A stretch of DNA of 61,512 nt from Bacteroidales bacterium. GTDB lineage: Bacteria > Bacteroidota > Bacteroidia > Bacteroidales > UBA932. A program made the position numbers and the translations under genes. Below, piece by piece: positions 1 to 61,512 of this stretch (the stretch's first letter is position 1; the number at the start of each line of letters is the position of its first letter). The stretch lies in assembly GCA_017438975.1 (NCBI GenBank), contig JAFRUH010000030.1, positions 1 to 61,512 on the forward strand. Reading direction: 5' to 3'. The notes below the pieces were generated by a model. The model saw only the letters and a program-made list of their open reading frames with translations, did no database searches and had not been told where the DNA came from.

Positions 1-477
1 CTGAAACGGGGATATGCCGGGGACCCCTTCGTTCCCGAACACCTCCATTACAACGAGGAGGATGACTACTTCGTCTGCCCGATGGGGCAGCACATGGAAT
101 GCGTCGGAGAGACGCATAGGACGTCGGAGCTCGGATATATCAGCACGGCCAAGAAATATCAGGCACAGAACTGTGGGAAGTGTCCACTTCGGGGAATGTG
201 CTTCAAAGGGAAGGGAAACCGCACCATTGAAGTGAACGTCAAGAGCCGCCTGTACAGGAATCAGGCTCGTGAGCGGCTTACAAGTGAGCGTGGACTATAC
301 CACCGGAGCATGCGCCCGATAGAACCGGAAGCCGTCTTCGGACAAATCAAATACGACGGCGGCTTCAAACGCTTTCATTACAAGGGGAAACAGCTCGTTG
401 AAGCAGAGTTTGCCACGCTGGCGATCGCACATAACATCCGGAAAATGATCTCGATGACGGATGCCAGCAGTCGATGA
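1..477 (+). CDS. IS1182-like transposase, C-terminal part (5' end outside window)
   Basis: The frame is open from base 1 and ends at TGA 475-477, so this is the last 158 codons of a gene that starts left of the window. It has a Cys-rich segment (FVCPMG..MECV, then CGKCPLRGMC) followed by RTIEVN and a basic C-terminal stretch with EAVFGQIKYDGGFKRFHYKG. That order is typical of the C-terminal DDE region of IS1182-family (DDE_Tnp_1_6) transposases, where the final Glu lies in the E-x-V-F-G-x-I-K stretch. The enzyme would cut and join the ends of its insertion sequence. I cannot place the element's right terminal repeat. No frameshift is seen in the visible part, so the copy could be intact. The family call is from motif recognition, not a search. 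Confidence 0.82.
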   Translation: MKRGYAGDPFVPEHLHYNEEDDYFVCPMGQHMECVGETHRTSELGYISTAKKYQAQNCGKCPLRGMCFKGKGNRTIEVNVKSRLYRNQARERLTSERGLYHRSMRPIEPEAVFGQIKYDGGFKRFHYKGKQLVEAEFATLAIAHNIRKMISMTDASSR

Positions 478-537
478 GACGGAGGTGGATATTGCTTTGA
501 CTAAAACTCGCTCGAAAAAACGACATGGGCGGAGAGG

Positions 538-579
538 AAAAAAGGAAGGTGACCAATAATCACTTATTAGTCACCTTCC
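538..579 (-). terminator. Rho-independent terminator of the 628-1269 gene
   Basis: A 16-bp stem (544-559 with 564-579, one mismatch, loop TCAC) is followed on the minus strand by six T (538-543). It lies 49 nt past the stop of the minus-strand secreted-protein gene. It also separates that gene from the IS remnant. Confidence 0.75.
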
Positions 580-627
580 CCCCTTGGTTTCGGATGATAC
601 CGGTTTTGGAGCCGGGACCGGAAAGGG

Positions 628-1269
628 TTACGGAAGGGTCACTTCCTGGAGTACCTGGCAGGAGGTCAGCTTTCCCTTCTTGTCATAGTTCTCGGTGCGG
701 ACGGCGCCGATGCCGCGGGCATACCACGTCTTCATGCTGCCGTTCACTTTGATTCCCATCATCTTGGAGGAAAACTTGCGCTCCACCACATAGCAATCGT
801 AGGTTCCGGCGGGGACGGTCGCTTTCTCCTGGGCTACCACCTTGTGGAAGGTGATGTCCTGGATGGTTTTAATCCCCATCATCTCGACGGTAACTTCCCC
901 CGTCGGGAGTTCCATGCCCACTTCGAGCTGCTTGGGGAGGACGAAGCTCGCACCCTCCGCGGAAACAGACATCCCGCCGAAATTGACGTTCACGTCTCCG
1001 TTCTTTACGGTCGTGACGGTTTCAATGGGCTCGGAGAAGGCGGTTCCGGAGATGAACAGCTGGGTCAGCTGCGTGATGGTGAAAGTGTCTCCGGCGGAGA
1101 CGACCTTTTTGATTTCCATGACGGTCGTTCCGGTTTCATTGCCCTTGGCATCCGTAGATACATAGCGGAGCTTCGCCCCTTCCGCCGCGCAGGTGAAAGG
1201 ATGCTGGGCCTGAGCCATGGCCGCTACGGCAAGGCAGAGACCGGAGAGAAAGAGAAGAGCTTTTTTCAT
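628..1269 (-). CDS. Secreted DUF3108/TapB-like protein
   Basis: This is a 213-aa protein with a clear Sec signal peptide (MKKALLFLSGLCLAVAAMAQ, cleavage probably after AMA-Q). The mature part is rich in beta strands and resembles the DUF3108/TapB-like group of secreted Bacteroidetes proteins: a VPAGTYDCYVVE segment at about residues 155-166, then a WYARGIGAVRTENYD segment that is the usual end of this fold. No catalytic motif is visible, and it probably sits in the periplasm or outer envelope. It is the last gene of a minus-strand pair, 12 nt after the small membrane protein at 1282-1542, and ends at a strong terminator. The function is unknown; the family assignment is moderate. Confidence 0.7.
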   Translation of the reverse strand: MKKALLFLSGLCLAVAAMAQAQHPFTCAAEGAKLRYVSTDAKGNETGTTVMEIKKVVSAGDTFTITQLTQLFISGTAFSEPIETVTTVKNGDVNVNFGGMSVSAEGASFVLPKQLEVGMELPTGEVTVEMMGIKTIQDITFHKVVAQEKATVPAGTYDCYVVERKFSSKMMGIKVNGSMKTWYARGIGAVRTENYDKKGKLTSCQVLQEVTLP

Positions 1270-1281
1270 GTCCGTGAAACC

Positions 1282-1542
1282 TTATTTCTTGAAAAGTTTT
1301 TTGACCTGGTTCCAGACCCAGAGAAGGACGACGGCGCCGATGAGGGCGCTGACGATCTGGCCGTACCACTGTGACCAGAAGGATCCGCCTGCACCGATGA
1401 GGCCGAGCAGCCAGCCGCCGACGAGACCGCCTAGAAGGCCGATGATGATGTTCCAGATGAGACCGCCTTTGTCCTTGACGACAAAGAAACCTGCGAGCCA
1501 TCCGGCGACGGCTCCGAAGAGCAGAGTGAGAAGGATATTCAT
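1282..1542 (-). CDS. GlsB/YeaQ/YmgE family stress-response membrane protein
   Basis: This 86-aa protein has three hydrophobic segments and the glycine-rich core of the transglycosylase-associated (GlsB/YeaQ/YmgE, PF04226) family: GWLAGFFVVKDKGG, then NIIIGLLGGLVGGWLLGLIG. A short basic tail (KKLFKK) ends it. Family members are small inner-membrane proteins induced by general stress; their biochemical role is not settled. It is the first gene of a two-gene minus-strand unit with 628-1269 and has its own promoter at 1583-1612. Confidence 0.88.
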   Translation of the reverse strand: MNILLTLLFGAVAGWLAGFFVVKDKGGLIWNIIIGLLGGLVGGWLLGLIGAGGSFWSQWYGQIVSALIGAVVLLWVWNQVKKLFKK

Positions 1543-1582
1543 GACTTCAGATATTAAATGAGGTGAAACATTCTCTTTACTG

Positions 1583-1612
1583 CAAATTTATAAAACATTC
1601 TGGAACAAACAA
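1583..1612 (-). promoter_or_regulatory. Bacteroidetes-type promoter for 1282-1542
   Basis: Read on the minus strand this is TTG (1610-1612), 19 nt, TAAATTTG (1583-1590). It matches the TTG-N19-21-TAnnTTTG consensus and leaves a leader of about 35 nt. Confidence 0.7.
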
Positions 1613-1618
1613 TAGCCG

Positions 1619-1921
1619 TTATTTCCCGATGTAGCTGCGGAGGGCTTCGACGTAGGCCGCGAAGGCAGAACGTCCCTGATCCGTGATGCGGCAGACGGTC
1701 TGCGGCATCTTGCCCTTGAACCCCTTGGAAACTTCGATGTACCCGGCCTGCTGGAGCTTGTCGATCTGCACGCTCAGGTTTCCGGAAGTGGCGCCGGTCT
1801 CCGATTTCAGGTAGACGAAGTCGGCTTCCGAAGCCTCCAGCAGGATCGACATCACGGCGAGGCGCAACTCCGAATGGAGCAGGGGATCGAGCGGCTTGAA
1901 TAATTTTTCGCCTTCTCCCAT
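1619..1921 (-). CDS. Winged-helix transcriptional regulator (ArsR/MarR-like, HTH_34)
   Basis: This is a 100-aa one-domain winged helix. LHSELRLAVMSILLEASEADFVYLKSETGATSGNLSVQIDKLQQAGYIEV gives the HTH with the recognition helix at about SGNLSVQIDKL, and the wing follows (KGKMPQTVCRITDQG). This is the short winged-helix type (PF13601) found in Bacteroidetes next to membrane proteins. The start at ATG 1919-1921 is chosen because it lies 2 nt after the stop of the upstream membrane-protein gene and begins just before the conserved first helix. It is co-transcribed with 1924-2541, so it probably controls that partner and itself. No ligand site is visible. Confidence 0.82.
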   Translation of the reverse strand: MGEGEKLFKPLDPLLHSELRLAVMSILLEASEADFVYLKSETGATSGNLSVQIDKLQQAGYIEVSKGFKGKMPQTVCRITDQGRSAFAAYVEALRSYIGK

Positions 1922-1923
1922 AA

Positions 1924-2541
1924 CTAACGGCCTCCCTCTTTCTGTAAAATGATACCCGGAATGACCAGCGCCAGGAAGCCCAGCAGTGCGAAACAGAGGA
2001 TCCGCTCCGGGGAACCTTCCGCTGAGATCAGCAGCCAGAGGGTCGAACATGCCGTCGCGACGACGGAGCAGATGCTGATGACCTTCCGGTTGATGACCGA
2101 GCCGGAGATGGCCCCGCAGAGGCCCATCATCAGGCTGATGACCAGCGTAAGGTCCAGCCTTACGGTCGCGCCGGGCGTGACCGCGGTCTTGATGAAGAAT
2201 GCGACCCAGACGAGGGCGAAGACGCCCGTTGCGAAAATGCCGAACCACATCCAGATCTTGCCGAGGATCCTGCCGATCTCGCTCTGGGGGGCTTTCTCCC
2301 GGTTCCGTTCCATGAAATACATGCAGAGCATCCCGACGGCCGTCATGGCGAACCAGAGGAAATTCCACACCGGACCGCCGGCGTACTTCCAGAGGAAATA
2401 AATGATGACGGAGGTCAGGCTTACGAGGAATCCCCAGACGATCAGGGGCTTCCCGGCGTTCTTGACGATAGTGCTGCGGCTGCGCTCGATGGTCTCCGTA
2501 ATCAGGCGGAGACTGTTTTCAACTGAAAAATTGTTTTCCAT
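1924..2541 (-). CDS. Polytopic membrane protein, partner of the winged-helix regulator
   Basis: This is 205 aa from ATG 2539-2541. An in-frame upstream extension is ignored because it lies on the promoter and is not protein-like. A short cytosolic N-terminus (ENSLRLITETIERSRSTI) precedes about six hydrophobic segments ending in LLGFLALVIPGIIL. I do not recognise a named family beyond 'membrane protein paired with a winged-helix regulator', a common Bacteroidetes gene pair. A sensor or lipid-related role would be guesswork. Confidence 0.72.
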   Translation of the reverse strand: MENNFSVENSLRLITETIERSRSTIVKNAGKPLIVWGFLVSLTSVIIYFLWKYAGGPVWNFLWFAMTAVGMLCMYFMERNREKAPQSEIGRILGKIWMWFGIFATGVFALVWVAFFIKTAVTPGATVRLDLTLVISLMMGLCGAISGSVINRKVISICSVVATACSTLWLLISAEGSPERILCFALLGFLALVIPGIILQKEGGR

Positions 2542-2615
2542 TTCTTTATCATTTAATTGGTTTCCCGACCCTTTTCCGCTCCCGTTGCGCACCGGTCCCG
2601 AATCAGAGTTCGATG

Positions 2616-2646
2616 CAAATATAAAGTAGTTTATTTTATAAACCAA
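2616..2646 (-). promoter_or_regulatory. Promoter for the 2541-1619 pair
   Basis: On the minus strand: TTG (2644-2646), 20 nt, TATATTTG (2616-2623). This is a near-perfect Bacteroidetes promoter with a leader of about 70 nt. It lies back to back with the plus-strand promoter at 2652-2684. Confidence 0.78.
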
Positions 2647-2651
2647 ATTTA

Positions 2652-2684
2652 TTTGAGATTTTTTTTCGATAAATAGTATATTTG
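2652..2684 (+). promoter_or_regulatory. Promoter for the TonB receptor, probably leaderless
   Basis: TTTG (2652-2655), 21 nt, TATATTTG (2677-2684). The ATG of the receptor is at 2689, only 4 nt after the box, so transcription should start at or beside the start codon. Confidence 0.68.
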
Positions 2685-2688
2685 TGTC

Positions 2689-5600
2689 ATGAAAAGAGGC
2701 CTTCTTCTATTGGCCGCGATCTTGCTTTTCTCCCCGCTTCTCGCCCAGGAGGTCCTGGAAGAGTCGACTTTCAGCAAGGCGGCCGGCACCAATTCACAGC
2801 TTTTCAGAGGAAAGGTCGTGAGTCGGTATACCTTCCGTTACAACGGGACCTATTTCTGGTCTCCCGCGGGTTTTGAAAAGGGAGACGTGATGTACAACGG
2901 CAAGTTGTACCGGGACGTTTCGCTCAATATCGACGCCTTTGTCCAGGAGCTGGCGGTCCGGATCGACCAGGCTTCCGCGTCCATCTATCTCGACCGCAGC
3001 CAGGTCGCCTGGTTCACGAAGGGGAGCGACCGGTTCCTGAACCTCCGGTACTTGGGCGTCGAATCGGCGGATGAAGGCTTCTTTCAGCTGATATACGACG
3101 GTCCCAACCCCGTTTTCCTGCGGATCGACAAGGTTTTCCTGTCCAATCCCGGAGACAAGAACGGGGAGATCATCGGATATGTCGATCCGGCTTATGATCC
3201 CGAAGTCATCACGTATTTCTCCGAGAGCCGGCGCTATTTCATCCTGAAGGACGGCGAGCTGGTCCGCTTGAAAAAGCAGAAGGACCTCGTCAATCTCTTC
3301 AAGGACCGGAAACGGGAGATCCGCCGCTTCCTTTCTTCCCGGGAGATCGGAGGAAGGGGGTATCCCCTCGACCGTTTCTATCCCGAGGTCATGGCCTTCC
3401 TCGACGGAAATGCCCGGCCGGAAAGCTGGTTCGGCGCCCGGACGGCTTTCTGGCGCGAAGGGGGAGGGGAAGGTTTCATCCCTTCGGTTTCGGGCCGCGT
3501 CGCCCAGGCGGACAGCCAGCGCAAGGACCTGGCCGCGGGCTTTTTCAATCCCGAGACCGCGGAAGTGACCTATGATGACGGGACCGACCAGCAGGTGACC
3601 TACCAGAACAAGGTCTATGAGATCGGCGCGCCCGTCCAGGGACGGGATGCGGCGAGAGGGAAGGTATCCGGCCGGGTGACGGATTCCCAGGACGGTCAGC
3701 CGATTCCCGGGACCGTGATCTGGGATGAACGGACCTCGACCGATGTCCGGTCGGACAAGAACGGCCGGTATTCCATCTCCCTTCCCGCGGGGGAGAATAT
3801 TCTCCATTTCAGCGAGTATACCAAGGAGGACCTTCATCTGCGCATCATTGTCCATGGGGACGGCGGCCTGGATGTCGTCATGCCGGAGAAGATCACGACC
3901 CTCCGGAGCGCTATCGTCTCGGCCGAGAGCATGGCCAGTCACCGGACGACGAAAATAGGCCTGGAGAAGGTCAGCATGAAGACCATCAGCAAGATCCCGT
4001 CCGCTTTCGGGGAGGGGGACGTACTGAAGGCGGTCCTGACCCTGCCGGGCGTCAAGTCGGTCGGGGAGGCCTCGAGCGGATTCAATGTACGGGGCGGCGC
4101 CTCGGACCAGAACCTCATCCTCTTCAACGACAATACGATTTACAATCCGAGCCATATGTTCGGTATCTTCTCTTCCTTCAACCCGGATATCGTCGACAAT
4201 ATGGAGCTGTACAAGAGTTCCATCCCGGCCGAGTACGGCGGGCGGATTTCCTCCGTCCTGAACATCCGGAGCAAGGAAGGGTCCCTGGAAAAGATCAAGG
4301 GGTCCCTCGGGATCGGCGTCCTGACCAGCCGCATCCATCTGGAAGGTCCCATCGCCAAGGGAAAGACCTCTTTTATCATGGGCGCGCGCACGACCTATTC
4401 CGACTGGCTGCTGAAACAGATGCCGAAGACCAGCGGCTACGCCGACGGAACGGCATCGTTCAGCGACGTCAACCTCGGTGTGACCCACCGGTTCACCGAC
4501 AACGACATCCTCCAGGCCTCGGGGTACTGGGCGACGGACCGCTTCGCCTTTTCGAACGACACGACCTTCCGGTACCGGAATCTCAACGCCTCCCTGCGCT
4601 ATACCCACAAGACGGAAGACGGCGGCGCCGTGACCGTCAGCACCGGGTACGACCACTTCTACAACTGCCTGGAAGACAGGGACCGGCTTACGGGATATGA
4701 CCTCGAAACCTATATCCGGCAGGCCTTCCTCAAGACGGGATGGACCCATGTCTTCGGAGACCATACCGTCGGAGCTGGCCTCTCCGCCGTCGGCTACGGC
4801 CTTTCCGGCGGGGAACTCACCCCGTATTCCTATGTCGATGAAAGCAAGGATGCGGAGGGGAACGTTTCCCGAGAAGAAGGGGTATCCTCGGTCCAGGCCG
4901 CCAGCCTCGGGACGGAATACGCCCTCGAACCGGCGGCCTATCTGTCCGATACCTGGACCCTCGGGGATTTCTCCATCGATGCGGGGGTCCGCCTCTCCGG
5001 ATTCCTGACCCCCTCGCCGCGGCGGTTTTACGGCGGCCCCGAATTCCGGCTTTCCGGGAAATACACTCCGGTCGAGAACTTTACCCTCAAAGCCGGCGTG
5101 AATACGATGAAGCAGTATATCCATCTGATTTCCAACACTTCGTCCATCTCTCCGATGGATACCTGGAAACTCAGCGACTCCAGGATCCGGCCGACGGACG
5201 GATGGCAGGGTGCCGCCGGCGTGTACTGGACCGTCTTCGACAGTTCGGTCGACCTCTCCCTCGAGGGGTACTGGAAACGGATGTACCGGTATCTCGACTA
5301 CAAATCCGGCGCCCGCCTGTCGATGAACCCGGACCTCGCGGACGATCTCGTCGAGACGACGGGAAAGGCCTACGGGGTCGAATTCATGGCGAAAAAGACC
5401 GTGGGACGGCTCAACGGATGGGTATCCTACTCCTATTCGAGAACCTTTCTTCGCGAAACGGGGGACCGCGGGGCGGCGGCCATCAACGGCGGAGCCTGGT
5501 ACAACGCTCCCTATGACAAGCCCCACGACCTCAAAGTGGCGCTCAATTACGCCCTGACCCACCGCTACAGCGTCTCCGTGAACGTCGACTATTCGACCGG

Positions 5601-5907
5601 CCGGCCGGTGACGGTCCCCGTCGGACAGTATTACTACCAGGGAGGCCTCCGCCTTGCATACTCGGCGCGGAATTCCTACCGGATCCCGGATTATTTCCGT
5701 GTCGACGCGGCGGTCAATATCGACCCGGGCCACTACCTGAAGGCCATCGCCCATACGTCGATCACCATCGGCGTCTACAATGTCACCGGGCGGCGGAATC
5801 CCTATTCCGTCTACTTCACCTCGAACCACGGAAGCCAGGTCCGCGGCTATATGCTTTCGGTCTTCGCGACCCAGATTCCGTACATCAACCTGAATATCCT
5901 GTTCTGA
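2689..5907 (+). CDS. TonB-dependent outer-membrane receptor with extra N-terminal domain
   Basis: This is 1072 aa. A signal peptide (MKRGLLLLAAILLFSPLLAQ) is followed by about 300 residues of a domain I do not recognise. Next is a carboxypeptidase-regulatory-like beta sandwich (about 325-400, KVSGRVTDSQDGQPIPG), then a plug (about 435-560, with GFNVRGGASDQNLILFND) and a long beta-barrel to the C-terminus, which ends in aromatic-rich strand NLNILF. It should import a ligand across the outer membrane using TonB energy. The next gene overlaps its stop by one base (TGATG) and encodes a DUF4249 lipoprotein, the usual partner of this receptor type. The ligand is not evident; this is not the classical SusC/SusD arrangement. 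Confidence 0.88.
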   Translation: MKRGLLLLAAILLFSPLLAQEVLEESTFSKAAGTNSQLFRGKVVSRYTFRYNGTYFWSPAGFEKGDVMYNGKLYRDVSLNIDAFVQELAVRIDQASASIYLDRSQVAWFTKGSDRFLNLRYLGVESADEGFFQLIYDGPNPVFLRIDKVFLSNPGDKNGEIIGYVDPAYDPEVITYFSESRRYFILKDGELVRLKKQKDLVNLFKDRKREIRRFLSSREIGGRGYPLDRFYPEVMAFLDGNARPESWFGARTAFWREGGGEGFIPSVSGRVAQADSQRKDLAAGFFNPETAEVTYDDGTDQQVTYQNKVYEIGAPVQGRDAARGKVSGRVTDSQDGQPIPGTVIWDERTSTDVRSDKNGRYSISLPAGENILHFSEYTKEDLHLRIIVHGDGGLDVVMPEKITTLRSAIVSAESMASHRTTKIGLEKVSMKTISKIPSAFGEGDVLKAVLTLPGVKSVGEASSGFNVRGGASDQNLILFNDNTIYNPSHMFGIFSSFNPDIVDNMELYKSSIPAEYGGRISSVLNIRSKEGSLEKIKGSLGIGVLTSRIHLEGPIAKGKTSFIMGARTTYSDWLLKQMPKTSGYADGTASFSDVNLGVTHRFTDNDILQASGYWATDRFAFSNDTTFRYRNLNASLRYTHKTEDGGAVTVSTGYDHFYNCLEDRDRLTGYDLETYIRQAFLKTGWTHVFGDHTVGAGLSAVGYGLSGGELTPYSYVDESKDAEGNVSREEGVSSVQAASLGTEYALEPAAYLSDTWTLGDFSIDAGVRLSGFLTPSPRRFYGGPEFRLSGKYTPVENFTLKAGVNTMKQYIHLISNTSSISPMDTWKLSDSRIRPTDGWQGAAGVYWTVFDSSVDLSLEGYWKRMYRYLDYKSGARLSMNPDLADDLVETTGKAYGVEFMAKKTVGRLNGWVSYSYSRTFLRETGDRGAAAINGGAWYNAPYDKPHDLKVALNYALTHRYSVSVNVDYSTGRPVTVPVGQYYYQGGLRLAYSARNSYRIPDYFRVDAAVNIDPGHYLKAIAHTSITIGVYNVTGRRNPYSVYFTSNHGSQVRGYMLSVFATQIPYINLNILF

Positions 5908-7112
5908 TGAATAAGTATCTTGCCATCCTTGCAGCGGCCGTTTCGCTCTGGTCCTGCATCTATCCCTTCACCCCGGATTTCGGGGAGGAATCCGACGGCG
6001 AAACGATTGTCATCGACGGGACGGTCCTCATCGGCCAGAGAACGGAGGTGGCCGTACGGAGCATGGCCCCGATGTCCGGCACCGCGACTCCCCAGGACCT
6101 TTCCCTGAAAAAAGGATATACCGTTTCGGTCCGGCTCGAGGACAGTTCCGGGGCGACCTACCCCGGGATCTACGACCCTACCGCGTCCGCGCATGTCATC
6201 AATACGGTCGAGGCTCCGACCGACCGGAAATACCGGCTATTCGTTGAAATCAACCGGCAGGTCTACCGGGATGGGTCCTTCTCGCGGGAAATCCGTCATT
6301 ATGAGACTCCCTGGCTGGAAGTGATGACCGCTCCCGTCATCGACGACATTACCTTCAATACGGACGGACCCTGGCTGGAAGTCAGGACCGACGCCCATTC
6401 CGAGGGCGGCGGAGAGGCCTATTTCCGCTTCGATTACGAGGAGACCTGGGAGTTCCATCCGCCCTTTGAGCCCGAATACTATTTCGATGTCGCCACCGAA
6501 CGGATCCGCCCGATGCCGGAGGACTGGGTCAACGAGGTCTACAATTGCTGGATGTCCGCAAAACCGCGCGAGCAGACGCTCTTCAGTTCCCGCGGACTGG
6601 TCGCCCCGAAGGCTGAGAAATGCCTCGTCGCCCGGTTCGGACGGGGGAACAACCGCTGCCAGGAGATGTACTCGATCCTGCTCAAGTCCATCTCCCTGAC
6701 GCGCGAAGCCTATGAGTATCACGAAACGCTGTACCGGAACTCCAATCAGGAAGGCAGTCTCTTCCAGACGACCCCCAGCGAGATCCGGGGCAACATCACC
6801 TGCGTGGAAGACAGTACGGCCCTCGTCCTCGGCTTCGTGAGCGCCTCGACCCTGACGACCCGGCGGGCCTTCATGGACGGGCGGTACTATATGGCCCCGA
6901 ATTCTGATTTCGAACTGTTCCATCCCGACTACGAGGATACGACTCCGCTGCAATACTACGCGATGGGATACCGTCCCGTCAAGGACTGGACCATCGTTAC
7001 GAACGGGGTCCCCGCGACCGCCCTCGCCTGGGCCGACCGGCGCTGCATCGACTGCGTGGTCGCCGGGGGATCCAAGAATAAACCGGCCTACTGGCCCAAC
7101 GACCACGAATAG
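5907..7112 (+). CDS. DUF4249 lipoprotein, receptor partner
   Basis: This is a 401-aa protein with a lipoprotein signal (LAAAVSLWSC, Cys17) and the DUF4249 pattern: an early beta-rich region (ETIVIDGTVLIGQRTEVAVRS), a central EYHETLYRNSNQEGSLFQTTPSEIRGNI segment, and a Cys-containing end (DRRCIDCVVAGGSKNKPAYWPN). Family members are outer-membrane lipoproteins encoded directly behind CarboxypepD_reg-type TonB receptors and are thought to form the lid or ligand-capturing partner. The start codon shares one base with the receptor stop, so translation is coupled. The substrate is unknown. Confidence 0.85.
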   Translation: MNKYLAILAAAVSLWSCIYPFTPDFGEESDGETIVIDGTVLIGQRTEVAVRSMAPMSGTATPQDLSLKKGYTVSVRLEDSSGATYPGIYDPTASAHVINTVEAPTDRKYRLFVEINRQVYRDGSFSREIRHYETPWLEVMTAPVIDDITFNTDGPWLEVRTDAHSEGGGEAYFRFDYEETWEFHPPFEPEYYFDVATERIRPMPEDWVNEVYNCWMSAKPREQTLFSSRGLVAPKAEKCLVARFGRGNNRCQEMYSILLKSISLTREAYEYHETLYRNSNQEGSLFQTTPSEIRGNITCVEDSTALVLGFVSASTLTTRRAFMDGRYYMAPNSDFELFHPDYEDTTPLQYYAMGYRPVKDWTIVTNGVPATALAWADRRCIDCVVAGGSKNKPAYWPNDHE

Positions 7113-8804
7113 ATGAAAAGGATATTGCTGCTCTTGTGCCTTGCCCTGGCCGCTCTGCCCCTGACTGCTCAGAAACGGTTGGTGGAGCGGGTCTATGTGA
7201 CCACCGACCGATCCGCCTATGTGGCCGGGGACATGCTCTGGTGCTCCGCCTTCTGCGTGGACGCATCCGGAGACAGCCCCGCTCTTTCCCGTTTCAGCGG
7301 GATCGTCTATCTGGAACTCGTTTCGTCGGCGGGGACGGAGATGACGATGAAAGTCGCCCTGAACCAAGGCCGGGGTGGAGGTGTTTTCCGCCTTCCTTCC
7401 AGCCTTCCGACCGGCAATTACCGGCTGGTCGCCTATACGGCCCAGAACCGGAACGAGACCGATCTTTCCTTCCTCTCCGCCGGCAAGACCCTCTCCGTTT
7501 TCAATACCCTTTCGACCCGGCGCGTCAAGGACGGCGTCCGGATCGCAGACTTCGGCGAATATGTCTCACGGGAGACGCCCCGGGATGCTGCGGGCAGTCT
7601 CCGGGCGAAGATCGGCCGGCACGCCAGGACATCGACTTCCGTTCCCCTGATCCTTGAAAACGGCGGTGCAGCGGCTTCCGTCAGCGTTTCCGTCTCCCTG
7701 CAGGACGGCATCAACGATCCGGAGGGAGGGACGGTGGCGGATTTCCTTTCCCGCCTGCCTGCGCCCGGAACGGTGAGTTTTTCCGATACCCGCATTCCGG
7801 AATATGAAGGAGAGATCCTCCGGGGGAGCGTCGAGGGACCCGACAAGGACAAGGTCGAGTACAACGGCACCCAGTATGCGGTCATCTCCACGGCAGGTGC
7901 CGCCTCGGACACCTATACTTCCGTCGTCCGGGACGGGAAGGCCGTCTTCTTTACGAACAATATCTATGGGGACCGGGAGCTGGTCTGCGAACTGCTCGGT
8001 TTCGGGGAGGGGACGGACTGTTTCCTCCTGATGGAATCGCCATTCCTCCGCCCGGCGGTCCGGGATATCCCGCCGCTGGTCCTTTCCCCGGACCTCAGGG
8101 AACCCCTGCTCGCCCGCCAGGCGTCCATGCAGATGCAGCGGACGGCCGCCCTCGACACGCTCGTGGAATTCCTTCCGAAACGCGAAAACCTGCTGCTGAA
8201 GGAGTCCGACGCCAAGGTCTATCACCTGGATGACTATACCCGCTTCCCGACGGTCCAGGAGGTCGTCGTCGAAATCGTCCCCGAACTGCGGATCCGGAAA
8301 GGAAAGATCTCCCGGGAGAAGGAGATCCAGATGCTCTATACCGACCGGACCGGATCCCTGAGCTACTATATGGGCGATGTCCTTGTCCTTCTCGACGGAG
8401 TCGTAGTCTCGGACCATGCCCGCCTTCTCGACTATGACGCCCTCCTTTTCGAGGATATCTGCATCTATTCCGCACCGTATACGCTAGGCGCGAAATTCTA
8501 CCGGGGGATCGTGAATTTCAAGACCAGGAAAAACGGGTCCATTGCCTTGAAGTTCACTGACCAGACGCGGGTCTTCGATTTCCAGGGAGCCTCCCTGCCG
8601 GTCGCCTATACGGGCGGAGTCCTGCAGGAAAAGGACTACAGGCAGACGATTTACTGGCATCCGCTCATCGAGGTCGGAGCCGCTTCGGAACGGACCCTGA
8701 TGATCCGGACGCCGGAACTGCCGGGTCTGTTCAAGGTTGTTGTGGAAGGTCTTGACAGCGAGGGGAATCCGATTTATTCGGAGACTTTTCTGGACGTTCG
8801 CTGA
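7113..8804 (+). CDS. Secreted MG2-like protein of the TonB/DUF4249 unit
   Basis: This is 563 aa with a signal peptide (MKRILLLLCLALAALPLTAQ). The N-terminal 120 residues (RVYVTTDRSAYVAGDMLWCSAF, then YLELVSSAG and PTGNYRLVAYT) look like the MG2-type beta-sandwich found in alpha-2-macroglobulin-like proteins. The rest is beta-rich without a motif I know; no thioester or protease motif is present. It starts immediately after the DUF4249 stop, so the three genes form one operon. This gene's 3' end overlaps queH (8731-9327) tail to tail by 74 bp. Confidence 0.72.
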   Translation: MKRILLLLCLALAALPLTAQKRLVERVYVTTDRSAYVAGDMLWCSAFCVDASGDSPALSRFSGIVYLELVSSAGTEMTMKVALNQGRGGGVFRLPSSLPTGNYRLVAYTAQNRNETDLSFLSAGKTLSVFNTLSTRRVKDGVRIADFGEYVSRETPRDAAGSLRAKIGRHARTSTSVPLILENGGAAASVSVSVSLQDGINDPEGGTVADFLSRLPAPGTVSFSDTRIPEYEGEILRGSVEGPDKDKVEYNGTQYAVISTAGAASDTYTSVVRDGKAVFFTNNIYGDRELVCELLGFGEGTDCFLLMESPFLRPAVRDIPPLVLSPDLREPLLARQASMQMQRTAALDTLVEFLPKRENLLLKESDAKVYHLDDYTRFPTVQEVVVEIVPELRIRKGKISREKEIQMLYTDRTGSLSYYMGDVLVLLDGVVVSDHARLLDYDALLFEDICIYSAPYTLGAKFYRGIVNFKTRKNGSIALKFTDQTRVFDFQGASLPVAYTGGVLQEKDYRQTIYWHPLIEVGAASERTLMIRTPELPGLFKVVVEGLDSEGNPIYSETFLDVR

Positions 8805-9327
8805 ATTCGCATCCGCAGAAGGTCTGGTTGTAGAAATTCCGTTCGCGGATGATGGCGTTCCGCCGCTCCTGCAGCCCTCCTTTCCTCCAGTTTTTCCCCC
8901 ACCAGGTCACGCCCGGGAAGAGGGAGCAGGCATAGCGTCCCGCTTCGTCGACCTGGGCGAGGTCTTTCCAGCGGGAGGAGGCGAGGGATGTCGTCAGCGT
9001 GTCGAATCCGTTCTCCGAGGCGTATTTCGCGGCCCGGACCAGCCGGTACCGGAAGCATTCCAGGCACCTTGCGCCCCTTTCGGGCTCTTTTTCAAGGCCG
9101 GCGGTGACGCATTTCCATTCCGCATGGTCATAGGTGTCCTCCAAGATTTCCACCCCGCAGTCCCGGGCGTAGCGGATGCATTCGTCCAGGCGTTTCCGGT
9201 ATTCGGCATAGGGAACGATGTTGGCGTTCGAAAAGAACACGACCGGGGAGAATCCCGTTTGGACGAGATACTCGATGATCGCTCCGGAACACGGAGCGCA
9301 GCAGGCGTGGAGAAGGATTTTCTTCAT
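8731..9327 (-). CDS. queH: Epoxyqueuosine reductase QueH
   Basis: This 198-aa protein opens with KKILLHACCAPCSGAIIEYL, the vicinal CC-x-x-C signature of QueH (DUF208). It continues with VVFFSNANIVPYAEYRKRLDE, RCLECFRYRL, LTTSLASSRWKD and NFYNQTFCGCEFS, giving the second Cys set. QueH reduces epoxyqueuosine to queuosine in tRNA (positions with GUN anticodons), a non-homologous replacement of QueG. The start at 9327 is chosen because the signature begins two residues in. After FCGCEFS an extra 22-residue, charged, low-complexity tail runs into the convergent gene; it may be non-essential. The promoter at 9334-9367 would give a leaderless or nearly leaderless mRNA. Confidence 0.93.
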   Translation of the reverse strand: MKKILLHACCAPCSGAIIEYLVQTGFSPVVFFSNANIVPYAEYRKRLDECIRYARDCGVEILEDTYDHAEWKCVTAGLEKEPERGARCLECFRYRLVRAAKYASENGFDTLTTSLASSRWKDLAQVDEAGRYACSLFPGVTWWGKNWRKGGLQERRNAIIRERNFYNQTFCGCEFSERPEKSPNKSDSPRCQDLPQQP

Positions 9328-9362
9328 TTTGGGCAAATATAGCTGAAAAATCACTATCTTTA
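9328..9362 (+). promoter_or_regulatory. Promoter for the GH9-deacetylase gene
   Basis: TTTG (9328-9331), 23 nt, TATCTTTA (9355-9362), then a 23-nt leader to ATG 9386. The -7 box ends in A rather than G. Confidence 0.55.
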
Positions 9363-9367
9363 CCCAA
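9334..9367 (-). promoter_or_regulatory. queH promoter
   Basis: On the minus strand: TTG (9365-9367), 23 nt, TATATTTG (9334-9341), only 6 nt before the ATG. It overlaps the divergent plus-strand promoter at 9328-9362, so the two may compete. Confidence 0.62.
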
Positions 9368-9385
9368 TCAAGTCAACAAAAGCGT

Positions 9386-11878
9386 ATGAAAAGACTCCTG
9401 CTCTTCTTACCCCTTTTTGCCTTTTCCCTCACCCTCCACGCCGAATCCTGGATCCGGATCAACCAGCTCGGATACCTTCCCGAGTCGGTGAAAGTGGCCG
9501 TAATGATGACGACGACTCCCGGGACCGCTCCCGGCCCGTTCGAGGTCGTCGATGTGTTCTCCGGGGAAACCGTGTTCAAGGGGACAGCCGAGCCGACCGG
9601 CCCTCTGGGGCAGATGGAAGCGACCTACCGCCTGAATTTCAGCGCCCTGGAGCGCGAAGGTGCGTATCGGATCCGTTTCGCGGACGGAGAATCGGAAGTC
9701 TTTCCCGTCGGGAACCGGGTCTATGACGGAACGGCGGATTTCGTACTGAACTATATGCGGAGCCGGCGCTGCGGATGGAACCCCCTCATCCGGGACAGCT
9801 GCCATACCAGGGACGGTTACATCCTTTACCATCCGACCAGGACCGGCGAGTTCATCGACGTGACGGGAGGCTGGCACGATGCGACGGACTGTCTCCAGTA
9901 TACGACGACCTCCGCCAATGCCATCTACCAGATGATGTTCGCCTATGACCAGAATCCGGAAGCCTTCCCGGACCGCTGCAAGGCGGACGGGACGCCCGGG
10001 CCGAACGGCATCCCGGACATTGTCGACGAGATCTACTGGGGCATGGACTGGCTGGACCGGATGAATCCCGCACCCGGGGAGTATTACAACCAGATCGCGG
10101 ATGACAGGGACCATATCGGCATGCGCAACCCCCATACCGATCCTGCCGATTTCGGATACGGACCCGGCAACGGAAGACCGGTCTATTTCTGCAGCGGCGA
10201 ACCCCAGATGAGGGGCCGGAAGACCGGCCGCATGAACGACACGGAAGGGGTTGCCAGCACGACGGGGAAGTTCGCCTCGGATTTTTCGTACGGTTCCAAG
10301 GTGCTCCGTCCGTTCTACCCGGAATTCGCCGAAAAGATCGGCGCCAAGGCGGCGGACGCCTATCAGGCCGGGCTGGACAAGCCGGGCCGCTGCCAGACCG
10401 CCTCGGTCCTTTCCCCCTATATCTATGAAGAAGACAACTGGGTCGACGATATGGAACTCGCCGCGGTCGAACTCTTCCGCAAGACCGGAAAGAGACGCTA
10501 TCTCAGGCAGGCCGCCCGGTTCGGGAACCAGGAGCCGATAACCCCCTGGATGGGTGCGGATACCGCCCGCCATTACCAGTGGTACCCGTTCATGAACATG
10601 GGCCATTACCGTCTCGCCAGCGAAGGGAGCCGCCGGATCCGGAAAAGATTCATCGCCCATATGAAAGAGGGCATCCAGGCCGTGTATGAGAAAGCGAAGG
10701 GAACTCCCTTCCTTTATGGAATCCCCGGCATCTGGTGCTCGAACAACCTGACGACCGCGATGCTGACCCAGTGCATCCTGTACCGTCAGCTGACCGGGGA
10801 CCGGACCTATGAAGAGATGGAGGGGGCGCTCCGGGACTGGCTCTTCGGATGCAACCCCTGGGGCGTCAGCATGGTCGTGGAACTTCCGCTAAGCGGCAAC
10901 TATCCCCTCCAGCCCCATTCCTGGATCCTCCGGCTCGGCCTCGGCAACGCCACGGGCGGGCTGGTGGACGGACCCGTCTATGCGACGATTTTCGGTGGTC
11001 TGCTCGGCGTTTCGATGGAAGGAGGCAACGATTACGCCCTCTTCCAGCCGGGAGACAGGGTCTATCATGACTCCACCCACGACTATTCGACCAATGAACC
11101 TACGATGGACGGGACCGCTTCCCTGACCTTCCCGCTCTCCTATTATGAATCCTGCGGCCGCAAGGCTTCGGGAAGGACCTCCGTGGACCGGAATGTCTAC
11201 GCCAACGGGGGGATCGTCCGGACCGACCCCTCCCTCAAGCGCATCTCCCTGGTCTTTACCGCCGCGGATATGGCAGACGGGGCGGATCCGATCATCCGGA
11301 CCCTCGCCCGGAAGGGCGTCAAGGGAGGATTCTTCTTCACGGGCGAGTTCTATGAGAAATTTCCCGACGTGGTCCGGAGGCTGGTCGACGAAGGCCATTA
11401 TGTCGGCAGCCACAGCTTCGGCCACCTCCTCTATTCGACCTGGGAGAACCGGGACAGCATGCTCGTGACCGAAAAGGAGTTCCAGGACGACCTGATCCGC
11501 AGTTACGGGAAGATGGCTGAATTCGGCATCCACGACGCTCCGTTCTTCATCCCTCCCTATGAACATTACAACTCCCTCGTCTCTTCCTGGGCGCGCAAGA
11601 TGGGCCTGCAGGTCGTCAATTATACGGCCGGAACGCTGACGAACGGGGACTATACCTACCCCGGCATGAACCGCTATTACAGTTCCGACGAGATCCTGGA
11701 ACGGATCCGGAAAGTCGAGCGCGAGGAAGGCCTCGGGGGACATATCATGCTGATCCATCTCGGGACCGTCAAAGAGCGGACCGATAAATTCTATGACAGG
11801 CTGGACGGCCTGATCGATGAACTCAGGGGCAAGGGTTACGCCTTTGTCCCGCTGAAAGAGGCTTTGGATGGCGATTAA
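9386..11878 (+). CDS. Secreted GH9 glycoside hydrolase fused to a polysaccharide-deacetylase-like domain
   Basis: This is 830 aa. A signal peptide (to about residue 19) is followed by an N-terminal Ig-like cellulase domain (about 20-115, INQLGYLPES). A GH9 (alpha/alpha)6 catalytic domain spans about 120-590: GGWHDATDCLQY holds the two catalytic-base Asp (165, 168), and YSTNEPTMDG near residue 565 the acid Glu. From about 615 comes a NodB-type domain. Its motif 1 is TAAD instead of TFDD, so one Asp is kept and the usual catalytic-base Asp is Ala; motif 2 HSFGH is intact. The product probably cleaves beta-1,4-glucan-like glycans and may act on acetyl groups. The next gene overlaps its last 11 bp. 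Confidence 0.85.
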   Translation: MKRLLLFLPLFAFSLTLHAESWIRINQLGYLPESVKVAVMMTTTPGTAPGPFEVVDVFSGETVFKGTAEPTGPLGQMEATYRLNFSALEREGAYRIRFADGESEVFPVGNRVYDGTADFVLNYMRSRRCGWNPLIRDSCHTRDGYILYHPTRTGEFIDVTGGWHDATDCLQYTTTSANAIYQMMFAYDQNPEAFPDRCKADGTPGPNGIPDIVDEIYWGMDWLDRMNPAPGEYYNQIADDRDHIGMRNPHTDPADFGYGPGNGRPVYFCSGEPQMRGRKTGRMNDTEGVASTTGKFASDFSYGSKVLRPFYPEFAEKIGAKAADAYQAGLDKPGRCQTASVLSPYIYEEDNWVDDMELAAVELFRKTGKRRYLRQAARFGNQEPITPWMGADTARHYQWYPFMNMGHYRLASEGSRRIRKRFIAHMKEGIQAVYEKAKGTPFLYGIPGIWCSNNLTTAMLTQCILYRQLTGDRTYEEMEGALRDWLFGCNPWGVSMVVELPLSGNYPLQPHSWILRLGLGNATGGLVDGPVYATIFGGLLGVSMEGGNDYALFQPGDRVYHDSTHDYSTNEPTMDGTASLTFPLSYYESCGRKASGRTSVDRNVYANGGIVRTDPSLKRISLVFTAADMADGADPIIRTLARKGVKGGFFFTGEFYEKFPDVVRRLVDEGHYVGSHSFGHLLYSTWENRDSMLVTEKEFQDDLIRSYGKMAEFGIHDAPFFIPPYEHYNSLVSSWARKMGLQVVNYTAGTLTNGDYTYPGMNRYYSSDEILERIRKVEREEGLGGHIMLIHLGTVKERTDKFYDRLDGLIDELRGKGYAFVPLKEALDGD

Positions 11879-13193
11879 TACGGAACAAACCGGAGAGACG
11901 GTCCGCTCGGGAAGGCGGATGAACGGCTGGCTGGCCCTCAGCCCGCTGTTGGTCTTCCTGACGGTCTATGTCGTCACTTCGATCGTGGCCCGGGATTTCT
12001 ACAAGGTCCCGGTCGCCGCGGCGTTCATCATCGCTTCCGCCTATGCCATGCTGATTACCCCCGGGATCGATACCGACCGGAAAATATCGGTTTTCTCCTC
12101 CGGGGCGGGAGACCGGAACGTCCTTCTGATGATCTGGATTTTCGTCCTGGCCGGGGCTTTCGCCTCGACGGCGAAGGATATCGGTGCCATCGACGCGACG
12201 GTCCGCCTGACCCTGTCGGTCCTGCCGGCGCGGCTGGTCTATGCCGGAATCTTCCTGGCCGCCTGTTTCATTTCCATGGCTGTCGGGACAAGCGTCGGAA
12301 CCATCGTCGCCCTCGTTCCGATCGCGACGGGAATCGCCGCCCAGACCGGTACGCCCGTGCCCATGATGACCGCTATCGTCGTGGGAGGCGCCTTCTTCGG
12401 CGACAATCTCTCGTTCATTTCCGATACGACGGTCGCCGCGACCAAGACCCAGGGCTGTTCCATGAAGGACAAGTTCAGGGCGAATCTCTGGATTGCGGCT
12501 CCTGCGGCCCTGATCGTTACGGCCGTCTATGTTTTTCTCGGCCTCTCCGTCGAAGCCGCCCCTGCCGCCGAGCCGGCGGAATTCGTCAAGCTGGTTCCCT
12601 ACCTGCTGGTCATCGGACTCGCCCTTTTCGGGATGAACGTCGTGACGGTCCTCGTGATCGGGACGGTCGTGAACGCCGTCATCGGCTTTGCCACGGGAAG
12701 TTACGGATGGGTCGGCTGGATGGCTTCGATCGGGTCCGGCATCGCCGGGATGGGCGAACTGATCATCGTCACCCTCCTCGCCGGAGGCCTGCTGGCCCTG
12801 ATCCGGTACAACGGGGGCATGGACTTCATCATCGAGCGCCTGACCCGCCGGATTTCCGGGAAGAGGGGAGCGGAGGGAAGCATCGCGGCCCTTGTCAGCC
12901 TCGTCAATTTCTGCACGGCCAACAATACGATCGCGATCATTACGACCGGCCCTCTCGCGAAGGACATTTCGCAGCGGTACGGGCTCGATTCCCGGAAGAC
13001 GGCGAGCCTGCTCGATACCTTTTCCTGCCTGGTCCAGGGCATCATTCCCTACGGGGCCCAGATGCTGATGGCTTCCGGCCTCGCCGGGGTTTCGGCCATT
13101 TCGATCACCGCCTATCTCTATTATCCCTTCGTGCTGGGCTTTGTGGCGGTCCTGTCGATCCTTTTCAGATTTCCGAAAAAGTTTAATCCTTAA
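11868..13193 (+). CDS. NhaC-family Na+/H+ antiporter
   Basis: This is 441 aa with about 11-12 hydrophobic segments. The stretch GGAFFGDNLSFISDTTVAAT, just before KTQG, is the hallmark of the NhaC ion-transporter family, and NFCTANNTIAIITTGP marks the C-terminal half repeat. It should exchange Na+ for protons (or a related cation/organic ion) across the inner membrane. The first ATG overlaps the end of the GH9 gene by 11 bp, so it is co-transcribed and probably translationally coupled. The ion specificity cannot be read from sequence; malate/lactate antiport is an alternative in this superfamily. Confidence 0.84.
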   Translation: MAINTEQTGETVRSGRRMNGWLALSPLLVFLTVYVVTSIVARDFYKVPVAAAFIIASAYAMLITPGIDTDRKISVFSSGAGDRNVLLMIWIFVLAGAFASTAKDIGAIDATVRLTLSVLPARLVYAGIFLAACFISMAVGTSVGTIVALVPIATGIAAQTGTPVPMMTAIVVGGAFFGDNLSFISDTTVAATKTQGCSMKDKFRANLWIAAPAALIVTAVYVFLGLSVEAAPAAEPAEFVKLVPYLLVIGLALFGMNVVTVLVIGTVVNAVIGFATGSYGWVGWMASIGSGIAGMGELIIVTLLAGGLLALIRYNGGMDFIIERLTRRISGKRGAEGSIAALVSLVNFCTANNTIAIITTGPLAKDISQRYGLDSRKTASLLDTFSCLVQGIIPYGAQMLMASGLAGVSAISITAYLYYPFVLGFVAVLSILFRFPKKFNP

Positions 13194-13202
13194 TTAATAA
13201 TT

Positions 13203-14603
13203 ATGGCCAACCGTATTCTAGATTTCTTCAAAGTAAGCGGCCCGTCCGCTGAAAAGGTCTCCGCCGAAAAGGTGGACAAGACCTACAAGAACCTCCGTTT
13301 CCAGACGTTCCTGGCGGGTACTTTCGGCTACGCCCTGTACTATGTCTGCCGCCTCTCGATGGGCGTGATGAAGCAACCGCTCATCGATGCGGGCCTGCTC
13401 ACGGCCACCCAGCTCGGTATCATCGGCGCCTGCCTTTACTGGGCCTACGCCGTCGGTAAGTTCGTCAACGGATTCCTTTGTGACGGATCCAACATAAAGC
13501 GCTTCATGGCCACCGGCCTCATCATTTCGGTCGCCATGAATTTCATCATGGGCGTCCTCGGTGTCAGCGCGCTCAACGGCTCCATCGCGAATTCCGTCCT
13601 GTTCCTGTCCTTCGTCATCTGCTGGGCCATGAACGGATGGGCGCAGAGCATGGGCGCTCCGCCCGCCATCATCGGCCTGTCCCGCTGGTTCCCGCTCAAG
13701 ATCCGGGGCACGTTCTACGGATTCTTCAGCTCCTCCCACAACATCGGCGAAGGCCTTTCCTTCGTCTTCGTTACCGCCCTCGTGAGTGCTTTCGGATGGA
13801 AGTGGGGCTTCTTCGGAGCCGCCCTGGCCGGTGCGCTCGGCGTCCTGATCATCCTCTTCTTCCTGCACGATACGCCGGAGAGCAAGGGCCTTCCGCCCAT
13901 CGAAGTCCTTTCGGGCGAAGCGAATGAGGAAGTGACCCTTACCCCTGAAGAGAAGCGGGCCCAGACGCGGCAGATGCAAAGAGCCGTCATCAAGAATCCC
14001 GGCGTCTGGATCCTCGCCGCCGCCAGCGCCTTCATGTACATGAGCCGCTACGCCATCAACGAGTGGGGTATCATTTTCCTGCAGGAGGCCCGGGGCTACA
14101 GCCTCACCGAAGCGGGAGCCATCGTCGGCATCAACCCGATCTTCGGCATCATCGGCACGGTCTTTTCCGGCTGGCTCTCGGACGCCGTCTTCAAGGGTGA
14201 CCGCAAGTATCCCGCCTTCGTCGCCGGCGTGCTGGAAGCCATTTCCCTCGCGCTCTTCCTTTTCGGAGGCCCGCACAAGTGGGTCGCGATCCTCTCGATG
14301 GTCCTCTTCGGTATCGCCATCGGTGTTCTGATCAGCTTCCTCGGCGGTCTCATGGCCGTGGATCTGGTTCCCCGTCAGGCCACCGGCGCCGCCCTCGGCA
14401 TCGTCGGCATGGCTTCCTACGCCGCCGCCGGTCTGCAGAATGTCATTACCGGTGTCCTGCTGGACAAGTATCCGCGCATCGTCAACGCCGCCGGCGTCGA
14501 AGTGCACGACTTCTCGCTGGTCAGCTGGTTCTGGGTCGGTGCGGCCGTCATCTCCTTCCTCCTTCCCATGCTGAACTGGCGGCGGAAGAAACAGGAAATC
14601 TAG
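13203..14603 (+). CDS. OPA-family MFS transporter (GlpT/UhpT-like)
   Basis: This is 466 aa with 12 predicted transmembrane helices. YYVCRLSMGVMKQPLIDAG and the loop DGSNIKRF, then PPAIIGLSRWFPLKIRGTFYG, are typical of the organophosphate:phosphate antiporter family (glycerol-3-phosphate, hexose-6-phosphate). It would exchange a phosphorylated small molecule for inorganic phosphate at the inner membrane. It lies 9 nt behind the antiporter gene and ends at a good terminator, so 9386-14603 is likely one transcription unit. Whether it takes glycerol-3-phosphate or a sugar phosphate is open. Confidence 0.87.
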   Translation: MANRILDFFKVSGPSAEKVSAEKVDKTYKNLRFQTFLAGTFGYALYYVCRLSMGVMKQPLIDAGLLTATQLGIIGACLYWAYAVGKFVNGFLCDGSNIKRFMATGLIISVAMNFIMGVLGVSALNGSIANSVLFLSFVICWAMNGWAQSMGAPPAIIGLSRWFPLKIRGTFYGFFSSSHNIGEGLSFVFVTALVSAFGWKWGFFGAALAGALGVLIILFFLHDTPESKGLPPIEVLSGEANEEVTLTPEEKRAQTRQMQRAVIKNPGVWILAAASAFMYMSRYAINEWGIIFLQEARGYSLTEAGAIVGINPIFGIIGTVFSGWLSDAVFKGDRKYPAFVAGVLEAISLALFLFGGPHKWVAILSMVLFGIAIGVLISFLGGLMAVDLVPRQATGAALGIVGMASYAAAGLQNVITGVLLDKYPRIVNAAGVEVHDFSLVSWFWVGAAVISFLLPMLNWRRKKQEI

Positions 14604-14615
14604 TCGTTTTTAGGG

Positions 14616-14642
14616 CCGGCGGAAGAAATTCCGTCGGTTTTT
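14616..14642 (+). terminator. Terminator of the 9386-14603 unit
   Basis: Stem 14616-14624 with 14629-14637 (one mismatch), loop GAAA, followed by TTTTT. Confidence 0.82.
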
Positions 14643-14654
14643 AAAAAAAATATG

Positions 14655-14695
14655 TACTATGTATTGCAAAGTAGTAGAAAAAATTTATATCTTTG
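14655..14695 (+). promoter_or_regulatory. Promoter of the PspC-PadR operon with a TACTA/TAGTA dyad
   Basis: TTG (14664-14666), 21 nt, TATCTTTG (14688-14695) form the promoter. The -33 box lies inside an imperfect dyad TACTA (14655-14659) / TAGTA (14672-14676). A PadR-type repressor encoded in the same operon is a reasonable candidate to bind it; that link is inference. Confidence 0.62.
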
Positions 14696-14716
14696 CATCG
14701 ACAAATATTTTGTGCC

Positions 14717-15274
14717 ATGAAAAAAGTAATCAATGCCGGTATCGGTGGAAGAAGCTTTACCATCGACGAAGATGCCTACAAGAGGCTTGACAGTTATCTG
14801 GTCCTGTTCAAAAGCCGTCTCGGATCCCCTTCGGCGGGAGAGGTGATGGATGATCTCGAGTCCCGGATCGCGGAACTCTTCACGGCGGAAGTCGGGAGCG
14901 GCGGTGCGCGGGTCGTCGACCTCGCGATGGTCGAACGGGTAATTTCCCAGCTGGGAATGCCCGACGGGAGCGAAATGCCCGGTGCGGGCACGCCCGAAGC
15001 CGAAGAAAAGGTTCCCCGGAAACTGTACAGGGATCTGGATGACAAACGGATCGCCGGGGTCTGCTCCGGTCTGGCCGCGTATTTCGACGTCGACGTCGTT
15101 CTCGTCCGCGTTATCATGCTCGTCGCCCTCCTTGCGGGGACGAGCGGCTTCTGGATCTATCTGATTCTCTGGATTGCGGTCCCGAAGGCCGAGACGGCAG
15201 CCCAGAAGTGCGAACTCCGGGGGATGGCACCGACGGCCGAAAACCTCGCGAAATTCTCCAACTATTCTAAATAG
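14717..15274 (+). CDS. PspC-domain membrane protein
   Basis: This is 185 aa from ATG 14717, chosen because the conserved start MKKVINAGIGGRSFTIDEDAY begins there. The N-terminal cytosolic half has the 'YKRLDSYL..LE.RIAELF' pattern that precedes PspC domains in Bacteroidetes. KLYRDLDDKRIAGVCSGLAAY followed by FDVDVVLVRVIMLVALLAG is the PspC core with one or two membrane helices. Such proteins sense or buffer envelope stress. It is the first gene of a three-gene operon with PadR and a second, longer PspC protein. Confidence 0.86.
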   Translation: MKKVINAGIGGRSFTIDEDAYKRLDSYLVLFKSRLGSPSAGEVMDDLESRIAELFTAEVGSGGARVVDLAMVERVISQLGMPDGSEMPGAGTPEAEEKVPRKLYRDLDDKRIAGVCSGLAAYFDVDVVLVRVIMLVALLAGTSGFWIYLILWIAVPKAETAAQKCELRGMAPTAENLAKFSNYSK

Positions 15275-15282
15275 GAACCGCC

Positions 15283-15612
15283 ATGGAAAGCAATGTGGAC
15301 AATGTACGCTCCCAGATGCGGAAAGGGGTGCTGGAATATTGCATCCTGTGCATCCTGGCGAAGCGGGAAGCCTATGCTTCCGTCATTATCGAAGAGTTGA
15401 AGGCGGCGAACATGATTGTCGTCGAAGGGACCCTGTATCCCTTGCTGATCCGTCAGAAGAACCAGGGGCTGCTGACCTACCGTTGGGAAGAATCGCCCCA
15501 GGGACCTCCGCGGAAATACTACTGCATCACGGAAAAAGGCCGCGAACAGCTCGCTGAGATGGACAATGCCTGGCAGGATATGGTCCGGGCGATCGAAATG
15601 CTGAAACGATGA
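15283..15612 (+). CDS. PadR-family transcriptional regulator
   Basis: This 109-aa protein has the PadR winged helix: RKGVLEYCILCILAKREAYASVIIEEL, then VVEGTLYPLLIRQKNQGLLTYRW and PRKYYCITEKGREQLAEM. The Y-P-L-L-x-R-L-x-x-x-G-L pattern is diagnostic. It lies 8 nt behind one PspC gene and overlaps the next by 4 bp (ATGA), so it is embedded in the operon it likely represses. The effector is unknown. Confidence 0.92.
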   Translation: MESNVDNVRSQMRKGVLEYCILCILAKREAYASVIIEELKAANMIVVEGTLYPLLIRQKNQGLLTYRWEESPQGPPRKYYCITEKGREQLAEMDNAWQDMVRAIEMLKR

Positions 15613-16646
15613 AAGAAGTTGAACAGGTAAGTATCGGCGGATACGCCTTTACGATGGACAAGGAAGCGTCCGGAACGGCTTCCGCCTATCTGAAGGAACT
15701 TGAATCCTTCTATGCCAGCAACGAGATCATGGAGGGCATCGAGGAGCGGATGGCCGAGCTCCTTCTCGAGAAGACGCCCAGGGACGGGGTCGTTACGAAG
15801 GAAGCGGTCGACGGGATCATCGACATCCTCGGCCGTCCGGAGAAGATCGAGCAGGAGGAACCCAAGGAGGCCGCTCCCAAGGCAGCCCGGGAGCCCCGCC
15901 CGAAAAAGAAACTCTACCGGGACCTCGAAAATGCGAAGATCGCCGGCGTCTGCAGCGGTCTCGCCGCCTATTTCGATGTCCAGGTCGCCTTGTTCCGGGT
16001 CATTTTCCTGGTGCTCGCCCTGATCGGGTTATTTCCTCTTTTCCATCGGGATTCGGCAATCGTCCTGACCGTCCCTGCCATCTATCTGGTCCTTTGGCTG
16101 AGCATGCCCGCTGCCAAGACGGCGCGGCAGCGCTGGGAGCTCCGGGGGGAAGACGGTTCCGCGGATGACATTTCCCGGAATATCCGGGAGGCCGGATCCC
16201 GGGTCGGAGGCGCCCTCCGCGAGGTGGGGAATTCCCCGGCCTGGGGAACGTTCGGAAGGATCATGGAGGTGGTCGTCGGACTGTTTCTCCTCGTTATCGC
16301 GGTATCGGGACTCTTCGGGGGCGCGCTGGGGATTTTCGGATGGAAGTGGTTGGGAATGAACGGGTTCGTTCAGGAATGGATCTCCGACATCACCGGTGAA
16401 TACCCGAATTTTCCGACAATCATCCATACGTTCTGGGTCAAGGCCCTCGCCCTGTCGGTCTATGTCCTTCCCTTTATCGGCATGCTGTACGGGAGCGTCC
16501 TGATGCTTTTCCGTTTCAAGTCCCCGTCCTGGCGTCCCGGGCTCGTGATCTTCATACTCTGGGTCATCGCTCTCATCGCCCTGCTGATCCTGGTTTTCGC
16601 ATGTCTTTTCTCCGCAAGTCACGGTGCGATTATGGAAACTATTTGA
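15609..16646 (+). CDS. PspC-domain membrane protein, long form
   Basis: This is 345 aa. The N-terminal cytosolic region (SIGGYAFTMDKEASGTASAYL..LE) parallels that of the first PspC gene, and the PspC core is at about 98-165 (KLYRDLENAKIAGVCSGLAAY). Unlike the first copy it continues with three further membrane segments to the end. Start ATG overlaps the PadR stop (ATGA). The duplicated PspC pair around a PadR gene suggests a small self-regulating envelope-stress unit. Confidence 0.86.
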   Translation: MKEVEQVSIGGYAFTMDKEASGTASAYLKELESFYASNEIMEGIEERMAELLLEKTPRDGVVTKEAVDGIIDILGRPEKIEQEEPKEAAPKAAREPRPKKKLYRDLENAKIAGVCSGLAAYFDVQVALFRVIFLVLALIGLFPLFHRDSAIVLTVPAIYLVLWLSMPAAKTARQRWELRGEDGSADDISRNIREAGSRVGGALREVGNSPAWGTFGRIMEVVVGLFLLVIAVSGLFGGALGIFGWKWLGMNGFVQEWISDITGEYPNFPTIIHTFWVKALALSVYVLPFIGMLYGSVLMLFRFKSPSWRPGLVIFILWVIALIALLILVFACLFSASHGAIMETI

Positions 16647-16654
16647 TATCTTTG
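16647..16654 (+). promoter_or_regulatory. -7 box for the thioredoxin-fold lipoprotein gene
   Basis: TATCTTTG directly after the PspC stop codon and 20 nt before ATG 16675. No convincing -33 box is seen, so the gene may also be read through from the upstream operon. Confidence 0.5.
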
Positions 16655-16674
16655 TAGAAATCATTTCTCATCTT

Positions 16675-18513
16675 ATGAAAAGAAGCCTTTCCCCAGTCTT
16701 TGCGGTCGTGATGCTGCTCTCATGCGCCTGCGGCCGGAAAATGCCCGTCGTCGTGGAGTATCCTCCCTGTGGATTCCGCAATACCGGTGAGATTGAAATT
16801 ACCCGTGTCGAGCGTTCCGACTCGGCGACCGTTGTCTCTTTGACTTCCTTCCGGGATCCTTCCAAGTGGTTCAGTTTCTCCAAGGAAACCTGCCTGCTTG
16901 CCGGTGAGAAGCGTTACGCGCTCAAGGGAGGCGAGAATATCGTTCCCGGGAAGAAGACCTATACCCGGGTGGTAGGTCCGGATGAGGGGAAACTGGAATT
17001 CAAGCTCATTTTCGAGCCGATTCCCGCCGGCCTCGGGGATGTCAGTCTCATAGAGGGGGAGACTGCCCAGCATTACCGCTTCTATCACATCGATCTGACG
17101 GGGAAGCCTGCAAAGCAGCTGAAAAGGCGCGATCTTTCCAGGGAGAGCGTCCCGGAGGTCTCGTTCGATTCCGGGATGAGTACCGTTGAACTTTCAGTCG
17201 GCTGTTCCTTCGCCGGTCTTCCCAAACCGAGCGTTTCCCTCTACCAGAACTCCGGTTTCCCTCCGGAGCAGAACGAGATCGCCTCTCAACTGGACGATGA
17301 CGGAAAGGCCGTATTCCAGTTCTGGCAGAACGGGACTATCGAGTGTTTCATCGCCTTCAACGGCGTCGGGATCGCGCCTTTCCTGGTGAAGCCGGGAGAG
17401 ACGGTCCGCATCGAGTATGACGGCGGACTCCGCGCGGTTACGCAGGAGGCGTTCGGCCTGGACGAACCCAAGGGCCTCCGCTACCGGATTACCGGTACCT
17501 ACGGGGCTTTCGCCGAGGCCCAGGAAAGGTACGAGGACTATGCTTTCAACGTCTGGGACGACTCTTTCGCCAAGGATGCCGCGACCGGTTCGGAGTATAT
17601 GCAGGTCGTCAGGGACACGTATGATGAGATGGAGAAAAAACTCTCCGGGGACGAAACCCTGACACCGATCGAGCGGACCGCCTATGACCTGCAGATCAAA
17701 GGGGATGTCCTCAGCGCCATTACGTCCTGCGACGTGATCCGCCGCAGCCGGTTCGTGGAGGCTGGCGGTAACCGCGATGATTATCAGCCGCTTACGTTTA
17801 GCGAAGAAGACTATGCATGGCTTTCCGGCATCGGTCTGGACAGCCCGGAGATGGGCCTGCTCGGAGAGGGCTACCTGGAGCTCTCCGATCCGGATTATCC
17901 CTTTGCCGGCTTTGTCAACCCGGAGGGCAAGGGGCTCCTCGGCGAGATCCGGAAGGCGATTCCGTACATGATGAAACTCCGGGGCGGGGAACCGCTGACG
18001 GAGGAAGATTTCGCCCATATCGATTCCCTGGAGACCCCGATGCTCCGGAAGGGGCTCCACGAGGCCCAGCGGGCTTTCGAAGCCGCCATGTCTTCCGTCC
18101 CCGACTGTGTCCGCGAGGTGCCCGACGTCCCGGCGGAACTGCTTCTCGACGCAATCCTCTCCCGGTACAAGGGCCAGCCGGTCCTGGTCGATTTCTGGGC
18201 GACCTGGTGCAGTCCCTGCCGGAGAGGGATCCGGGAGATGGAACCGCTCAAGGATACCCGCTTCAAGGGCCTTACAGAGGTCTATATTACCAGTGCGACC
18301 TCTCCGAAGGACAAGTGGCTCACGATGATTCCCGAGATCCGCGGGGAGCATTACTATCTCACGCAGGACCAGCTCGGCACGATCTTCGGGCAACTGAATT
18401 CCAATGCCTTCCCGACCTATCTGCTGGTCGCGAAGGACGGGACCCGGGTAGAAACGGTGATCGGATATCAAGGTGAGAAACTGCTGAAGAAAATCGAAGG
18501 ACTCTTAGACTGA
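16675..18513 (+). CDS. TlpA-like thioredoxin-fold lipoprotein
   Basis: This is 612 aa from ATG 16675; the signal peptide with lipobox (VVMLLSCACG) begins there. The first 480 residues are a beta-rich region and a helical middle part typical of long Bacteroidetes TlpA-like proteins. The C-terminal 130 residues are a thioredoxin domain with PVLVDFWATWCSPCRRGIREM (redox CSPC), NAFPTYLLVAKDG and the cis-Pro turn. Anchored in the envelope, it should reduce or isomerise disulfides of secreted proteins. The gene for a secreted amidotransferase-like protein follows after 1 nt, so the two are co-expressed. Confidence 0.85.
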   Translation: MKRSLSPVFAVVMLLSCACGRKMPVVVEYPPCGFRNTGEIEITRVERSDSATVVSLTSFRDPSKWFSFSKETCLLAGEKRYALKGGENIVPGKKTYTRVVGPDEGKLEFKLIFEPIPAGLGDVSLIEGETAQHYRFYHIDLTGKPAKQLKRRDLSRESVPEVSFDSGMSTVELSVGCSFAGLPKPSVSLYQNSGFPPEQNEIASQLDDDGKAVFQFWQNGTIECFIAFNGVGIAPFLVKPGETVRIEYDGGLRAVTQEAFGLDEPKGLRYRITGTYGAFAEAQERYEDYAFNVWDDSFAKDAATGSEYMQVVRDTYDEMEKKLSGDETLTPIERTAYDLQIKGDVLSAITSCDVIRRSRFVEAGGNRDDYQPLTFSEEDYAWLSGIGLDSPEMGLLGEGYLELSDPDYPFAGFVNPEGKGLLGEIRKAIPYMMKLRGGEPLTEEDFAHIDSLETPMLRKGLHEAQRAFEAAMSSVPDCVREVPDVPAELLLDAILSRYKGQPVLVDFWATWCSPCRRGIREMEPLKDTRFKGLTEVYITSATSPKDKWLTMIPEIRGEHYYLTQDQLGTIFGQLNSNAFPTYLLVAKDGTRVETVIGYQGEKLLKKIEGLLD

Positions 18514-18514
18514 T

Positions 18515-19816
18515 ATGCGAAAAATCTTTTTCCTGACGGCCCTCCTGGCCGTACTGCCGGCTTCCCTCGGAGCCCAGAATCCGGCCCGGGGCTACTACAA
18601 GGATGTCTTTATGGACAGCGGAATCATGCTGACTTCCCGGACGACCCTCCCGGTGACGAACCTGCTCGGACTGTCGATGGAAGCTTTCGTATCGACTAAG
18701 CACAGCTATACTGATCCGTACCGGTTCACCCAGGCGGATACCCTGATCCAGGCCGCCCTGTTTTCGGGCTGTCCCGCCGACGAAAACGGGATCCTGCTCT
18801 ATCCGGACGGGGCTCCCCGCTTCCGGATGGTCTATATGAACGGGGGCAGGGCCGGGAAGCATGGCTCCTCGCTCGGAGAAACCGGGCGGCAGCATTACCG
18901 GGATTTCGTCGCTGCGGGCGGCAGTTATCTCGGCTCCTGCGCCGGGGCTTTCGTCGGCAGCCGGGGCGTTCTGTATGCGGACGGACAGGTCAAGCATACG
19001 GCAAGCTATCTGCATGTCTGGCCGGGACTGACCTCCAGCACCGGTCTGGACAAGTCGTATACGGCCGTCGACATCGTCAATGGATCTCCGCTGGAGGCCC
19101 GTTTCACTTTTGAGGGAAAGACCCATATCGACAGTGTCCGCCACAACGGCGGCTGCTATGCGGTAATGGACTCCGCTCCGAAGGGGACCGAGGTGCTGGC
19201 CCGCTATTCCACCAAAGGCCGGGAATTGAAGAGAGATATTGACGGAAAGCCGGTTATATGGGCGTATAAGGCCTCTGACAAGACGGGAAGGGTCATTCTC
19301 TGCGGCTCCCATCCCGAGGGAGCGGAGGAAGATGACAACCTCGCCTTGATGGCCGCCATGGTCCGATATGCCCTTGACGGGAACGCCGGTCCGGTCTTGA
19401 AAGCCGCCCTGACTCCCGGCGAGGTCCGGGAGATGACGGCGAAAACCTCCGAAAACGACCCCGCCCATACCCGGATCGGCGACCGCCAGTTCCACCACTT
19501 TACCGTCCAGGTCCCGAAGGGGACCCGCAGGATGGTCGTCGAACTGAGGGGGATCTTAGGGAGCACCGATTTCGACCTTTCGCTCTTTGCGCGGAGGGGC
19601 GGTTTCGCCTTCGGGGACAATTCTCCGTTCTGCGCGGTCGGCGAAACGACGGACAAGACTCTGGTGGTCAAGGACCCGATTCCCGGAAAATATTACATTT
19701 CCGTTTTCTGCGAGACGACGGTCGAGGCCCGCGAAGGGAAATACGGCGTCGAATACACCGGCCGTACCGATGTACTCAACGGCGTTCCCTACACGCTGAA
19801 AGTCAAGTTTGAATAG
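18515..19816 (+). CDS. Secreted class I glutamine-amidotransferase-like protein with C-terminal PPC-like domain
   Basis: This is 433 aa with signal peptide (to LGAQ, residue 21). The main domain has the GATase I fold of the BPL_N type: RMVYMNGGRAGKHG, then GGSYLGSCAGAFVGSR with a nucleophile-elbow Cys at 142, and a late CGSHPEGAEEDDN segment that may supply His/Glu. From about 320 to 433 a beta-sandwich (HHFTVQVPKGTRRMVVELRG, STDFDLSLF, PGKYYISVFCE) resembles bacterial pre-peptidase C-terminal domains. An exported amidotransferase fold with a surface domain suggests a hydrolase acting outside the cytosol; the substrate is unknown. It converges on the MBL-fold gene with 9 nt between stops. Confidence 0.72.
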   Translation: MRKIFFLTALLAVLPASLGAQNPARGYYKDVFMDSGIMLTSRTTLPVTNLLGLSMEAFVSTKHSYTDPYRFTQADTLIQAALFSGCPADENGILLYPDGAPRFRMVYMNGGRAGKHGSSLGETGRQHYRDFVAAGGSYLGSCAGAFVGSRGVLYADGQVKHTASYLHVWPGLTSSTGLDKSYTAVDIVNGSPLEARFTFEGKTHIDSVRHNGGCYAVMDSAPKGTEVLARYSTKGRELKRDIDGKPVIWAYKASDKTGRVILCGSHPEGAEEDDNLALMAAMVRYALDGNAGPVLKAALTPGEVREMTAKTSENDPAHTRIGDRQFHHFTVQVPKGTRRMVVELRGILGSTDFDLSLFARRGGFAFGDNSPFCAVGETTDKTLVVKDPIPGKYYISVFCETTVEAREGKYGVEYTGRTDVLNGVPYTLKVKFE

Positions 19817-19825
19817 ACCTGCCCT

Positions 19826-21049
19826 CTACTGGCAGCTATATGTATCGGACACCGATTGGATCTCGTAAGAGAAGTCGGTGTCTTTCAGTACGTAGACCCG
19901 GAAGCTTCCGCCGCCCGGGGCGACCCGGATGACGACATGGCCGGAGAGAGAAGCCGCCTTTTCGGCGAGGGAAGGCATCACCTCGAGGGTATACGGGTGG
20001 ATATTGGTGAAATATAAGGATTTGTCTCCCGTATAGGCTTTGTCGGAGTAGATGTTGGTCTCCAGGACCGGCACATCGGGCTGATGTGAATAGAAACTCT
20101 GGGAGACGATGACCCTGGGCTGCAGTACGGCGAGGGTCAGCGTGTCCATCGTATTCCAACTGAGGTGGTGGTTGGATTTCATCGCTTCGATTTTCCGTCC
20201 GACGGACCGGGCAATCGGAACTTCGATCTTCCGGTCGGCGCAGTCTCCGCCGGCATACCAGTCGAAATCGCCGTAGCTCAGCAGCAGGACGCAGGAGGAG
20301 GCGTTTTCCCGCCGGATCTTGCCATCAAAAGCATCGACGGCCTTCTCTCCGTCCCAGAACCAGCCGTTTGCGGCCAGGTTTTGGATCCGGAAGGAAGGAT
20401 ATCGTTCCGGATGGTGGGACAGGACGAACTGGGAAGAGGACCCGGTCTCGAACCGTTCCGCTTTGAATTCTCCTTCCGAAACGCCGTAGTCCATGAATTT
20501 TTTCCAGTTGGCAAGACCTTCTTTTCCCCCTACCTCGTTCCGGACAGAGTCGTAGTCCGGCCAGATCCGGTCGACGACCTTCCGGTAGGGGATGTCCTCG
20601 CAGAGGGCCGAGAGCCCGGTCATGACGTAATTCCCTTCAGGATGGGTGGCATATTCCGGCTCGATCCGTCCCATATGGTCCATATGGAAATGGGTCAGAA
20701 GGACATAGTCGATCGCTCCCCGGGCCTGCCTTGGCAGAAAATGCCTGATATAGCGGGCGAAGGTCGCGCTCGGCCGGGTCAGGGAATCGGGCTTCTGGGG
20801 GACAAGGGGATGTACATTGGTGTTTGTGGAGAATTCTCCGGCGTCGATGAGCATCGTCGTCCCGTCAGGCAGGATGTAGAAGAAGCATTCGCCCCTTCCG
20901 GTATTGATGGAATGGATGTCGAGATACCCCTCTTTCCAGGCGGGGAGCTGATTCTGGCTGCCGCCGGCCCCGAAGATCTGATTCCGGTTGCAGCCTGCCC
21001 CGAAGAGCAGGACCGGCAACAAGGAAATGAACAACAGATGTTTTTTCAT
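19826..21049 (-). CDS. Metallo-beta-lactamase-fold lipoprotein
   Basis: This is 407 aa with lipobox (PVLLFGAGC, Cys20). The MBL core holds the metal motif THFHMDHMG (HxHxDH), preceded by TTMLIDAGEF. Later, CADRKIE and MKSNHHLSWN supply further metal-site candidates, as in ComEC/Rec2-like MBL proteins. It is probably an envelope-exposed hydrolase of a phosphoester or lactone. Its gene lies 79 nt behind SusD on the same strand with a hairpin in between, so it may be the distal, attenuated gene of the SusC/SusD operon. Confidence 0.8.
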   Translation of the reverse strand: MKKHLLFISLLPVLLFGAGCNRNQIFGAGGSQNQLPAWKEGYLDIHSINTGRGECFFYILPDGTTMLIDAGEFSTNTNVHPLVPQKPDSLTRPSATFARYIRHFLPRQARGAIDYVLLTHFHMDHMGRIEPEYATHPEGNYVMTGLSALCEDIPYRKVVDRIWPDYDSVRNEVGGKEGLANWKKFMDYGVSEGEFKAERFETGSSSQFVLSHHPERYPSFRIQNLAANGWFWDGEKAVDAFDGKIRRENASSCVLLLSYGDFDWYAGGDCADRKIEVPIARSVGRKIEAMKSNHHLSWNTMDTLTLAVLQPRVIVSQSFYSHQPDVPVLETNIYSDKAYTGDKSLYFTNIHPYTLEVMPSLAEKAASLSGHVVIRVAPGGGSFRVYVLKDTDFSYEIQSVSDTYSCQ

Positions 21050-21085
21050 ACTGATTTAAGTTTCTCAAGCGGTAAAGAAACAGAC

Positions 21086-21104
21086 CGGGGCGTGATTCGC
21101 CCCG
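21086..21104 (-). terminator. GC-rich hairpin between SusD and the MBL gene
   Basis: A perfect 7-bp stem of C and G (CGGGGCG/CGCCCCG) with loop TGATT lies 25 nt after the SusD stop. On the minus strand it is followed by a T-rich but interrupted tract (TCTGTTTCTTT). It could end or attenuate the operon. Confidence 0.5.
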
Positions 21105-21128
21105 ATCCGTTGCGATAATAAGGAACTG

Positions 21129-22958
21129 TTACCAGTTCGGGTTCTGGGTGAGGTTCGGGTTGACCAGCCGGTCTCCCGCGGGGATAGGCCACAGATAATC
21201 CCTGTCAGGATTGAAGATGCGCTGCGAGCCTACAACAATGTAGCCTTTTTCAACCTGCGGCTTGAGGTCGGCGAAACCGTTCTCGTCAATTTCCGGAATG
21301 CCGCCGATCGGATAATTGCCGTCATCCCAGTTCTTGCACATCTGTCTGTAGGTCTCGGAGACCGAGGACAGATTACCCTTCCAGCTGGTGGAACCGCTCC
21401 ATGCCCTGTTCAGATAATACATTGGGGTATTGAATACCTTGTTGGCAATCTTCCAGCGCATTACGTCCTGATAGCGATGGCCTTCGGCAGCAAGTTCTAT
21501 GTAGCGTTCGGTACGAAGGATGGTGCGCAGTTGGGCCTGTGTGCCCATCTCAACCTTGGGATAAGGGATGTCACTTCCGGCATAACCTCTCTCGCGGACC
21601 GCATTGATGGTGGCGTCAAGCACGTCCTGGGTGCATTTACCCTGCTCGATCATCGCTTCGGCATACATCAGCAGCACGTCGGCATAGCGGAGGTCAGGAT
21701 AGGTGACAGGGCAACCGAGGAGGTTGTTTTCCAGGAATGACTCATCCAGGTACTTCTTCCATCGCAACCCGTTGTAGGTAGCGTGTTCAGCCCTTGCCTT
21801 GGAATCCTTGTTCGATACCTTCTTGCCCGTGGAGGCCTGATATACTTCATACCGGGCCGGTGCCGGATTGACTTCATAATCCAGAAGTACATATTCTTTA
21901 GGATCGTAAGTCCCTTCAAGCACCTTCTTGTTATATGCCGTGGCAAAAGGAGCGATGGTCTGTGCCATGCGCGGGTCGCGGTTCTCGAAATAATCCTTCG
22001 GGTTGTAGAGCGGCGACTCGTCGATAGGCTTGCCGTCTATGCAGGTATAGGCGCAAAGGAGTTCATATGAAGGAGTGTAGCTGCCCCATCCTCCCTGGCA
22101 CCGGCCTATCATATGTTTCACGACGTTGGAGTCGTAGTTGGAAGATCCGAAGAAATAGAACACTCCGAGGGGCACGTCTCCGTGAATGCCCCAGATGAGC
22201 TCGCTGGACCATGCCTGGGTGAACTGTCCTCCATAGGTGGGATACAGTTTATAAACATTCAGGTCCATCAAAGCTTTCGCCGCGCTTTCGACAACAGGAT
22301 AGTCGTTGTTCCACAGCGCCATACGAGCCTTGTAGCCAAGAGCTACGCCCTTTGTGAACCGTTTTACATCGCCACTGCTGAGCGGAAGCAGCGACGCTGC
22401 ATTGTCCAGGCATTCATAGCAATACTTCAGCACTTCGGCCTTGGGCGAACGGGTTGCAGTCTTCATTTCTTCGACCGACATGCCGGACTTGTCCAGCACG
22501 ACATCTCCCCAAAGGAAGCTGAGCCAACCGTAGGCGATGCCGAGATAGCAGTAGGCTTCACCCCTCCAGGTATCGATGTCTGCTGAAGTCACGTTCGGCA
22601 AAGAAGAGATATCCGTGGTGTTGTTCAGGATTTTGTTGGCCCTGGAGATGCCTTTATAAAGATTCTGCCATATGGTAGCGACCATGGAAGATTCCGAGGT
22701 CATGGCCCCGCTCCATACCTGAACGAGGTTCGCCCTGTTGTTCAGGTCGTCACCCCATCGCATTCCCTCACTGGTCATCGACTGCGGCAGCATCATGGAA
22801 GGAGCATATAGACTGTTGACAGCCAGCTGGATCTCTTCCTTGGAAGAGTACCATTGCTCGGAAGAAGGAGAGGAGAGTGGCACAAGATCCACATCGACAC
22901 ATGCGGTCATCGACACGAGGGCCGCAGCTATGATTATGAATATCTTTTTCATTTTCAT
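21129..22958 (-). CDS. SusD/RagB-family nutrient-binding outer-membrane lipoprotein
   Basis: This is 609 aa with lipobox (LVSMTAC, Cys20). The SusD signature runs through the protein: an early VDLVPLSSPSSEQWYSS, TPR-like helices (AYCYLGIAYGWLSFLWG), a DLRYADVLLMYAEAM segment, LRTERYIELAAEGHRYQDVMRW, and the classical end RDYLWPIPAGDRL..NPNLTQNPNW. It binds the glycan at the cell surface and hands it to the SusC channel encoded 6 nt upstream. Base composition is visibly lower in GC than in the flanking hydrolase genes. Either of two Met (1 or 3) could be the start. Confidence 0.95.
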   Translation of the reverse strand: MKMKKIFIIIAAALVSMTACVDVDLVPLSSPSSEQWYSSKEEIQLAVNSLYAPSMMLPQSMTSEGMRWGDDLNNRANLVQVWSGAMTSESSMVATIWQNLYKGISRANKILNNTTDISSLPNVTSADIDTWRGEAYCYLGIAYGWLSFLWGDVVLDKSGMSVEEMKTATRSPKAEVLKYCYECLDNAASLLPLSSGDVKRFTKGVALGYKARMALWNNDYPVVESAAKALMDLNVYKLYPTYGGQFTQAWSSELIWGIHGDVPLGVFYFFGSSNYDSNVVKHMIGRCQGGWGSYTPSYELLCAYTCIDGKPIDESPLYNPKDYFENRDPRMAQTIAPFATAYNKKVLEGTYDPKEYVLLDYEVNPAPARYEVYQASTGKKVSNKDSKARAEHATYNGLRWKKYLDESFLENNLLGCPVTYPDLRYADVLLMYAEAMIEQGKCTQDVLDATINAVRERGYAGSDIPYPKVEMGTQAQLRTILRTERYIELAAEGHRYQDVMRWKIANKVFNTPMYYLNRAWSGSTSWKGNLSSVSETYRQMCKNWDDGNYPIGGIPEIDENGFADLKPQVEKGYIVVGSQRIFNPDRDYLWPIPAGDRLVNPNLTQNPNW

Positions 22959-22964
22959 TGCGAA

Positions 22965-25900
22965 TTAGAATTTAACATTTGCGCCGAGGACAAGCGAGGT
23001 GCGGAGCCACTGGCTGAAGCCGGAGATTTCCGGATCGTGTCCCTTCGGGAAATGACTGATCGCCGGAAGGTCCTGTGCGCTCACGTAGAAACGCAAGTTA
23101 TTGATTCTTATCTTGGAGGTGAGAAGTTTCGGAACGGTGTATCCGATAGTTACGTTCTTCACGCGTAGATAGGCTCCGTTGAAGAGCCAGTAGTCGGATC
23201 CGGCCTGGGTGTTGGCCCTGTTTGAATAAGTCAGAAGAGGATACTTGGCCTTGAGGTTCTGTTCGGGAGTGTTCGCACGGCTCCAGTAGTTGCCGACGAC
23301 AAGTTCCGGGACATTGCCCCATGACCCTTGCGGAGTCTCGATCCATTCTGAGCTGAACAGCACGTTGCGGTGTCCTATTCCCTGCAGCTGGACTCCGAAA
23401 TCAAACCCCTTGTAGGCCCCGGTGAAATTGAGCCCGTACAGGAGTTCGGGCAGACTGTTGCCGAACTTGACCTTGTCGTCCGCGTTGATTACGCCATCCC
23501 CGTTGACATCCACGAATTTTATGCAGCCAGGCTGGTCTGCGCCGGAGATGGTGGGAATGGGGTTGCCATTGGCGTCCTTCATGTCTGCTTCGGTCTGGAT
23601 AAGACCGTCGGTCTTGTACATATACCACTCATTGTAGTATGACCCCTTTTCCAGAAGGTAATTGCCACTGACGGTTTTCCGGTCTCCGAGGTAACCCATG
23701 ATGGAACGGTAGTCCGAAAGGTTCCCTGAGATACTGTAGACGAAGTCGCCCACCTTGTCCTGCCATTTGGCCTCGACTTCCCATCCGTAGGTATGCATGT
23801 CGCCGGCGTTCTGTTCAGGAGCGCTGTAACCGGAATAGGACGGGAAACCGAGGACAAGCAGCATGTCTTCCGTCTTCTTGTAGTAGACGTCCGCTGAAAG
23901 CGTCAGTCTGTTGCCAAAGAAGCCCGAGTCGAAACCGAGGTCGTAGGTAGTCGTGGTTTCCCATGTTATATCATTATAGGCATAGGTGTACTGAGCGGCA
24001 TTGAAGAAGGGGGTCGTGCTCTGTGCCTTGGAATCATACAGATAGGTAGTACCTATGTTCATGACGCCGAGATACGGGAACTCGCCGCCGATCTGTTCGT
24101 TGCCGAGCTGGCCTATCGAGGCTCTGAACTTGAGGTAATTCAAGCCCTTGGCATTAAACCAGGGTTCGTCACTGATTACCCATGCGGCTGAAACAGAGGG
24201 AAATACACCCGTGCGGTAGCCCTTGGCGAAACGCGAGGAGGAGTCCGAACGAATGTTGGCCTGGATCATGTATCTGTCCTTGAACGAATACATGACCCTG
24301 CCGAAGACGGAAGAATAAGCATTGTGACTTGCATCGCCGGAATTGTACTGAAAATCCTCCGGCCCAAGGTCCAGGTAAGGGAAGTTGGAAAGAATGTAAT
24401 TCTCCCGGGAAGCGCCTAAATTCTCGGATTTATGGAGAAAACCCTCGTAACCGACCATCGCATTCAGGGAATGCTTTCCCCATTTGTTGGAGTAGTTGGC
24501 ATATAACTGGGAAGTAAAAGTGGAAGAATTGTTCCTCGCTTCGGTGAGTACGGAATTCATATGGGACTGTTGGTAAACCACGCCTCCGTCTTCATAATAG
24601 GTGGGCACTGTCTTCTTGAACTGCTTCCTGTAAGTAAAGGTGTAGCCCGGGGCGACGGCGGCAGTGAGGGTCAGACCCTTGACGGGAGTGATATCCAACT
24701 GGGCTTTGCCGTTGAATTTGTAGTAGTTGTAATGATTGTTTCCACCGTCTACCATCGCTGCATAATAGTTGCAGCCATCCTTTACGTCGGTCCAGTTGCC
24801 GTTCTCCCATCTCACCGGGTAAATGCCCGGCACCCTGTATGCCTGGGTGAAACTGCCTGTGATGGGAGCCGTTCTGTCGGACATGGAAAAGTCCACGTTT
24901 ACAGTGGCGCGGATCCAGTCATTGATGATATAGGTGTTGTTCAGGCGACCTGAATAACGCTGATATCTGGCCGTATTGGCGGTTTCCCAACCCTTGTTGT
25001 CCTGATAGTTCATGGAGAATTTCGTACGGAGTTTTTCGGTTCCGCCGGATACGCTGAAGGTATGGTGCTGATGGGAGGTGTGGTCCTTTATCATGAGAGC
25101 CACCCAGTCCTCATTTGCAAAATGGTAGGGATCTTTGGCGTTATTCTCCATGTACGTATTGATGTATTCTTCCGAATACTGGTTGTATTGGGAGGCGGCG
25201 CCGTCGTTCCATTTGTACTCGTTGACCGTATTCAGATAATCTATCACCGTTCCGGTTCCGGGTCTCGCGGTAGGATAGTCGAACGCATACTCATATCCGT
25301 ATTCCACGGAAAAATTACCCGGCTTGGCCATCTTTGTGGTGATAAGGATGACGCCGGCCGCGGCGCGGCTGCCATAAATTGCCGCGGAGGCCGCGTCCTT
25401 GAGAACGGTTATGTTCTGCACATCGGAAGAAACCACGTCGTTAAGGGAACCGGGAATACCGTCGATGATCACCAACGGGTCGTTGTTGGAAGTATTGGTA
25501 TATCCCCTGATACGGATGGTAGCCTGGGCATTGGGCCCACCGTTGGCGCGGGTTACCTGTACACCGGCTATCTGGCCTTGGAGAGCATTGGAGATCATAG
25601 TCTCCGAGCTTTTGGAAATGTCATCGCCGCTGACGACTGAAATGGGACCGGTGAGGTCGCCCTTCCGGGCAGTACCGTATCCTACGACAACCAGTTCGTC
25701 GAGAAGGGTGGATTCATCCGATAGGACAATTTTCAGATTCGTTCCTTGGGCTGGAATGATCTGGGTGGTGTACCCGATACAGCTTATCTGCAGTTGAGAA
25801 CCCGCAGGAACTTCCAGAGAGAAATGACCGTCCACATCGGTGACTGTGCCGAAGGAAGTGCCCTCCCGCAACACTCCGGCTCCAATCACCGGCTGTGAAT

Positions 25901-26015
25901 CTTTATCCACAACCGTTCCCGACACAACGATCTTGGTGGTATTTTGTGCCACCACAGACAGAGACAAGCCTATGAACAAGGCTGCCGCATTCAGAATTTT
26001 TCCGACTAAACTCAT
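22965..26015 (-). CDS. SusC/RagA-family TonB-linked outer-membrane protein
   Basis: This is 1016 aa from ATG 26013-26015, where the signal peptide begins (SLVGKILNAAALFIGLSLSVVAQ); a longer in-frame start is rejected because it reads through the promoter region. Domain order: CarboxypepD_reg-like (SGTVVDKDSQPVIGAGVL), TonB box region (LLDELVVVGYGTA), plug (GDDISKSSETMISNALQGQ, VIIDGIPGSLND), then a 22-strand barrel ending SLVLGANVKF. It forms the active transport channel with SusD. It is transcribed away from the LacI gene behind the FAD-oxidoreductase gene, with its own promoter. Confidence 0.96.
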   Translation of the reverse strand: MSLVGKILNAAALFIGLSLSVVAQNTTKIVVSGTVVDKDSQPVIGAGVLREGTSFGTVTDVDGHFSLEVPAGSQLQISCIGYTTQIIPAQGTNLKIVLSDESTLLDELVVVGYGTARKGDLTGPISVVSGDDISKSSETMISNALQGQIAGVQVTRANGGPNAQATIRIRGYTNTSNNDPLVIIDGIPGSLNDVVSSDVQNITVLKDAASAAIYGSRAAAGVILITTKMAKPGNFSVEYGYEYAFDYPTARPGTGTVIDYLNTVNEYKWNDGAASQYNQYSEEYINTYMENNAKDPYHFANEDWVALMIKDHTSHQHHTFSVSGGTEKLRTKFSMNYQDNKGWETANTARYQRYSGRLNNTYIINDWIRATVNVDFSMSDRTAPITGSFTQAYRVPGIYPVRWENGNWTDVKDGCNYYAAMVDGGNNHYNYYKFNGKAQLDITPVKGLTLTAAVAPGYTFTYRKQFKKTVPTYYEDGGVVYQQSHMNSVLTEARNNSSTFTSQLYANYSNKWGKHSLNAMVGYEGFLHKSENLGASRENYILSNFPYLDLGPEDFQYNSGDASHNAYSSVFGRVMYSFKDRYMIQANIRSDSSSRFAKGYRTGVFPSVSAAWVISDEPWFNAKGLNYLKFRASIGQLGNEQIGGEFPYLGVMNIGTTYLYDSKAQSTTPFFNAAQYTYAYNDITWETTTTYDLGFDSGFFGNRLTLSADVYYKKTEDMLLVLGFPSYSGYSAPEQNAGDMHTYGWEVEAKWQDKVGDFVYSISGNLSDYRSIMGYLGDRKTVSGNYLLEKGSYYNEWYMYKTDGLIQTEADMKDANGNPIPTISGADQPGCIKFVDVNGDGVINADDKVKFGNSLPELLYGLNFTGAYKGFDFGVQLQGIGHRNVLFSSEWIETPQGSWGNVPELVVGNYWSRANTPEQNLKAKYPLLTYSNRANTQAGSDYWLFNGAYLRVKNVTIGYTVPKLLTSKIRINNLRFYVSAQDLPAISHFPKGHDPEISGFSQWLRTSLVLGANVKF

Positions 26016-26067
26016 TGTGTTAAAAATTAAGTGAATTCTATTTTGAAGTTCAATACACTTCAAAAGT

Positions 26068-26098
26068 CAAAAATATATAATTGTTTACAGTATTCCAA
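26068..26098 (-). promoter_or_regulatory. susC promoter
   Basis: On the minus strand: TTG (26096-26098), 20 nt, TATTTTTG (26068-26075), leader of about 50 nt. It lies in the gap between the FAD-oxidoreductase stop (26124) and the SusC start. Confidence 0.7.
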
Positions 26099-26123
26099 GG
26101 GTAACTGCCTGAGAAACTTGAAA

Positions 26124-27947
26124 TTAACAGTCTTCACTCCGGGCGGCGGTCGTATCCACCCAGGTATAGGTCTGGAGATAGGGGAGGTCCGGGTTTCCGG
26201 CTCCCCGTTCCATCAGGGCGTCCAGCTCGTCCCAATGGCCCCGGACGATGTCGCGGGGGAGGCACCGGTTGTCCCGGCAGACTTTCGCGGCCAGTCCCAC
26301 GACCTCTCCCATCATCGCGCAGGTACGCATGACACGGGTCGTGCCGAGGGCGAGATGGCTGACGCTGATATCCCTTCCGGCCATCATCAGGTTTCCGATG
26401 TTCCGGGAATAGAAGCAGCGGAAAGGGATGGGATAGAATCCCAGGGGGGTCAAGCGCCCCCGGCTCAGCCAGGGATCCCGGAATACGGCCGCGTTTTCGG
26501 GGTCTGGTTCATGGTCATCGATGTACCAGGAGGTGCTGACGCAGCCGTCCGGGTATTCCCTGAATTCCCGGAGATCCCTTTCCGTCAGGACTTTCTCACC
26601 GAGAAGGCGCCGGCTCTCCCGTTTCCCGAGCACATGGCAGACCCATTCGAGCGCGAGGTCCGCGTATTCATCTTTATAGGAAGCGTCGTTCTTGAGGTAG
26701 GACCAGTTCGAATACGCGACATACATGCCGTAGTCACGGATGAGTTCCGCTTCGGCAATCTGGTCGTCCCGCATGCCGACCTCCCAGTACCACTGACCCC
26801 GCCTGACTTTCTGGGCGGTCTTTTCGTCGAGGGAGAGTCCCCAGTCGATCCGGGGAAACGCCTGAGGGCAGTCTTTTTCGACGCAGTACCACTGCAGGGA
26901 AGCTCCGAGCGTGATGCCGTCCGCCTCCTTCGGGGCGGAAGGCTCGAGATAGGTCGCCCGGCTTTCCCTGCCCATCGCCCAGTCGGCTCCGGCGAGAACG
27001 CCGAGCGCGGCGTCTCCCGTGCAGTCGGCGAATAGGTCGCCCGCAATGCGGATCCGGGTATATCGCTCCGTCTCGACGGCCGTGACGCTCCGGACCATCC
27101 CGTTTTCCGTCTCCGCCGAGACAACCCGGTAGCCGGTGAAAAGCCGGATCCCTTTTTCGGCAAGGATGATGTCCATCTTCTTCCCGTCCTCATAAACGTC
27201 TTTCATCCGGGCGTTTCCCTTCGTTCCCGGTCCGAATTCGTTCATCAGATAACCGAGGTTCGGGTATTTTCCGATGTTGAGGCGGCCGCCGAGTCCGACC
27301 CGGACTTCGGAGGAATTGTTACCGCCGAGGAGGTGCCGGTCCTGGACGAGGGCGACCCGGAGTCCGTTCCGGGCGGCGGCGAGGGCCGCGCACATGCCGG
27401 CGCAACCGCCCCCGACGACTACAAAGTCGTAGTGTCCGGCGTCTTCCACGGGTACAGTCTCCGGGAAGAAGGTTTTCCGGAGCGAGAGGACGGTTTCGAC
27501 CGAATCCTCGGGAGCAGCATCGGAAAGGGTCAGGAGCACAGCGTCGAAGCGTGCGTCGAAACCCGCGAGGTCATGGACCCGGAGCTCGTGCGTCCCTTCA
27601 TCAAGGAAGAGGTCGTCGCCCTTTTCCCAGTGCCACTGCGGAGCGTCTCGGCCGTAAATATGGGGGCGTTCCTTTCCATCCAGGGAGAGCGTAAAGGCGC
27701 CGGGGGAGGGGGCGTCGCTCCAGCGGGAGGTCCAGTTGCGGGTCCGTACAAAAACATGATATGTTCCGGTCCGGGGAGCCTTGAACCGGGTAAGGGCGTC
27801 GTCCACGGGCTTCCCGAGTCCATGGGCAAGCATGACAGTGCTTCCGATGAGGTCCAGGAACTGGCTGTCCGCCGTCCAACCGCCCCGGTTTTCCATCGCA
27901 GTGCCGGGAAGAAGAACTGTATCTGTTTCCGAGAAAGAATGTGGCAT
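26124..27947 (-). CDS. FAD-dependent oxidoreductase with N-terminal carbohydrate-binding-like domain
   Basis: This is 607 aa from ATG 27945-27947. Residues 1-140 look like a beta-sandwich (GTYHVFVRTRNW, GAFTLSLDG, GTHELRVHDL). From about 165 a GR2-type dinucleotide fold begins (YDFVVVGGGCAGMCAALAAA) and continues as the FAD_oxidored (PF12831) family: LLGGNNSSEVRVGLGG, DCTGDAALGVLAG, NLMMAGRDISVSHLALGTTR. Such enzymes accompany glycan loci and may oxidise a sugar or polyol. No signal peptide is seen, so it is probably cytosolic. The promoter at 27951-27958 sits directly at the start codon. It is divergent from the LacI gene and upstream of SusC. Confidence 0.85.
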   Translation of the reverse strand: MPHSFSETDTVLLPGTAMENRGGWTADSQFLDLIGSTVMLAHGLGKPVDDALTRFKAPRTGTYHVFVRTRNWTSRWSDAPSPGAFTLSLDGKERPHIYGRDAPQWHWEKGDDLFLDEGTHELRVHDLAGFDARFDAVLLTLSDAAPEDSVETVLSLRKTFFPETVPVEDAGHYDFVVVGGGCAGMCAALAAARNGLRVALVQDRHLLGGNNSSEVRVGLGGRLNIGKYPNLGYLMNEFGPGTKGNARMKDVYEDGKKMDIILAEKGIRLFTGYRVVSAETENGMVRSVTAVETERYTRIRIAGDLFADCTGDAALGVLAGADWAMGRESRATYLEPSAPKEADGITLGASLQWYCVEKDCPQAFPRIDWGLSLDEKTAQKVRRGQWYWEVGMRDDQIAEAELIRDYGMYVAYSNWSYLKNDASYKDEYADLALEWVCHVLGKRESRRLLGEKVLTERDLREFREYPDGCVSTSWYIDDHEPDPENAAVFRDPWLSRGRLTPLGFYPIPFRCFYSRNIGNLMMAGRDISVSHLALGTTRVMRTCAMMGEVVGLAAKVCRDNRCLPRDIVRGHWDELDALMERGAGNPDLPYLQTYTWVDTTAARSEDC

Positions 27948-27950
27948 ATG

Positions 27951-27958
27951 CAAAAATA
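27951..27958 (-). promoter_or_regulatory. -7 box of the FAD-oxidoreductase gene
   Basis: On the minus strand TATTTTTG ends 3 nt before the ATG, so the mRNA would be leaderless. About 20 nt upstream lies TTTA rather than TTTG. Confidence 0.52.
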
Positions 27959-28006
27959 CCATAAACGAAAGAAGAATCTAAAGGGATGTTAAATAAAAAG
28001 AGCGCA

Positions 28007-28042
28007 ATCGTTCCCGGAATCGTTTCCGGAATCGTTTCTGGA
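28007..28042. promoter_or_regulatory. Triple operator-like repeat between the FAD-oxidoreductase and LacI genes
   Basis: Three tandem 12-bp copies (ATCGTTCCCGGA, ATCGTTTCCGGA, ATCGTTTCTGGA) follow one another without gap. Each repeat junction forms a near-palindrome of the type CGTTTCCGGAATCG, as expected for LacI-family operators. The array sits beside the plus-strand promoter of the LacI gene and about 50 bp upstream of the divergent promoter, so it could control both. Confidence 0.65.
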
Positions 28043-28070
28043 ATAATTCGTCATTAAAAACTTTTTTTAT

Positions 28071-28078
28071 TACCTTTG
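28071..28078 (+). promoter_or_regulatory. -7 box of the LacI-family gene
   Basis: TACCTTTG, 12 nt before ATG 28091. The -33 position (TTCG near 28047) is poor and abuts the operator repeats. Confidence 0.5.
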
Positions 28079-28090
28079 TTTCAATCAACT

Positions 28091-29092
28091 ATGTATGTAA
28101 CTATTAAAGACATAGCAAAGGAACTACACCTTTCCAGATCTACTGTCTCCAGGGCGCTTTCCGGAGACTTTCTCAACGTGAGCCAGGAGACCGTCGACCG
28201 GGTGGTTGAAGCGGCTGCCCGTATGGGGTACAAAAGAAACGAGCTTGCCGTCAATCTCCGGAAACGGAAATCGATGACCGTCGGGATTCTGGTCCCTGAA
28301 CTGAAGACGTCTTTCTACAGCAGTTTCATCGCGGAGGCGCAGTCTCTTCTCAAAAGGAACGGATACCGTACGATAATCGCTCTTTCCAATGAGGACACCA
28401 CATGGGAGAAGAGCAGTTTCAACTTATTGTCGGATTATCGCGTGGACGGGATTCTGCTCAGCGTATGTCACAATCGGGCAAATTTGGAGGAGTATTCAGA
28501 CCTGCTTGGGAAGCAGATTCCAATGGTCTTTTTCGACAGGACTATTGCGGACTTTCCATGCAACAGCGTCCGGAGCGATGACGAAAAGGCGGTCCTTTCC
28601 TTGATGGAGCATCTGATTGCCAAGGGCCGGCGTCGAATCGTCCATTTGGCCGGCCCCGACTATATCCGAAATGCCTCCGATCGGTATCGCGCTTACCAAT
28701 CCGCCCTTTCGCTGCATGGTCTTTCTTTCGATCCCGCTCTCGTCGTTAAAGCCGGGCTTTATCGGCCGGACGGATACCGGGAGATTGGCTCGCTGCTTCG
28801 CTCCGGGGTGGTTTTCGATGCCGTCGTCTGCTTCAATGAGATACAGGCTCTCGGCTGCATCGAGGCCTTGCTGGCAGGGGGAATACGAATTCCGGAGGAT
28901 GTATCCGTTGCGAGTATGTACGGAACAGAGGTGTCTTCCCTCGTCCACCCTTCCGTCACATCGATCGAAAAGCCTATCCGGAAGATGGCCGAAGAGGCGG
29001 TTCGCCTGATTCTCCATCAGATCAGTTATCCCGCAACTCCCGTACAGGATATCATAATCCCTTCAGAAGTCGTTATCCGTGATTCTTCTTAA
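28091..29092 (+). CDS. LacI-family transcriptional regulator
   Basis: This is 333 aa. The start is placed at ATG 28091 so that the HTH begins at once: VTIKDIAKELHLSRSTVSRALSG (recognition helix SRSTVSRAL), then NVSQETVDRVVEAAARMGYKRNELA with the hinge helix. A periplasmic-binding-like sensor domain follows (MTVGILVPELKTSFYSSFI, DGILLSVCHN, MVFFDRTI, DAVVCFNEIQALG, VTSIEKP). It should respond to a sugar and control the divergent FAD-oxidoreductase/SusCD genes and itself through the 12-bp repeats upstream. A sulfatase gene follows after 11 nt, so the regulator is co-transcribed with it. Confidence 0.93.
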   Translation: MYVTIKDIAKELHLSRSTVSRALSGDFLNVSQETVDRVVEAAARMGYKRNELAVNLRKRKSMTVGILVPELKTSFYSSFIAEAQSLLKRNGYRTIIALSNEDTTWEKSSFNLLSDYRVDGILLSVCHNRANLEEYSDLLGKQIPMVFFDRTIADFPCNSVRSDDEKAVLSLMEHLIAKGRRRIVHLAGPDYIRNASDRYRAYQSALSLHGLSFDPALVVKAGLYRPDGYREIGSLLRSGVVFDAVVCFNEIQALGCIEALLAGGIRIPEDVSVASMYGTEVSSLVHPSVTSIEKPIRKMAEEAVRLILHQISYPATPVQDIIIPSEVVIRDSS

Positions 29093-29103
29093 ACCTTTCC
29101 GAC

Positions 29104-30648
29104 ATGAACCCCCGCCCCTCTCCCTGGATTCTCTTCTCCGGCCTGACCCTGGCGGGATGCGTTTCCCGTCCCGAGGCGAAACCGAATATCGTCCTGATCC
29201 TTGCGGAGGATATGAGTACGGATCTTTCCTGTTACGGCATGCCCGGGGTCCGGACGCCGAATCTCGACCGCCTCGCTTCGGAAGGGGTGCTGTACACCAA
29301 TGCCCGGAGCTGTTGCCCGGTCAGTTCCCCGACCCGGTCTGCGATGATGACGGGGGTCCATCAGACCGTCATCGGCTCCCATAACCACAGGAGCAATGCC
29401 GACAAGCCCCTGCCGGAAGGCATCCTGCCTTTCACCAGCTATCTCCGGGGGGCCGGATACGAGTGCGTTCTCGGACATGAAGGCTGTTTTGAGACGACCG
29501 GTTTCCTGGCCGCGGATGTTCGGAGCAGCCGGAAGATCGACTGTAATTTCAAGTATTCCCCTGTCGGCCCTTATGACGGAGTAGAGCAGTTCGGCCTTTT
29601 CGACCGCCTGTATGAACCCGCCGGCGACGGCCCTTTCTTTAACCAGATCACCCTCTATGTGACCCACCGGGCCGACCACTGGAAGGATATCCGCTCCCGG
29701 TCGGCGCATCCGGTCGACCCCTTGTCCGTGGAACTGCCCGCCTATATGGCCGACCACCCGAAGATCCGCGAAGAGTTTGCCTGCTATCTCGACCAGGTCG
29801 AATATATGGACTCGGAAGTCGGAATGATCCTCGAAGACCTTGAGAACAAGGGCGTTCTCGACAATACCGTCATCTTTTTTATCGGCGACAACGGACGCTG
29901 CGACGTGCGCGCGAAAGGATACCTCTACGAGGATGGGACGCATATCCCCATGATCGTATGGAAAAAGGGCATCCGACACGCTGTCGTGGACGATCTCGTC
30001 AGCGAACTGGACATCACGGCATCCATCCTCCATCTGGCAGGTCTCGCAGTTCCGTCCCATTTCCAAGGTCGGGTATTGACTGCCTTGGGCGGTCCCGAGG
30101 GAGGGCATCCTTTCCTGTATACGGCGGAGGATACCTTCGACGAGACGGTTAACTGCATGAGGGCCGTCCATACGGACCGGTATACCTATATCAGGAATTA
30201 TTTCCCGGAGCGGCCCTATGACCAGCACACGCTCTTTTTCGATTTCTACAGGCCTGCCCTTCATATTATGCGGGCCTTGAATCGGGAAGGCGGGCTGACA
30301 CCTGCCCAAGCGGCCTTTTTCCGACCCGGGCGACCGGAGGAAGAACTCTATGATTACCGGATGGACAGAGATTGCATCCATAATCTTGCCGGGGATGCCG
30401 CTTATGCCTCCGCCCTCGATTCCCTGCGGGCCCTGATGGACGGCTACCAGGCTGAGCATCGGGATCTGGGATTGGAAGACCGATTCTCGCGTGTGGACCG
30501 GCCTGCGGACGAGAGTCCCCGGTTTCACCGGGGATTTGTCCGGATGAAGCATCCCGAAGGGTGGGCAGCCATCGAGGCGGGCGAAATCTGTGACAGTTAC
30601 GGACGTTGGAGGGAGGAGTTTGCGGCTTGGAAAAAGAATGGACGCTGA
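29104..30648 (+). CDS. Sulfatase, serine-type (N-sulfoglucosamine sulfohydrolase-like)
   Basis: This is a 514-aa lipoprotein candidate (GLTLAGC, Cys19). The sulfatase core begins PNIVLILAEDMSTDLSCYG. The maturation motif is S-S-P-T-R (74-78) followed by SAMMTG: the formylglycine residue would be made from Ser74, which in anaerobes needs a radical-SAM maturase (anSME) encoded elsewhere. Metal and substrate-site blocks follow (MTGVHQT, FIGDNGRCDVRAKG, YEDGTHIPMIVWKKG). The HNHRSNADKPLPEG block and overall layout resemble heparan/SGSH-like S1 sulfatases. It is in an operon with the LacI regulator. Substrate class is inferred only. Confidence 0.9.
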   Translation: MNPRPSPWILFSGLTLAGCVSRPEAKPNIVLILAEDMSTDLSCYGMPGVRTPNLDRLASEGVLYTNARSCCPVSSPTRSAMMTGVHQTVIGSHNHRSNADKPLPEGILPFTSYLRGAGYECVLGHEGCFETTGFLAADVRSSRKIDCNFKYSPVGPYDGVEQFGLFDRLYEPAGDGPFFNQITLYVTHRADHWKDIRSRSAHPVDPLSVELPAYMADHPKIREEFACYLDQVEYMDSEVGMILEDLENKGVLDNTVIFFIGDNGRCDVRAKGYLYEDGTHIPMIVWKKGIRHAVVDDLVSELDITASILHLAGLAVPSHFQGRVLTALGGPEGGHPFLYTAEDTFDETVNCMRAVHTDRYTYIRNYFPERPYDQHTLFFDFYRPALHIMRALNREGGLTPAQAAFFRPGRPEEELYDYRMDRDCIHNLAGDAAYASALDSLRALMDGYQAEHRDLGLEDRFSRVDRPADESPRFHRGFVRMKHPEGWAAIEAGEICDSYGRWREEFAAWKKNGR

Positions 30649-30720
30649 GCCCTTCCCGGCAATGGCGCGATTTTTGATGAAAGCATCTCCCGGAAACTTT
30701 TTTTATTATTTTTTTATAGT

Positions 30721-31341
30721 ATGAAAAAAATTCTTGCAACCGTCCTTGCCGCATCCATGATGCTGCTCGGAACCCAGGCCTTCGCACAGGTTTCTGTCAA
30801 CGCGGGCTATCTCAATTCTACCCTCTCCTATCAGAATGCCGACCCGCAGAATGCCAATGGCGCCTATGCCGGTCTTTCTTTCAATCTCCCGATCGCAGGC
30901 GGTCTCGCCATCGCTCCGGGCGTCTATTATTCCCTGATCACCTCCAAGCAGACTGCCAGCCTCGGCAACCTTTTCTCCGGCTCCGGCACTTTCACTGAGC
31001 ATGCCATCAATGTTCCGCTCTACCTGAATTTCGGAACCAACATGGCCAGCGACATGCGCATCTTCCTCTTCGCAGGTCCGACCTTCCAGTATGGCCTTGC
31101 CTCTACGGTGAAGTATGACGCCAATCTTGCCGGTATCAGCGGAAGTACGACGACCAACAATTATGACAACGAGAATTACAACCGCATGAACGTTTATCTC
31201 GGCGGCGGCGTCGGTTTCCAGATTGCCAGCCTCCTGATCACTGTCGGTTATGACTACGGGATGATGAACCAGATCAAGGGCGACAACGCTCCCAAGTGCC
31301 ATCGTTCCAACCTCAAACTCGGTCTCGGCTTCGCTTTCTAA
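30721..31341 (+). CDS. Small outer-membrane beta-barrel protein
   Basis: This is 206 aa with signal peptide (MKKILATVLAASMMLLGTQAFAQ). The mature part is a run of amphipathic strands with Gly/Tyr/Phe turns (SVNAGYLNSTLSY, GAYAGLSFNLPI, GLAIAPGVYYSL, IFLFAGPTFQYGL) ending in LKLGLGFAF with a terminal Phe, the BAM signal. It fits the OMP_b-brl group of 8-stranded barrels. No enzyme or partner can be read from it. It ends at a strong terminator and is probably monocistronic. Confidence 0.83.
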   Translation: MKKILATVLAASMMLLGTQAFAQVSVNAGYLNSTLSYQNADPQNANGAYAGLSFNLPIAGGLAIAPGVYYSLITSKQTASLGNLFSGSGTFTEHAINVPLYLNFGTNMASDMRIFLFAGPTFQYGLASTVKYDANLAGISGSTTTNNYDNENYNRMNVYLGGGVGFQIASLLITVGYDYGMMNQIKGDNAPKCHRSNLKLGLGFAF

Positions 31342-31368
31342 ACTGCTGATACAGAGTGTTTCAATTAG

Positions 31369-31397
31369 GGTCGGTCCTCAAAAGGGCCGGCCTTTTT
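31369..31397 (+). terminator. Terminator of the 30721-31341 gene
   Basis: A 10-bp stem (31369-31378 with 31383-31392, two G-U pairs), loop CAAA, followed by TTTTT. Confidence 0.85.
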
Positions 31398-31405
31398 CGT
31401 TTTCC

Positions 31406-31436
31406 TTGACAAAAATCGGGAAAAAATCTATCTTTG
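31406..31436 (+). promoter_or_regulatory. Promoter of the GH-A / GH105 operon
   Basis: TTG (31406-31408), 20 nt, TATCTTTG (31429-31436); leader of about 22 nt to ATG 31464. One of the best matches in the window. Confidence 0.8.
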
Positions 31437-31463
31437 TATCACCACACTACACTACAATAGAGT

Positions 31464-32918
31464 ATGAAAAAGATCCTTACTTTCGCCCTGCTTCTGACCG
31501 TCGCTGCGGCATTCCTGCCCGCCCGGGCGCAAAACACCCCTCTGAAACCTTCCGTTACGTATGAAAAAATGAAGGCGAATGCGGTCCGTCTTCCGGAGAT
31601 CGGAGAAATCGTCACTCAGGCTCCTGATCTCAGCAAGGAGTACTGGTGGTCCATCGGCTGCGAGACCCTTGACCGGGACTTCGCGGATTTTGACAAGTTC
31701 AAGGACTATTTCGTGGAACTCGGCATCGGCTACGCCCGCCTGCAGAGCGGATGGGCCAAGACCGAAAAGGAAAAGGGCAAGTACGACTTCGCCTGGCTCG
31801 ACCACATCGTAGACGGGCTCATCGAACGCGGCGTCAAGCCCTGGATGTGCCTCTGCTACAGCAATCCCATCTATAATGAAGGCTCCGTCACTCTCGGCTC
31901 CGCCATCTTTACGGACAAGGAAACCGTCAAGGCCTGGAACAAGTATGTGGAGGCCGTGGCAAAACGCTACAAGGGAAAGGTCACGATGTACGAGGTCTGG
32001 AATGAACCGAAATTCACTCTTGCGAACGTCGAGCCCTGCGCAAACCTGTACATCAACACGGCTGAATCCATCCGGAAGCATGACAAGAACGTCCCGATCG
32101 CGGCCTTCGGCCTGCACGGCCTGCCGAAATCGATCGACTGGGTCCGCCAGGTCTTCGAGTCCGTCAAGGCCAAGGGCAAGGCCCATCTCCTGGATAAGTT
32201 GACCTACCATACCTATTACCCCTGTCCGGAGTCTTCCGTAGGGCCCGTGAAGGAACTGGAAGAGACTGTCCAGGCCATTGCTCCCCAGATCCGGCTCCTC
32301 CAGGGCGAGAGCGGCTGCCCTTCCCAGCTCGAATACGGCCACGCCATGCACTCCCGGGAATGGACGGAGTACAGCCAGGTCAAGTGGAACCTCAGGCACA
32401 TGCTGACGGATTTCAGCATGGGGATCCCTTCGAGCGTCTTTACGATGGTGGACCTCCAGTACAAGGATTATATGCTCCAGTCATTCGGGCAGTTGCGCTG
32501 TGACCTTTCGGGTGCCGTTCGGTACAAGAGACCGAGCTTCTACGGGGTGCGGAACCTCGCTTCGATCATCACGACGGACTTCCAGCCCTCCGATGACTTT
32601 ACGATCTCCTACAACGGAGAGGAACGCATCTCGGCAGTCGGATTGAGTAAGGACGGAAAGACCGTCGGCGTTTTCGTCTGGTTCTCCGATGAGGAGCCGA
32701 ACAGTTGCCTGGAGCGCAAGGAAGTCAGTCTCTCGATCGACGGGATCGATCTTGCCAATACGGTCTATGTGGACCCGGTCCTCGGCAAGGTCTATAGCCT
32801 CAAGGACTGCCTCTATTCCGGCGACCGCACGAAAGGCCATACCCGTTATCACGGCCTTCCCCTTTGGGACTGCCCGGTCCTGATCATCAATCAGAGTTAT
32901 CTCAACATGAAGAAGTAA
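31464..32918 (+). CDS. Clan GH-A glycoside hydrolase (GH39-like)
   Basis: This is 484 aa with signal peptide (to ARAQ, residue 23). The TIM-barrel carries VTMYEVWNEPKF, with Glu181 as acid/base in the N-E-P motif at strand 4, and RLLQGESGCPS, with Glu282 as nucleophile at strand 7, as in clan GH-A. Also typical are GYARLQSGWAKTEKEKG..YDFAWLDHIVDGL and TYHTYYPCPE. A beta-sandwich end domain follows (about 380-484). Family 39 is my best guess; GH5 or GH30 subfamilies are possible. It is the first gene of an operon with the GH105-DUF2264 fusion one base downstream. Confidence 0.78.
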   Translation: MKKILTFALLLTVAAAFLPARAQNTPLKPSVTYEKMKANAVRLPEIGEIVTQAPDLSKEYWWSIGCETLDRDFADFDKFKDYFVELGIGYARLQSGWAKTEKEKGKYDFAWLDHIVDGLIERGVKPWMCLCYSNPIYNEGSVTLGSAIFTDKETVKAWNKYVEAVAKRYKGKVTMYEVWNEPKFTLANVEPCANLYINTAESIRKHDKNVPIAAFGLHGLPKSIDWVRQVFESVKAKGKAHLLDKLTYHTYYPCPESSVGPVKELEETVQAIAPQIRLLQGESGCPSQLEYGHAMHSREWTEYSQVKWNLRHMLTDFSMGIPSSVFTMVDLQYKDYMLQSFGQLRCDLSGAVRYKRPSFYGVRNLASIITTDFQPSDDFTISYNGEERISAVGLSKDGKTVGVFVWFSDEEPNSCLERKEVSLSIDGIDLANTVYVDPVLGKVYSLKDCLYSGDRTKGHTRYHGLPLWDCPVLIINQSYLNMKK

Positions 32919-32919
32919 C

Positions 32920-35217
32920 GTGGAAAAGACACGTATGGCCCTCCTCATTGCCGTCACGGCGATGCTGGGCCTTTCCGTCAACGGATCCGCCGCCAGGGAT
33001 TCCAGGCAGAAAAAGGCGGACCGGGAGATCATCGACCGGGTCGCGACCTGGCAGGTCAGGCACCATTCCGAATGCAAGCATAATGACTTGCAGTGGACGA
33101 ACGGCGCCCTGTACCGGGGCATGTATGAATGGGCGGACTACACCGGCGATGCGACCTATATGGATTTCCTCCTGGATATCGGGAAGCGCAACGCCTGGGG
33201 CCTCGGGAAGCGGGTCTACCATGCGGACGACCTCTGCGTGGGACAGCTGTACACGCAGCTCTACAAGCGGTTCGGCGACGAGGCCATGGTCACTCCGCTC
33301 AAGTACCGGATGGACTATGTCGTGCAACATCCCTCCAGCGCGGTCCTGAGGCACAACATCAAAGAGGCCCGGGACCGCTGGTCCTGGTGCGACGCGCTCT
33401 TCATGGCCCCGCCCGTCTACGTCGAAATGTACAACATTTTCGGCGACGAGAAGTACCTCCAGTACATGGACCGGGAGTTCAAGCTGACGACCGATTCCCT
33501 GTACAACCGGGACGCCGGACTCTACTACCGGGACTGCACCTACATCCCGAAGCGGGAAAAGAACGGGAAGAACATTTTCTGGGGCCGCGGCAACGGCTGG
33601 GTGTTCGCCGGGCTGGCCATCATGCTGGAGGCTTTCCCGAAGGAGCACTATACCTACAACTACTACCTCCAGATCTTCCGGGAGATGGCCGAAGCGATCA
33701 TCCGCTGCCAGGACGCAAACGGTTCCTGGCACGCCAGCATGCTGGATCCGGATTCCTATCCGGTCGCGGAGAACAGCGCTTCCGGGTTCTTTACCTACGG
33801 CCTCGCCTGGGGATGGAACCACGGCATCCTGACCGACCCCAAGTTCCGGACCGCCGCGGAAAAAGGCTGGGAGGCCCTGAAAACCTATGTCCATGAGGAC
33901 GGTTTCCTGGGCAATGTCCAGCCGGTCGGCGCCGCACCCGGGGCTACCGGTCCCGACAAGACGGAAGTCTATGGCGTAGGGGCGTTCCTGCTTGCCGGAA
34001 AGCAGATGATGGAGATGCGGAAAGGGACCCCGAAGCCCGCTCCCGCCGTCCCCGTCCCCGCGCCGGAAACCGCTGACCGCAGATACTGGGTCGAAACGAT
34101 GACCCGGATCATCGACCCTCTTTATGAAAACCTCAGCCGCGGAACGCTCCGGAAGAACATGCCCGTCGAGACGAACGACGGATATAACATGGGGAATGCC
34201 CGGAAAGACGTGACCCACCTCGAGGCGCTCGGTCGTTCCTTCGACGGAATCGCCCCCTGGCTCAACCTGGGCCCTGACGATACCGAGGAGGGGAAACTCC
34301 GCGCCCATTATATCGACCTGGTGGTCAAGTCGATCCGGAATGCGGTGGATCCCTCCAGCCCGGACTTTATGACCTTCGACGGTCCCGGCAGGCAGCCGCT
34401 CGTCGATGCGGCGTTCTTCGCCCAGGGACTTCTCCGTTCCAAGGACGTGATCTGGCCGGCGCTGGACGCGACGACCCGGGAGCGGATCGTCGGTCAGTTC
34501 AAGGCCTCCCGCAAGATCAAGCCCCACCAGAGCAACTGGCTGATGTTCTCCGCGACCATTGAAGCGGCTCTGCTGGAGTTTACCGGAGAGTATGACGAGG
34601 AGAAGGTGGAAGAGGCTTTCAGCAGGCATGCCGAGTGGTACAAGGGAGACGGCTGGTACGGCGACGGGCCCGCCTTCCACCTGGATTACTACAACGCTTA
34701 TGTGATCCAGCCGATGCTGATCGACGTCAGCGCGGTTCTGAAGGCCCACGGCAAGAAATGGGGAGACTTCTATGACACCGAACTGCCGCGCCTGATTCGT
34801 TTTGCCGAGCAGCAGGAACGCCTGATTTCCCCGGAAGGGACCTATCCGGTCCTCGGCCGCTCGAGCGGTTACCGGTTCGGTTCGTTCCAGGTGCTTTCAC
34901 AGGTCGCCCTGATGGAGAAACTGCCGCTTTATATCGAGCCTGCGCAGGTCCGTTGCGCCCTTACGGCCGTCATCCGCCGCCAACTGGTTGAAGAGAGTTT
35001 CGACAAGGACGGCTGGCTCACGCTCGGCTTCTGCGGCCACCAGCCCGGCATCGCGGATTCCTATGTATCGACGGGCAGCAACTATCTCTGTACTTTCATC
35101 TATCTTCCGCTCGGCCTTCCCGCGGACAATCCGTTCTGGTCGGCGCCTGCGGCCGAATGGTCCTCCCAGCGAACCTGGAAAGGCCTTCCGGTCCGGGCGG
35201 ATCATGCGATTCAATAA
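32920..35217 (+). CDS. GH105-DUF2264 fusion protein
   Basis: This is 765 aa from GTG 32920, with ATG 32935 as alternative; both give a signal peptide. Residues about 35-360 are a GH105/GH88 (alpha/alpha)6 barrel: LQWTNGALYRGMYEWADYTGD, WSWCDALFMAPPVYVEM with catalytic Asp158, and WGRGNGWVFAGLA. This family hydrates unsaturated uronyl residues left by polysaccharide lyases. A Pro/Ala linker (about 368-385) leads to a complete DUF2264 domain (about 390-765; GNARKDVTHLEALGRS, DGWYGDGPAFHLDYYN). The two domains are usually separate genes, so this is a functional-link fusion. The lyase that would supply its substrate is not in the window. Confidence 0.88.
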   Translation: MEKTRMALLIAVTAMLGLSVNGSAARDSRQKKADREIIDRVATWQVRHHSECKHNDLQWTNGALYRGMYEWADYTGDATYMDFLLDIGKRNAWGLGKRVYHADDLCVGQLYTQLYKRFGDEAMVTPLKYRMDYVVQHPSSAVLRHNIKEARDRWSWCDALFMAPPVYVEMYNIFGDEKYLQYMDREFKLTTDSLYNRDAGLYYRDCTYIPKREKNGKNIFWGRGNGWVFAGLAIMLEAFPKEHYTYNYYLQIFREMAEAIIRCQDANGSWHASMLDPDSYPVAENSASGFFTYGLAWGWNHGILTDPKFRTAAEKGWEALKTYVHEDGFLGNVQPVGAAPGATGPDKTEVYGVGAFLLAGKQMMEMRKGTPKPAPAVPVPAPETADRRYWVETMTRIIDPLYENLSRGTLRKNMPVETNDGYNMGNARKDVTHLEALGRSFDGIAPWLNLGPDDTEEGKLRAHYIDLVVKSIRNAVDPSSPDFMTFDGPGRQPLVDAAFFAQGLLRSKDVIWPALDATTRERIVGQFKASRKIKPHQSNWLMFSATIEAALLEFTGEYDEEKVEEAFSRHAEWYKGDGWYGDGPAFHLDYYNAYVIQPMLIDVSAVLKAHGKKWGDFYDTELPRLIRFAEQQERLISPEGTYPVLGRSSGYRFGSFQVLSQVALMEKLPLYIEPAQVRCALTAVIRRQLVEESFDKDGWLTLGFCGHQPGIADSYVSTGSNYLCTFIYLPLGLPADNPFWSAPAAEWSSQRTWKGLPVRADHAIQ

Positions 35218-35224
35218 GACGGGT

Positions 35225-36076
35225 CTACAGCCGGCAGGGGAGAGCCTGCAGCTGATAAAGAAGGGTACGGGCGATGCGCTCGTGCCCTTTTGCATTGGGA
35301 TGGAGCCTGTCGGTATCGGGGTTGGCGAAGTACCGCGTATGCTCTTCGACCATGGGATTCAATCCGCACAGGGCGTTGAGGTCGATGACGGGGACGCTCC
35401 ATACGTTCGCCGTTTCCTTGATGGCTTCGACGTAATCGTGGACATACAGTCCCAGCCGGTTTGGATAGCATTCCGCCGGCTGGATGTTCTTCGGACCGAA
35501 GGTCGCAAAGGCACGGTGGATGGGGGTGAGGACCACGATCTGCTTTTCCGGGAAGGTCCGTTTCAGCAGGTCCATGGCGATGTTGATCCGTCCTCTCAGG
35601 GTGCTTCCGTCCATCGAGGGGGTCCGCTTCAGCTTTTCGAATTCCGCGGGCGGGTAGTTCAGGGCGGCCGTTACCTTTTCGGGCCCGATGTCGTACCATT
35701 CCCCCAGGGGGATGTCGGCGATGTAGTCGTTGGTCCCGATAAAGATCAGGATGGCGTCCAAGCCGTCCCCATGCTCTTCCTCAAGCCGGCGGGTCTGTTC
35801 GGGGATGTGGTCCCACTGCTTGCCGTTGACTCCGTAGACATACGGATGGATCCCCAGCCACTCCTGAAGATATCCCCAGTAATGGCTGTCCGCGATTCCG
35901 GTCCAGTCGTGATTCGCAGGAACCGGAGACGGATTCTTCGGGACGACCCCCGGATCGGTGATGGAATCGCCGAAGAAAGCGACCCGCGCCCCCTGCCAGG
36001 GGTGGGGGAACGCCTCTTGTGCCCGGGATAGGAGCGCAACGACGGAAAGAAGGAGGACAGAAAGGAGTCGTTTCAT
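35225..36076 (-). CDS. Secreted SGNH/GDSL hydrolase
   Basis: This is 283 aa with signal peptide (MKRLLSVLLLSVVALLSRAQ). The SGNH blocks are complete: block I VAFFGDSITD (Ser nucleophile), block III IFIGTNDYIA, and block V DTDRLHPNAKGH with the Asp and His. It is probably a carbohydrate acetyl-esterase or a related esterase acting on exported glycans. It converges on the GH105-DUF2264 gene (7 nt between stops), and its ATG overlaps the stop of the small DUF6440 gene by 4 bp, so those two are translationally coupled. Confidence 0.9.
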   Translation of the reverse strand: MKRLLSVLLLSVVALLSRAQEAFPHPWQGARVAFFGDSITDPGVVPKNPSPVPANHDWTGIADSHYWGYLQEWLGIHPYVYGVNGKQWDHIPEQTRRLEEEHGDGLDAILIFIGTNDYIADIPLGEWYDIGPEKVTAALNYPPAEFEKLKRTPSMDGSTLRGRINIAMDLLKRTFPEKQIVVLTPIHRAFATFGPKNIQPAECYPNRLGLYVHDYVEAIKETANVWSVPVIDLNALCGLNPMVEEHTRYFANPDTDRLHPNAKGHERIARTLLYQLQALPCRL

Positions 36077-36261
36077 TTCCTGTAACCGTCTTTCGTGACA
36101 ATCGGCTTTCCGTCGGAATCGAGGAGCGGCGTGAGACCACCCCCGTAACCACGGCAGACATACAAGTAATTAACTCCGGTTTCCTTGTCGATGATGATCA
36201 CCGCATCCGTCATCAGGCTGATGCCTTCTTTTTCTTTGATGTCAAATCTGTCTCTTCCCAT
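36073..36261 (-). CDS. DUF6440-family small protein
   Basis: This is a 62-aa soluble protein. The run MTDAVIIIDKETGVNYLYV, then GGGLTPLLDSDGKPIV, is the recognisable core of DUF6440, small proteins of unknown function in gut bacteria. It lies directly upstream of, and overlaps by 4 bp, the SGNH hydrolase gene. No signal peptide or metal motif is seen. Confidence 0.78.
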   Translation of the reverse strand: MGRDRFDIKEKEGISLMTDAVIIIDKETGVNYLYVCRGYGGGLTPLLDSDGKPIVTKDGYRK

Positions 36262-36311
36262 GATATGTATGATTCAATTCACAAGATACATAATATTTTC
36301 GATTATCTTCG

Positions 36312-36319
36312 TATCTTTA
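36312..36319 (+). promoter_or_regulatory. -7 box of the histidine-phosphatase operon
   Basis: TATCTTTA, about 25 nt before ATG 36345; no clear -33 box. Confidence 0.45.
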
Positions 36320-36344
36320 CCAGAAATGGTGATTCCTATCAGCG

Positions 36345-37694
36345 ATGAAAATGAAAATGAAACGAATACTTGCGGCGTTCCTGCTCCTCCTCGCGGTTGT
36401 CACGGTGGACGGCCTGGCCCTTTCCGCCCAGGAGCGCCCCGTCCCGGCCTTCGACCGGATCCTGCAGGAACCGCAGTACGCCTACCTCGAATATTATCTT
36501 TACAAAGCCCCCATAGAGCCTGCCGCCAAGCCGCCGAAGGGGTATAAGCCCGTATATATCAGCCACTACGGCCGTCACGGCGCCCGCTATAACTATAAGC
36601 AGGAGGGATATGACGATCTGAAGGCCTTTTTCGAGAAGGCCGTCGGTGCCGGCGTCCTCACCGCGGAAGGAAAGGCCCTGGCTCAGAAATACCTGGACGC
36701 GTACAAGTATTTCGACGGGCGTGCGGGCGACCTGACCCCGATCGGCTGGGAGGAACATTACGGCATCGGCCTCCGGATGTACCGGAACTATCGCCAGGTC
36801 TTCCGGAAGCACCCCGATCTGGATGCCCGGGCATCCACCATCCAGCGTTCCATCATGTCCATGGTGGCATGCTGCGACGCCTTGGAGGAGCAGGACTCCC
36901 GCATCCGGATCGCCAAGGAGACCAGCGAGTCGCTTATGGCCATCATGAACCCGCCGCACAGCACCCATCCTTTCAGCGAACTGATCCGGAGCGGTGAAAA
37001 GCCCTATGGAAAATCCTGGAGAAACGAGGTAAGGGAAATGAAAGCCAGGGATATCCGGGCAGACGAATACCTACCCCGCTTTTTTACGGACCTGGACTGG
37101 GTGGAGGCCAATTTCGGGAAAACCAATCTTGAGTTGGAACTGTATTTCCTGATGATCAGCACAGCCTGCACCGATGTCCCCGTATCCTTTGAGGGCCTTT
37201 TCTCGCCGGAAGAACTCTGCGGCCTGTGGGAATGGCGCAATTACCTCTACTACCAGCATTGGGGCCCCGGTGAAAACGGAACCAATCCGGCTTTCCTGAT
37301 TTCCTCCGTATTGCTCGACGATATCATGGACAGGGCCGACGAGGATCTCGCCTCGGGCCGGCTCGGAGCCCGGCTCCGCTTCGGACACGACACTCCCATC
37401 GCCATGATCCTGTGCCTGATGGGAGTCGACGGCTGGGCGACCCCGGTGGCGCATCCGTCGGACATCAAGTATGTTTACGATTTCACCAATGTCCCCATGG
37501 GCGCCAACCTGCAGTGGGTGTTCTACAGGAACTGCAAGGGAGACACCCTCGTCCGGATGATGCTCAACGAGCGCGACCTGCCCCTTCCCCTTCCGGGAGA
37601 TATGGCCCCGTACTATCGCTGGAGCGATTTCACGTCACATTACCGCTCCGTCACTTCCGCTGCCCGCGCCAGAATGGCTGACATGCTGAAATAG
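36345..37694 (+). CDS. Secreted histidine-type phosphatase (MINPP/branch 2-like)
   Basis: This is 449 aa. MKMKMKRILAAF gives three possible Met; a signal peptide ends near LSAQ (residue 28). YISHYGRHGARY is the phosphate-pocket RHG motif of the histidine acid phosphatase superfamily, and RFGHDTPIAMILCLMGV the C-terminal proton-donor HD motif (branch 2 uses HAE or HD). TIQRSIMSMVACCDALEE and the layout resemble bacterial multiple inositol-polyphosphate phosphatases. It should release phosphate from phytate-like or sugar-phosphate esters outside the cytosol. It heads an operon with a beta-barrel gene (11 nt) and an M20 amidohydrolase gene (12 nt). Confidence 0.86.
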   Translation: MKMKMKRILAAFLLLLAVVTVDGLALSAQERPVPAFDRILQEPQYAYLEYYLYKAPIEPAAKPPKGYKPVYISHYGRHGARYNYKQEGYDDLKAFFEKAVGAGVLTAEGKALAQKYLDAYKYFDGRAGDLTPIGWEEHYGIGLRMYRNYRQVFRKHPDLDARASTIQRSIMSMVACCDALEEQDSRIRIAKETSESLMAIMNPPHSTHPFSELIRSGEKPYGKSWRNEVREMKARDIRADEYLPRFFTDLDWVEANFGKTNLELELYFLMISTACTDVPVSFEGLFSPEELCGLWEWRNYLYYQHWGPGENGTNPAFLISSVLLDDIMDRADEDLASGRLGARLRFGHDTPIAMILCLMGVDGWATPVAHPSDIKYVYDFTNVPMGANLQWVFYRNCKGDTLVRMMLNERDLPLPLPGDMAPYYRWSDFTSHYRSVTSAARARMADMLK

Positions 37695-37705
37695 AGGAGT
37701 TTTCA

Positions 37706-38410
37706 ATGAAAAGAATCGTCATACTTGCGGTTGCGCTTTTCCTGTCTTCGGTCCTTTCCGCCCAGACTTTCTTCAAGTTGGGACCCGGATTCGATCCCGG
37801 CGAGGTCTGGCGTCTCCGTATCGGGGTGACGGGCGGGATGAATAGCAGTACGATCAGCAAGCCCTCGGAACCCTCGAGAAAGAGCCTTGGCGGAGGTCTG
37901 GAAGCGCTTCTTCCGTTCTCCTCGCATGTTTATGCGGATCTGAAAGCTCTTTATTCCCAGAAGGGATTCAAGTTCCATTTCGGCTCCATCGGTCGCGAGA
38001 ACTGCTCGCTCGAATATGTGGAAGTCCCCCTCCACGTCGGGTATCAGATTGGGGTCATGAACGGGGTCCGTCTCTTTGCCGACGCCGGTCCCTATCTGGC
38101 TTATGGTTTCTCCTATCACCACTCGGACTATTCCCGGTTATATGACGAAATCATCAGCCTGTATGAACAGCTCGGAGTGCCTTATCCTGAAGACGAGTTC
38201 CGGATCGACGAAGCGAAGGAACGGAGGAACTGGAATAAGCTGGACTTCGGACTGGGAGTAAATGCGGGGGTGGAACTGTTCCGCTACTGCCGGGTCTTCT
38301 TCGGTTATGGGAGAGGACTCAAGCCCATCTGGAAAGAAATCGCATATATCGATGCCGACAATACGACCGTCAACGTCAACATGCATGTCGGATTATCCGT
38401 TCTCTTCTGA
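37706..38410 (+). CDS. PorT-like outer-membrane beta-barrel protein
   Basis: This is 234 aa with signal peptide (MKRIVILAVALFLSSVLSAQ). The alternating strand pattern with LRIGVTGGMNSST, ADLKALYSQKGFKF, SLEYVEVPLHVGYQIG and VRLFADAGPYLAYGFS is typical of the OMP_b-brl_2/PorT-like group; the end VNMHVGLSVLF has the terminal Phe. A transport or assembly role cannot be told from sequence. It is the second gene of the phosphatase operon. Confidence 0.84.
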   Translation: MKRIVILAVALFLSSVLSAQTFFKLGPGFDPGEVWRLRIGVTGGMNSSTISKPSEPSRKSLGGGLEALLPFSSHVYADLKALYSQKGFKFHFGSIGRENCSLEYVEVPLHVGYQIGVMNGVRLFADAGPYLAYGFSYHHSDYSRLYDEIISLYEQLGVPYPEDEFRIDEAKERRNWNKLDFGLGVNAGVELFRYCRVFFGYGRGLKPIWKEIAYIDADNTTVNVNMHVGLSVLF

Positions 38411-38422
38411 ATAGTCATTTGA

Positions 38423-39889
38423 ATGAAAAAGACATTATCGCTCTGTATCGCTTTTCTCGTCCTCTCCATGATTCCGGTGATGGCGGGAAGGAAGGCCGAC
38501 AAGGAAAAGGAAAGGCTGGAAAAGCTGGGCCTGGAATGGCTGGACCGCCATTTCAAGGACTTTGATGCCCTGCAGAAGAAGATCCATGGATTCGCGGAGG
38601 TCGGGTACAAGGAATATCAGAGTTCCGAGGCCCTGGCTTCGCATCTGGAGGCGCAGGGATTCACCCTCGAACGCGGCGTGGCGGGCATCCCCACGGCTTT
38701 CGTCGCGACCTTCGGCAGCGGGAAGCCGGTAATCGGGCTGATGGCGGAGTACGACGCCCTTCCGGGGATGTCGCAGGATACCGTCGGCTACAAATGTCCC
38801 CGGACCGAAGGCGCTCCCGGACACGGCTGCGGCCACAATATACTCGGGACGGCGGCGGTAGCCGGAGCCGAAGCCATCGCCCGCTACCTGGCGGACGGCC
38901 ATCCGGGGACGGTCAAGCTCTTCGGCTGTCCCGCCGAGGAGGGCGGGGCCGGCAAAGCCTATATGATCATGGGCGGCTGTTTCGAAGGGACCGACCTGGT
39001 CCTGGACTGGCACCCTGCGACCGGTAATTTCGTGGACCTCAGTCCGGGACTGGCGAATGTTTCGGCGCGGTTCACCTTCCTCGGGAAACCCGCCCATGCG
39101 GCTGCGAATCCCTGGGACGGAAGATCGGCGCTTGACGCCGTGGAGGCATTCGACCATATGGTCAACCTGATGCGTGAACATATCCCGCCGGAATGTCGCA
39201 TCCATTATGTGATCACCCATGGCGGAGACGCTCCCAACGTGGTTCCGCAGAGAGCGGAGGTCTTCTATTATTTCCGCAGTCCGGATGCGGAGGTGCTTCG
39301 CGGCATCATCGACCGGGCGGTCAAGGCCGCCGAAGGCGCCGCCCTGGGGACGGGCACGAAGATGGAATACGAGTTGATCCACGGCAACTACGAGCGGCTC
39401 ATCAACCACCATCTAGCCGTAATCCTGCACCGGAACCTGATGCGGGTGGGCGGACTGAAGCTGGATGGACGGGAAATCTCCCTGCTGAAAGAGATCATGA
39501 AATCCTCGGGGACGCCCCCGGAGCAGTTCGAGAGTACGATTGAAAAGATGACGACGGTGGTTCCGGAACTTCTTCCGGCCACCCCCGGCGGGGCTTCCAG
39601 CGATGCGGGCAGCGTATCGCAGGTCGTTCCTCTGGCTAAACTGGATGTGGCGACCGGTCTCCAGGGCCTCCATACGTGGCAGATGGCGGCGGTGGCAGGC
39701 AGCACGATCGGAACCAAAAGCCTGATCAATGTGGCCAAGACCATGTACCTGACCGCCGTGCAGCTGTACAACAGTCCGGAGGATGTCGAGGCTGTCCGGC
39801 AGGAGTACGAGGCGGCCCGCGGAAAAGATTATAAATTCGAGCCCCTGATGGGCTGGCGGAAACCCCCGTTCGATTATCGAGACAGGTAG
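38423..39889 (+). CDS. M20 peptidase/amidohydrolase (AbgB-like)
   Basis: This is 488 aa with an N-terminal signal-like segment (MKKTLSLCIAFLVLSMIPVMAG). Metal-site blocks are AEYDALPG, TEGAPGHGCGHNILG, PAEEGGAGK and LDWHPATGN; the dimerisation lid starts KPAHAAANPWDGRSALDA. This is the AbgB branch of M20D amidohydrolases, which release p-aminobenzoate from its glutamate conjugate, though the export signal suggests an acyl-amino-acid or N-acyl-sugar type substrate in the periplasm. Last gene of the phosphatase operon. Confidence 0.88.
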   Translation: MKKTLSLCIAFLVLSMIPVMAGRKADKEKERLEKLGLEWLDRHFKDFDALQKKIHGFAEVGYKEYQSSEALASHLEAQGFTLERGVAGIPTAFVATFGSGKPVIGLMAEYDALPGMSQDTVGYKCPRTEGAPGHGCGHNILGTAAVAGAEAIARYLADGHPGTVKLFGCPAEEGGAGKAYMIMGGCFEGTDLVLDWHPATGNFVDLSPGLANVSARFTFLGKPAHAAANPWDGRSALDAVEAFDHMVNLMREHIPPECRIHYVITHGGDAPNVVPQRAEVFYYFRSPDAEVLRGIIDRAVKAAEGAALGTGTKMEYELIHGNYERLINHHLAVILHRNLMRVGGLKLDGREISLLKEIMKSSGTPPEQFESTIEKMTTVVPELLPATPGGASSDAGSVSQVVPLAKLDVATGLQGLHTWQMAAVAGSTIGTKSLINVAKTMYLTAVQLYNSPEDVEAVRQEYEAARGKDYKFEPLMGWRKPPFDYRDR

Positions 39890-39928
39890 TTGCCGCTACT
39901 CCCCGAAGGGGAGGGCGTTCATCTCGTT

Positions 39929-41344
39929 TCACCGGTCGGTGACCCGTCCCGGCTCCCTTCTTCCGGAACCCTTCCTGCCCGTAAGGTCGTCTCCCAGGTC
40001 CCCGCGCATTGTCTCGGCTATCTCCATGAGCCGGGATGCGGTTTCCGGATATTCCGCAACGACATTGTATCGTTCGCCCGGGTCGCGCCGGAGGTCGAAC
40101 ATCTGGGTTTCGGTTACTTCCCCGACTTCCAGCGCCCCCGGTTGTCCGTCCCTTCCCGGGGCGTGCATTCCGTAGGTGCGATGCTTGTGCGGAAAGACCA
40201 TCTTGAACCGTCCGTCCGTCACGGCTTCGAGATCGTTTTTGTTGAAATAATAAACGAAGGACTCTCTGGGGTTGGCCCCCTCCTCGCCCCGTATCAGGGG
40301 AAGGATGCTTACCCCGTCTATCTTCTTCCCGGGGAGGGGAGCGCCGGATATTTCTGCAAAGGTCGGCAGGAAGTCGATGTTGGATGCCAGTTTGTTGCAG
40401 ACGGTCCCGGCAGGGGTGACGTCCTTCCAGTACATGATGCAGGGGACCCTGTTCCCACCGTCGAAAGTCGTAGCTTTGCCCTCCCGGAGGCCGCCCGTAG
40501 ACCCGGCGTGATTGCCGTAATTCAGCCAGGGACCGTTGTCGCTCGTCAGGATAACCAGCGTGTTTTCCTCCAGTCCGAGTTCCTTCAGGGTTTTCCGGAT
40601 TTCTCCCAGGCTCCAGTCGATTTCCATCAGGACGTCTCCGTAGAGCCCCTGTTCGCTCTTCCCCTTGAACTTGTCCGATACGGCGAGAGGCACATGGGCC
40701 ATGTTATGGGCCAGATACAGGAAGAACGGCTTGTCGTGGTTCTTCCGGATGAAGTTGACGGAACGCTCGGTATAGTCCGTGGTCATGCTGTTCTGGTCAA
40801 GGTTGTATCCGATGATTTCATTGCCCTCGAAAGTGGGGAGGTCGGGGAAGTTGCGGCCCCTGCCCTGCTCGGGATGGAAGGGCCACATGTCATTGGAGTA
40901 CGGCAGTCCGTAATACTCGTCGAACCCGTTCTGAAGGGGAAGGAATTCCTTTTGGCAGCCGAGATGCCATTTCCCGAAGATCGCGGTGCTGTATCCCTTC
41001 TGTCGGAGGACCTCGCCGATCGTCATCTCATCCGCATGGATACCGTATCTGGCATTGGGACCGGGAGCCCCGTGAAACCCGATCCTGTTGGGATAGCATC
41101 CGGTCATCAGCCCGGCCCGGGATGCTCCGCTGATAGGCTGGCAGGCCAGGAAATGAGTGAACTGAACGCCTTCGGCGGCCATCCGGTCGATATTGGGCGT
41201 GGTGTATCCATAAGCACCGTTGTAGGAGAAATCACCATAGCCGACATCATCCAGGTTGATGAGGATGATATTGGTATAGTCCTTTGGATGGGAGCAGGCG
41301 GGAAGGACCGCGGCTGCGGCGAGTAGATAGGAGATTTTTTTCAT
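39929..41344 (-). CDS. Sulfatase, serine-type (arylsulfatase A-like)
   Basis: This is 471 aa from ATG 41342-41344, where a lipobox signal (LLAAAAVLPAC, Cys17) begins; an upstream in-frame extension covers the promoter and is not used. The core starts NIILINLDDVGYGDFS (metal Asp pair). The maturation motif is S-G-A-S-R (72-76) followed by AGLMTGCYPNR, so formylglycine is made from Ser72 by an anaerobic maturase. GKWHLGCQKEFLP, LTSDNGPWLNYG and GGNRVPCIMYWKD complete the active site. It acts on sulfate esters of an unknown glycan, is surface-anchored, and is divergent from the hexosaminidase gene. Confidence 0.93.
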   Translation of the reverse strand: MKKISYLLAAAAVLPACSHPKDYTNIILINLDDVGYGDFSYNGAYGYTTPNIDRMAAEGVQFTHFLACQPISGASRAGLMTGCYPNRIGFHGAPGPNARYGIHADEMTIGEVLRQKGYSTAIFGKWHLGCQKEFLPLQNGFDEYYGLPYSNDMWPFHPEQGRGRNFPDLPTFEGNEIIGYNLDQNSMTTDYTERSVNFIRKNHDKPFFLYLAHNMAHVPLAVSDKFKGKSEQGLYGDVLMEIDWSLGEIRKTLKELGLEENTLVILTSDNGPWLNYGNHAGSTGGLREGKATTFDGGNRVPCIMYWKDVTPAGTVCNKLASNIDFLPTFAEISGAPLPGKKIDGVSILPLIRGEEGANPRESFVYYFNKNDLEAVTDGRFKMVFPHKHRTYGMHAPGRDGQPGALEVGEVTETQMFDLRRDPGERYNVVAEYPETASRLMEIAETMRGDLGDDLTGRKGSGRREPGRVTDR

Positions 41345-41351
41345 AACGCTC

Positions 41352-41385
41352 CAAAGATATGAATAAAAAACAGATATAATCCCAA
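41352..41385 (-). promoter_or_regulatory. Promoter of the 39929-41344 sulfatase
   Basis: On the minus strand: TTG (41383-41385), 23 nt, TATCTTTG (41352-41359), then a 7-nt leader. Confidence 0.65.
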
Positions 41386-41392
41386 GATTTCG

Positions 41393-41400
41393 TATCTTTG
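41393..41400 (+). promoter_or_regulatory. -7 box of the hexosaminidase gene
   Basis: TATCTTTG with a 21-nt leader to ATG 41422; the region about 20 nt upstream is AT-rich without a clear TTG. Confidence 0.58.
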
Positions 41401-41421
41401 AGAACAATTAACCGTTGACAC

Positions 41422-43437
41422 ATGAAAAAATCCGTCCTCACCCTGCTCGCCTTCTGCGCTGCCCTGACGGTCTCCGTCTCCCTCGCCGCCCAGGCCGGCC
41501 CGGATGTCGTCATTCCGGCCGTATCGTCCTATACCCTCACCCCCGGCACTTTCGCGCCCGGGGAAATCTCACGGGACAACCCGGCCCTGACCTTCCGCAT
41601 CGGCGACCGCAAATTCCGTGACACCACGCCCGGCGCTTATACGCTGAGTATCAAACCCAAAGGCATTACAGTGCGGGCTGCTGACGAACGGGGTGCCTTC
41701 TACGCCCTCCAGACGCTCCGCCAGATGGCCGACGCCGGGAACGGCGTGCTCGCCTGCTGTGAGGTCACCGACCGGCCCCGCTACCCGCACCGCAGCCTGA
41801 TGTTCGACGTCGTGCGCCACTTCCGGAGCAAGGAGGCGGTCCTGCGCCAGCTGGACGCGATGGCCCTGGTGAAAATGAGCCGCATGCATTTCCATCTGAC
41901 GGACAACGAAGGATTCCGCATCCGCCTGGACTGCTGCCCGGATGTCGCGCCGAAAACCTCTTTCGGCGACGCGCGCTTCTTCCATGACATCCTCTCGACG
42001 ACCTATTCTTATACCCCCGCCGAAGAGCCGGAAGGCTATGTCACAGGAACTTACTATGACGATGGCAAGGTCTGCGGCGGCTATTACTCGAAAGACGACA
42101 TCCGCGAAATCCTCGCCTATGCCGCCGAGCGCCATATCGAAATCATTCCCGAAATCGAGATGCCCGGGCACAACCGCGCCCTGCTGAAGGCCCGCCCCGA
42201 ACTCTTCTGCACAGGCGACCGCCACACGCGAGACAACGTTGTCTGCGTCACTCAGGAAGAAACCTTCGCTTTCTTCGAGGCCGTGCTCAAAGAGGTCGCG
42301 GAACTCTTCCCTTCCGAGTACATCCATATCGGTGGCGACGAGGCCAGCAAGGATAATTGGAAGGCCTGCGACCGCTGCCGGGAGACCATGGCGCGGGAAG
42401 GACTCACCAGCGTCGACCAGCTCCAGAGCCGTTTCATCCGCCGCATCGAGAAGTCCCTGAACGCCATGGGAAAGAAACTGATCGGCTGGGATGAGATCCT
42501 CGAGGGAGGCCTGTCGGAGAACGCGACGGTCATGTCCTGGCGCGGCAGCGACGGCGGCGCCAAATCCGTCGCGATGGAACACGACGTCATCATGACGCCC
42601 AATACCTACTATTATTTCGACTACTGCCAGGATGCGCCCTACAAGGAGCCGCGTGCATTCAATGCCTGCCTGCCCCTGGATCGCGTCTATTCCTATGATC
42701 CCGAAAAGGACATCGCAGGCATCCTGGGCGATGCCTATACTCCCGAGCTCGCCAAGCACATCCTCGGCGTCCAGGCCAACCTCTGGACCGAATGCGTCAT
42801 CACGGACCCGCACTTCGAGTATATGCTCTGGCCGCGCGCCTTCGCAGTCGCGGAGACGGGATGGAGCGAGGCCCCGAAGGATTACGACCGCTTCCGCAGG
42901 AACAGCGAGCGGCTCTGCGGCAGGTTGCGTGCGATGGGCATCAACTGCTTCGACCTGTCCACCGAGGTCGGCGAACGGAAAGCGTCCCTTACGGAAATCC
43001 CCCGCCTGACGCGTGACGCGAAACTCTCCTTCCGCTTCAGCAATGGCAGCAGGCGGGACCATATCCCGCAGCTTACGGACGGGCATCTCGGCGGATGGAG
43101 CACCCGCGACTCGACCCAGTGGGTCTCAAGCGGCGGCGGGAAAGTGCAGATGATGCTGGACCTCGGGAAGGTGCAGCCGATCCATTACATCGGCGTGGAG
43201 ATGGCCGAATATCCCCTGCGTAAACGCTTCTTCCCCAAGAAGATGGAGATCGACGTCTCCCGGGACGGCGTGGAATTCACCCCCGTGGATATCGATATGA
43301 CCCAGTGGCCGGAAGGCCGGAAGGACTTCCAGATCGTCACGGTCGGAACCACCGTCTCCGGGGAGGCCCGGTACGTGCGCATCAAGATGGACCTGATCCG
43401 TTCCGGTGTCCACCTGAGCGAGGTTATCGTGAACTGA
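41422..43437 (+). CDS. GH20 beta-N-acetylhexosaminidase with C-terminal discoidin-like domain
   Basis: This is 671 aa with signal peptide (to LAAQ, residue 24). Residues about 27-120 form the GH20b domain and about 125-500 the TIM-barrel: MHFHLTDNEGFRI, IEIIPEIEMPGHNRALL and YIHIGGDEASKDNW (catalytic Asp-Glu pair, substrate-assisted mechanism), then LIGWDEILEGGL and VMSWRGSDGG, and VQANLWTECV. The last 130 residues are an F5/8 type C-like sandwich (HLGGWSTRDSTQWV, IHYIGVEMAEYP, ARYVRIKMDLIRSG), a glycan-binding tail. It removes terminal GlcNAc or GalNAc from host or dietary glycans, probably after the divergent sulfatase has acted. Confidence 0.95.
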   Translation: MKKSVLTLLAFCAALTVSVSLAAQAGPDVVIPAVSSYTLTPGTFAPGEISRDNPALTFRIGDRKFRDTTPGAYTLSIKPKGITVRAADERGAFYALQTLRQMADAGNGVLACCEVTDRPRYPHRSLMFDVVRHFRSKEAVLRQLDAMALVKMSRMHFHLTDNEGFRIRLDCCPDVAPKTSFGDARFFHDILSTTYSYTPAEEPEGYVTGTYYDDGKVCGGYYSKDDIREILAYAAERHIEIIPEIEMPGHNRALLKARPELFCTGDRHTRDNVVCVTQEETFAFFEAVLKEVAELFPSEYIHIGGDEASKDNWKACDRCRETMAREGLTSVDQLQSRFIRRIEKSLNAMGKKLIGWDEILEGGLSENATVMSWRGSDGGAKSVAMEHDVIMTPNTYYYFDYCQDAPYKEPRAFNACLPLDRVYSYDPEKDIAGILGDAYTPELAKHILGVQANLWTECVITDPHFEYMLWPRAFAVAETGWSEAPKDYDRFRRNSERLCGRLRAMGINCFDLSTEVGERKASLTEIPRLTRDAKLSFRFSNGSRRDHIPQLTDGHLGGWSTRDSTQWVSSGGGKVQMMLDLGKVQPIHYIGVEMAEYPLRKRFFPKKMEIDVSRDGVEFTPVDIDMTQWPEGRKDFQIVTVGTTVSGEARYVRIKMDLIRSGVHLSEVIVN

Positions 43438-43442
43438 TCCGG

Positions 43443-44417
43443 CTACTTGAGCACCTCGGTGACGGCGGCATAGATTTCGTCGCCGCGGAGACCGCGCTTC
43501 AGGATCGTCCCGTCCGGGGCGAAGAGGATGAGGTGCGGGATGGCATTCACCCCGTAGAGTTCCTTGGGGAGCCGCTGCCCGTCCAGGATCTGGTTCCAGG
43601 GCATGTCCAACTGTTTCAAGGCCTTTTCCGTATCGTCCCGCTTGTCGCTCACGGCGATGCTCACAACGTCGAAACGATCGCTCCGGAAAGCCTCCCAGGT
43701 TTTCTTGATATACGGCATTTCGGCCTTGCAGGGACCGCACCAGGAGGCCCAATGGTCCAGCAGGATATACTTGCCTTTTCCCACATAGTCGGATAGCCTT
43801 ACGTCCGTTCCGTCCGGATTGCCGCCTGGAACCAGATAATCCGTAAACATCAGTCCTTCGGCCGTTTTCTTCTGGACCATCAGGGACTGCCAGGCCGATC
43901 GGACCAGATAGAACTCCTGATTCCGGGGCGATACCTGCTCATACCGCTCCAGGAAAAGGTCTTTGTCCACATAGAAAAGGTCCTCCAGTGCCAAGGCGCC
44001 CACCAGGTTGTCCCGGTTGGAGAGAATCACGGAATCGGCCAGGGCCCTTTTCGCGTCCACCTGATCCCGGCTATATCCGTAGAAACGCCGGTGGAAATCC
44101 ATATAGGTATCTTCCAAGGGGGTGCCGGACGAGATGCGTTCATTGATATCCGTCTTCACCCGGCCCGGCTCCAGAATCAGGCGTACCCGCTGTTTTCCGT
44201 TTCCTACATATGCGTAAAACGGCTCAGAGGCGTTCCCTTCGAAAGAAAACCGGCCTCCCCGGACCGTCGTCTGTGCCAGCGTGTCCCCGGCATTCGTATC
44301 AATGAGCCATACGGGCGTACCGTCCTCGGCATCCCAAAAGCCGTCAATCTGATAATGTGTCTGTCCGCAGGACAGCACCGCCGCCGCAAACAACAGGATC
44401 GGGAATAATCTTTTCAT
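43443..44417 (-). CDS. TlpA-like lipoprotein with DUF4369 domain
   Basis: This is 324 aa from ATG 44415-44417, where the lipobox signal begins (ILLFAAAVLSC). The N-terminal part is the DUF4369 domain (QIDGFWDAEDGTPVWLIDTNAGDTLAQTTVRGGRFSFEGN). The C-terminal thioredoxin domain has YILLDHWASWCGPCKAEMPYI (CGPC near residue 224) and GVNAIPHLILFAPDG. This is the common Bacteroidetes envelope thiol-disulfide reductase. It converges on the hexosaminidase gene with 5 nt between stops. An upstream in-frame extension is excluded because it covers the promoter. Confidence 0.92.
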   Translation of the reverse strand: MKRLFPILLFAAAVLSCGQTHYQIDGFWDAEDGTPVWLIDTNAGDTLAQTTVRGGRFSFEGNASEPFYAYVGNGKQRVRLILEPGRVKTDINERISSGTPLEDTYMDFHRRFYGYSRDQVDAKRALADSVILSNRDNLVGALALEDLFYVDKDLFLERYEQVSPRNQEFYLVRSAWQSLMVQKKTAEGLMFTDYLVPGGNPDGTDVRLSDYVGKGKYILLDHWASWCGPCKAEMPYIKKTWEAFRSDRFDVVSIAVSDKRDDTEKALKQLDMPWNQILDGQRLPKELYGVNAIPHLILFAPDGTILKRGLRGDEIYAAVTEVLK

Positions 44418-44445
44418 ATGCTTTGCGATAAGGATGATTACTCTC

Positions 44446-44478
44446 CAAAAATATGAAATCTTGGCGACATATAAACAA
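44446..44478 (-). promoter_or_regulatory. Promoter of the 43443-44417 gene
   Basis: On the minus strand: TTG (44476-44478), 22 nt, TATTTTTG (44446-44453); leader about 22 nt. Confidence 0.68.
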
Positions 44479-44568
44479 AAAACCATCACAAAGGATTGTG
44501 ACGGGCATATAGAGAGTTTTGTCTGTGAGATTGAGCGTAGTCAATCAAGACATATGTCGGTGTTTTGA

Positions 44569-44584
44569 GTAGCGGGAGTGGGTC
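44569..44584. repeat. 16-bp direct repeat, copy 1 (att-like)
   Basis: GTAGCGGGAGTGGGTC, identical to 44719-44734. Read on the minus strand it matches the last bases of a tRNA (T-stem 3' side plus acceptor CCCGCT), a usual integration target. The 134 bp between the copies contain several strong hairpins (a 9-bp stem GTATTTGCC/GGCAAATAC and a 6-bp stem GTCGCC/GGCGAC). Confidence 0.6.
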
Positions 44585-44718
44585 CCTTTCATACGGGGGC
44601 AAATCCCCCGAGCCCCCTGCGGCCTTTTCGCCTTTCCGTATTTGCCTGTCGGCAAATACCCGGCCCGGCCGGTCGCCTGATGGCGACATCGTGCCCCACA
44701 CCCTTACTCACTTCGTTC

Positions 44719-44759
44719 GTAGCGGGAGTGGGTCACGATCCCACGACCTCCGGATACGC
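44719..44759 (-). other. tRNA 3'-end-like fragment with att-like repeat copy 2
   Basis: Read on the minus strand the segment gives GGAGGTCGTGGGATCG followed by TGACCCACTCCCGCTAC: a variable-loop-like GGTC, a 5-bp T-stem (GTGGG/CCCAC) with a seven-base loop that departs from TTCGAAT, and a CCCGCT acceptor end. No 5' half (acceptor AGCGGG, D-arm) is present to the right, so it is not a functional tRNA. Such fragments mark the distal att site of elements integrated into a tRNA 3' end; here the element would lie to the right and the intact tRNA beyond the window. Confidence 0.5.
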
Positions 44760-44932
44760 CTTTTATGCCCTCATATATGCTTCTGATGCCACTTTTGCTG
44801 TGACCAAATATGTAACCAAAGCGGTATGGTCGCAAATAAGTGCAAAAAATACGATCCTTCGTGACCAGTACCTTTCGGGTTTAAGCAAAGATACGCATTT
44901 CGTCTTTTCTTTCCAATAGGGTCAAACGGAAA

Positions 44933-44960
44933 ACGGCCCCCTCGGTTAGGAGGGAGCCGT
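44933..44960 (-). terminator. Terminator of the 44982-45488 gene
   Basis: An 11-bp stem (44933-44943 with 44950-44960, one mismatch) starts 21 nt after the stop and is followed on the minus strand by TTTCCGTTTGA. Confidence 0.66.
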
Positions 44961-44981
44961 CGCTCAACTACATCTGCTGGA

Positions 44982-45488
44982 TTAGGCAGCAGGCTGGAGA
45001 TTCTCATCCTTGAAGAACTCGTCAGGGTTAGCCATGAACCGTTTGACGATTTCGTCCGGAACGATTGAACAACCATAGTCCTCGACCCTGATTCCAGAAC
45101 CAGCAATCCCGAACTTGGAGACTGCCTTGAGTTCCTTAGCTCCATGAGCGACAATGTTGGTCGCGAGGATTACAGGGTTCTCACCCAGCGCCTTGGCCTC
45201 ACGGAGGAAACTGACGCTGTCGAGGAGTACATCAGCACGCTGCATGTACAGGGTCCAGAAGAGGTTCATGTTGGAGAAGCGTTGACGAGCGAAGTGCTCG
45301 ATGCACTGGAGACGAACCTCGCAGTTCTTGACCATCTGAAGATCGTAAGCGTTCGCTGCCTTCCGGATCACGTCCGCGAATTCCTTGGACTGGGTCTTGG
45401 TGGAGACCTTGGTCGGTTCAACATTGATAACGAGTGCAGGAGTGTTCTCAACTGCTTTGGCCGTAGCCGAAATGAGATTGTTTCTCAT
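44982..45488 (-). CDS. Unrecognised island protein, 168 aa
   Basis: From ATG 45486-45488; an in-frame extension upstream is nearly all Phe/Asn/Ile from AT-rich leader and is not used. The protein is soluble and mostly helical, without signal peptide. Features: a charged helix (SKEFADVIRKAANAYDLQMVKNCEV), FARQRFSNMNLFWTLYMQRADVL, and an acidic end (PDEFFKDENLQPAA). No motif I recognise. It is well expressed by appearance: a good -7 box, a long AT-rich leader and its own terminator. It is the leftmost gene of the island, next to the att-like repeat. Similar stand-alone proteins sit at the ends of Bacteroidales mobile elements, but I cannot name a family. Confidence 0.72.
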   Translation of the reverse strand: MRNNLISATAKAVENTPALVINVEPTKVSTKTQSKEFADVIRKAANAYDLQMVKNCEVRLQCIEHFARQRFSNMNLFWTLYMQRADVLLDSVSFLREAKALGENPVILATNIVAHGAKELKAVSKFGIAGSGIRVEDYGCSIVPDEIVKRFMANPDEFFKDENLQPAA

Positions 45489-45549
45489 AATTAAAAAATT
45501 TAAAAATTTAAAAAATATATTAACGTAGAATCTCATTTGATTCTGAGCG

Positions 45550-45557
45550 CAAAGATA
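45550..45557 (-). promoter_or_regulatory. -7 box of the 44982-45488 gene
   Basis: On the minus strand TATCTTTG; the leader of about 55 nt is very AT-rich and holds a small dyad AGAATC/GATTCT. Confidence 0.6.
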
Positions 45558-45623
45558 ATGGCACTTCCAAAAAGAGAATGGTAGCTTTTGAAAGCCTCTT
45601 TTACTACCTTTTATGCAATAAGA

Positions 45624-45652
45624 AACCGCACCCGGGAATACCGAATGCGGTT
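45624..45652 (-). terminator. Terminator of the 45687-46454 gene
   Basis: A 7-bp stem AACCGCA/TGCGGTT (45624-45630 with 45646-45652) lies 34 nt past the stop, with TTCTTATTG following on the minus strand. Confidence 0.58.
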
Positions 45653-45686
45653 GAATTGTATCTATATAAGTAAGACTGACGAGCTT

Positions 45687-46454
45687 TTACATGATTTGCA
45701 GCCCGAATTCCTTCTTCGATTTCAGAATCGCTTTTATTGAGTTCCCCTCCAAATCAGGATTGTCAGTAAGACCGAGGAAATGAATCAGTTCTGCGATTAG
45801 TTGGTTCTTGTCTAATGAAATGCCGGCGTTATCATCGCCTCGTGAACGTTTTACCGGCAAGCGCAAGCAATCGAAAAGACGCTTGAACAAGTTGGCTGCA
45901 TACCAGGTCATCTCCGTTTTCTTGTAAGTGGCTTCTTCGCGCCAGATAGGGATTTCTCTTGCATCTGCGTAATCTGATGCTTTCTCTTTTTCGATCAACT
46001 CATCCAGGGATTGAACCAGGAGATTGATGAGACGGTTCCCAGCGATAGGAAATGTATGGCTTTCCGTAGGATTATCGATGAGGACTTTGAACTCATGTTG
46101 CTTTTCGATCTCATTACGGAAAGTTGTCAGTTGCTCTATCGCAGGAGGAAGTCGGTTTGCGATATTTTTTTGTTTTGCCCATATATTGGTCAAGTATTTA
46201 ACGTAGGCTACAGCATACCAGAACTTCTCTTTGTCCAGACCGTAAGCTTCTATAACAGGGATGATGGACTCTTGCTTGTAGAACGAGTCTTCTGAAAGTC
46301 CAAGTTCCTCGATGATATTGTCCTTCTTCCACTCTAACAGGAAGTAGGTATAATGAGGCATCTCACTAACAGCTCCAGTCTCTTCATCAACTTCCGCTTC
46401 TGGGAACTGAAACGCCAGTTGCAGCACGTAATCAAAAGCATCGTAATCCGTCAT
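45687..46454 (-). CDS. Unrecognised island protein, 255 aa
   Basis: This is a soluble, helix-rich, acidic protein starting MTDYDAFDYVLQLAFQFPEAEVDEETG. A middle block (WYAVAYVKYLTNIWAKQKNIANRLPP) and a C-terminal block (SLDKNQLIAELIHFLGLTDNPD) look conserved-protein-like, but I do not know the family. A short Lys/Arg-rich stretch (RLPVKRSRGDD) at about 195-210 could bind nucleic acid; this is a guess. It is divergent from the structured leader and helicase gene (promoters back to back in 46455-46604). Confidence 0.7.
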   Translation of the reverse strand: MTDYDAFDYVLQLAFQFPEAEVDEETGAVSEMPHYTYFLLEWKKDNIIEELGLSEDSFYKQESIIPVIEAYGLDKEKFWYAVAYVKYLTNIWAKQKNIANRLPPAIEQLTTFRNEIEKQHEFKVLIDNPTESHTFPIAGNRLINLLVQSLDELIEKEKASDYADAREIPIWREEATYKKTEMTWYAANLFKRLFDCLRLPVKRSRGDDNAGISLDKNQLIAELIHFLGLTDNPDLEGNSIKAILKSKKEFGLQIM

Positions 46455-46572
46455 GGCTATCGCTCTTTTTTATTCCTCGTGAAGTTACGAAGAATCCCTA
46501 AAAACCGCAATAAGCAAGATTACCATCACAAGAAAAAAGACCCCAAAAATTATCGCAAATCAATAAATTAAT

Positions 46573-46604
46573 TTTGATTATTTAAAAAATTTTACTTATA
46601 TTTG
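46573..46604 (+). promoter_or_regulatory. Strong promoter of the structured leader and helicase gene
   Basis: TTTG (46573-46576), 20 nt, TATATTTG (46597-46604): a perfect consensus match. Transcription should start near 46611, leaving a leader of about 320 nt. Confidence 0.8.
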
Positions 46605-46610
46605 TATACG

Positions 46611-46931
46611 GATTTGGGAGGTATAATTCATTTCACATAGAACTCAAAATGGCATTTCCGGAGATGCCCATATCTTCCATGATCCACTGCCTGACTAACG
46701 GCATTTTCAGCACGAAGATTTAGTTTTCTATTAGGAAGAATAGTTTCCATATACTAGTGGGTGAAGCCTCGGCTTTGCCCTTTATTTGGCCAAAAAGTAT
46801 ATGGAAATTTAGCAAGGTGATTCACTTTGCTATAGTCTCCTTTACTCTGTATATTTTTTTTGAGTATGGAAATTTTTTTTGTATATAAAAAATAATAATA
46901 GATTATATAAATATTTAATAATTAATTAGTT
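46611..46931 (+). ncRNA. Structured leader or small RNA upstream of the SF2 helicase gene
   Basis: No ORF is present. The segment has a series of stems: 46651-46668 (9 bp, one mismatch); a perfect 12-bp inverted repeat TTTCCATATACT (46744-46755) / AGTATATGGAAA (46796-46807), which encloses a GGG-AAGCC-GGCTT-CCC hairpin and TTGGCCAA; then AGCAAGGTGA / TCACTTTGCT (46811-46831). The last 90 nt are nearly all A and T with two runs of eight or more T and a third copy of TATGGAAA. It may be a regulatory leader, a separate RNA, or an origin region. No known riboswitch class is recognised. Confidence 0.5.
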
Positions 46932-48647
46932 ATGGAAAATAGAACTATTATCGAAGTCGCTCCATCAGGAGCAGAGTGACTTACTGACTGCATGTCAGTA
47001 ATTCCAGTAAATTGTGTGTTCAACAAAGGCATTACAGGATGTGGTGCAACTACTCTGGCTATTAAGCAACCCGGGGATACGATTCTCGCCATGCCATTTA
47101 TAGGATTGGTCCAAAACAAAGTGGCAAGTAATCCAGAACTACTTGGAATCTATGGTGGGGTGAAGGGAGAAGATGAGATTATCAAGTACATTGGCTCCCA
47201 CAGACAGAAGAAGATTGCCACCACATACGACTCCTTCCCATTCGTTTGCGACGTCCTTATCTCTCAGGGTCTCGATCCCTACAAGGATTTCTTCCTATTT
47301 GTAGATGAATGGCACCAGTTGTTCAACTCCTACAAGTTCCGGAACCAAGCGGCAAAGCATTTGCTGGAATATGCCGCTAACTTTGAACGCAAGACTTATG
47401 TGTCTGCCACTCCAGTACCAAGAGAGTACTGGCTGAAGGAGCTACAAGACCTGCCAGAATACATCCTGGAATGGCCGAGTGCGTTAAAGGTCAATGTCAA
47501 CTCCAACCTGGTAAAAGATCCATTGGCATATATGGCCAGACTCTGTAAGTCCAAACTGGAGAACGGAGGAGATGACAACTACCACATATTCAACAACAGC
47601 GTTGAAGGTATAACAAAGATGGTAAGGTTAGCTGGGTTGCTACCGGAAGATTGTCGAATTGTTTGCTCGCAGAACACCAGCAGATATTCCAAGAAGAGCA
47701 ACCAGGAGAAACTTGGCGAATACAGAATCCAGACGACGCTCGATCCTGTCAAGCCGTTCAACTTCTATACATCGACGTGCTTTGAAGGACAGGACATCTT
47801 TGACAAGAACGGAAGAATCTTCATTGTCAGCGAACCTCATAAGGACCACACGAAGGTTGACATCATGACAACGCTCCCTCAGATATGCGGAAGAATACGT
47901 GATTCCAAGTATAATGCTGAGATCAACCAGTTCTATGCAGAGTCGCCTTACAAAGACGTAAGCCTTGAAGAATACAAGGAATCCATCAAGAGCCAGGTAG
48001 AGGAAGCTGAAAGAGACGCTGTGCTGCTGAACCAAACTTCCGACAACTGCAAGGAACTGTTAAAGGGTTATATCAACAAGGCTCCTTTCTTGGATGTGGT
48101 TAAGGACAAAATAGTGGTTGATGAGAACCTAGCCAACCTGGAGATTGTGAACTATGGCATCGTCAATGGGCAATATGCGATGCAGTGTAATATGAACGCA
48201 TCTCTTGCCGAAGCCGGTTTCAATGTCACCAATGACCTCGAAGCTTATAATCCATGTAAGGAACTGAAGAACCTGGTCTCCATAGAGAAGACTCCGTTTA
48301 AGGAGATATTTGAGGAATATGCCAGCATCCGTGAGAATAACGGGTTGTACAACCTAAACTGTTTCAGAAGAAATCAAATCGAGATTGAGAAACCCCTAGT
48401 CAAGGAGGCTTATGAGGTGTTAGGAGCCAGTAAGGTTCGAGAGATGAAATACCATCAATCCAATATCAAGCGGGAAATCATCAAACGAGAGCATGAAACA
48501 AAGGACACCAAGGTCTTTCTCATGTTAGATGAGATGCTTCCCCGCCAGGTCTCGATACCCAAATCGGAGATAAAAGAAATCCTGACCGATATCTACAAGG
48601 AACTGGGAATGACTCAAAAAGCCAAGGCTACCGATCTCAAGAAATGA
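46932..48647 (+). CDS. SF2 helicase-like protein with in-frame UGA at codon 16
   Basis: The frame starts at ATG 46932 (MENRTIIEVAPSGAE), meets TGA 46977-46979, then continues open (LTDCMSVIPVNCVFNKGITGCGATTLAI) to TGA 48645-48647; the first internal ATG is 46992. Helicase blocks: GITGCGATT in the Walker A position but without Lys; FLFVDEWHQL (DExH-type Walker B); YVSATPVPREY (motif III-like SAT); PQICGRIRDS (motif VI, QxxGRxxR). This resembles P-loop-less-Lys helicase-like proteins of Bacteroidetes mobile elements. Beyond the final TGA the frame stays open for 30 codons (YDIKETTQRRYDG... to TAG 48738-48740). A DNA replication or mobilisation role is inferred. Confidence 0.72.
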
Positions 48648-48759
48648 TATGATATCAAGGAGACCACCCAGAGAAGATATGACGGTACAGTTCAATCCAG
48701 TATCGTAATCATATCTGCTAAGTTCAGAGTCGGGGTATAGAAAGGAATATGAATACTCT

Positions 48760-49350
48760 TTAATCACCAATGTTCATGGAAACAATGTATTCATTTTCCT
48801 TTTTTAGTTCGGCAAGTTCTTTAGAAATAACGATTGACATACTCTTTTCTTCTTCACTTAGCCATGAACGATGCATATCCGAATTTGGAAGGTGATCTAC
48901 GAATCCATACTTTAATAATAGTTTGACGGGAAGATAATCTTCTATTTCACGATTCGGCCTTCCCCCTTCTTTTTGCAAATTGTGCCTTGTTAATGCTTCG
49001 TATATCACCAATGCGATAATGACGAACACAATACCCAGCAGCCCTCCAATAATAGCGTATATGAGACCGCTTATGAAAGAATCAGCAGCCCAAATAACTA
49101 GAGCAGCCATAGGTGCTATGAAAAGAAGGCATAAAGCAAAACACCCTATTATGCCAAACCCAGATTCGTGACAATGTTTGCAACGAGGAATACTTACTAC
49201 GCATTTAAAATAACTATCATTCGCAGATGGGGATGTCTCATTAATAACCCTATAATAGGTCTTTCTATTCTCATACTCCTTATTCGCTTGATTCTTTCCA
49301 CAATACCAACAAGTAACAGGATTACTATAGTTTGGTTCAATAGTTAGCAT
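48760..49350 (-). CDS. Membrane protein with four-Cys zinc-ribbon-like N-terminus
   Basis: This is 196 aa. The first 60 residues contain two Cys pairs (TCWYCGKNQ and PRCKHCHESG) spaced like a zinc ribbon. Two to three membrane segments follow (GIIGCFALCLLFIAPMAALVIWAA, then ISGLIYAIIGGLLGIVFVIIALVIY). A cytosolic tail of about 70 residues is charged. No family name known to me. The promoter has a TATCTTTG box and two copies of the ~32-bp island repeat upstream, the same layout as the lipoprotein at 50896-51513. Confidence 0.74.
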   Translation of the reverse strand: MLTIEPNYSNPVTCWYCGKNQANKEYENRKTYYRVINETSPSANDSYFKCVVSIPRCKHCHESGFGIIGCFALCLLFIAPMAALVIWAADSFISGLIYAIIGGLLGIVFVIIALVIYEALTRHNLQKEGGRPNREIEDYLPVKLLLKYGFVDHLPNSDMHRSWLSEEEKSMSIVISKELAELKKENEYIVSMNIGD

Positions 49351-49381
49351 AATAATGACGTGTCATACCAGTAATCAGAAT

Positions 49382-49457
49382 CAAAGATACGAAATAATCT
49401 ACCTGTTTCTTGCTTTCCCACTCAATTAATTACCTTGTAAAGTTTGATGTGGGTCTT
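49382..49457 (-). promoter_or_regulatory. -7 box with two ~32-bp upstream repeats (membrane protein gene)
   Basis: On the minus strand TATCTTTG (49382-49389). Repeat cores (ACCT on the plus strand) lie at 49401 and 49432, 31 bp apart; the first is 12 nt from the -7 box, exactly as at 51535-51554. No -33 TTG is seen. Confidence 0.6.
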
Positions 49458-49488
49458 CTTATTGGCTGAGAAAGATAGATACTGGGAT

Positions 49489-49516
49489 AAAAAACCGCCC
49501 ACTAAATTAGTGAGCG
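49489..49516 (-). terminator. Terminator of the 49569-50780 gene
   Basis: A 10-bp stem (49496-49505 with 49507-49516, one mismatch) followed on the minus strand by TTTTTT. Confidence 0.78.
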
Positions 49517-49568
49517 TTGGTTCTTAACTAGATTAATAGCGGACTATCATCCACAGCCAGGAGTACCC

Positions 49569-50780
49569 TCAAGATTCGTTCATCGCTGAACTTTCTTTCG
49601 CTTCTTCAGCCTCCTCCGCCCTGTTCTTTAGGTATTGGTCGCTGAAGTCGATTTTCAACTCGACCCACAGAGGAAGATGGTCTGACATCTGGAATGTGCG
49701 CCATTTGCTCCTGAAGAAAGTTCGTCTACCTTCTTCGGTGTCCTCCTTCTCTGCTTTACCCTTTGCCTTCAACTTAGCATTACTCTTTGCAAGTTCACCA
49801 AGATAAGAATCCAGGTAATGGTTGATGTAGATATCATAATCCGACACTTCGTCACTATCTCTGAAGACCGACTTCGTATAGTTAAAAGCTCCCGCTCTCT
49901 GTTTATCGTCATCGTACAAGACCATCTCGTCTTCGAGTTTCAACTTGAATGCAATCTGGTCGTAATGGCTTACCTGCCCCAAGTCCGTAGGGTATTTCTG
50001 GATCTCCTTTGGAACGAAGAACCCCTTTTTCTTGGAGAGGGCATTGAAATACTCTCCGTCTGTATCTGGGATATTGAAGTCGCCAAGGAGGATATAGGAT
50101 ACATCCTCTTCTTTCTGCCTTTCGAGAAGTACTGATGATATCGTCTCAATTTCCTTCTTGCGTCTTTCTATGATTCCCTGCTCATTCTTTTCACTGCCAT
50201 AATAGATATGGACGGTGCAGATGTTGAAGGAAAACCAGTTGGCCATGAACGATACCATGAACGGAGTCCTTGCGAATTGAACCTTCGATTGCACCTTCCC
50301 GTCTACTAACACACCGTCCACCTGCACTTTTCCATCGACGATGGCTCCTGCAAGTTTCTTGGAATTCTGAAGGACTATCTCTCCCGCCAGATTGGTGAAC
50401 TGCACCTTGTTCTTGTTGTAGACGAACGCCATAGCCTCACTCCCTCCGTCAGTGCCCATGACTCCGTCGGAGATGATATATGACCAGTTGTCCCCTAGAA
50501 TCTTCATCACGGACTTGAAACCGCCGAGTTCCTTCGAGTTAATTTCCTGGATGACCACGATGTCAAAGTGGTCGATGATCTCCGCTATGTAATACAGGCT
50601 CTCTTCAAGTCGATTCTCTCCAAACTCGCGGATATTCCATGTGGCGATGAGCAGAGTCTCGGTAGCTGTCTTCTTCGGGACTTCCTCTTCTAGTTGCGCC
50701 CTTAGCTTCAATAGTCTGTCAACAACACGTAGCCTAGTGTCGAGATCCTTGATGTCCTGGATTTTCTTGTAACTTGCCAT
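49569..50780 (-). CDS. Endonuclease/exonuclease/phosphatase-family protein
   Basis: This is 403 aa, with no signal peptide. The DNase I-like (EEP) fold is complete: TWNIREFG (Asn), VVIQEI (metal Glu), CTVHIYYGSEKNEQG, ILLGDFNIPDTDG (Asp/Asn), and SDHLPLWVEL (Asp-His). The N-terminal 40 residues form a charged helix (DLDTRLRVVDRLLKLRAQLEEEV), and the C-terminus is an acidic Glu/Ala helix. It could cut DNA or RNA, or a phospho-substrate; in an island, a nuclease used in defence or mobilisation is possible. Stop is TGA; the frame then stays open 11 codons before TAA 49533-49535, which I treat as chance. Confidence 0.82.
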   Translation of the reverse strand: MASYKKIQDIKDLDTRLRVVDRLLKLRAQLEEEVPKKTATETLLIATWNIREFGENRLEESLYYIAEIIDHFDIVVIQEINSKELGGFKSVMKILGDNWSYIISDGVMGTDGGSEAMAFVYNKNKVQFTNLAGEIVLQNSKKLAGAIVDGKVQVDGVLVDGKVQSKVQFARTPFMVSFMANWFSFNICTVHIYYGSEKNEQGIIERRKKEIETISSVLLERQKEEDVSYILLGDFNIPDTDGEYFNALSKKKGFFVPKEIQKYPTDLGQVSHYDQIAFKLKLEDEMVLYDDDKQRAGAFNYTKSVFRDSDEVSDYDIYINHYLDSYLGELAKSNAKLKAKGKAEKEDTEEGRRTFFRSKWRTFQMSDHLPLWVELKIDFSDQYLKNRAEEAEEAKESSAMNES

Positions 50781-50820
50781 AACTGACTGGTGTTAATGGT
50801 TTTAGAGCTTGATAGGTATA

Positions 50821-50828
50821 CAAATATA
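50821..50828 (-). promoter_or_regulatory. -7 box of the EEP gene
   Basis: On the minus strand TATATTTG, leader about 40 nt; no clear -33 box. Confidence 0.5.
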
Positions 50829-50862
50829 CAAATAGTAACGGATACTTCTATATTTGGGGAAT

Positions 50863-50889
50863 AAAAAAACGCCCACCGATTGGTGAGCG
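50863..50889 (-). terminator. Terminator of the 50896-51513 lipoprotein gene
   Basis: Stem 50870-50877 with 50882-50889 (one mismatch), loop AATC, followed on the minus strand by TTTTTTT. It begins 6 nt after the stop codon. Confidence 0.82.
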
Positions 50890-50895
50890 CTGTTG

Positions 50896-51513
50896 CTATT
50901 TTGAAAGGGTATTATAATTCTCTATAAACTCTTTCATGAATTTCTGATATCCGTCCATTTCTTCCTCAGTCCATTGCCCTAAGATTTCTGTTAAGTCTTT
51001 GTTGAGAAGAAACACGGCATTTCCGATAAGTGTATTACCTGCATTGTTCTGCGCTCGATAACTATGCTGAGTAAGAAAACCTATAAACTGAGGAGGCTCA
51101 CTCATCCTTTTTATGGTTTGATCTCTAAGATCTACCACTTGCGACTGTTTCGCATCGTATTGAGCCATGAGTTTATCATATTTCTCTTTTGCATCGTTGT
51201 ACTGAGCACTGCCTAATACACGCCTATAAGGCCCATCATAAATATGCATTTGAGATTTAGCCAATCTCAGATCCGGCTCCATAGACTGAAGTTCCGAGCC
51301 TTTCTTATATAATTCCAAAGCCAAATCCATAAATTCCGGATCGAGAAAAGGAGAATAAGCGCTGTCCACTTTAGTTTCTATCGGTTCATACGTCTTCGGG
51401 AAATACAAACTCTTTAGGACCTCCTCCTTGATTAACTCTTCGGCTTTCTTCTCAGGTGACTGCGTACATGCCACAGCAAAGATGCAGAGCAATGCAAATA
51501 ATAACTTTTTCAT
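50896..51513 (-). CDS. Island lipoprotein, unknown function
   Basis: This is 205 aa with a lipobox signal (ALLCIFAVAC, Cys16), then TQSPEKKAEELIKEEVLKSLYFPKTYEPIETKVDSAYSPFLDPE. Long amphipathic, charged helices follow (KSQMHIYDG, YNDAKEKYDKLMAQYDAKQSQVVDLRDQ); no enzymatic motif. The SLYFPKTYEP..TKVDSAYSP block is common in small Bacteroidales lipoproteins of unknown role. It has its own terminator and, notably, seven degenerate ~32-bp repeats upstream of a promoter without -33 box, so expression is probably under a dedicated regulator. Confidence 0.78.
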   Translation of the reverse strand: MKKLLFALLCIFAVACTQSPEKKAEELIKEEVLKSLYFPKTYEPIETKVDSAYSPFLDPEFMDLALELYKKGSELQSMEPDLRLAKSQMHIYDGPYRRVLGSAQYNDAKEKYDKLMAQYDAKQSQVVDLRDQTIKRMSEPPQFIGFLTQHSYRAQNNAGNTLIGNAVFLLNKDLTEILGQWTEEEMDGYQKFMKEFIENYNTLSK

Positions 51514-51534
51514 GCGAATAGGGGTTTACTGACA

Positions 51535-51542
51535 CAAATATA
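51535..51542 (-). promoter_or_regulatory. -7 box of the island lipoprotein gene
   Basis: On the minus strand TATATTTG, leader about 20 nt. The -33 position has no TTG; instead the first unit of the repeat array covers it. Confidence 0.62.
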
Positions 51543-51543
51543 C

Positions 51544-51776
51544 GAATTAATCAACCTGAATCGTGCATTTCACCTCAATTAATTACCTCGAATCATACTT
51601 TCCGACATAATAAATTACCTCGTTTTATACTTTTCGACGTAATTAAATACCTCGAATTGTATGTTTCCGCTTGATTTTTTACCCTGTTTGCAACATTTCA
51701 GGGTAGTCTTTTTACCGGAATTGCATGTTTCGGAATGATTAATTACCCAGAATGGTACGTTTCAGCATTTTTTAGT
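51544..51776. repeat. Array of seven degenerate ~32-bp repeats upstream of the lipoprotein promoter
   Basis: Unit cores ACC(T/C/G) on the plus strand start at 51554, 51585, 51617, 51649, 51681, 51714 and 51745 (steps 31, 32, 32, 32, 33, 31). Each is preceded by an AT run such as AATTAATT and followed by GAAT, then a (T)AC(T/G)TTTC block. There are no unique spacers and no palindromic CRISPR-like repeat. All units point towards the promoter of 50896-51513. Confidence 0.75.
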
Positions 51777-51782
51777 TGGAAT

Positions 51783-51995
51783 TTACTTGTCCTTCTTTGG
51801 AATCTTGGAGCCGATGACATAGAGCAGTCCGACCAACCCAAAGACAAGAATGGCAATCCCCGCAAAGATGAAGTAATCGCCCCAGGTCCAATGTTTTCCA
51901 GCCACAAGCGTCATCAATGGATAAACAACAATGAAAATGCCGGTATACATCGCTATGGACTTGATGATTCGCTTTTGATCATTGCTTAATTTCAT
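51783..51995 (-). CDS. Small two-helix membrane protein
   Basis: This is 70 aa from ATG 51993-51995, chosen because the in-frame upstream part is not protein-like. Short basic N-terminus (KLSNDQKRIIKS), helix 1 AMYTGIFIVVYPLMTLVA, a turn with GKHWTWGDYF, helix 2 IFAGIAILVFGLVGLLYVIGS, then KIPKKDK. It resembles small 'DUF-type' two-helix proteins that accompany island genes. Function unknown. Its stop lies next to the far end of the repeat array. Confidence 0.7.
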   Translation of the reverse strand: MKLSNDQKRIIKSIAMYTGIFIVVYPLMTLVAGKHWTWGDYFIFAGIAILVFGLVGLLYVIGSKIPKKDK

Positions 51996-52108
51996 AGAAT
52001 AATTACGATTTATTGGTGAAAACATTAACAAAAATCTTTGAAACAAAGATAGTTAAATTCATCCTTTTTTATCTCTCTCACGACAGAGCGGGAACAACTT
52101 CTTCAAGG

Positions 52109-53059
52109 TCAAGGCCTCGGTGGTTGAAAAGATGTAGCCTTGATGCGATAACTGACAAAGGCTACGTGGCGGCTGTCGGGGGCCCAGGAGTTGGTGTTGA
52201 TGGTTCCCTGGCCGCCGAACAGGCTGACCATCAGCCGGGGCTCTCCGCCCGAGGCCGGCATCATCCAGAGTTCCACGTTCTTGTTGGCCAGATGCTCGCC
52301 CGGCTCCAGATCGCCTTTGTGATACGTGATGTAGATGACCAGCTTGCCGTCGGGGCTGACGTGGGGGAACCAGGCGTTCCGGGTCTCGTCGAAGGTCATC
52401 TGCGTCTGACCGGAACCATCGGCATTCATGCGCCATACCTGCATGAGCCCGGTGCGGACGCTGTTGAACCAGATATGCTTGCCGTCGGGACTGTACTCCG
52501 GACCGTCATCCAGCCCGGGGGCGTCGGTCAATTGGACCTCCTCGCCGCCATCGACGGAAATGGTATAGATGTCCGCTCCTTTCCTGTTGTTCCGGAAAGC
52601 GCAGTATGCCAATGTCTTGCCGTCGGGACTCCAGCCGTGGAGGTAAGAAGGGGAGTAGGGCGTCACCAGGCGGGGTGTACCACCCTCCACCGGCAGGACA
52701 TAGATATAGGACGTCCTGCCGGACGAGGCGTTGGAGGACGAACTCACGGCCATCCACTTGCCGTCGGACGATAGGATGTGGTCATTGTTGCAGCGGCTCA
52801 AGAACTGCGTGTCCACCAGGCGGGCGTTTCCCTTTCCCTCAATGTCTATTTTATAGATCAAGCCCCCGGAATTGAAATACAGCCATCGACCGTCACGGGT
52901 CCAGTTGGGCGCCTCGATCAAGTAGTCGAACTCTTTCACGACCCGGCGTTCGCCCGTCTGCACATCCAGCACTTCCAGCGTGCTGATCACCTTATTCTGC
53001 TGCGCCTTCGCCGTCAGGGCCGCCAGACAGAGAATCGTCAGGAACAGGAATCGTCTCAT
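52109..53059 (-). CDS. Secreted TolB-like (PD40) beta-propeller protein
   Basis: This is 316 aa with signal peptide ([20 protein letters not shown]). At least four PD40/WD40-like repeats are visible: [60 protein letters not shown], and [15 protein letters not shown]. This matches TolB C-terminal-like propellers, extracytoplasmic binding scaffolds. The gene is clearly GC-rich, like the chromosome on the left and unlike the AT-rich genes on both sides. It could be a chromosomal relic or a separate acquisition. The last five residues (QPPRP) look added after the usual end, so a small 3' change is possible. Confidence 0.83.
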
Positions 53060-53088
53060 AGGGCATTGTCTTTTGATCGGTTCAAAGA

Positions 53089-53096
53089 CAAAGATA
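53089..53096 (-). promoter_or_regulatory. -7 box of the TolB-like gene
   Basis: On the minus strand TATCTTTG, about 29 nt before the ATG. A perfect 9-bp inverted repeat GACTATCTT/AAGATAGTC (53115-53123 with 53146-53154) lies upstream. Confidence 0.5.
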
Positions 53097-53306
53097 GCTT
53101 TTCTCGGGGAAAATGACTATCTTCGTAAAGAAAGTGTGTCTATCCAAGATAGTCGACTGACACCCAAGTGAAGAATACATATCGCTCACACGAAAGAATT
53201 GTACTAGATTAGCCCCCTCCCCAATTTGATTTTGGGGAAATTTTCCAGAGGATGGACCTTATGGGGTAGGGTCATTCCATTTCTTTTATCAAACAATCAT
53301 ATCGAT

Positions 53307-53783
53307 ATGGAAATTTTAATTGTAATCCTGATGATCATCGCATTCATCGGACTCATTGTTTCCTTGGAAAAGAAAGCAGCAAAAGCAGATACAGAAAATG
53401 AAGATATCGTCACCTCCGTTGAGAACGCATTCAGAAATTGAGGCTTCGAAACCAAACGGGAGAATGATGAACTCGTAATTACCAGCAGCGATCGCTCTTT
53501 CACGTTTCAATGGGAGAAGATTCCCGTTATCAGACTATGGAGTGGCTATAAGCTCGGAAAGGACTATGACTTCGAGGCCGCACAGAAAGCCGCAGAGAAA
53601 ATGACTAGCGAACGGATTGACTTCGGTGCTGTCGTCACTGATGACGGTTTTATCTATTTCGGTTGCTCTACCATCGCTACCACTTCATCGGCAATCATCG
53701 AAGCTCTCCCTTACATGATGCAACTCGTTCTCATCTGCGAAAAGGAATTCGGAGAAGAGTACGAGAAAACAGTTAAACACTAA
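53307..53783 (+). CDS. Membrane-anchored protein with in-frame UGA (possible pseudogene)
   Basis: From ATG 53307 the frame gives MEILIVILMIIAFIGLIVSL, a signal-anchor helix, then a charged stretch to ...VENAFRN, TGA 53439-53441, then GFETKRENDELVITSSDRSF, FQWEKIPVIRLWSG and YDFEAAQKAAEKMTSERIDF to TAA 53781-53783. Codon use and protein character stay unchanged across the TGA: 44 codons before, 113 after, no other stop. Trp in this protein is otherwise TGG. Either a nonsense mutation (for example from CGA or TGG) or a readthrough codon. Family not recognised. It is followed by a terminator and the annealing-protein gene. Confidence 0.6.
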
Positions 53784-53802
53784 TATAATACGTAAGAAAT
53801 GA

Positions 53803-53836
53803 AAGAGTCGATCCTTTTTATCGGGGTCGGCTCTTT
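53803..53836 (+). terminator. Terminator after the 53307-53783 gene
   Basis: AAGAGTCGATCC pairs with GGGGTCGGCTCTT (one mismatch plus G-U pairs), then TTTTCG. It starts 20 nt past the TAA. Confidence 0.7.
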
Positions 53837-53869
53837 TCGTATATGTTCAACTCTATAAATCAATTAATT

Positions 53870-54358
53870 ATGCAAGAATCAAATGTTTTTGCAACGCTCA
53901 ATGCGGTCAACTGCAATGAGCACACGGAGAAGAAAGGGAATCTCACCTATCTCTCCTGGGCATGGGCGTGGAAGATCGTTAAGACACACTTCCCGGATGC
54001 CAATTACACCATCTACGAGAATCCGGATGGTTGGAATTACTTTACCGATGGAAGGACCTGCTGGGTCAAGACATCTGTCACGATCCAGGGTCTGGAACAC
54101 ATCGAGTACCTGCCTGTCATGGACTCAAGGAACCAGTCCATCCCATTCGAAGCAGTCCGCAGTTTCGATGTGAACCGTACCATCCAGAGATCCCTCACAA
54201 AAGCATGTGCAAGACATGGATTGGGACTCTACATCTATGCTGGAGAGGATCTGCCTGATGCTATAGACAAGCCGACGCAGCAACCCGTCCAGCAACAGAA
54301 CTCCAACTACCAGGGAAGACAATCCTGGAGACAAAACTATCATCAACCCATTCAATAA
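53870..54358 (+). CDS. DUF1071 (Sak-type) single-strand annealing protein
   Basis: This is 162 aa from ATG 53870, the Met just before the conserved region. The DUF1071/SSAP core is plain: NLTYLSWAWAWKIVKTHFPD, TIYENPDGWNYF, CWVKTSVTIQGLEHIEYLPVMD, then AVRSFDVNRTIQRSLTKACARHGLGLYIYAGEDLP. A Gln-rich tail (QQPVQQQNSNYQGRQ) ends it. Such phage or element proteins anneal complementary strands during recombination, usually with an SSB, which is encoded 3.4 kb downstream on the same strand. It is followed 8 nt later by DUF3871. Confidence 0.9.
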   Translation: MQESNVFATLNAVNCNEHTEKKGNLTYLSWAWAWKIVKTHFPDANYTIYENPDGWNYFTDGRTCWVKTSVTIQGLEHIEYLPVMDSRNQSIPFEAVRSFDVNRTIQRSLTKACARHGLGLYIYAGEDLPDAIDKPTQQPVQQQNSNYQGRQSWRQNYHQPIQ

Positions 54359-54366
54359 CAAACATC

Positions 54367-55404
54367 ATGTACACCAACACACAACAACAGATGAGCGTGC
54401 TTCCAGCGGTTGCACCCATCGTCAGAACGGAACAACTTCCCGTTATCCTTCCTGTATTCGCAAACGCAGAGGAAGAGAAGAAACCATCCAACCTTCCCTT
54501 CATCGAGGCCAACACCAAGGAGGTCTCCATGGACAATCTCAAATCGGACTGCATCATCCCCGTTTTCAGCAAGGACAACGAAGTGACGATTTCCCACCAG
54601 AGTTTCATTGACACCATCTATGAGGCTGCAAAGACTGTCTTTCCTCATGAGGAGATTTCCAATCCTGTTGTCCGAGTCTCCCACATCGTCAAGGGAAGGA
54701 TTCCAGAGGCTATCCACAAACCAGTATCGCAACTTTTGGAATCGGACAAGACGATCTACTACGAGAGGATGATGTTCTGTATCGAGATTCCATCCATCTT
54801 CCAGGACATTGATGGATGCCGGCTCAATCTCACCATTGGAGGGGTTCGAGCCTATAACGAACAGAACCTCTATTCCAAGAAGTCACCGGAGAAGTTCAAG
54901 ATCTTCATCGGTTTCAAGAACATGGTCTGCTGCAATCTCTGTGTATCGACAGACGGATACAAGTCATCCTTGAGGGTGATGGATACGGTTTCCATGCTGA
55001 ACACTGCCATAGAACTCTTCCGGGGATACGATATGATGAGCCATCTATCCATCTTGTCTGCTTACCGGAGTTGTCAACTGACTGAATCCCAGTTCGCACA
55101 GTTCATTGGGAAATGCAGGATGTACCAGTATCTGCCATCCTCCGAGAGGAAACAACTACCGGAGATGCTGATAACGGACACGCAGATTGGACTGGTTGCC
55201 AAATCCTATTACGAGGATGAGGACTTCGGATGCGGAAACAATCCTTCTATCTCTATGTGGAATGTCTACAACCTGCTTACCGGTGCCAACAAGTCTTCCT
55301 ACATCGACAATTTCCTCGACCGGGCGGAAAATGCAGGAATACTCACAACAGGTCTTTGCCGAGCATTGCATGGAGATCCCGAATATGGATGGTTCTTGCG
55401 CTGA
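54367..55404 (+). CDS. DUF3871-family mobile-element protein
   Basis: This is 345 aa, no signal or membrane segment. Recognisable DUF3871 blocks: IPEAIHKPVSQLLESDKTIYYERMMFCIEIP, LNLTIGGVRAYNEQNLYSKKSPEKFKIFIGFKN and MVCCNLCVSTDG, then LLTGANKSSYIDNFLDR and a GDPEYGWFLR end. The family is common in Bacteroidales conjugative and phage-like elements next to replication genes; its biochemical role is unknown. It ends in tandem TGA-TAG stops and a hairpin. Probably one operon with the DUF1071 gene. Confidence 0.87.
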   Translation: MYTNTQQQMSVLPAVAPIVRTEQLPVILPVFANAEEEKKPSNLPFIEANTKEVSMDNLKSDCIIPVFSKDNEVTISHQSFIDTIYEAAKTVFPHEEISNPVVRVSHIVKGRIPEAIHKPVSQLLESDKTIYYERMMFCIEIPSIFQDIDGCRLNLTIGGVRAYNEQNLYSKKSPEKFKIFIGFKNMVCCNLCVSTDGYKSSLRVMDTVSMLNTAIELFRGYDMMSHLSILSAYRSCQLTESQFAQFIGKCRMYQYLPSSERKQLPEMLITDTQIGLVAKSYYEDEDFGCGNNPSISMWNVYNLLTGANKSSYIDNFLDRAENAGILTTGLCRALHGDPEYGWFLR

Positions 55405-55417
55405 TAGACAATGAAAA

Positions 55418-55453
55418 CCCTCTGCCTTATGAACACTAAAACACGGCAGAGGG
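55418..55453 (+). terminator. Hairpin after DUF3871
   Basis: A perfect 9-bp stem CCCTCTGCC/GGCAGAGGG with an 18-nt loop, without a T run on the plus strand. It may shield mRNA ends or weakly terminate. Confidence 0.5.
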
Positions 55454-55483
55454 TAGTATCAAACAAATCAACACCACAAAAAT

Positions 55484-57280
55484 ATGAATAAATACGAACA
55501 AATGCAAGCTTTCCAGCACCTGGAAGGCTTGAATGAACAGCAGAAAGAAGCTGTCCTCTGCCATGCTGACATCCTTTACGTTTCGGCTGGACCGGGTACG
55601 GGGAAGAGCACGATGCTAGTCAGCAAGCTAATCGATTACATCGAATCCTCTCATGATCCGCAGAAGATTGTCGCAATCAGTTTTACGAACACTGCTGCCC
55701 GTCAGATCGGAGAACGGTTCAAGACGAAGGTAAGCGAACTGGGAGTCCAGAAACCATTCTCCTTCTTAAATGGAACCATCCACTCATTCTGTTTCAGGAT
55801 GATGAAATCGTATGGATCCGCCATGTCCAGGGACTTTGATTATGTCATTCTCGATGATGAGGAACTGCAGGAATTGGGTGCCGACATAGAGGAGTATTTC
55901 AACGGCAAATACAAGTCATCCCAAATCCTATCCTGTTTGCGAGCTTCCACCTTCGGGAATAAATCTGAACTCTCGGAACAGATACAAGCCTTGAAAGAAG
56001 CCTATAAGGTCATCTCCATGCAGGATATCCTGACCAATTTCGTACAGCAGCTTCAAGGAGATCCATCGTTCCAATCGTGGATTCGAACCCAGATTACCGT
56101 GATTGCCGTTGATGAAGCGCAGGATCTTTCAGAGATGAATTATGTCATCCTTGACCAGCTCCTCAAGGTCATTCCAGGTTTGAAGATACTTCTTGTCGGA
56201 GATCCAAGACAGAACATCTTCGAATTCAATGGAGGGTCGTACAAGCATCTGGACAACTTCCTCACCAAGCACAGGAATCATGAAACCAGGCATCTGACAA
56301 TAACGTATCGGTGCTGTCAGGCTATCTCCGATTACGTGAACACGTTCCATTTCACCGATTGCGACAATGAGCAGCTGAAATCAAGGTATGCCGATGCCGG
56401 TAAGGTAATCGTGAAGAATGCCATTTCTGAAGATGATGAAGCGGAGCAGGTTTTGAGATCAATCCGGGAGATACAGAACCTGAATTCCTGCGCCATCCTC
56501 TGCAACAATCTCAAGTACCTGGATCCACTGTTTGCCAAGCTGCAGAAGGAGAGGATTCCCTACAAGGTGTTTGGAGGAAGGAGGACAGTCAAGAAACCGA
56601 TTCGATTCCTGAATCACATCCTTCGGATCCTTGACAACGATAACGCATACAGCATCCGCAAGGTCGCTCAATATGCCAACATCGATATCATAGAAAACGG
56701 GAAACACAGGAAAAGCAAGTTCTTCGAATCAGATCTCGGGCAACTGATCCTTTCCATCAGGGAAACGACAGAAGGGATGTCTTTCGTCGCAGTAATGGCA
56801 CAGGTCATTGCTCAAATCATCCATGATCCGGAGGACGGGGAGATTTCCGAGGAATACGATAAACTCCTTGCAATCGCCGGGGAATATGAATCCATCTCCG
56901 ATTACCTGGTCTCATTTGCAACCGACAGGGAGAGGTTCGCCCCATTCTACGAGAAGGGATACCAGGAATGCCTTGTCCCCAATGAAGAGATCTTCCTGAC
57001 AATCTCCACCATCCATTCAGCTAAAGGACTGGAATGGAAACACGTCTTCATCATGGGTCTGAGCGAAGGAAACTTCCCCAATCCATTCTTCTGCCAGGGA
57101 CTGCCTCCTGATCAGCAGAGAGAATTCTACAATGGTGAGTGGAAGAAGATGTACGTGGCGTCAACTCGTGCGAAGGAGACCCTGTTTCTCACGTATTCGT
57201 CGCATATCAGCAGAAAAGGCTACACCTTCCGAAAGGATCCGTCACGGTTCATTCCAACTTCCTCAAACACCGCGAATTGA
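55484..57280 (+). CDS. UvrD/Rep-family ATP-dependent DNA helicase
   Basis: This is 598 aa. SF1A motifs in order: Q-motif and LNEQQKEAVLCHADILYVSAGPGTGKST (Walker A); IAVDEAQDLSEMN (Walker B, DEAQD); LVGDPRQNIFEFNGG (motif III); ITYRCCQAISDYVN (IV); TISTIHSAKGLEWKHVFIMG (V); KKMYVASTRAKETLFLTYS (VI). Shorter than chromosomal UvrD (about 720) and without a nuclease domain, so a compact mobile-element helicase. It should unwind or remodel DNA during replication or recombination together with SSB and the annealing protein. It ends in TGA before a strong terminator. Confidence 0.93.
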   Translation: MNKYEQMQAFQHLEGLNEQQKEAVLCHADILYVSAGPGTGKSTMLVSKLIDYIESSHDPQKIVAISFTNTAARQIGERFKTKVSELGVQKPFSFLNGTIHSFCFRMMKSYGSAMSRDFDYVILDDEELQELGADIEEYFNGKYKSSQILSCLRASTFGNKSELSEQIQALKEAYKVISMQDILTNFVQQLQGDPSFQSWIRTQITVIAVDEAQDLSEMNYVILDQLLKVIPGLKILLVGDPRQNIFEFNGGSYKHLDNFLTKHRNHETRHLTITYRCCQAISDYVNTFHFTDCDNEQLKSRYADAGKVIVKNAISEDDEAEQVLRSIREIQNLNSCAILCNNLKYLDPLFAKLQKERIPYKVFGGRRTVKKPIRFLNHILRILDNDNAYSIRKVAQYANIDIIENGKHRKSKFFESDLGQLILSIRETTEGMSFVAVMAQVIAQIIHDPEDGEISEEYDKLLAIAGEYESISDYLVSFATDRERFAPFYEKGYQECLVPNEEIFLTISTIHSAKGLEWKHVFIMGLSEGNFPNPFFCQGLPPDQQREFYNGEWKKMYVASTRAKETLFLTYSSHISRKGYTFRKDPSRFIPTSSNTAN

Positions 57281-57297
57281 GTCCTAGTCCCATGGTA

Positions 57298-57338
57298 TGA
57301 GAAGACCCTTCCGACATCGTTTGGGAGGGTCTTTCTCA
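57298..57338 (+). terminator. Terminator after the UvrD-like gene
   Basis: TGAGAAGACCCTTCC (57298-57312) pairs with GGGAGGGTCTTTCTCA (57323-57338), about 14 bp. The T tract is weak (CTTTCTC inside the stem). Confidence 0.68.
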
Positions 57339-57367
57339 CATATGTCCAACCTTATCACTTTTTCAAA

Positions 57368-57772
57368 ATGCAAAACAAGCCAATTTTACACAGAATCACC
57401 AATCCCGTCACTGCAGAGTGTCTTCTCCATGACAGGATGTGCAACCTGGACCACGAAGAAGTCTGGGCAATCTATCTCAATAGCAAGCTCATACCGCTCG
57501 ACCAGCAGATGCTATCGAAAGGGACCATCGACCACACTGCCATCGACTGCAGGACTGTGCTTCGAAATGCCCTTCTTTTAAATGCTTCCTCCTTCATCCT
57601 GCTGCATAACCATCCTTCCGGAGATCCAAATCCAAGTAAGGAGGATATTTCCTTTACGGATAAGCTCAGGAAAGCATGCTCACTCATCGACATCAATCTG
57701 CTGGATCACATCATTGTCGGGGACGAATCATTCTTCAGTTTCGCGGAAGATACAACAACCAAATATCAATAA
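57368..57772 (+). CDS. RadC-like JAB/MPN-domain protein
   Basis: This is 134 aa, only the MPN domain; the chromosomal RadC's HhH part is missing. VWAIYLNSKLIPLDQQMLSKGTIDHTAID, then FILLHNHPSGDPNPSKEDISFTDKL gives the JAMM metal motif HxHx7SxxD, and LLDHIIVGDESFFSF is the typical end. These short RadC proteins are hallmarks of Bacteroidales conjugative elements and phages; their role (repair or restriction evasion) is unresolved. Two nt later ssb starts. Confidence 0.92.
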   Translation: MQNKPILHRITNPVTAECLLHDRMCNLDHEEVWAIYLNSKLIPLDQQMLSKGTIDHTAIDCRTVLRNALLLNASSFILLHNHPSGDPNPSKEDISFTDKLRKACSLIDINLLDHIIVGDESFFSFAEDTTTKYQ

Positions 57773-57774
57773 TC

Positions 57775-58092
57775 ATGGAACAGTTAAACAGAATTGAACT
57801 CCGGGGCATCGTCGGGAGCGTTTATGTAAAAGACTTCGGAAACGCCAAAGTTGCCAACTTCTCAGTTGCTACAAACTACTGCTTCAAATCCAAGGACGGT
57901 ACTCCAGTCATTGAAACAACATGGCACAGGGTCGTTGCTTGGGAAGGTGATGGGATACAGGATCTCCAACTACTCGAGAAGGGAAGCAATGTCCATGTCA
58001 TAGGCAGGATCAGAAGCCTACGATACATTGCTGCTGATGGATCTGAAAGAACTGTTTTTGAGATCATTGCAAGTAAGGTGGAACGGAACTGA
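57775..58092 (+). CDS. ssb: Single-stranded DNA-binding protein
   Basis: This is 105 aa from ATG 57775. OB-fold of the bacterial SSB type: NRIELRGIVGSVYVKDFGNAKVANFSVATNY, then ETTWHRVVAWEGDGIQDLQLLEKGSNVHVIGRIRSLRY and TVFEIIASKVERN. It lacks the acidic C-terminal tail (DxDIPF) that chromosomal SSB uses to recruit partners, as usual for short mobile-element SSBs. It coats ssDNA for the annealing protein and helicase of this island. TGA stop is real: the reading frame beyond is not protein-like. Confidence 0.93.
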   Translation: MEQLNRIELRGIVGSVYVKDFGNAKVANFSVATNYCFKSKDGTPVIETTWHRVVAWEGDGIQDLQLLEKGSNVHVIGRIRSLRYIAADGSERTVFEIIASKVERN

Positions 58093-58125
58093 CACTTCCT
58101 AATCTGACCTGATTATCTGAACTTT

Positions 58126-58228
58126 CTGGAGCCCTTCTTTATCCATCAAACGGACTGCTATTATCTGGTTCCTTTGTTGAATCTCGACTCAGGAACCGTC
58201 ATCAATAATAGCAGGAGAAGAGCTCCAG
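58126..58228. repeat. Nested 103-nt inverted repeat downstream of ssb
   Basis: Three nested stems: 13 bp (58126-58138 with 58216-58228, one mismatch), perfect 8 bp GCTATTAT/ATAATAGC (58157-58164 with 58205-58212), and perfect 7 bp GGTTCCT/AGGAACC (58167-58173 with 58191-58197). There is no T run after it, so it is not a simple terminator. It could be a structured RNA, a small mobile remnant or a recombination site. Confidence 0.6.
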
Positions 58229-58292
58229 ATTGATTCTGAAAGACAAAATACTGTGAAATGAATGATCAAAAACCGGCAATACACCCAATCAT

Positions 58293-58330
58293 TTTATCGC
58301 TCCCTCAGAAATGTGGGAGCTTTTTCTTTT
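58293..58330 (+). terminator. Terminator, copy 1 of a duplicated 29-bp sequence
   Basis: Stem GCTCCC/GGGAGC with loop TCAGAAAT(GT), then TTTTTCTTTT. The 29 bp at 58293-58321 recur exactly at 60646-60674, on the other side of the BspA-like gene. Confidence 0.75.
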
Positions 58331-58342
58331 TTGCAATACTAA

Positions 58343-58531
58343 TTCAGTTCCTTTAACAACCCGAATTCATACTATTAACATTGTTTTAATACCAAAATCT
58401 AGAGTTTCAAGTATGTTTTAGTACCTGAGGCTATTGCTTCGAGTATATTTTTATATGTGAAATGCATGTTGTGAGGTTGATTTAGATGGTGAAAAGGATG
58501 ATTCAAGTATGTTTTAGTTGTTGAAAGTGGT
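58343..58531. repeat. Array of about six degenerate 32-bp repeats upstream of the BspA-like gene
   Basis: Unit starts near 58343, 58374, 58406, 58438, 58470 and 58502 (steps 31-32). The best two copies (58406-58422 and 58502-58518) share TTCAAGTATGTTTTAGT exactly, 96 bp apart. The unit at 58438 (TTCGAG...GTGAAATGCATG) aligns with the promoter-nearest unit upstream of 50896-51513 (TTCGAG...GTGAAATGCACG), so both arrays are one family in the same orientation. Confidence 0.7.
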
Positions 58532-58539
58532 TATATTTG
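58532..58539 (+). promoter_or_regulatory. -7 box of the BspA-like gene
   Basis: TATATTTG, 18 nt before ATG 58558, at the end of the repeat array. The -33 position has no TTG. Confidence 0.62.
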
Positions 58540-58557
58540 TACAAACTACTACAGAAA

Positions 58558-60567
58558 ATGAAAAAGATACTCCTTCTCATTATCGCTTCTATCTGCATAT
58601 TCTCTTGTCAGAAGGCTCCCGAATTCATACTATTTGGGCCGATGAACATTGATCTGCCTGTTGATGGTGGCAAAGCCTCCGTTTCGTTCATATCCAATAG
58701 GGATTGGAAGGCGACATCTTCTGATTCGTGGGTAACTATCAGTCCGTCTTCCGGGACTGCCCAGGAGGGGACGATCAGCGTAACGATACTAGGAAGCGCC
58801 AATTCAACCTACGACGAACGGAGCGCAACGGTCACCCTCACTTCTGAGGGGATGTCACAGAGCATTAGCGTGAAGCAGGCTCAGAATGACGGCCTAATTG
58901 TCGATAAGACCAATTATGACGTACCCTATGAAGGGGGAGATATTGACATTGCTGTGAAGTCAAATGTTGAGTATGAAGTGTCAATCAACAATGCTAAATG
59001 GATTCATCATATTGATACAAAAGCCCTGAATAATTCTTCAATTCACTTGTCTGTTGACAAGAACATGAGATCAGAAGGTCGTGTGGGGAATATTATTATT
59101 AAACAAAAGAACGGAGAACTTTCGGTCACCGTCGAGGTCTTACAAGAGAGACGAATACCGGTATCTTCGATAAAGATAAATAGAAGTGGCTTATCATTGA
59201 AAGAAGGGGAGACGTTTTCACTTACTGCTTCCGTAGAGCCGGATAATGCCTCAGAAAAGGCAGTCGCGTGGTCATCATCGAATACTTCTATCGCGGTGGT
59301 TGAAAACGGGATCGTTACTGCTTTAAAAGAAGGTGTTGTTACGATTCAAGCAGAAACGATTGATTGTTCTGCTTCCTGTAAAGTAGTGGTCAGTAACTCG
59401 GCGAACAATATCATCTATTATACTACTGCGAATGGAGAGCCGCTTTACTTTAATGGAAATCCTACTGATTTTGGGGCATATTTTGTTTTTTCTGATTATT
59501 ATGAAGGCCAAGGGAAGATGGTTTTCAATCGCGATGTCACAGGAATAGGAATTAACGCTTTTAGTTACTCGGACTATCTCTCCTCCATCACTATTCCAGA
59601 GAGTGTGACCGCTATAAAAGATGGGTCTTTCAGTGAATGCAAAGCTTTGAGATTTGTAACCCTTCCACCAAATGTAACTGAAATAGGACATGAGGCATTT
59701 GAGGGCTGTACCAACCTTACGGCAATCTCTTTGTTAGGGAGAGTAACCACAATAGGGGTAGGTGCGTTTGCGGATTGTTCAAGTCTGACTTCCATCAATC
59801 TACCAGAAGGCTTAACCAGCATAGGAGACAAAGCTTTTGCTGGTTGCACAAACTTACATGCTATTGCTTTACCCGAAGGCTTGACTGAAACTGGGAATAG
59901 GGTTTTTCAGGGGTGTCCAGGCTTGGTTACCATTAATCTTCCTAAGAGTCTTACCTCTATCGGGGATGGGGCTTTTATTGACTGTACGGGGCTGACTTCC
60001 ATATCTTTCCCTGATAGTTTATCTGCCGTAGGGATGCACGCTTTTGGGGGCTGCACAGGCTTGACGTCGATTATTCTACCAGAGAGTATTACCTATTTAG
60101 GGAGCAACGTTTTTTCAGATTGTACAAGCCTAAAATCTGTTTTACTCCCGAAAGGTCTCACTTCGATAAGTGATTATTCTTTCGATGGGTGTATTAGTTT
60201 GAGTTCTATAATCATCCCGGAAACCGTGACTACAATTGGAAAAGGCGCCTTTAACGGCTGTTCTAACTTAACATCCATCACGTTTCAAGAGGGTTTAATC
60301 ACGATAAAGGATAACGCATTCCATCTTTGCTCGGGGCTGATTTCCATTTCAATTCCGGCAACGGTAACTACTATTCAGAGTTATGCTTTTTATGATTGCT
60401 CAGGCTTGACATCTATTACAATCAACTCTCCCATACCTCCACACTATAACGGAGTGGATGTTTTTAAAGGCTCTTCCTGTCCGATCTATGTTCCTTCCGG
60501 TTCACTTGCGAGATATAAAGCCGCATGGACAAGAATAGCCGACAGAATTCAAGCAATTCCAGAGTAA
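58558..60567 (+). CDS. BspA-like leucine-rich-repeat lipoprotein with BACON and Ig-like domains
   Basis: This is 669 aa from ATG 58558, where a lipobox signal begins (IIASICIFSC, Cys17). Two BACON-type domains (about 25-115, NRDWKATSSDSWVTISPSSG; and about 115-205) lead to a Big_2-like Ig domain (about 210-285, VSSIKINRSGLSLKEGETFSL). From about 330 to 640 there are at least 11 LRR_5 repeats of the type LTSIxLPEGLTSIGDxAFxGCxx. This is a surface adhesin-like protein; repeat number may vary between strains. It is a single-gene unit bounded by duplicated terminators and headed by the 32-bp repeat array. Confidence 0.93.
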   Translation: MKKILLLIIASICIFSCQKAPEFILFGPMNIDLPVDGGKASVSFISNRDWKATSSDSWVTISPSSGTAQEGTISVTILGSANSTYDERSATVTLTSEGMSQSISVKQAQNDGLIVDKTNYDVPYEGGDIDIAVKSNVEYEVSINNAKWIHHIDTKALNNSSIHLSVDKNMRSEGRVGNIIIKQKNGELSVTVEVLQERRIPVSSIKINRSGLSLKEGETFSLTASVEPDNASEKAVAWSSSNTSIAVVENGIVTALKEGVVTIQAETIDCSASCKVVVSNSANNIIYYTTANGEPLYFNGNPTDFGAYFVFSDYYEGQGKMVFNRDVTGIGINAFSYSDYLSSITIPESVTAIKDGSFSECKALRFVTLPPNVTEIGHEAFEGCTNLTAISLLGRVTTIGVGAFADCSSLTSINLPEGLTSIGDKAFAGCTNLHAIALPEGLTETGNRVFQGCPGLVTINLPKSLTSIGDGAFIDCTGLTSISFPDSLSAVGMHAFGGCTGLTSIILPESITYLGSNVFSDCTSLKSVLLPKGLTSISDYSFDGCISLSSIIIPETVTTIGKGAFNGCSNLTSITFQEGLITIKDNAFHLCSGLISISIPATVTTIQSYAFYDCSGLTSITINSPIPPHYNGVDVFKGSSCPIYVPSGSLARYKAAWTRIADRIQAIPE

Positions 60568-60645
60568 TCGATTTAGCAATAATCCCATCGAGAATTACTT
60601 CTGGATTGGGGAGTTAGTCGCAGAATAATTGTTTAATACATTTCA

Positions 60646-60680
60646 TTTATCGCTCCCTCAGAAATGTGGGAGCTATTTTT
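60646..60680 (+). terminator. Terminator, copy 2 of the duplicated 29-bp sequence
   Basis: Identical stem to copy 1 (60646-60674), followed by ATTTTTTTTT. It lies 79 nt after the BspA-like stop and ends that unit. Confidence 0.8.
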
Positions 60681-60910
60681 TTTTACGCTACTTAGACATA
60701 AAGAGACTTCCAACTCCATTTACCGTATCGTTCAGTACGTAATCTCCAGGAAATTACCCAATCTGCTTTATTATGTACAACTTCAAGATCTTTCAATGCT
60801 GTTATTTGATCGATATGACTGCATGAGAATCGAATAATGAGATTGAAAATGTTTTGAAAGACGATATTTAGTTTTTAAGCTGCTCTATTCCGGCTATCGA
60901 AATCTATTCT

Positions 60911-60918
60911 TATATTTG
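60911..60918 (+). promoter_or_regulatory. -7 box of the RHS-like gene
   Basis: TATATTTG with a leader of about 100 nt to ATG 61024. No clear -33 box. The gap 60681-60910 shows no ORF; it holds AT-rich sequence with no repeat I can define. Confidence 0.6.
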
Positions 60919-61023
60919 CATTAGTCCTTCGGGTTATTGCATACGGAGTTTTCATTTTTCTTTTAGATTATTCCCGATAATGACCCTTCGGCGATTGAAA
61001 AGGAAGAACAAAAACCTATACAA

Positions 61024-61512
61024 ATGAAAATGAAACGCTTTACATCTATTCTCGGTCCTATTGTCGCCACCGCGCTGTTGGCGCTTTTCAGCAGTCCGGT
61101 GAGGGCTCAGGAGTCTTCCCTGTCCATCCGTGAGAACAGCCTGTTCACAGACGGCGTGAACATGCCGGCCTCTCCTCAGGCATGGGCGATGAATCGTTAC
61201 GGGAATGAGAACGTCGACCTCTATTCCGGCACGGTTGGAGTGAACATCCCAATATATACGTACAGTGACAATGACTTCACTATACCTGTGAGCATCAACT
61301 ACTCCTCTGATGGCTATCGTCCGAATATCCAGAACGGTCCTTTGGGCCTCGGATGGAATCTCAACTTGGGCGGAGCTGTCACAAGGGAGGTCAGGGGTAT
61401 CCCCGATGACACTCCTGCCAGCAGTGATTTATATCATTTCCAAGATAAGTTCACCGGCTATAGTTTAAACGAGTCGAGTTATGGTCCTTCTCCTGACGTG
61501 TATGGGTACGCC
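61024..61512 (+). CDS. RHS/YD-repeat-like secreted protein, N-terminal part (runs off window)
   Basis: This is 163 codons, open at the window end. Signal peptide MKMKRFTSILGPIVATALLALFSSPVRAQ (Met1 or Met3). The mature start has SPQAWAMNRYGNENVDLYSG, then VGVNIPIYTYSDNDFTIPVSINYSSDGYRPNIQ and GPLGLGWNLNLGGAVTREVRG. This N-terminal beta-rich 'SpvB/RHS-type' start precedes long YD-repeat cocoons in Bacteroidetes RHS proteins, which often carry a variable, sometimes toxic, C-terminus. The toxin end, if any, is outside the window. Confidence 0.8.
   Translation, partial: MKMKRFTSILGPIVATALLALFSSPVRAQESSLSIRENSLFTDGVNMPASPQAWAMNRYGNENVDLYSGTVGVNIPIYTYSDNDFTIPVSINYSSDGYRPNIQNGPLGLGWNLNLGGAVTREVRGIPDDTPASSDLYHFQDKFTGYSLNESSYGPSPDVYGYA

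Follow-up and report, generated by a model that had tools for sequence, protein, structure and literature searches.

In this study, we identified a family of phased dyad lattices in the intergenic spacers of one Bacteroidales genus, mostly in or near integrative islands. The analysed DNA is a whole contig of 61,512 nucleotides from a Bacteroidales bacterium (JAFRUH010000030.1, hereafter the window), which contains three such arrays, A, B and C. Each unit of an array contains two 14-bp dyads, P1 (approximately GAAAACATGTTTTC) and P2 (approximately GGTAATTAATTACC), whose centres are 16 bp apart. The array is probably a landing strip for a DNA-binding protein and not only a promoter switch.

Arrays in the window

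The initial annotation had described a repeat array at 51535..51776, and this array is real. The lag-32 identity over the stretch is 0.59. In 2000 dinucleotide shuffles, the best lag gives a mean identity of 0.35 (sd 0.016) and never reaches 0.59. Lag 32 accounts for nine of the 15 highest-ranking 242-bp stretches of the whole window, and these nine are located at array A or at 58251-58401. TRF finds only 2.5 copies in array A. Phase-aware alignment resolves seven contiguous units with every step exactly 32 bp (Table 1). The seven units described earlier are therefore retained, while the variable steps of 31-33 bp are replaced by a constant one; the 31- and 33-bp steps arose because unit 6 had been anchored one base off. 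The profile alignment reaches 51774, which is 9 bp from the stop codon of the upstream 70-aa gene, and at the other side the array extends to the TATATTTG box, so that the spacer is filled by array A. The first bases of this box (51542-51535, minus strand) overlap unit 7, and the box is 21 bp apart from the lipoprotein ATG at 51513. The promoter consensus of Bacteroidetes consists of -33 and -7 elements. Inspection of the sequence about 17-23 bp upstream of the array A box revealed no TTTG, in agreement with the earlier description of a box without a visible -33 element, and none is visible at the array B box.

Arrays B and C had not been described in the initial annotation. Array B and array A are related. 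In a blast search of the own genome, 49382-49435 is 81% identical to the array A region over 54 bp, and the match takes in the TATCTTTG box and approximately 1.6 units. As the box and these units are common by descent, the equal box spacing of the two arrays is not independent. Array C is directly preceded by a terminator-like hairpin, a copy of which follows the BspA-like gene (near 60650-60684, blast match). The terminator module, which spans 58289-58331 and 60641-60684 in the window, is also present between two BspA-like genes in locus L044 (16285-16427).

The stretch of approximately 45-61.5 kb containing the arrays and the island backbone genes has a G+C content of about 0.40-0.52, compared with 0.51-0.62 before it, and runs to the contig end at 61512. 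Similar terminator-like hairpins of the CGCTCAC...GTGGGCG type are located at 49482-49520 and 50866-50895 of the window, by the L044 array (near 9850-10033) and by the L046 array, in each case near array-flanking genes. A dispersed repeat of approximately 72-78 bp, with copies 83-95% identical, is present outside the island at 26031-26102 of the window and also in L044 (12062-12139), L047 (362-439) and L048 (1144-1221).

Table 1 Arrays, promoter-like boxes and associated genes in the window
Feature	Position	Strand	Description
Array A	51540..51763	-	Seven 32-bp units, each with dyad P1 (~GAAAACATGTTTTC) and dyad P2 (~GGTAATTAATTACC)
Array A, units 1-7	51763-51732, 51731-51700, 51699-51668, 51667-51636, 51635-51604, 51603-51572, 51571-51540	-	
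-7-like box TATATTTG	51535..51542	-	Downstream end of array A, at most 2 bp from array end
Lipoprotein gene	50896..51513	-	205 aa, downstream of array A; no family in Pfam/NCBIfam search
Small membrane protein gene	51783..51995	-	70 aa; 3' end abuts array A
Array B	49387..49450	-	Two units, the outer one weak
-7-like box TATCTTTG	49382..49389	-	At the end of array B
Gene downstream of array B	48760..49350	-	196 aa; no family passes the Pfam cut-off
Terminator-like hairpin with T run	58298..58332	+	Directly before array C
Array C	58346..58526	+	About five and a half 32-bp units; found by lag scan
-7-like box TATATTTG	58532..58539	+	After array C
BspA-like leucine-rich-repeat lipoprotein gene	58558..60567	+	Downstream of array C
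Phage-type helicase-like gene	46992..48647	+	551 aa, island backbone
Backbone operon	53873..58092	+	Sak, DUF3871, UvrD-like, RadC-like, SSB

Unit architecture, helical phase and folding

The pooled profile correlates with its own reverse complement about one axis (r = 0.79), and the next best value (0.53) is one column off. Self-complementarity in single sequences peaks at exactly two phases 16 bp apart, with means of 2.86 and 3.20 of 7 pairs, compared with 1.25-2.11 at the other 30 phases. Perfect palindromes occur among the P2 copies. The AA/TT steps follow a period of 10.67 bp, the helical repeat (z = 1.4-6.7, median 4.7 over 21 arrays). The exact 32-bp phase, the dyad symmetry and the AA/TT phasing support the earlier interpretation in part and, together with the boxes next to which arrays A, B and C end, fit a protein bound on one face of the helix.

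The two dyads differ in their covariation, which was counted in the 79 of 96 units kept after removing close copies. The halves of P1 vary almost independently, with next to no covariation, as is the case for protein sites. In P2, columns 17-28 and 18-27 covary and give the two strongest Watson-Crick excesses of 496 column pairs; array subfamilies may explain part of this covariation. On most strands, the predicted folding of the arrays is more stable than that of dinucleotide shuffles (z = -7.6 to +0.8), and on average it is also more stable than that of column-permuted arrays (20 arrays, mean z of -1.8 and -2.2). In the five folded structures inspected, most pairs are long-range (>32 nt) and do not correspond to local dyads. 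One large palindrome per array was considered and rejected, as p ≤ 0.02 was obtained in only 3 of 20 arrays.

Distribution of the array family

A sequence-only model of ten dimers (R1) led to multi-unit arrays in genomes of the same genus, and in lag scans 32 was the best lag over 200 bp in several of them. A second model of 22 dimers (R2) matches 15 of 300 genus genomes at E ≤ 0.001. Each genome offered 218-350 candidate places to the R1 and R2 searches, of which the best 17-21 were scored; among the places scored, the only own-genome matches are arrays A, B and C of the window's contig (C29). With a circular 32-column profile and a threshold of 35, we called 21 arrays (scores of 37-155), which are distributed over 17 sequences and 16 genomes. 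Scores did not exceed 20.5 in a null set of 60 shuffled 4-kb stretches, the maximum over 420 array shuffles was 20.3, and none of the 20 control stretches reaches 22. Ten of the 21 arrays are located in regions used for training the profile and 11 outside them. The genus of the window includes 14 of the 16 genomes, and the other two (those of L054 and L057) are named Bacteroidales bacterium. The arrays have 2 to approximately 9 units, and the 32-bp period extends over 140-300 bp in most of them. Most units of diverged arrays retain the 32-bp step while the sequence drifts.

The count of 21 was made after dropping the rows of L048 and L169, which are one place (57 bp, score 44.5), and those of L167 (58 bp, 35.6) and L049 (47 bp, 30.6). 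It also leaves out arrays in L202/L182 (41.5) and in L054 near 5130-5330, together with the weak ones in L203 and L218. L055 is the same place as L051, and L056 the same as L050.

Within the range of the searches, the family does not extend beyond the genus, and other Bacteroidales gave no convincing array. In an order-wide search, 20 of 295 genomes, including the own genome, reach E ≤ 0.01; the nine other loci fetched (L170-L178) contain no clear lag-32 array (best identity 0.43). A lag-32 stretch in Adhaeribacter (L116, 0.52) is unrelated in sequence and was not counted. A DNA search of 101 genomes with the 301-bp array A region matched the own genome only. The lipoprotein was also rejected as a lead to arrays: homologs are present in 4 of 249 genomes, including the own genome, and no such array is present within the approximately 3.5 kb fetched around each of the other three. 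The viral collection yielded no relative of the lipoprotein or of the helicase and no match to three array patterns, and a search of plasmid records yielded nothing. A literature search on the repeat and on Lrp geometry found no description of such an array.

Promoter boxes and neighbouring genes

The distance from the array end to a TAnnTTTG box is 2 bp at arrays A and B and 5 bp at array C. Across the family, an outward box is present within 100 bp of 10 of the 21 arrays, at distances of -6, 2, 2, 5, 29, 46, 59, 65, 68 and 88 bp, and is absent in 11. From a background rate of 0.036 per 115 bp, about 1.5 boxes would be expected over the 42 array ends. The fixed distance to the -7 box anticipated by the initial annotation is therefore not a property of the 21 arrays. 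As 10 arrays have scattered boxes and 11 have none, promoters are enriched near arrays, as in any gene-leading spacer, yet do not define them. In L044 near 14080, a very similar promoter core is present without an array.

Neighbouring genes were assigned by longest-ORF calls. They are co-directional at ten of the 21 arrays (A, B and C of the window, two in L044, and L045, L050, L052, L054 and L166) and converging at six (L051, L057, L161 at 2580, L163, L164 and L168). The orientation is ambiguous at five (L046, L047, which may be divergent, L161 at 11139, L162 and L165). Two of the convergent cases are looser, namely L051, with an 850-bp gap to the helicase, and L168, with tRNA-Lys genes as left neighbours. 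In four convergent cases, ORFs end at most 350 bp away on both sides. A single neighbour is backed by Pfam in L163 (an outer membrane barrel) and likewise in L164 (CoiA), whereas the majority of the remaining neighbours match no family. All 16 arrays with resolved neighbours touch the 3' end of a gene on at least one side. No promoter is needed at the six arrays between converging 3' ends, which speaks against a general promoter role. The proposal of an activator or silencer array at a promoter is thus supported only in part: the three window arrays adjoin TAnnTTTG, but 11 arrays of the family are boxless and six lie between converging genes. Occurrence without promoter association, which had been named as an argument against that proposal, accordingly applies to about half of the family.

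Mobility and association with integrative islands

In a comparison of 15 array regions with 600-bp flanks, the arrays of L045, L161, L163 and L168 are 72-95% alike inside, while their flanks are mostly without a match. The array edges coincide with ends of similarity, an observation that bears on a possible integron attC-like cassette site with integrase-driven exchange. Short flank pieces are common to L045 and L168 (81 bp) and to L048 and L051 (82 bp). Array C recurs with its terminator in L044, where the BspA-like gene that follows is not the one of the window.

Backbone genes of the integrative island or their relics are present in 11 of the 17 array sequences; the other six (L044, L045, L046, L162, L165 and L168) have no backbone genes. 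The relics include a Sak start against a RadC piece in L161 (537-763), a 30-aa Sak piece in L047 (1922-2011) and a 34-aa SSB-like match in L163 (8592-8693). Among the genus genomes, DUF3871 and the helicase are each present in 12 of 300, making 21 genomes in all. Six of the 15 array genomes are among these 21, compared with about one expected if all three draws of 300 consist of identical genomes, as we assume. The arrays are not constantly linked to DUF3871 islands, as only 5 of 80 DUF3871 loci reach a profile score of 30; R2 alone at E ≤ 0.2 finds three. Seventeen further genus loci chosen by helicase or DUF3871 contain one clear array and two weak ones (scores of 25-27). The link between arrays and islands is loose. 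We also noticed a putative ADP-ribosylglycohydrolase-like ORF near the lipoprotein homolog in L011 (142-1059) and beside the array in L045 (9252-9755).

Proposed function and alternative explanations

We propose, as a reading with an about even chance of being correct, that the array is a platform in an Lrp/AsnC-like arrangement to which a protein with two-fold symmetry binds cooperatively, and that it controls or insulates island cargo. A host- or element-encoded protein would bind the dyads cooperatively. Equal dyads, being three turns apart, would share one face of the helix, with the other kind of dyad about half a turn off. The bound protein would bend or wrap the spacer into a nucleoprotein block. 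Next to a promoter, as at arrays A, B and C, such a block could silence or regulate transcription of the cargo, and away from promoters it could insulate neighbouring units. A cooperative symmetric protein fits best because the dyad lattice keeps its strict pitch through sequence change and is located in spacers whatever the gene directions. Several observations weigh against the platform. The arrays are rare (15 of 300 genus genomes), although more of them might be expected for a regulator that acts host-wide. Most element loci picked regardless of arrays lack them (5 of 80 DUF3871 loci and 1 of 17 others have one). The P2 covariation and the better-than-permuted folding need not occur in plain protein dyads. 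No binding protein is encoded beside all arrays; AsnC/Lrp domains are present at three places in the own genome, which indicates availability only.

Lrp/AsnC-type sites are imperfect dyads of about 13-15 bp, a size that agrees with the two 14-bp dyads of each unit. According to a review (PMC2995911), archaeal Lrp-like regulators bind degenerate sites cooperatively and wrap DNA, with a centre-to-centre spacing of two or three helical turns and more than 100 bp covered. The arrays likewise consist of degenerate dyads over more than 100 bp, and their same-kind dyads are 32 bp apart, a period that corresponds to the three-turn spacing. The arrays differ in having two alternating kinds of dyad 16 bp apart and up to approximately nine units, and in being located also between converging genes. 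With regard to placement in the control region of a target gene, ten arrays are co-directional, six convergent and five ambiguous. We regard the match to Lrp/AsnC operators as a likeness, not membership.

Extending this platform, the family might represent a genus-specific, sequence-directed 'chromatin' lattice, in which alternating dyads at a 16/32-bp pitch nucleate a regular nucleoprotein filament over island spacers. The arrays would then be silencer or insulator modules that travel with cargo and keep their pitch while their sequence drifts. This extension is tentative, and we consider it more doubtful than not. If it is true, islands of a large rumen and gut Bacteroidales genus bring their own phased protein-docking arrays, and the arrays give a handle on the ways in which these uncultured bacteria tame foreign genes for surface proteins or tune them. 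As a ready bait, the arrays could serve to find the protein, and their exact pitch allows clean half-turn tests. Even if a plainer reading is correct, the arrays form a repeat family of which the literature search found no description.

A promoter-specific activator or silencer array, in which the bound protein contacts RNA polymerase at boxes without a -33 element, is rather unlikely. Bacteroidetes -33/-7 promoters with upstream activator sites exist, and the TAnnTTTG boxes beside arrays A, B and C, of which those of A and B have no visible -33 element, resemble them. The ten boxed arrays also exceed the number expected by chance. However, gene-leading spacers contain promoters anyway, the L044 promoter core occurs without an array, and the family has no fixed distance, half of its arrays being boxless and six lying between converging genes. 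We consider it unlikely that the array has no regulatory task and is in the main a repeat module, mobile or prone to recombination, that spreads with cargo, such as a cassette boundary or element relic. The alike arrays with mostly unmatched flanks, array C and its terminator before different BspA-like genes, and arrays in the same loci as element relics (L161, L047 and L163) would all be explained by it. A relic would nevertheless lose its phase through small indels, while the 32-bp step is kept in most units of diverged arrays, and the flank pieces in common make co-inheritance with cargo possible.

Action of the unit as RNA or single-stranded DNA appears quite improbable. Such a unit would form a REP/BIME-like string of 3'-end hairpins that stops read-through or protects transcripts, as the folding relative to both kinds of randomized sequence, the Watson-Crick excesses of the P2 pairs and the contact of all resolved arrays with a 3' end would suggest. 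The long-range pairing in the five structures inspected, the near lack of P1 covariation and the absence of a consistent large palindrome argue against it, and AA/TT phasing at the helical repeat is not asked for by an RNA role. REP/BIME elements form extragenic arrays of palindromic units, are frequently located at 3' ends and have many well-conserved copies per genome. The arrays share the extragenic palindromes and the 3'-end contact, but among the places scored in the own genome there are only three, all in one island, and they are poorly conserved and have a 32-bp period. Replication iterons or centromere-like sites of the island are very improbable. Plasmid iterons and centromere repeat arrays are helically phased repeats, and the arrays resemble them in being phased repeats on a mobile element, in several islands near a phage-type helicase, SSB and annealing protein. 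They are unlike them in having a 32-bp unit with two dyads and in being dispersed in cargo spacers, with up to three arrays per element. In addition, six of the 17 array sequences are without backbone genes, and no initiator or partition gene was noticed incidentally near arrays. A CRISPR array was rejected because the units are contiguous, with no unique spacers between repeats.

In-frame stop codons in helicase homologs

Eight distinct full-length homologs of the island helicase (L051/L055/L180, L054, L057, L164/L181, L182, L183, L184 and L185) contain 13 in-frame TGA codons and no TAA or TAG. In the alignment with the uninterrupted helicase of the window (46992-48647), 11 of these TGA codons correspond to tryptophans, as though TGA encoded Trp in this gene. 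In the same loci, Sak, DUF3871, UvrD and SSB contain 58 TGG codons and no TGA, and one TAA is present in DUF3871. No tRNA with a UCA anticodon was found in 21 loci. Possibly, the helicase gene is translated only when a recoding phage is present, or these homologs are a run of decayed copies. Uninterrupted copies are present in L186, L191, L193, L194 and L196. Distant homologs from Bacteroides salyersiae (L090) and Butyricimonas (L130) contain three in-frame TAG codons each and no other stop, while a TAA occurs in one truncated homolog (L161/L187) and a TAG in one fragment (L188).
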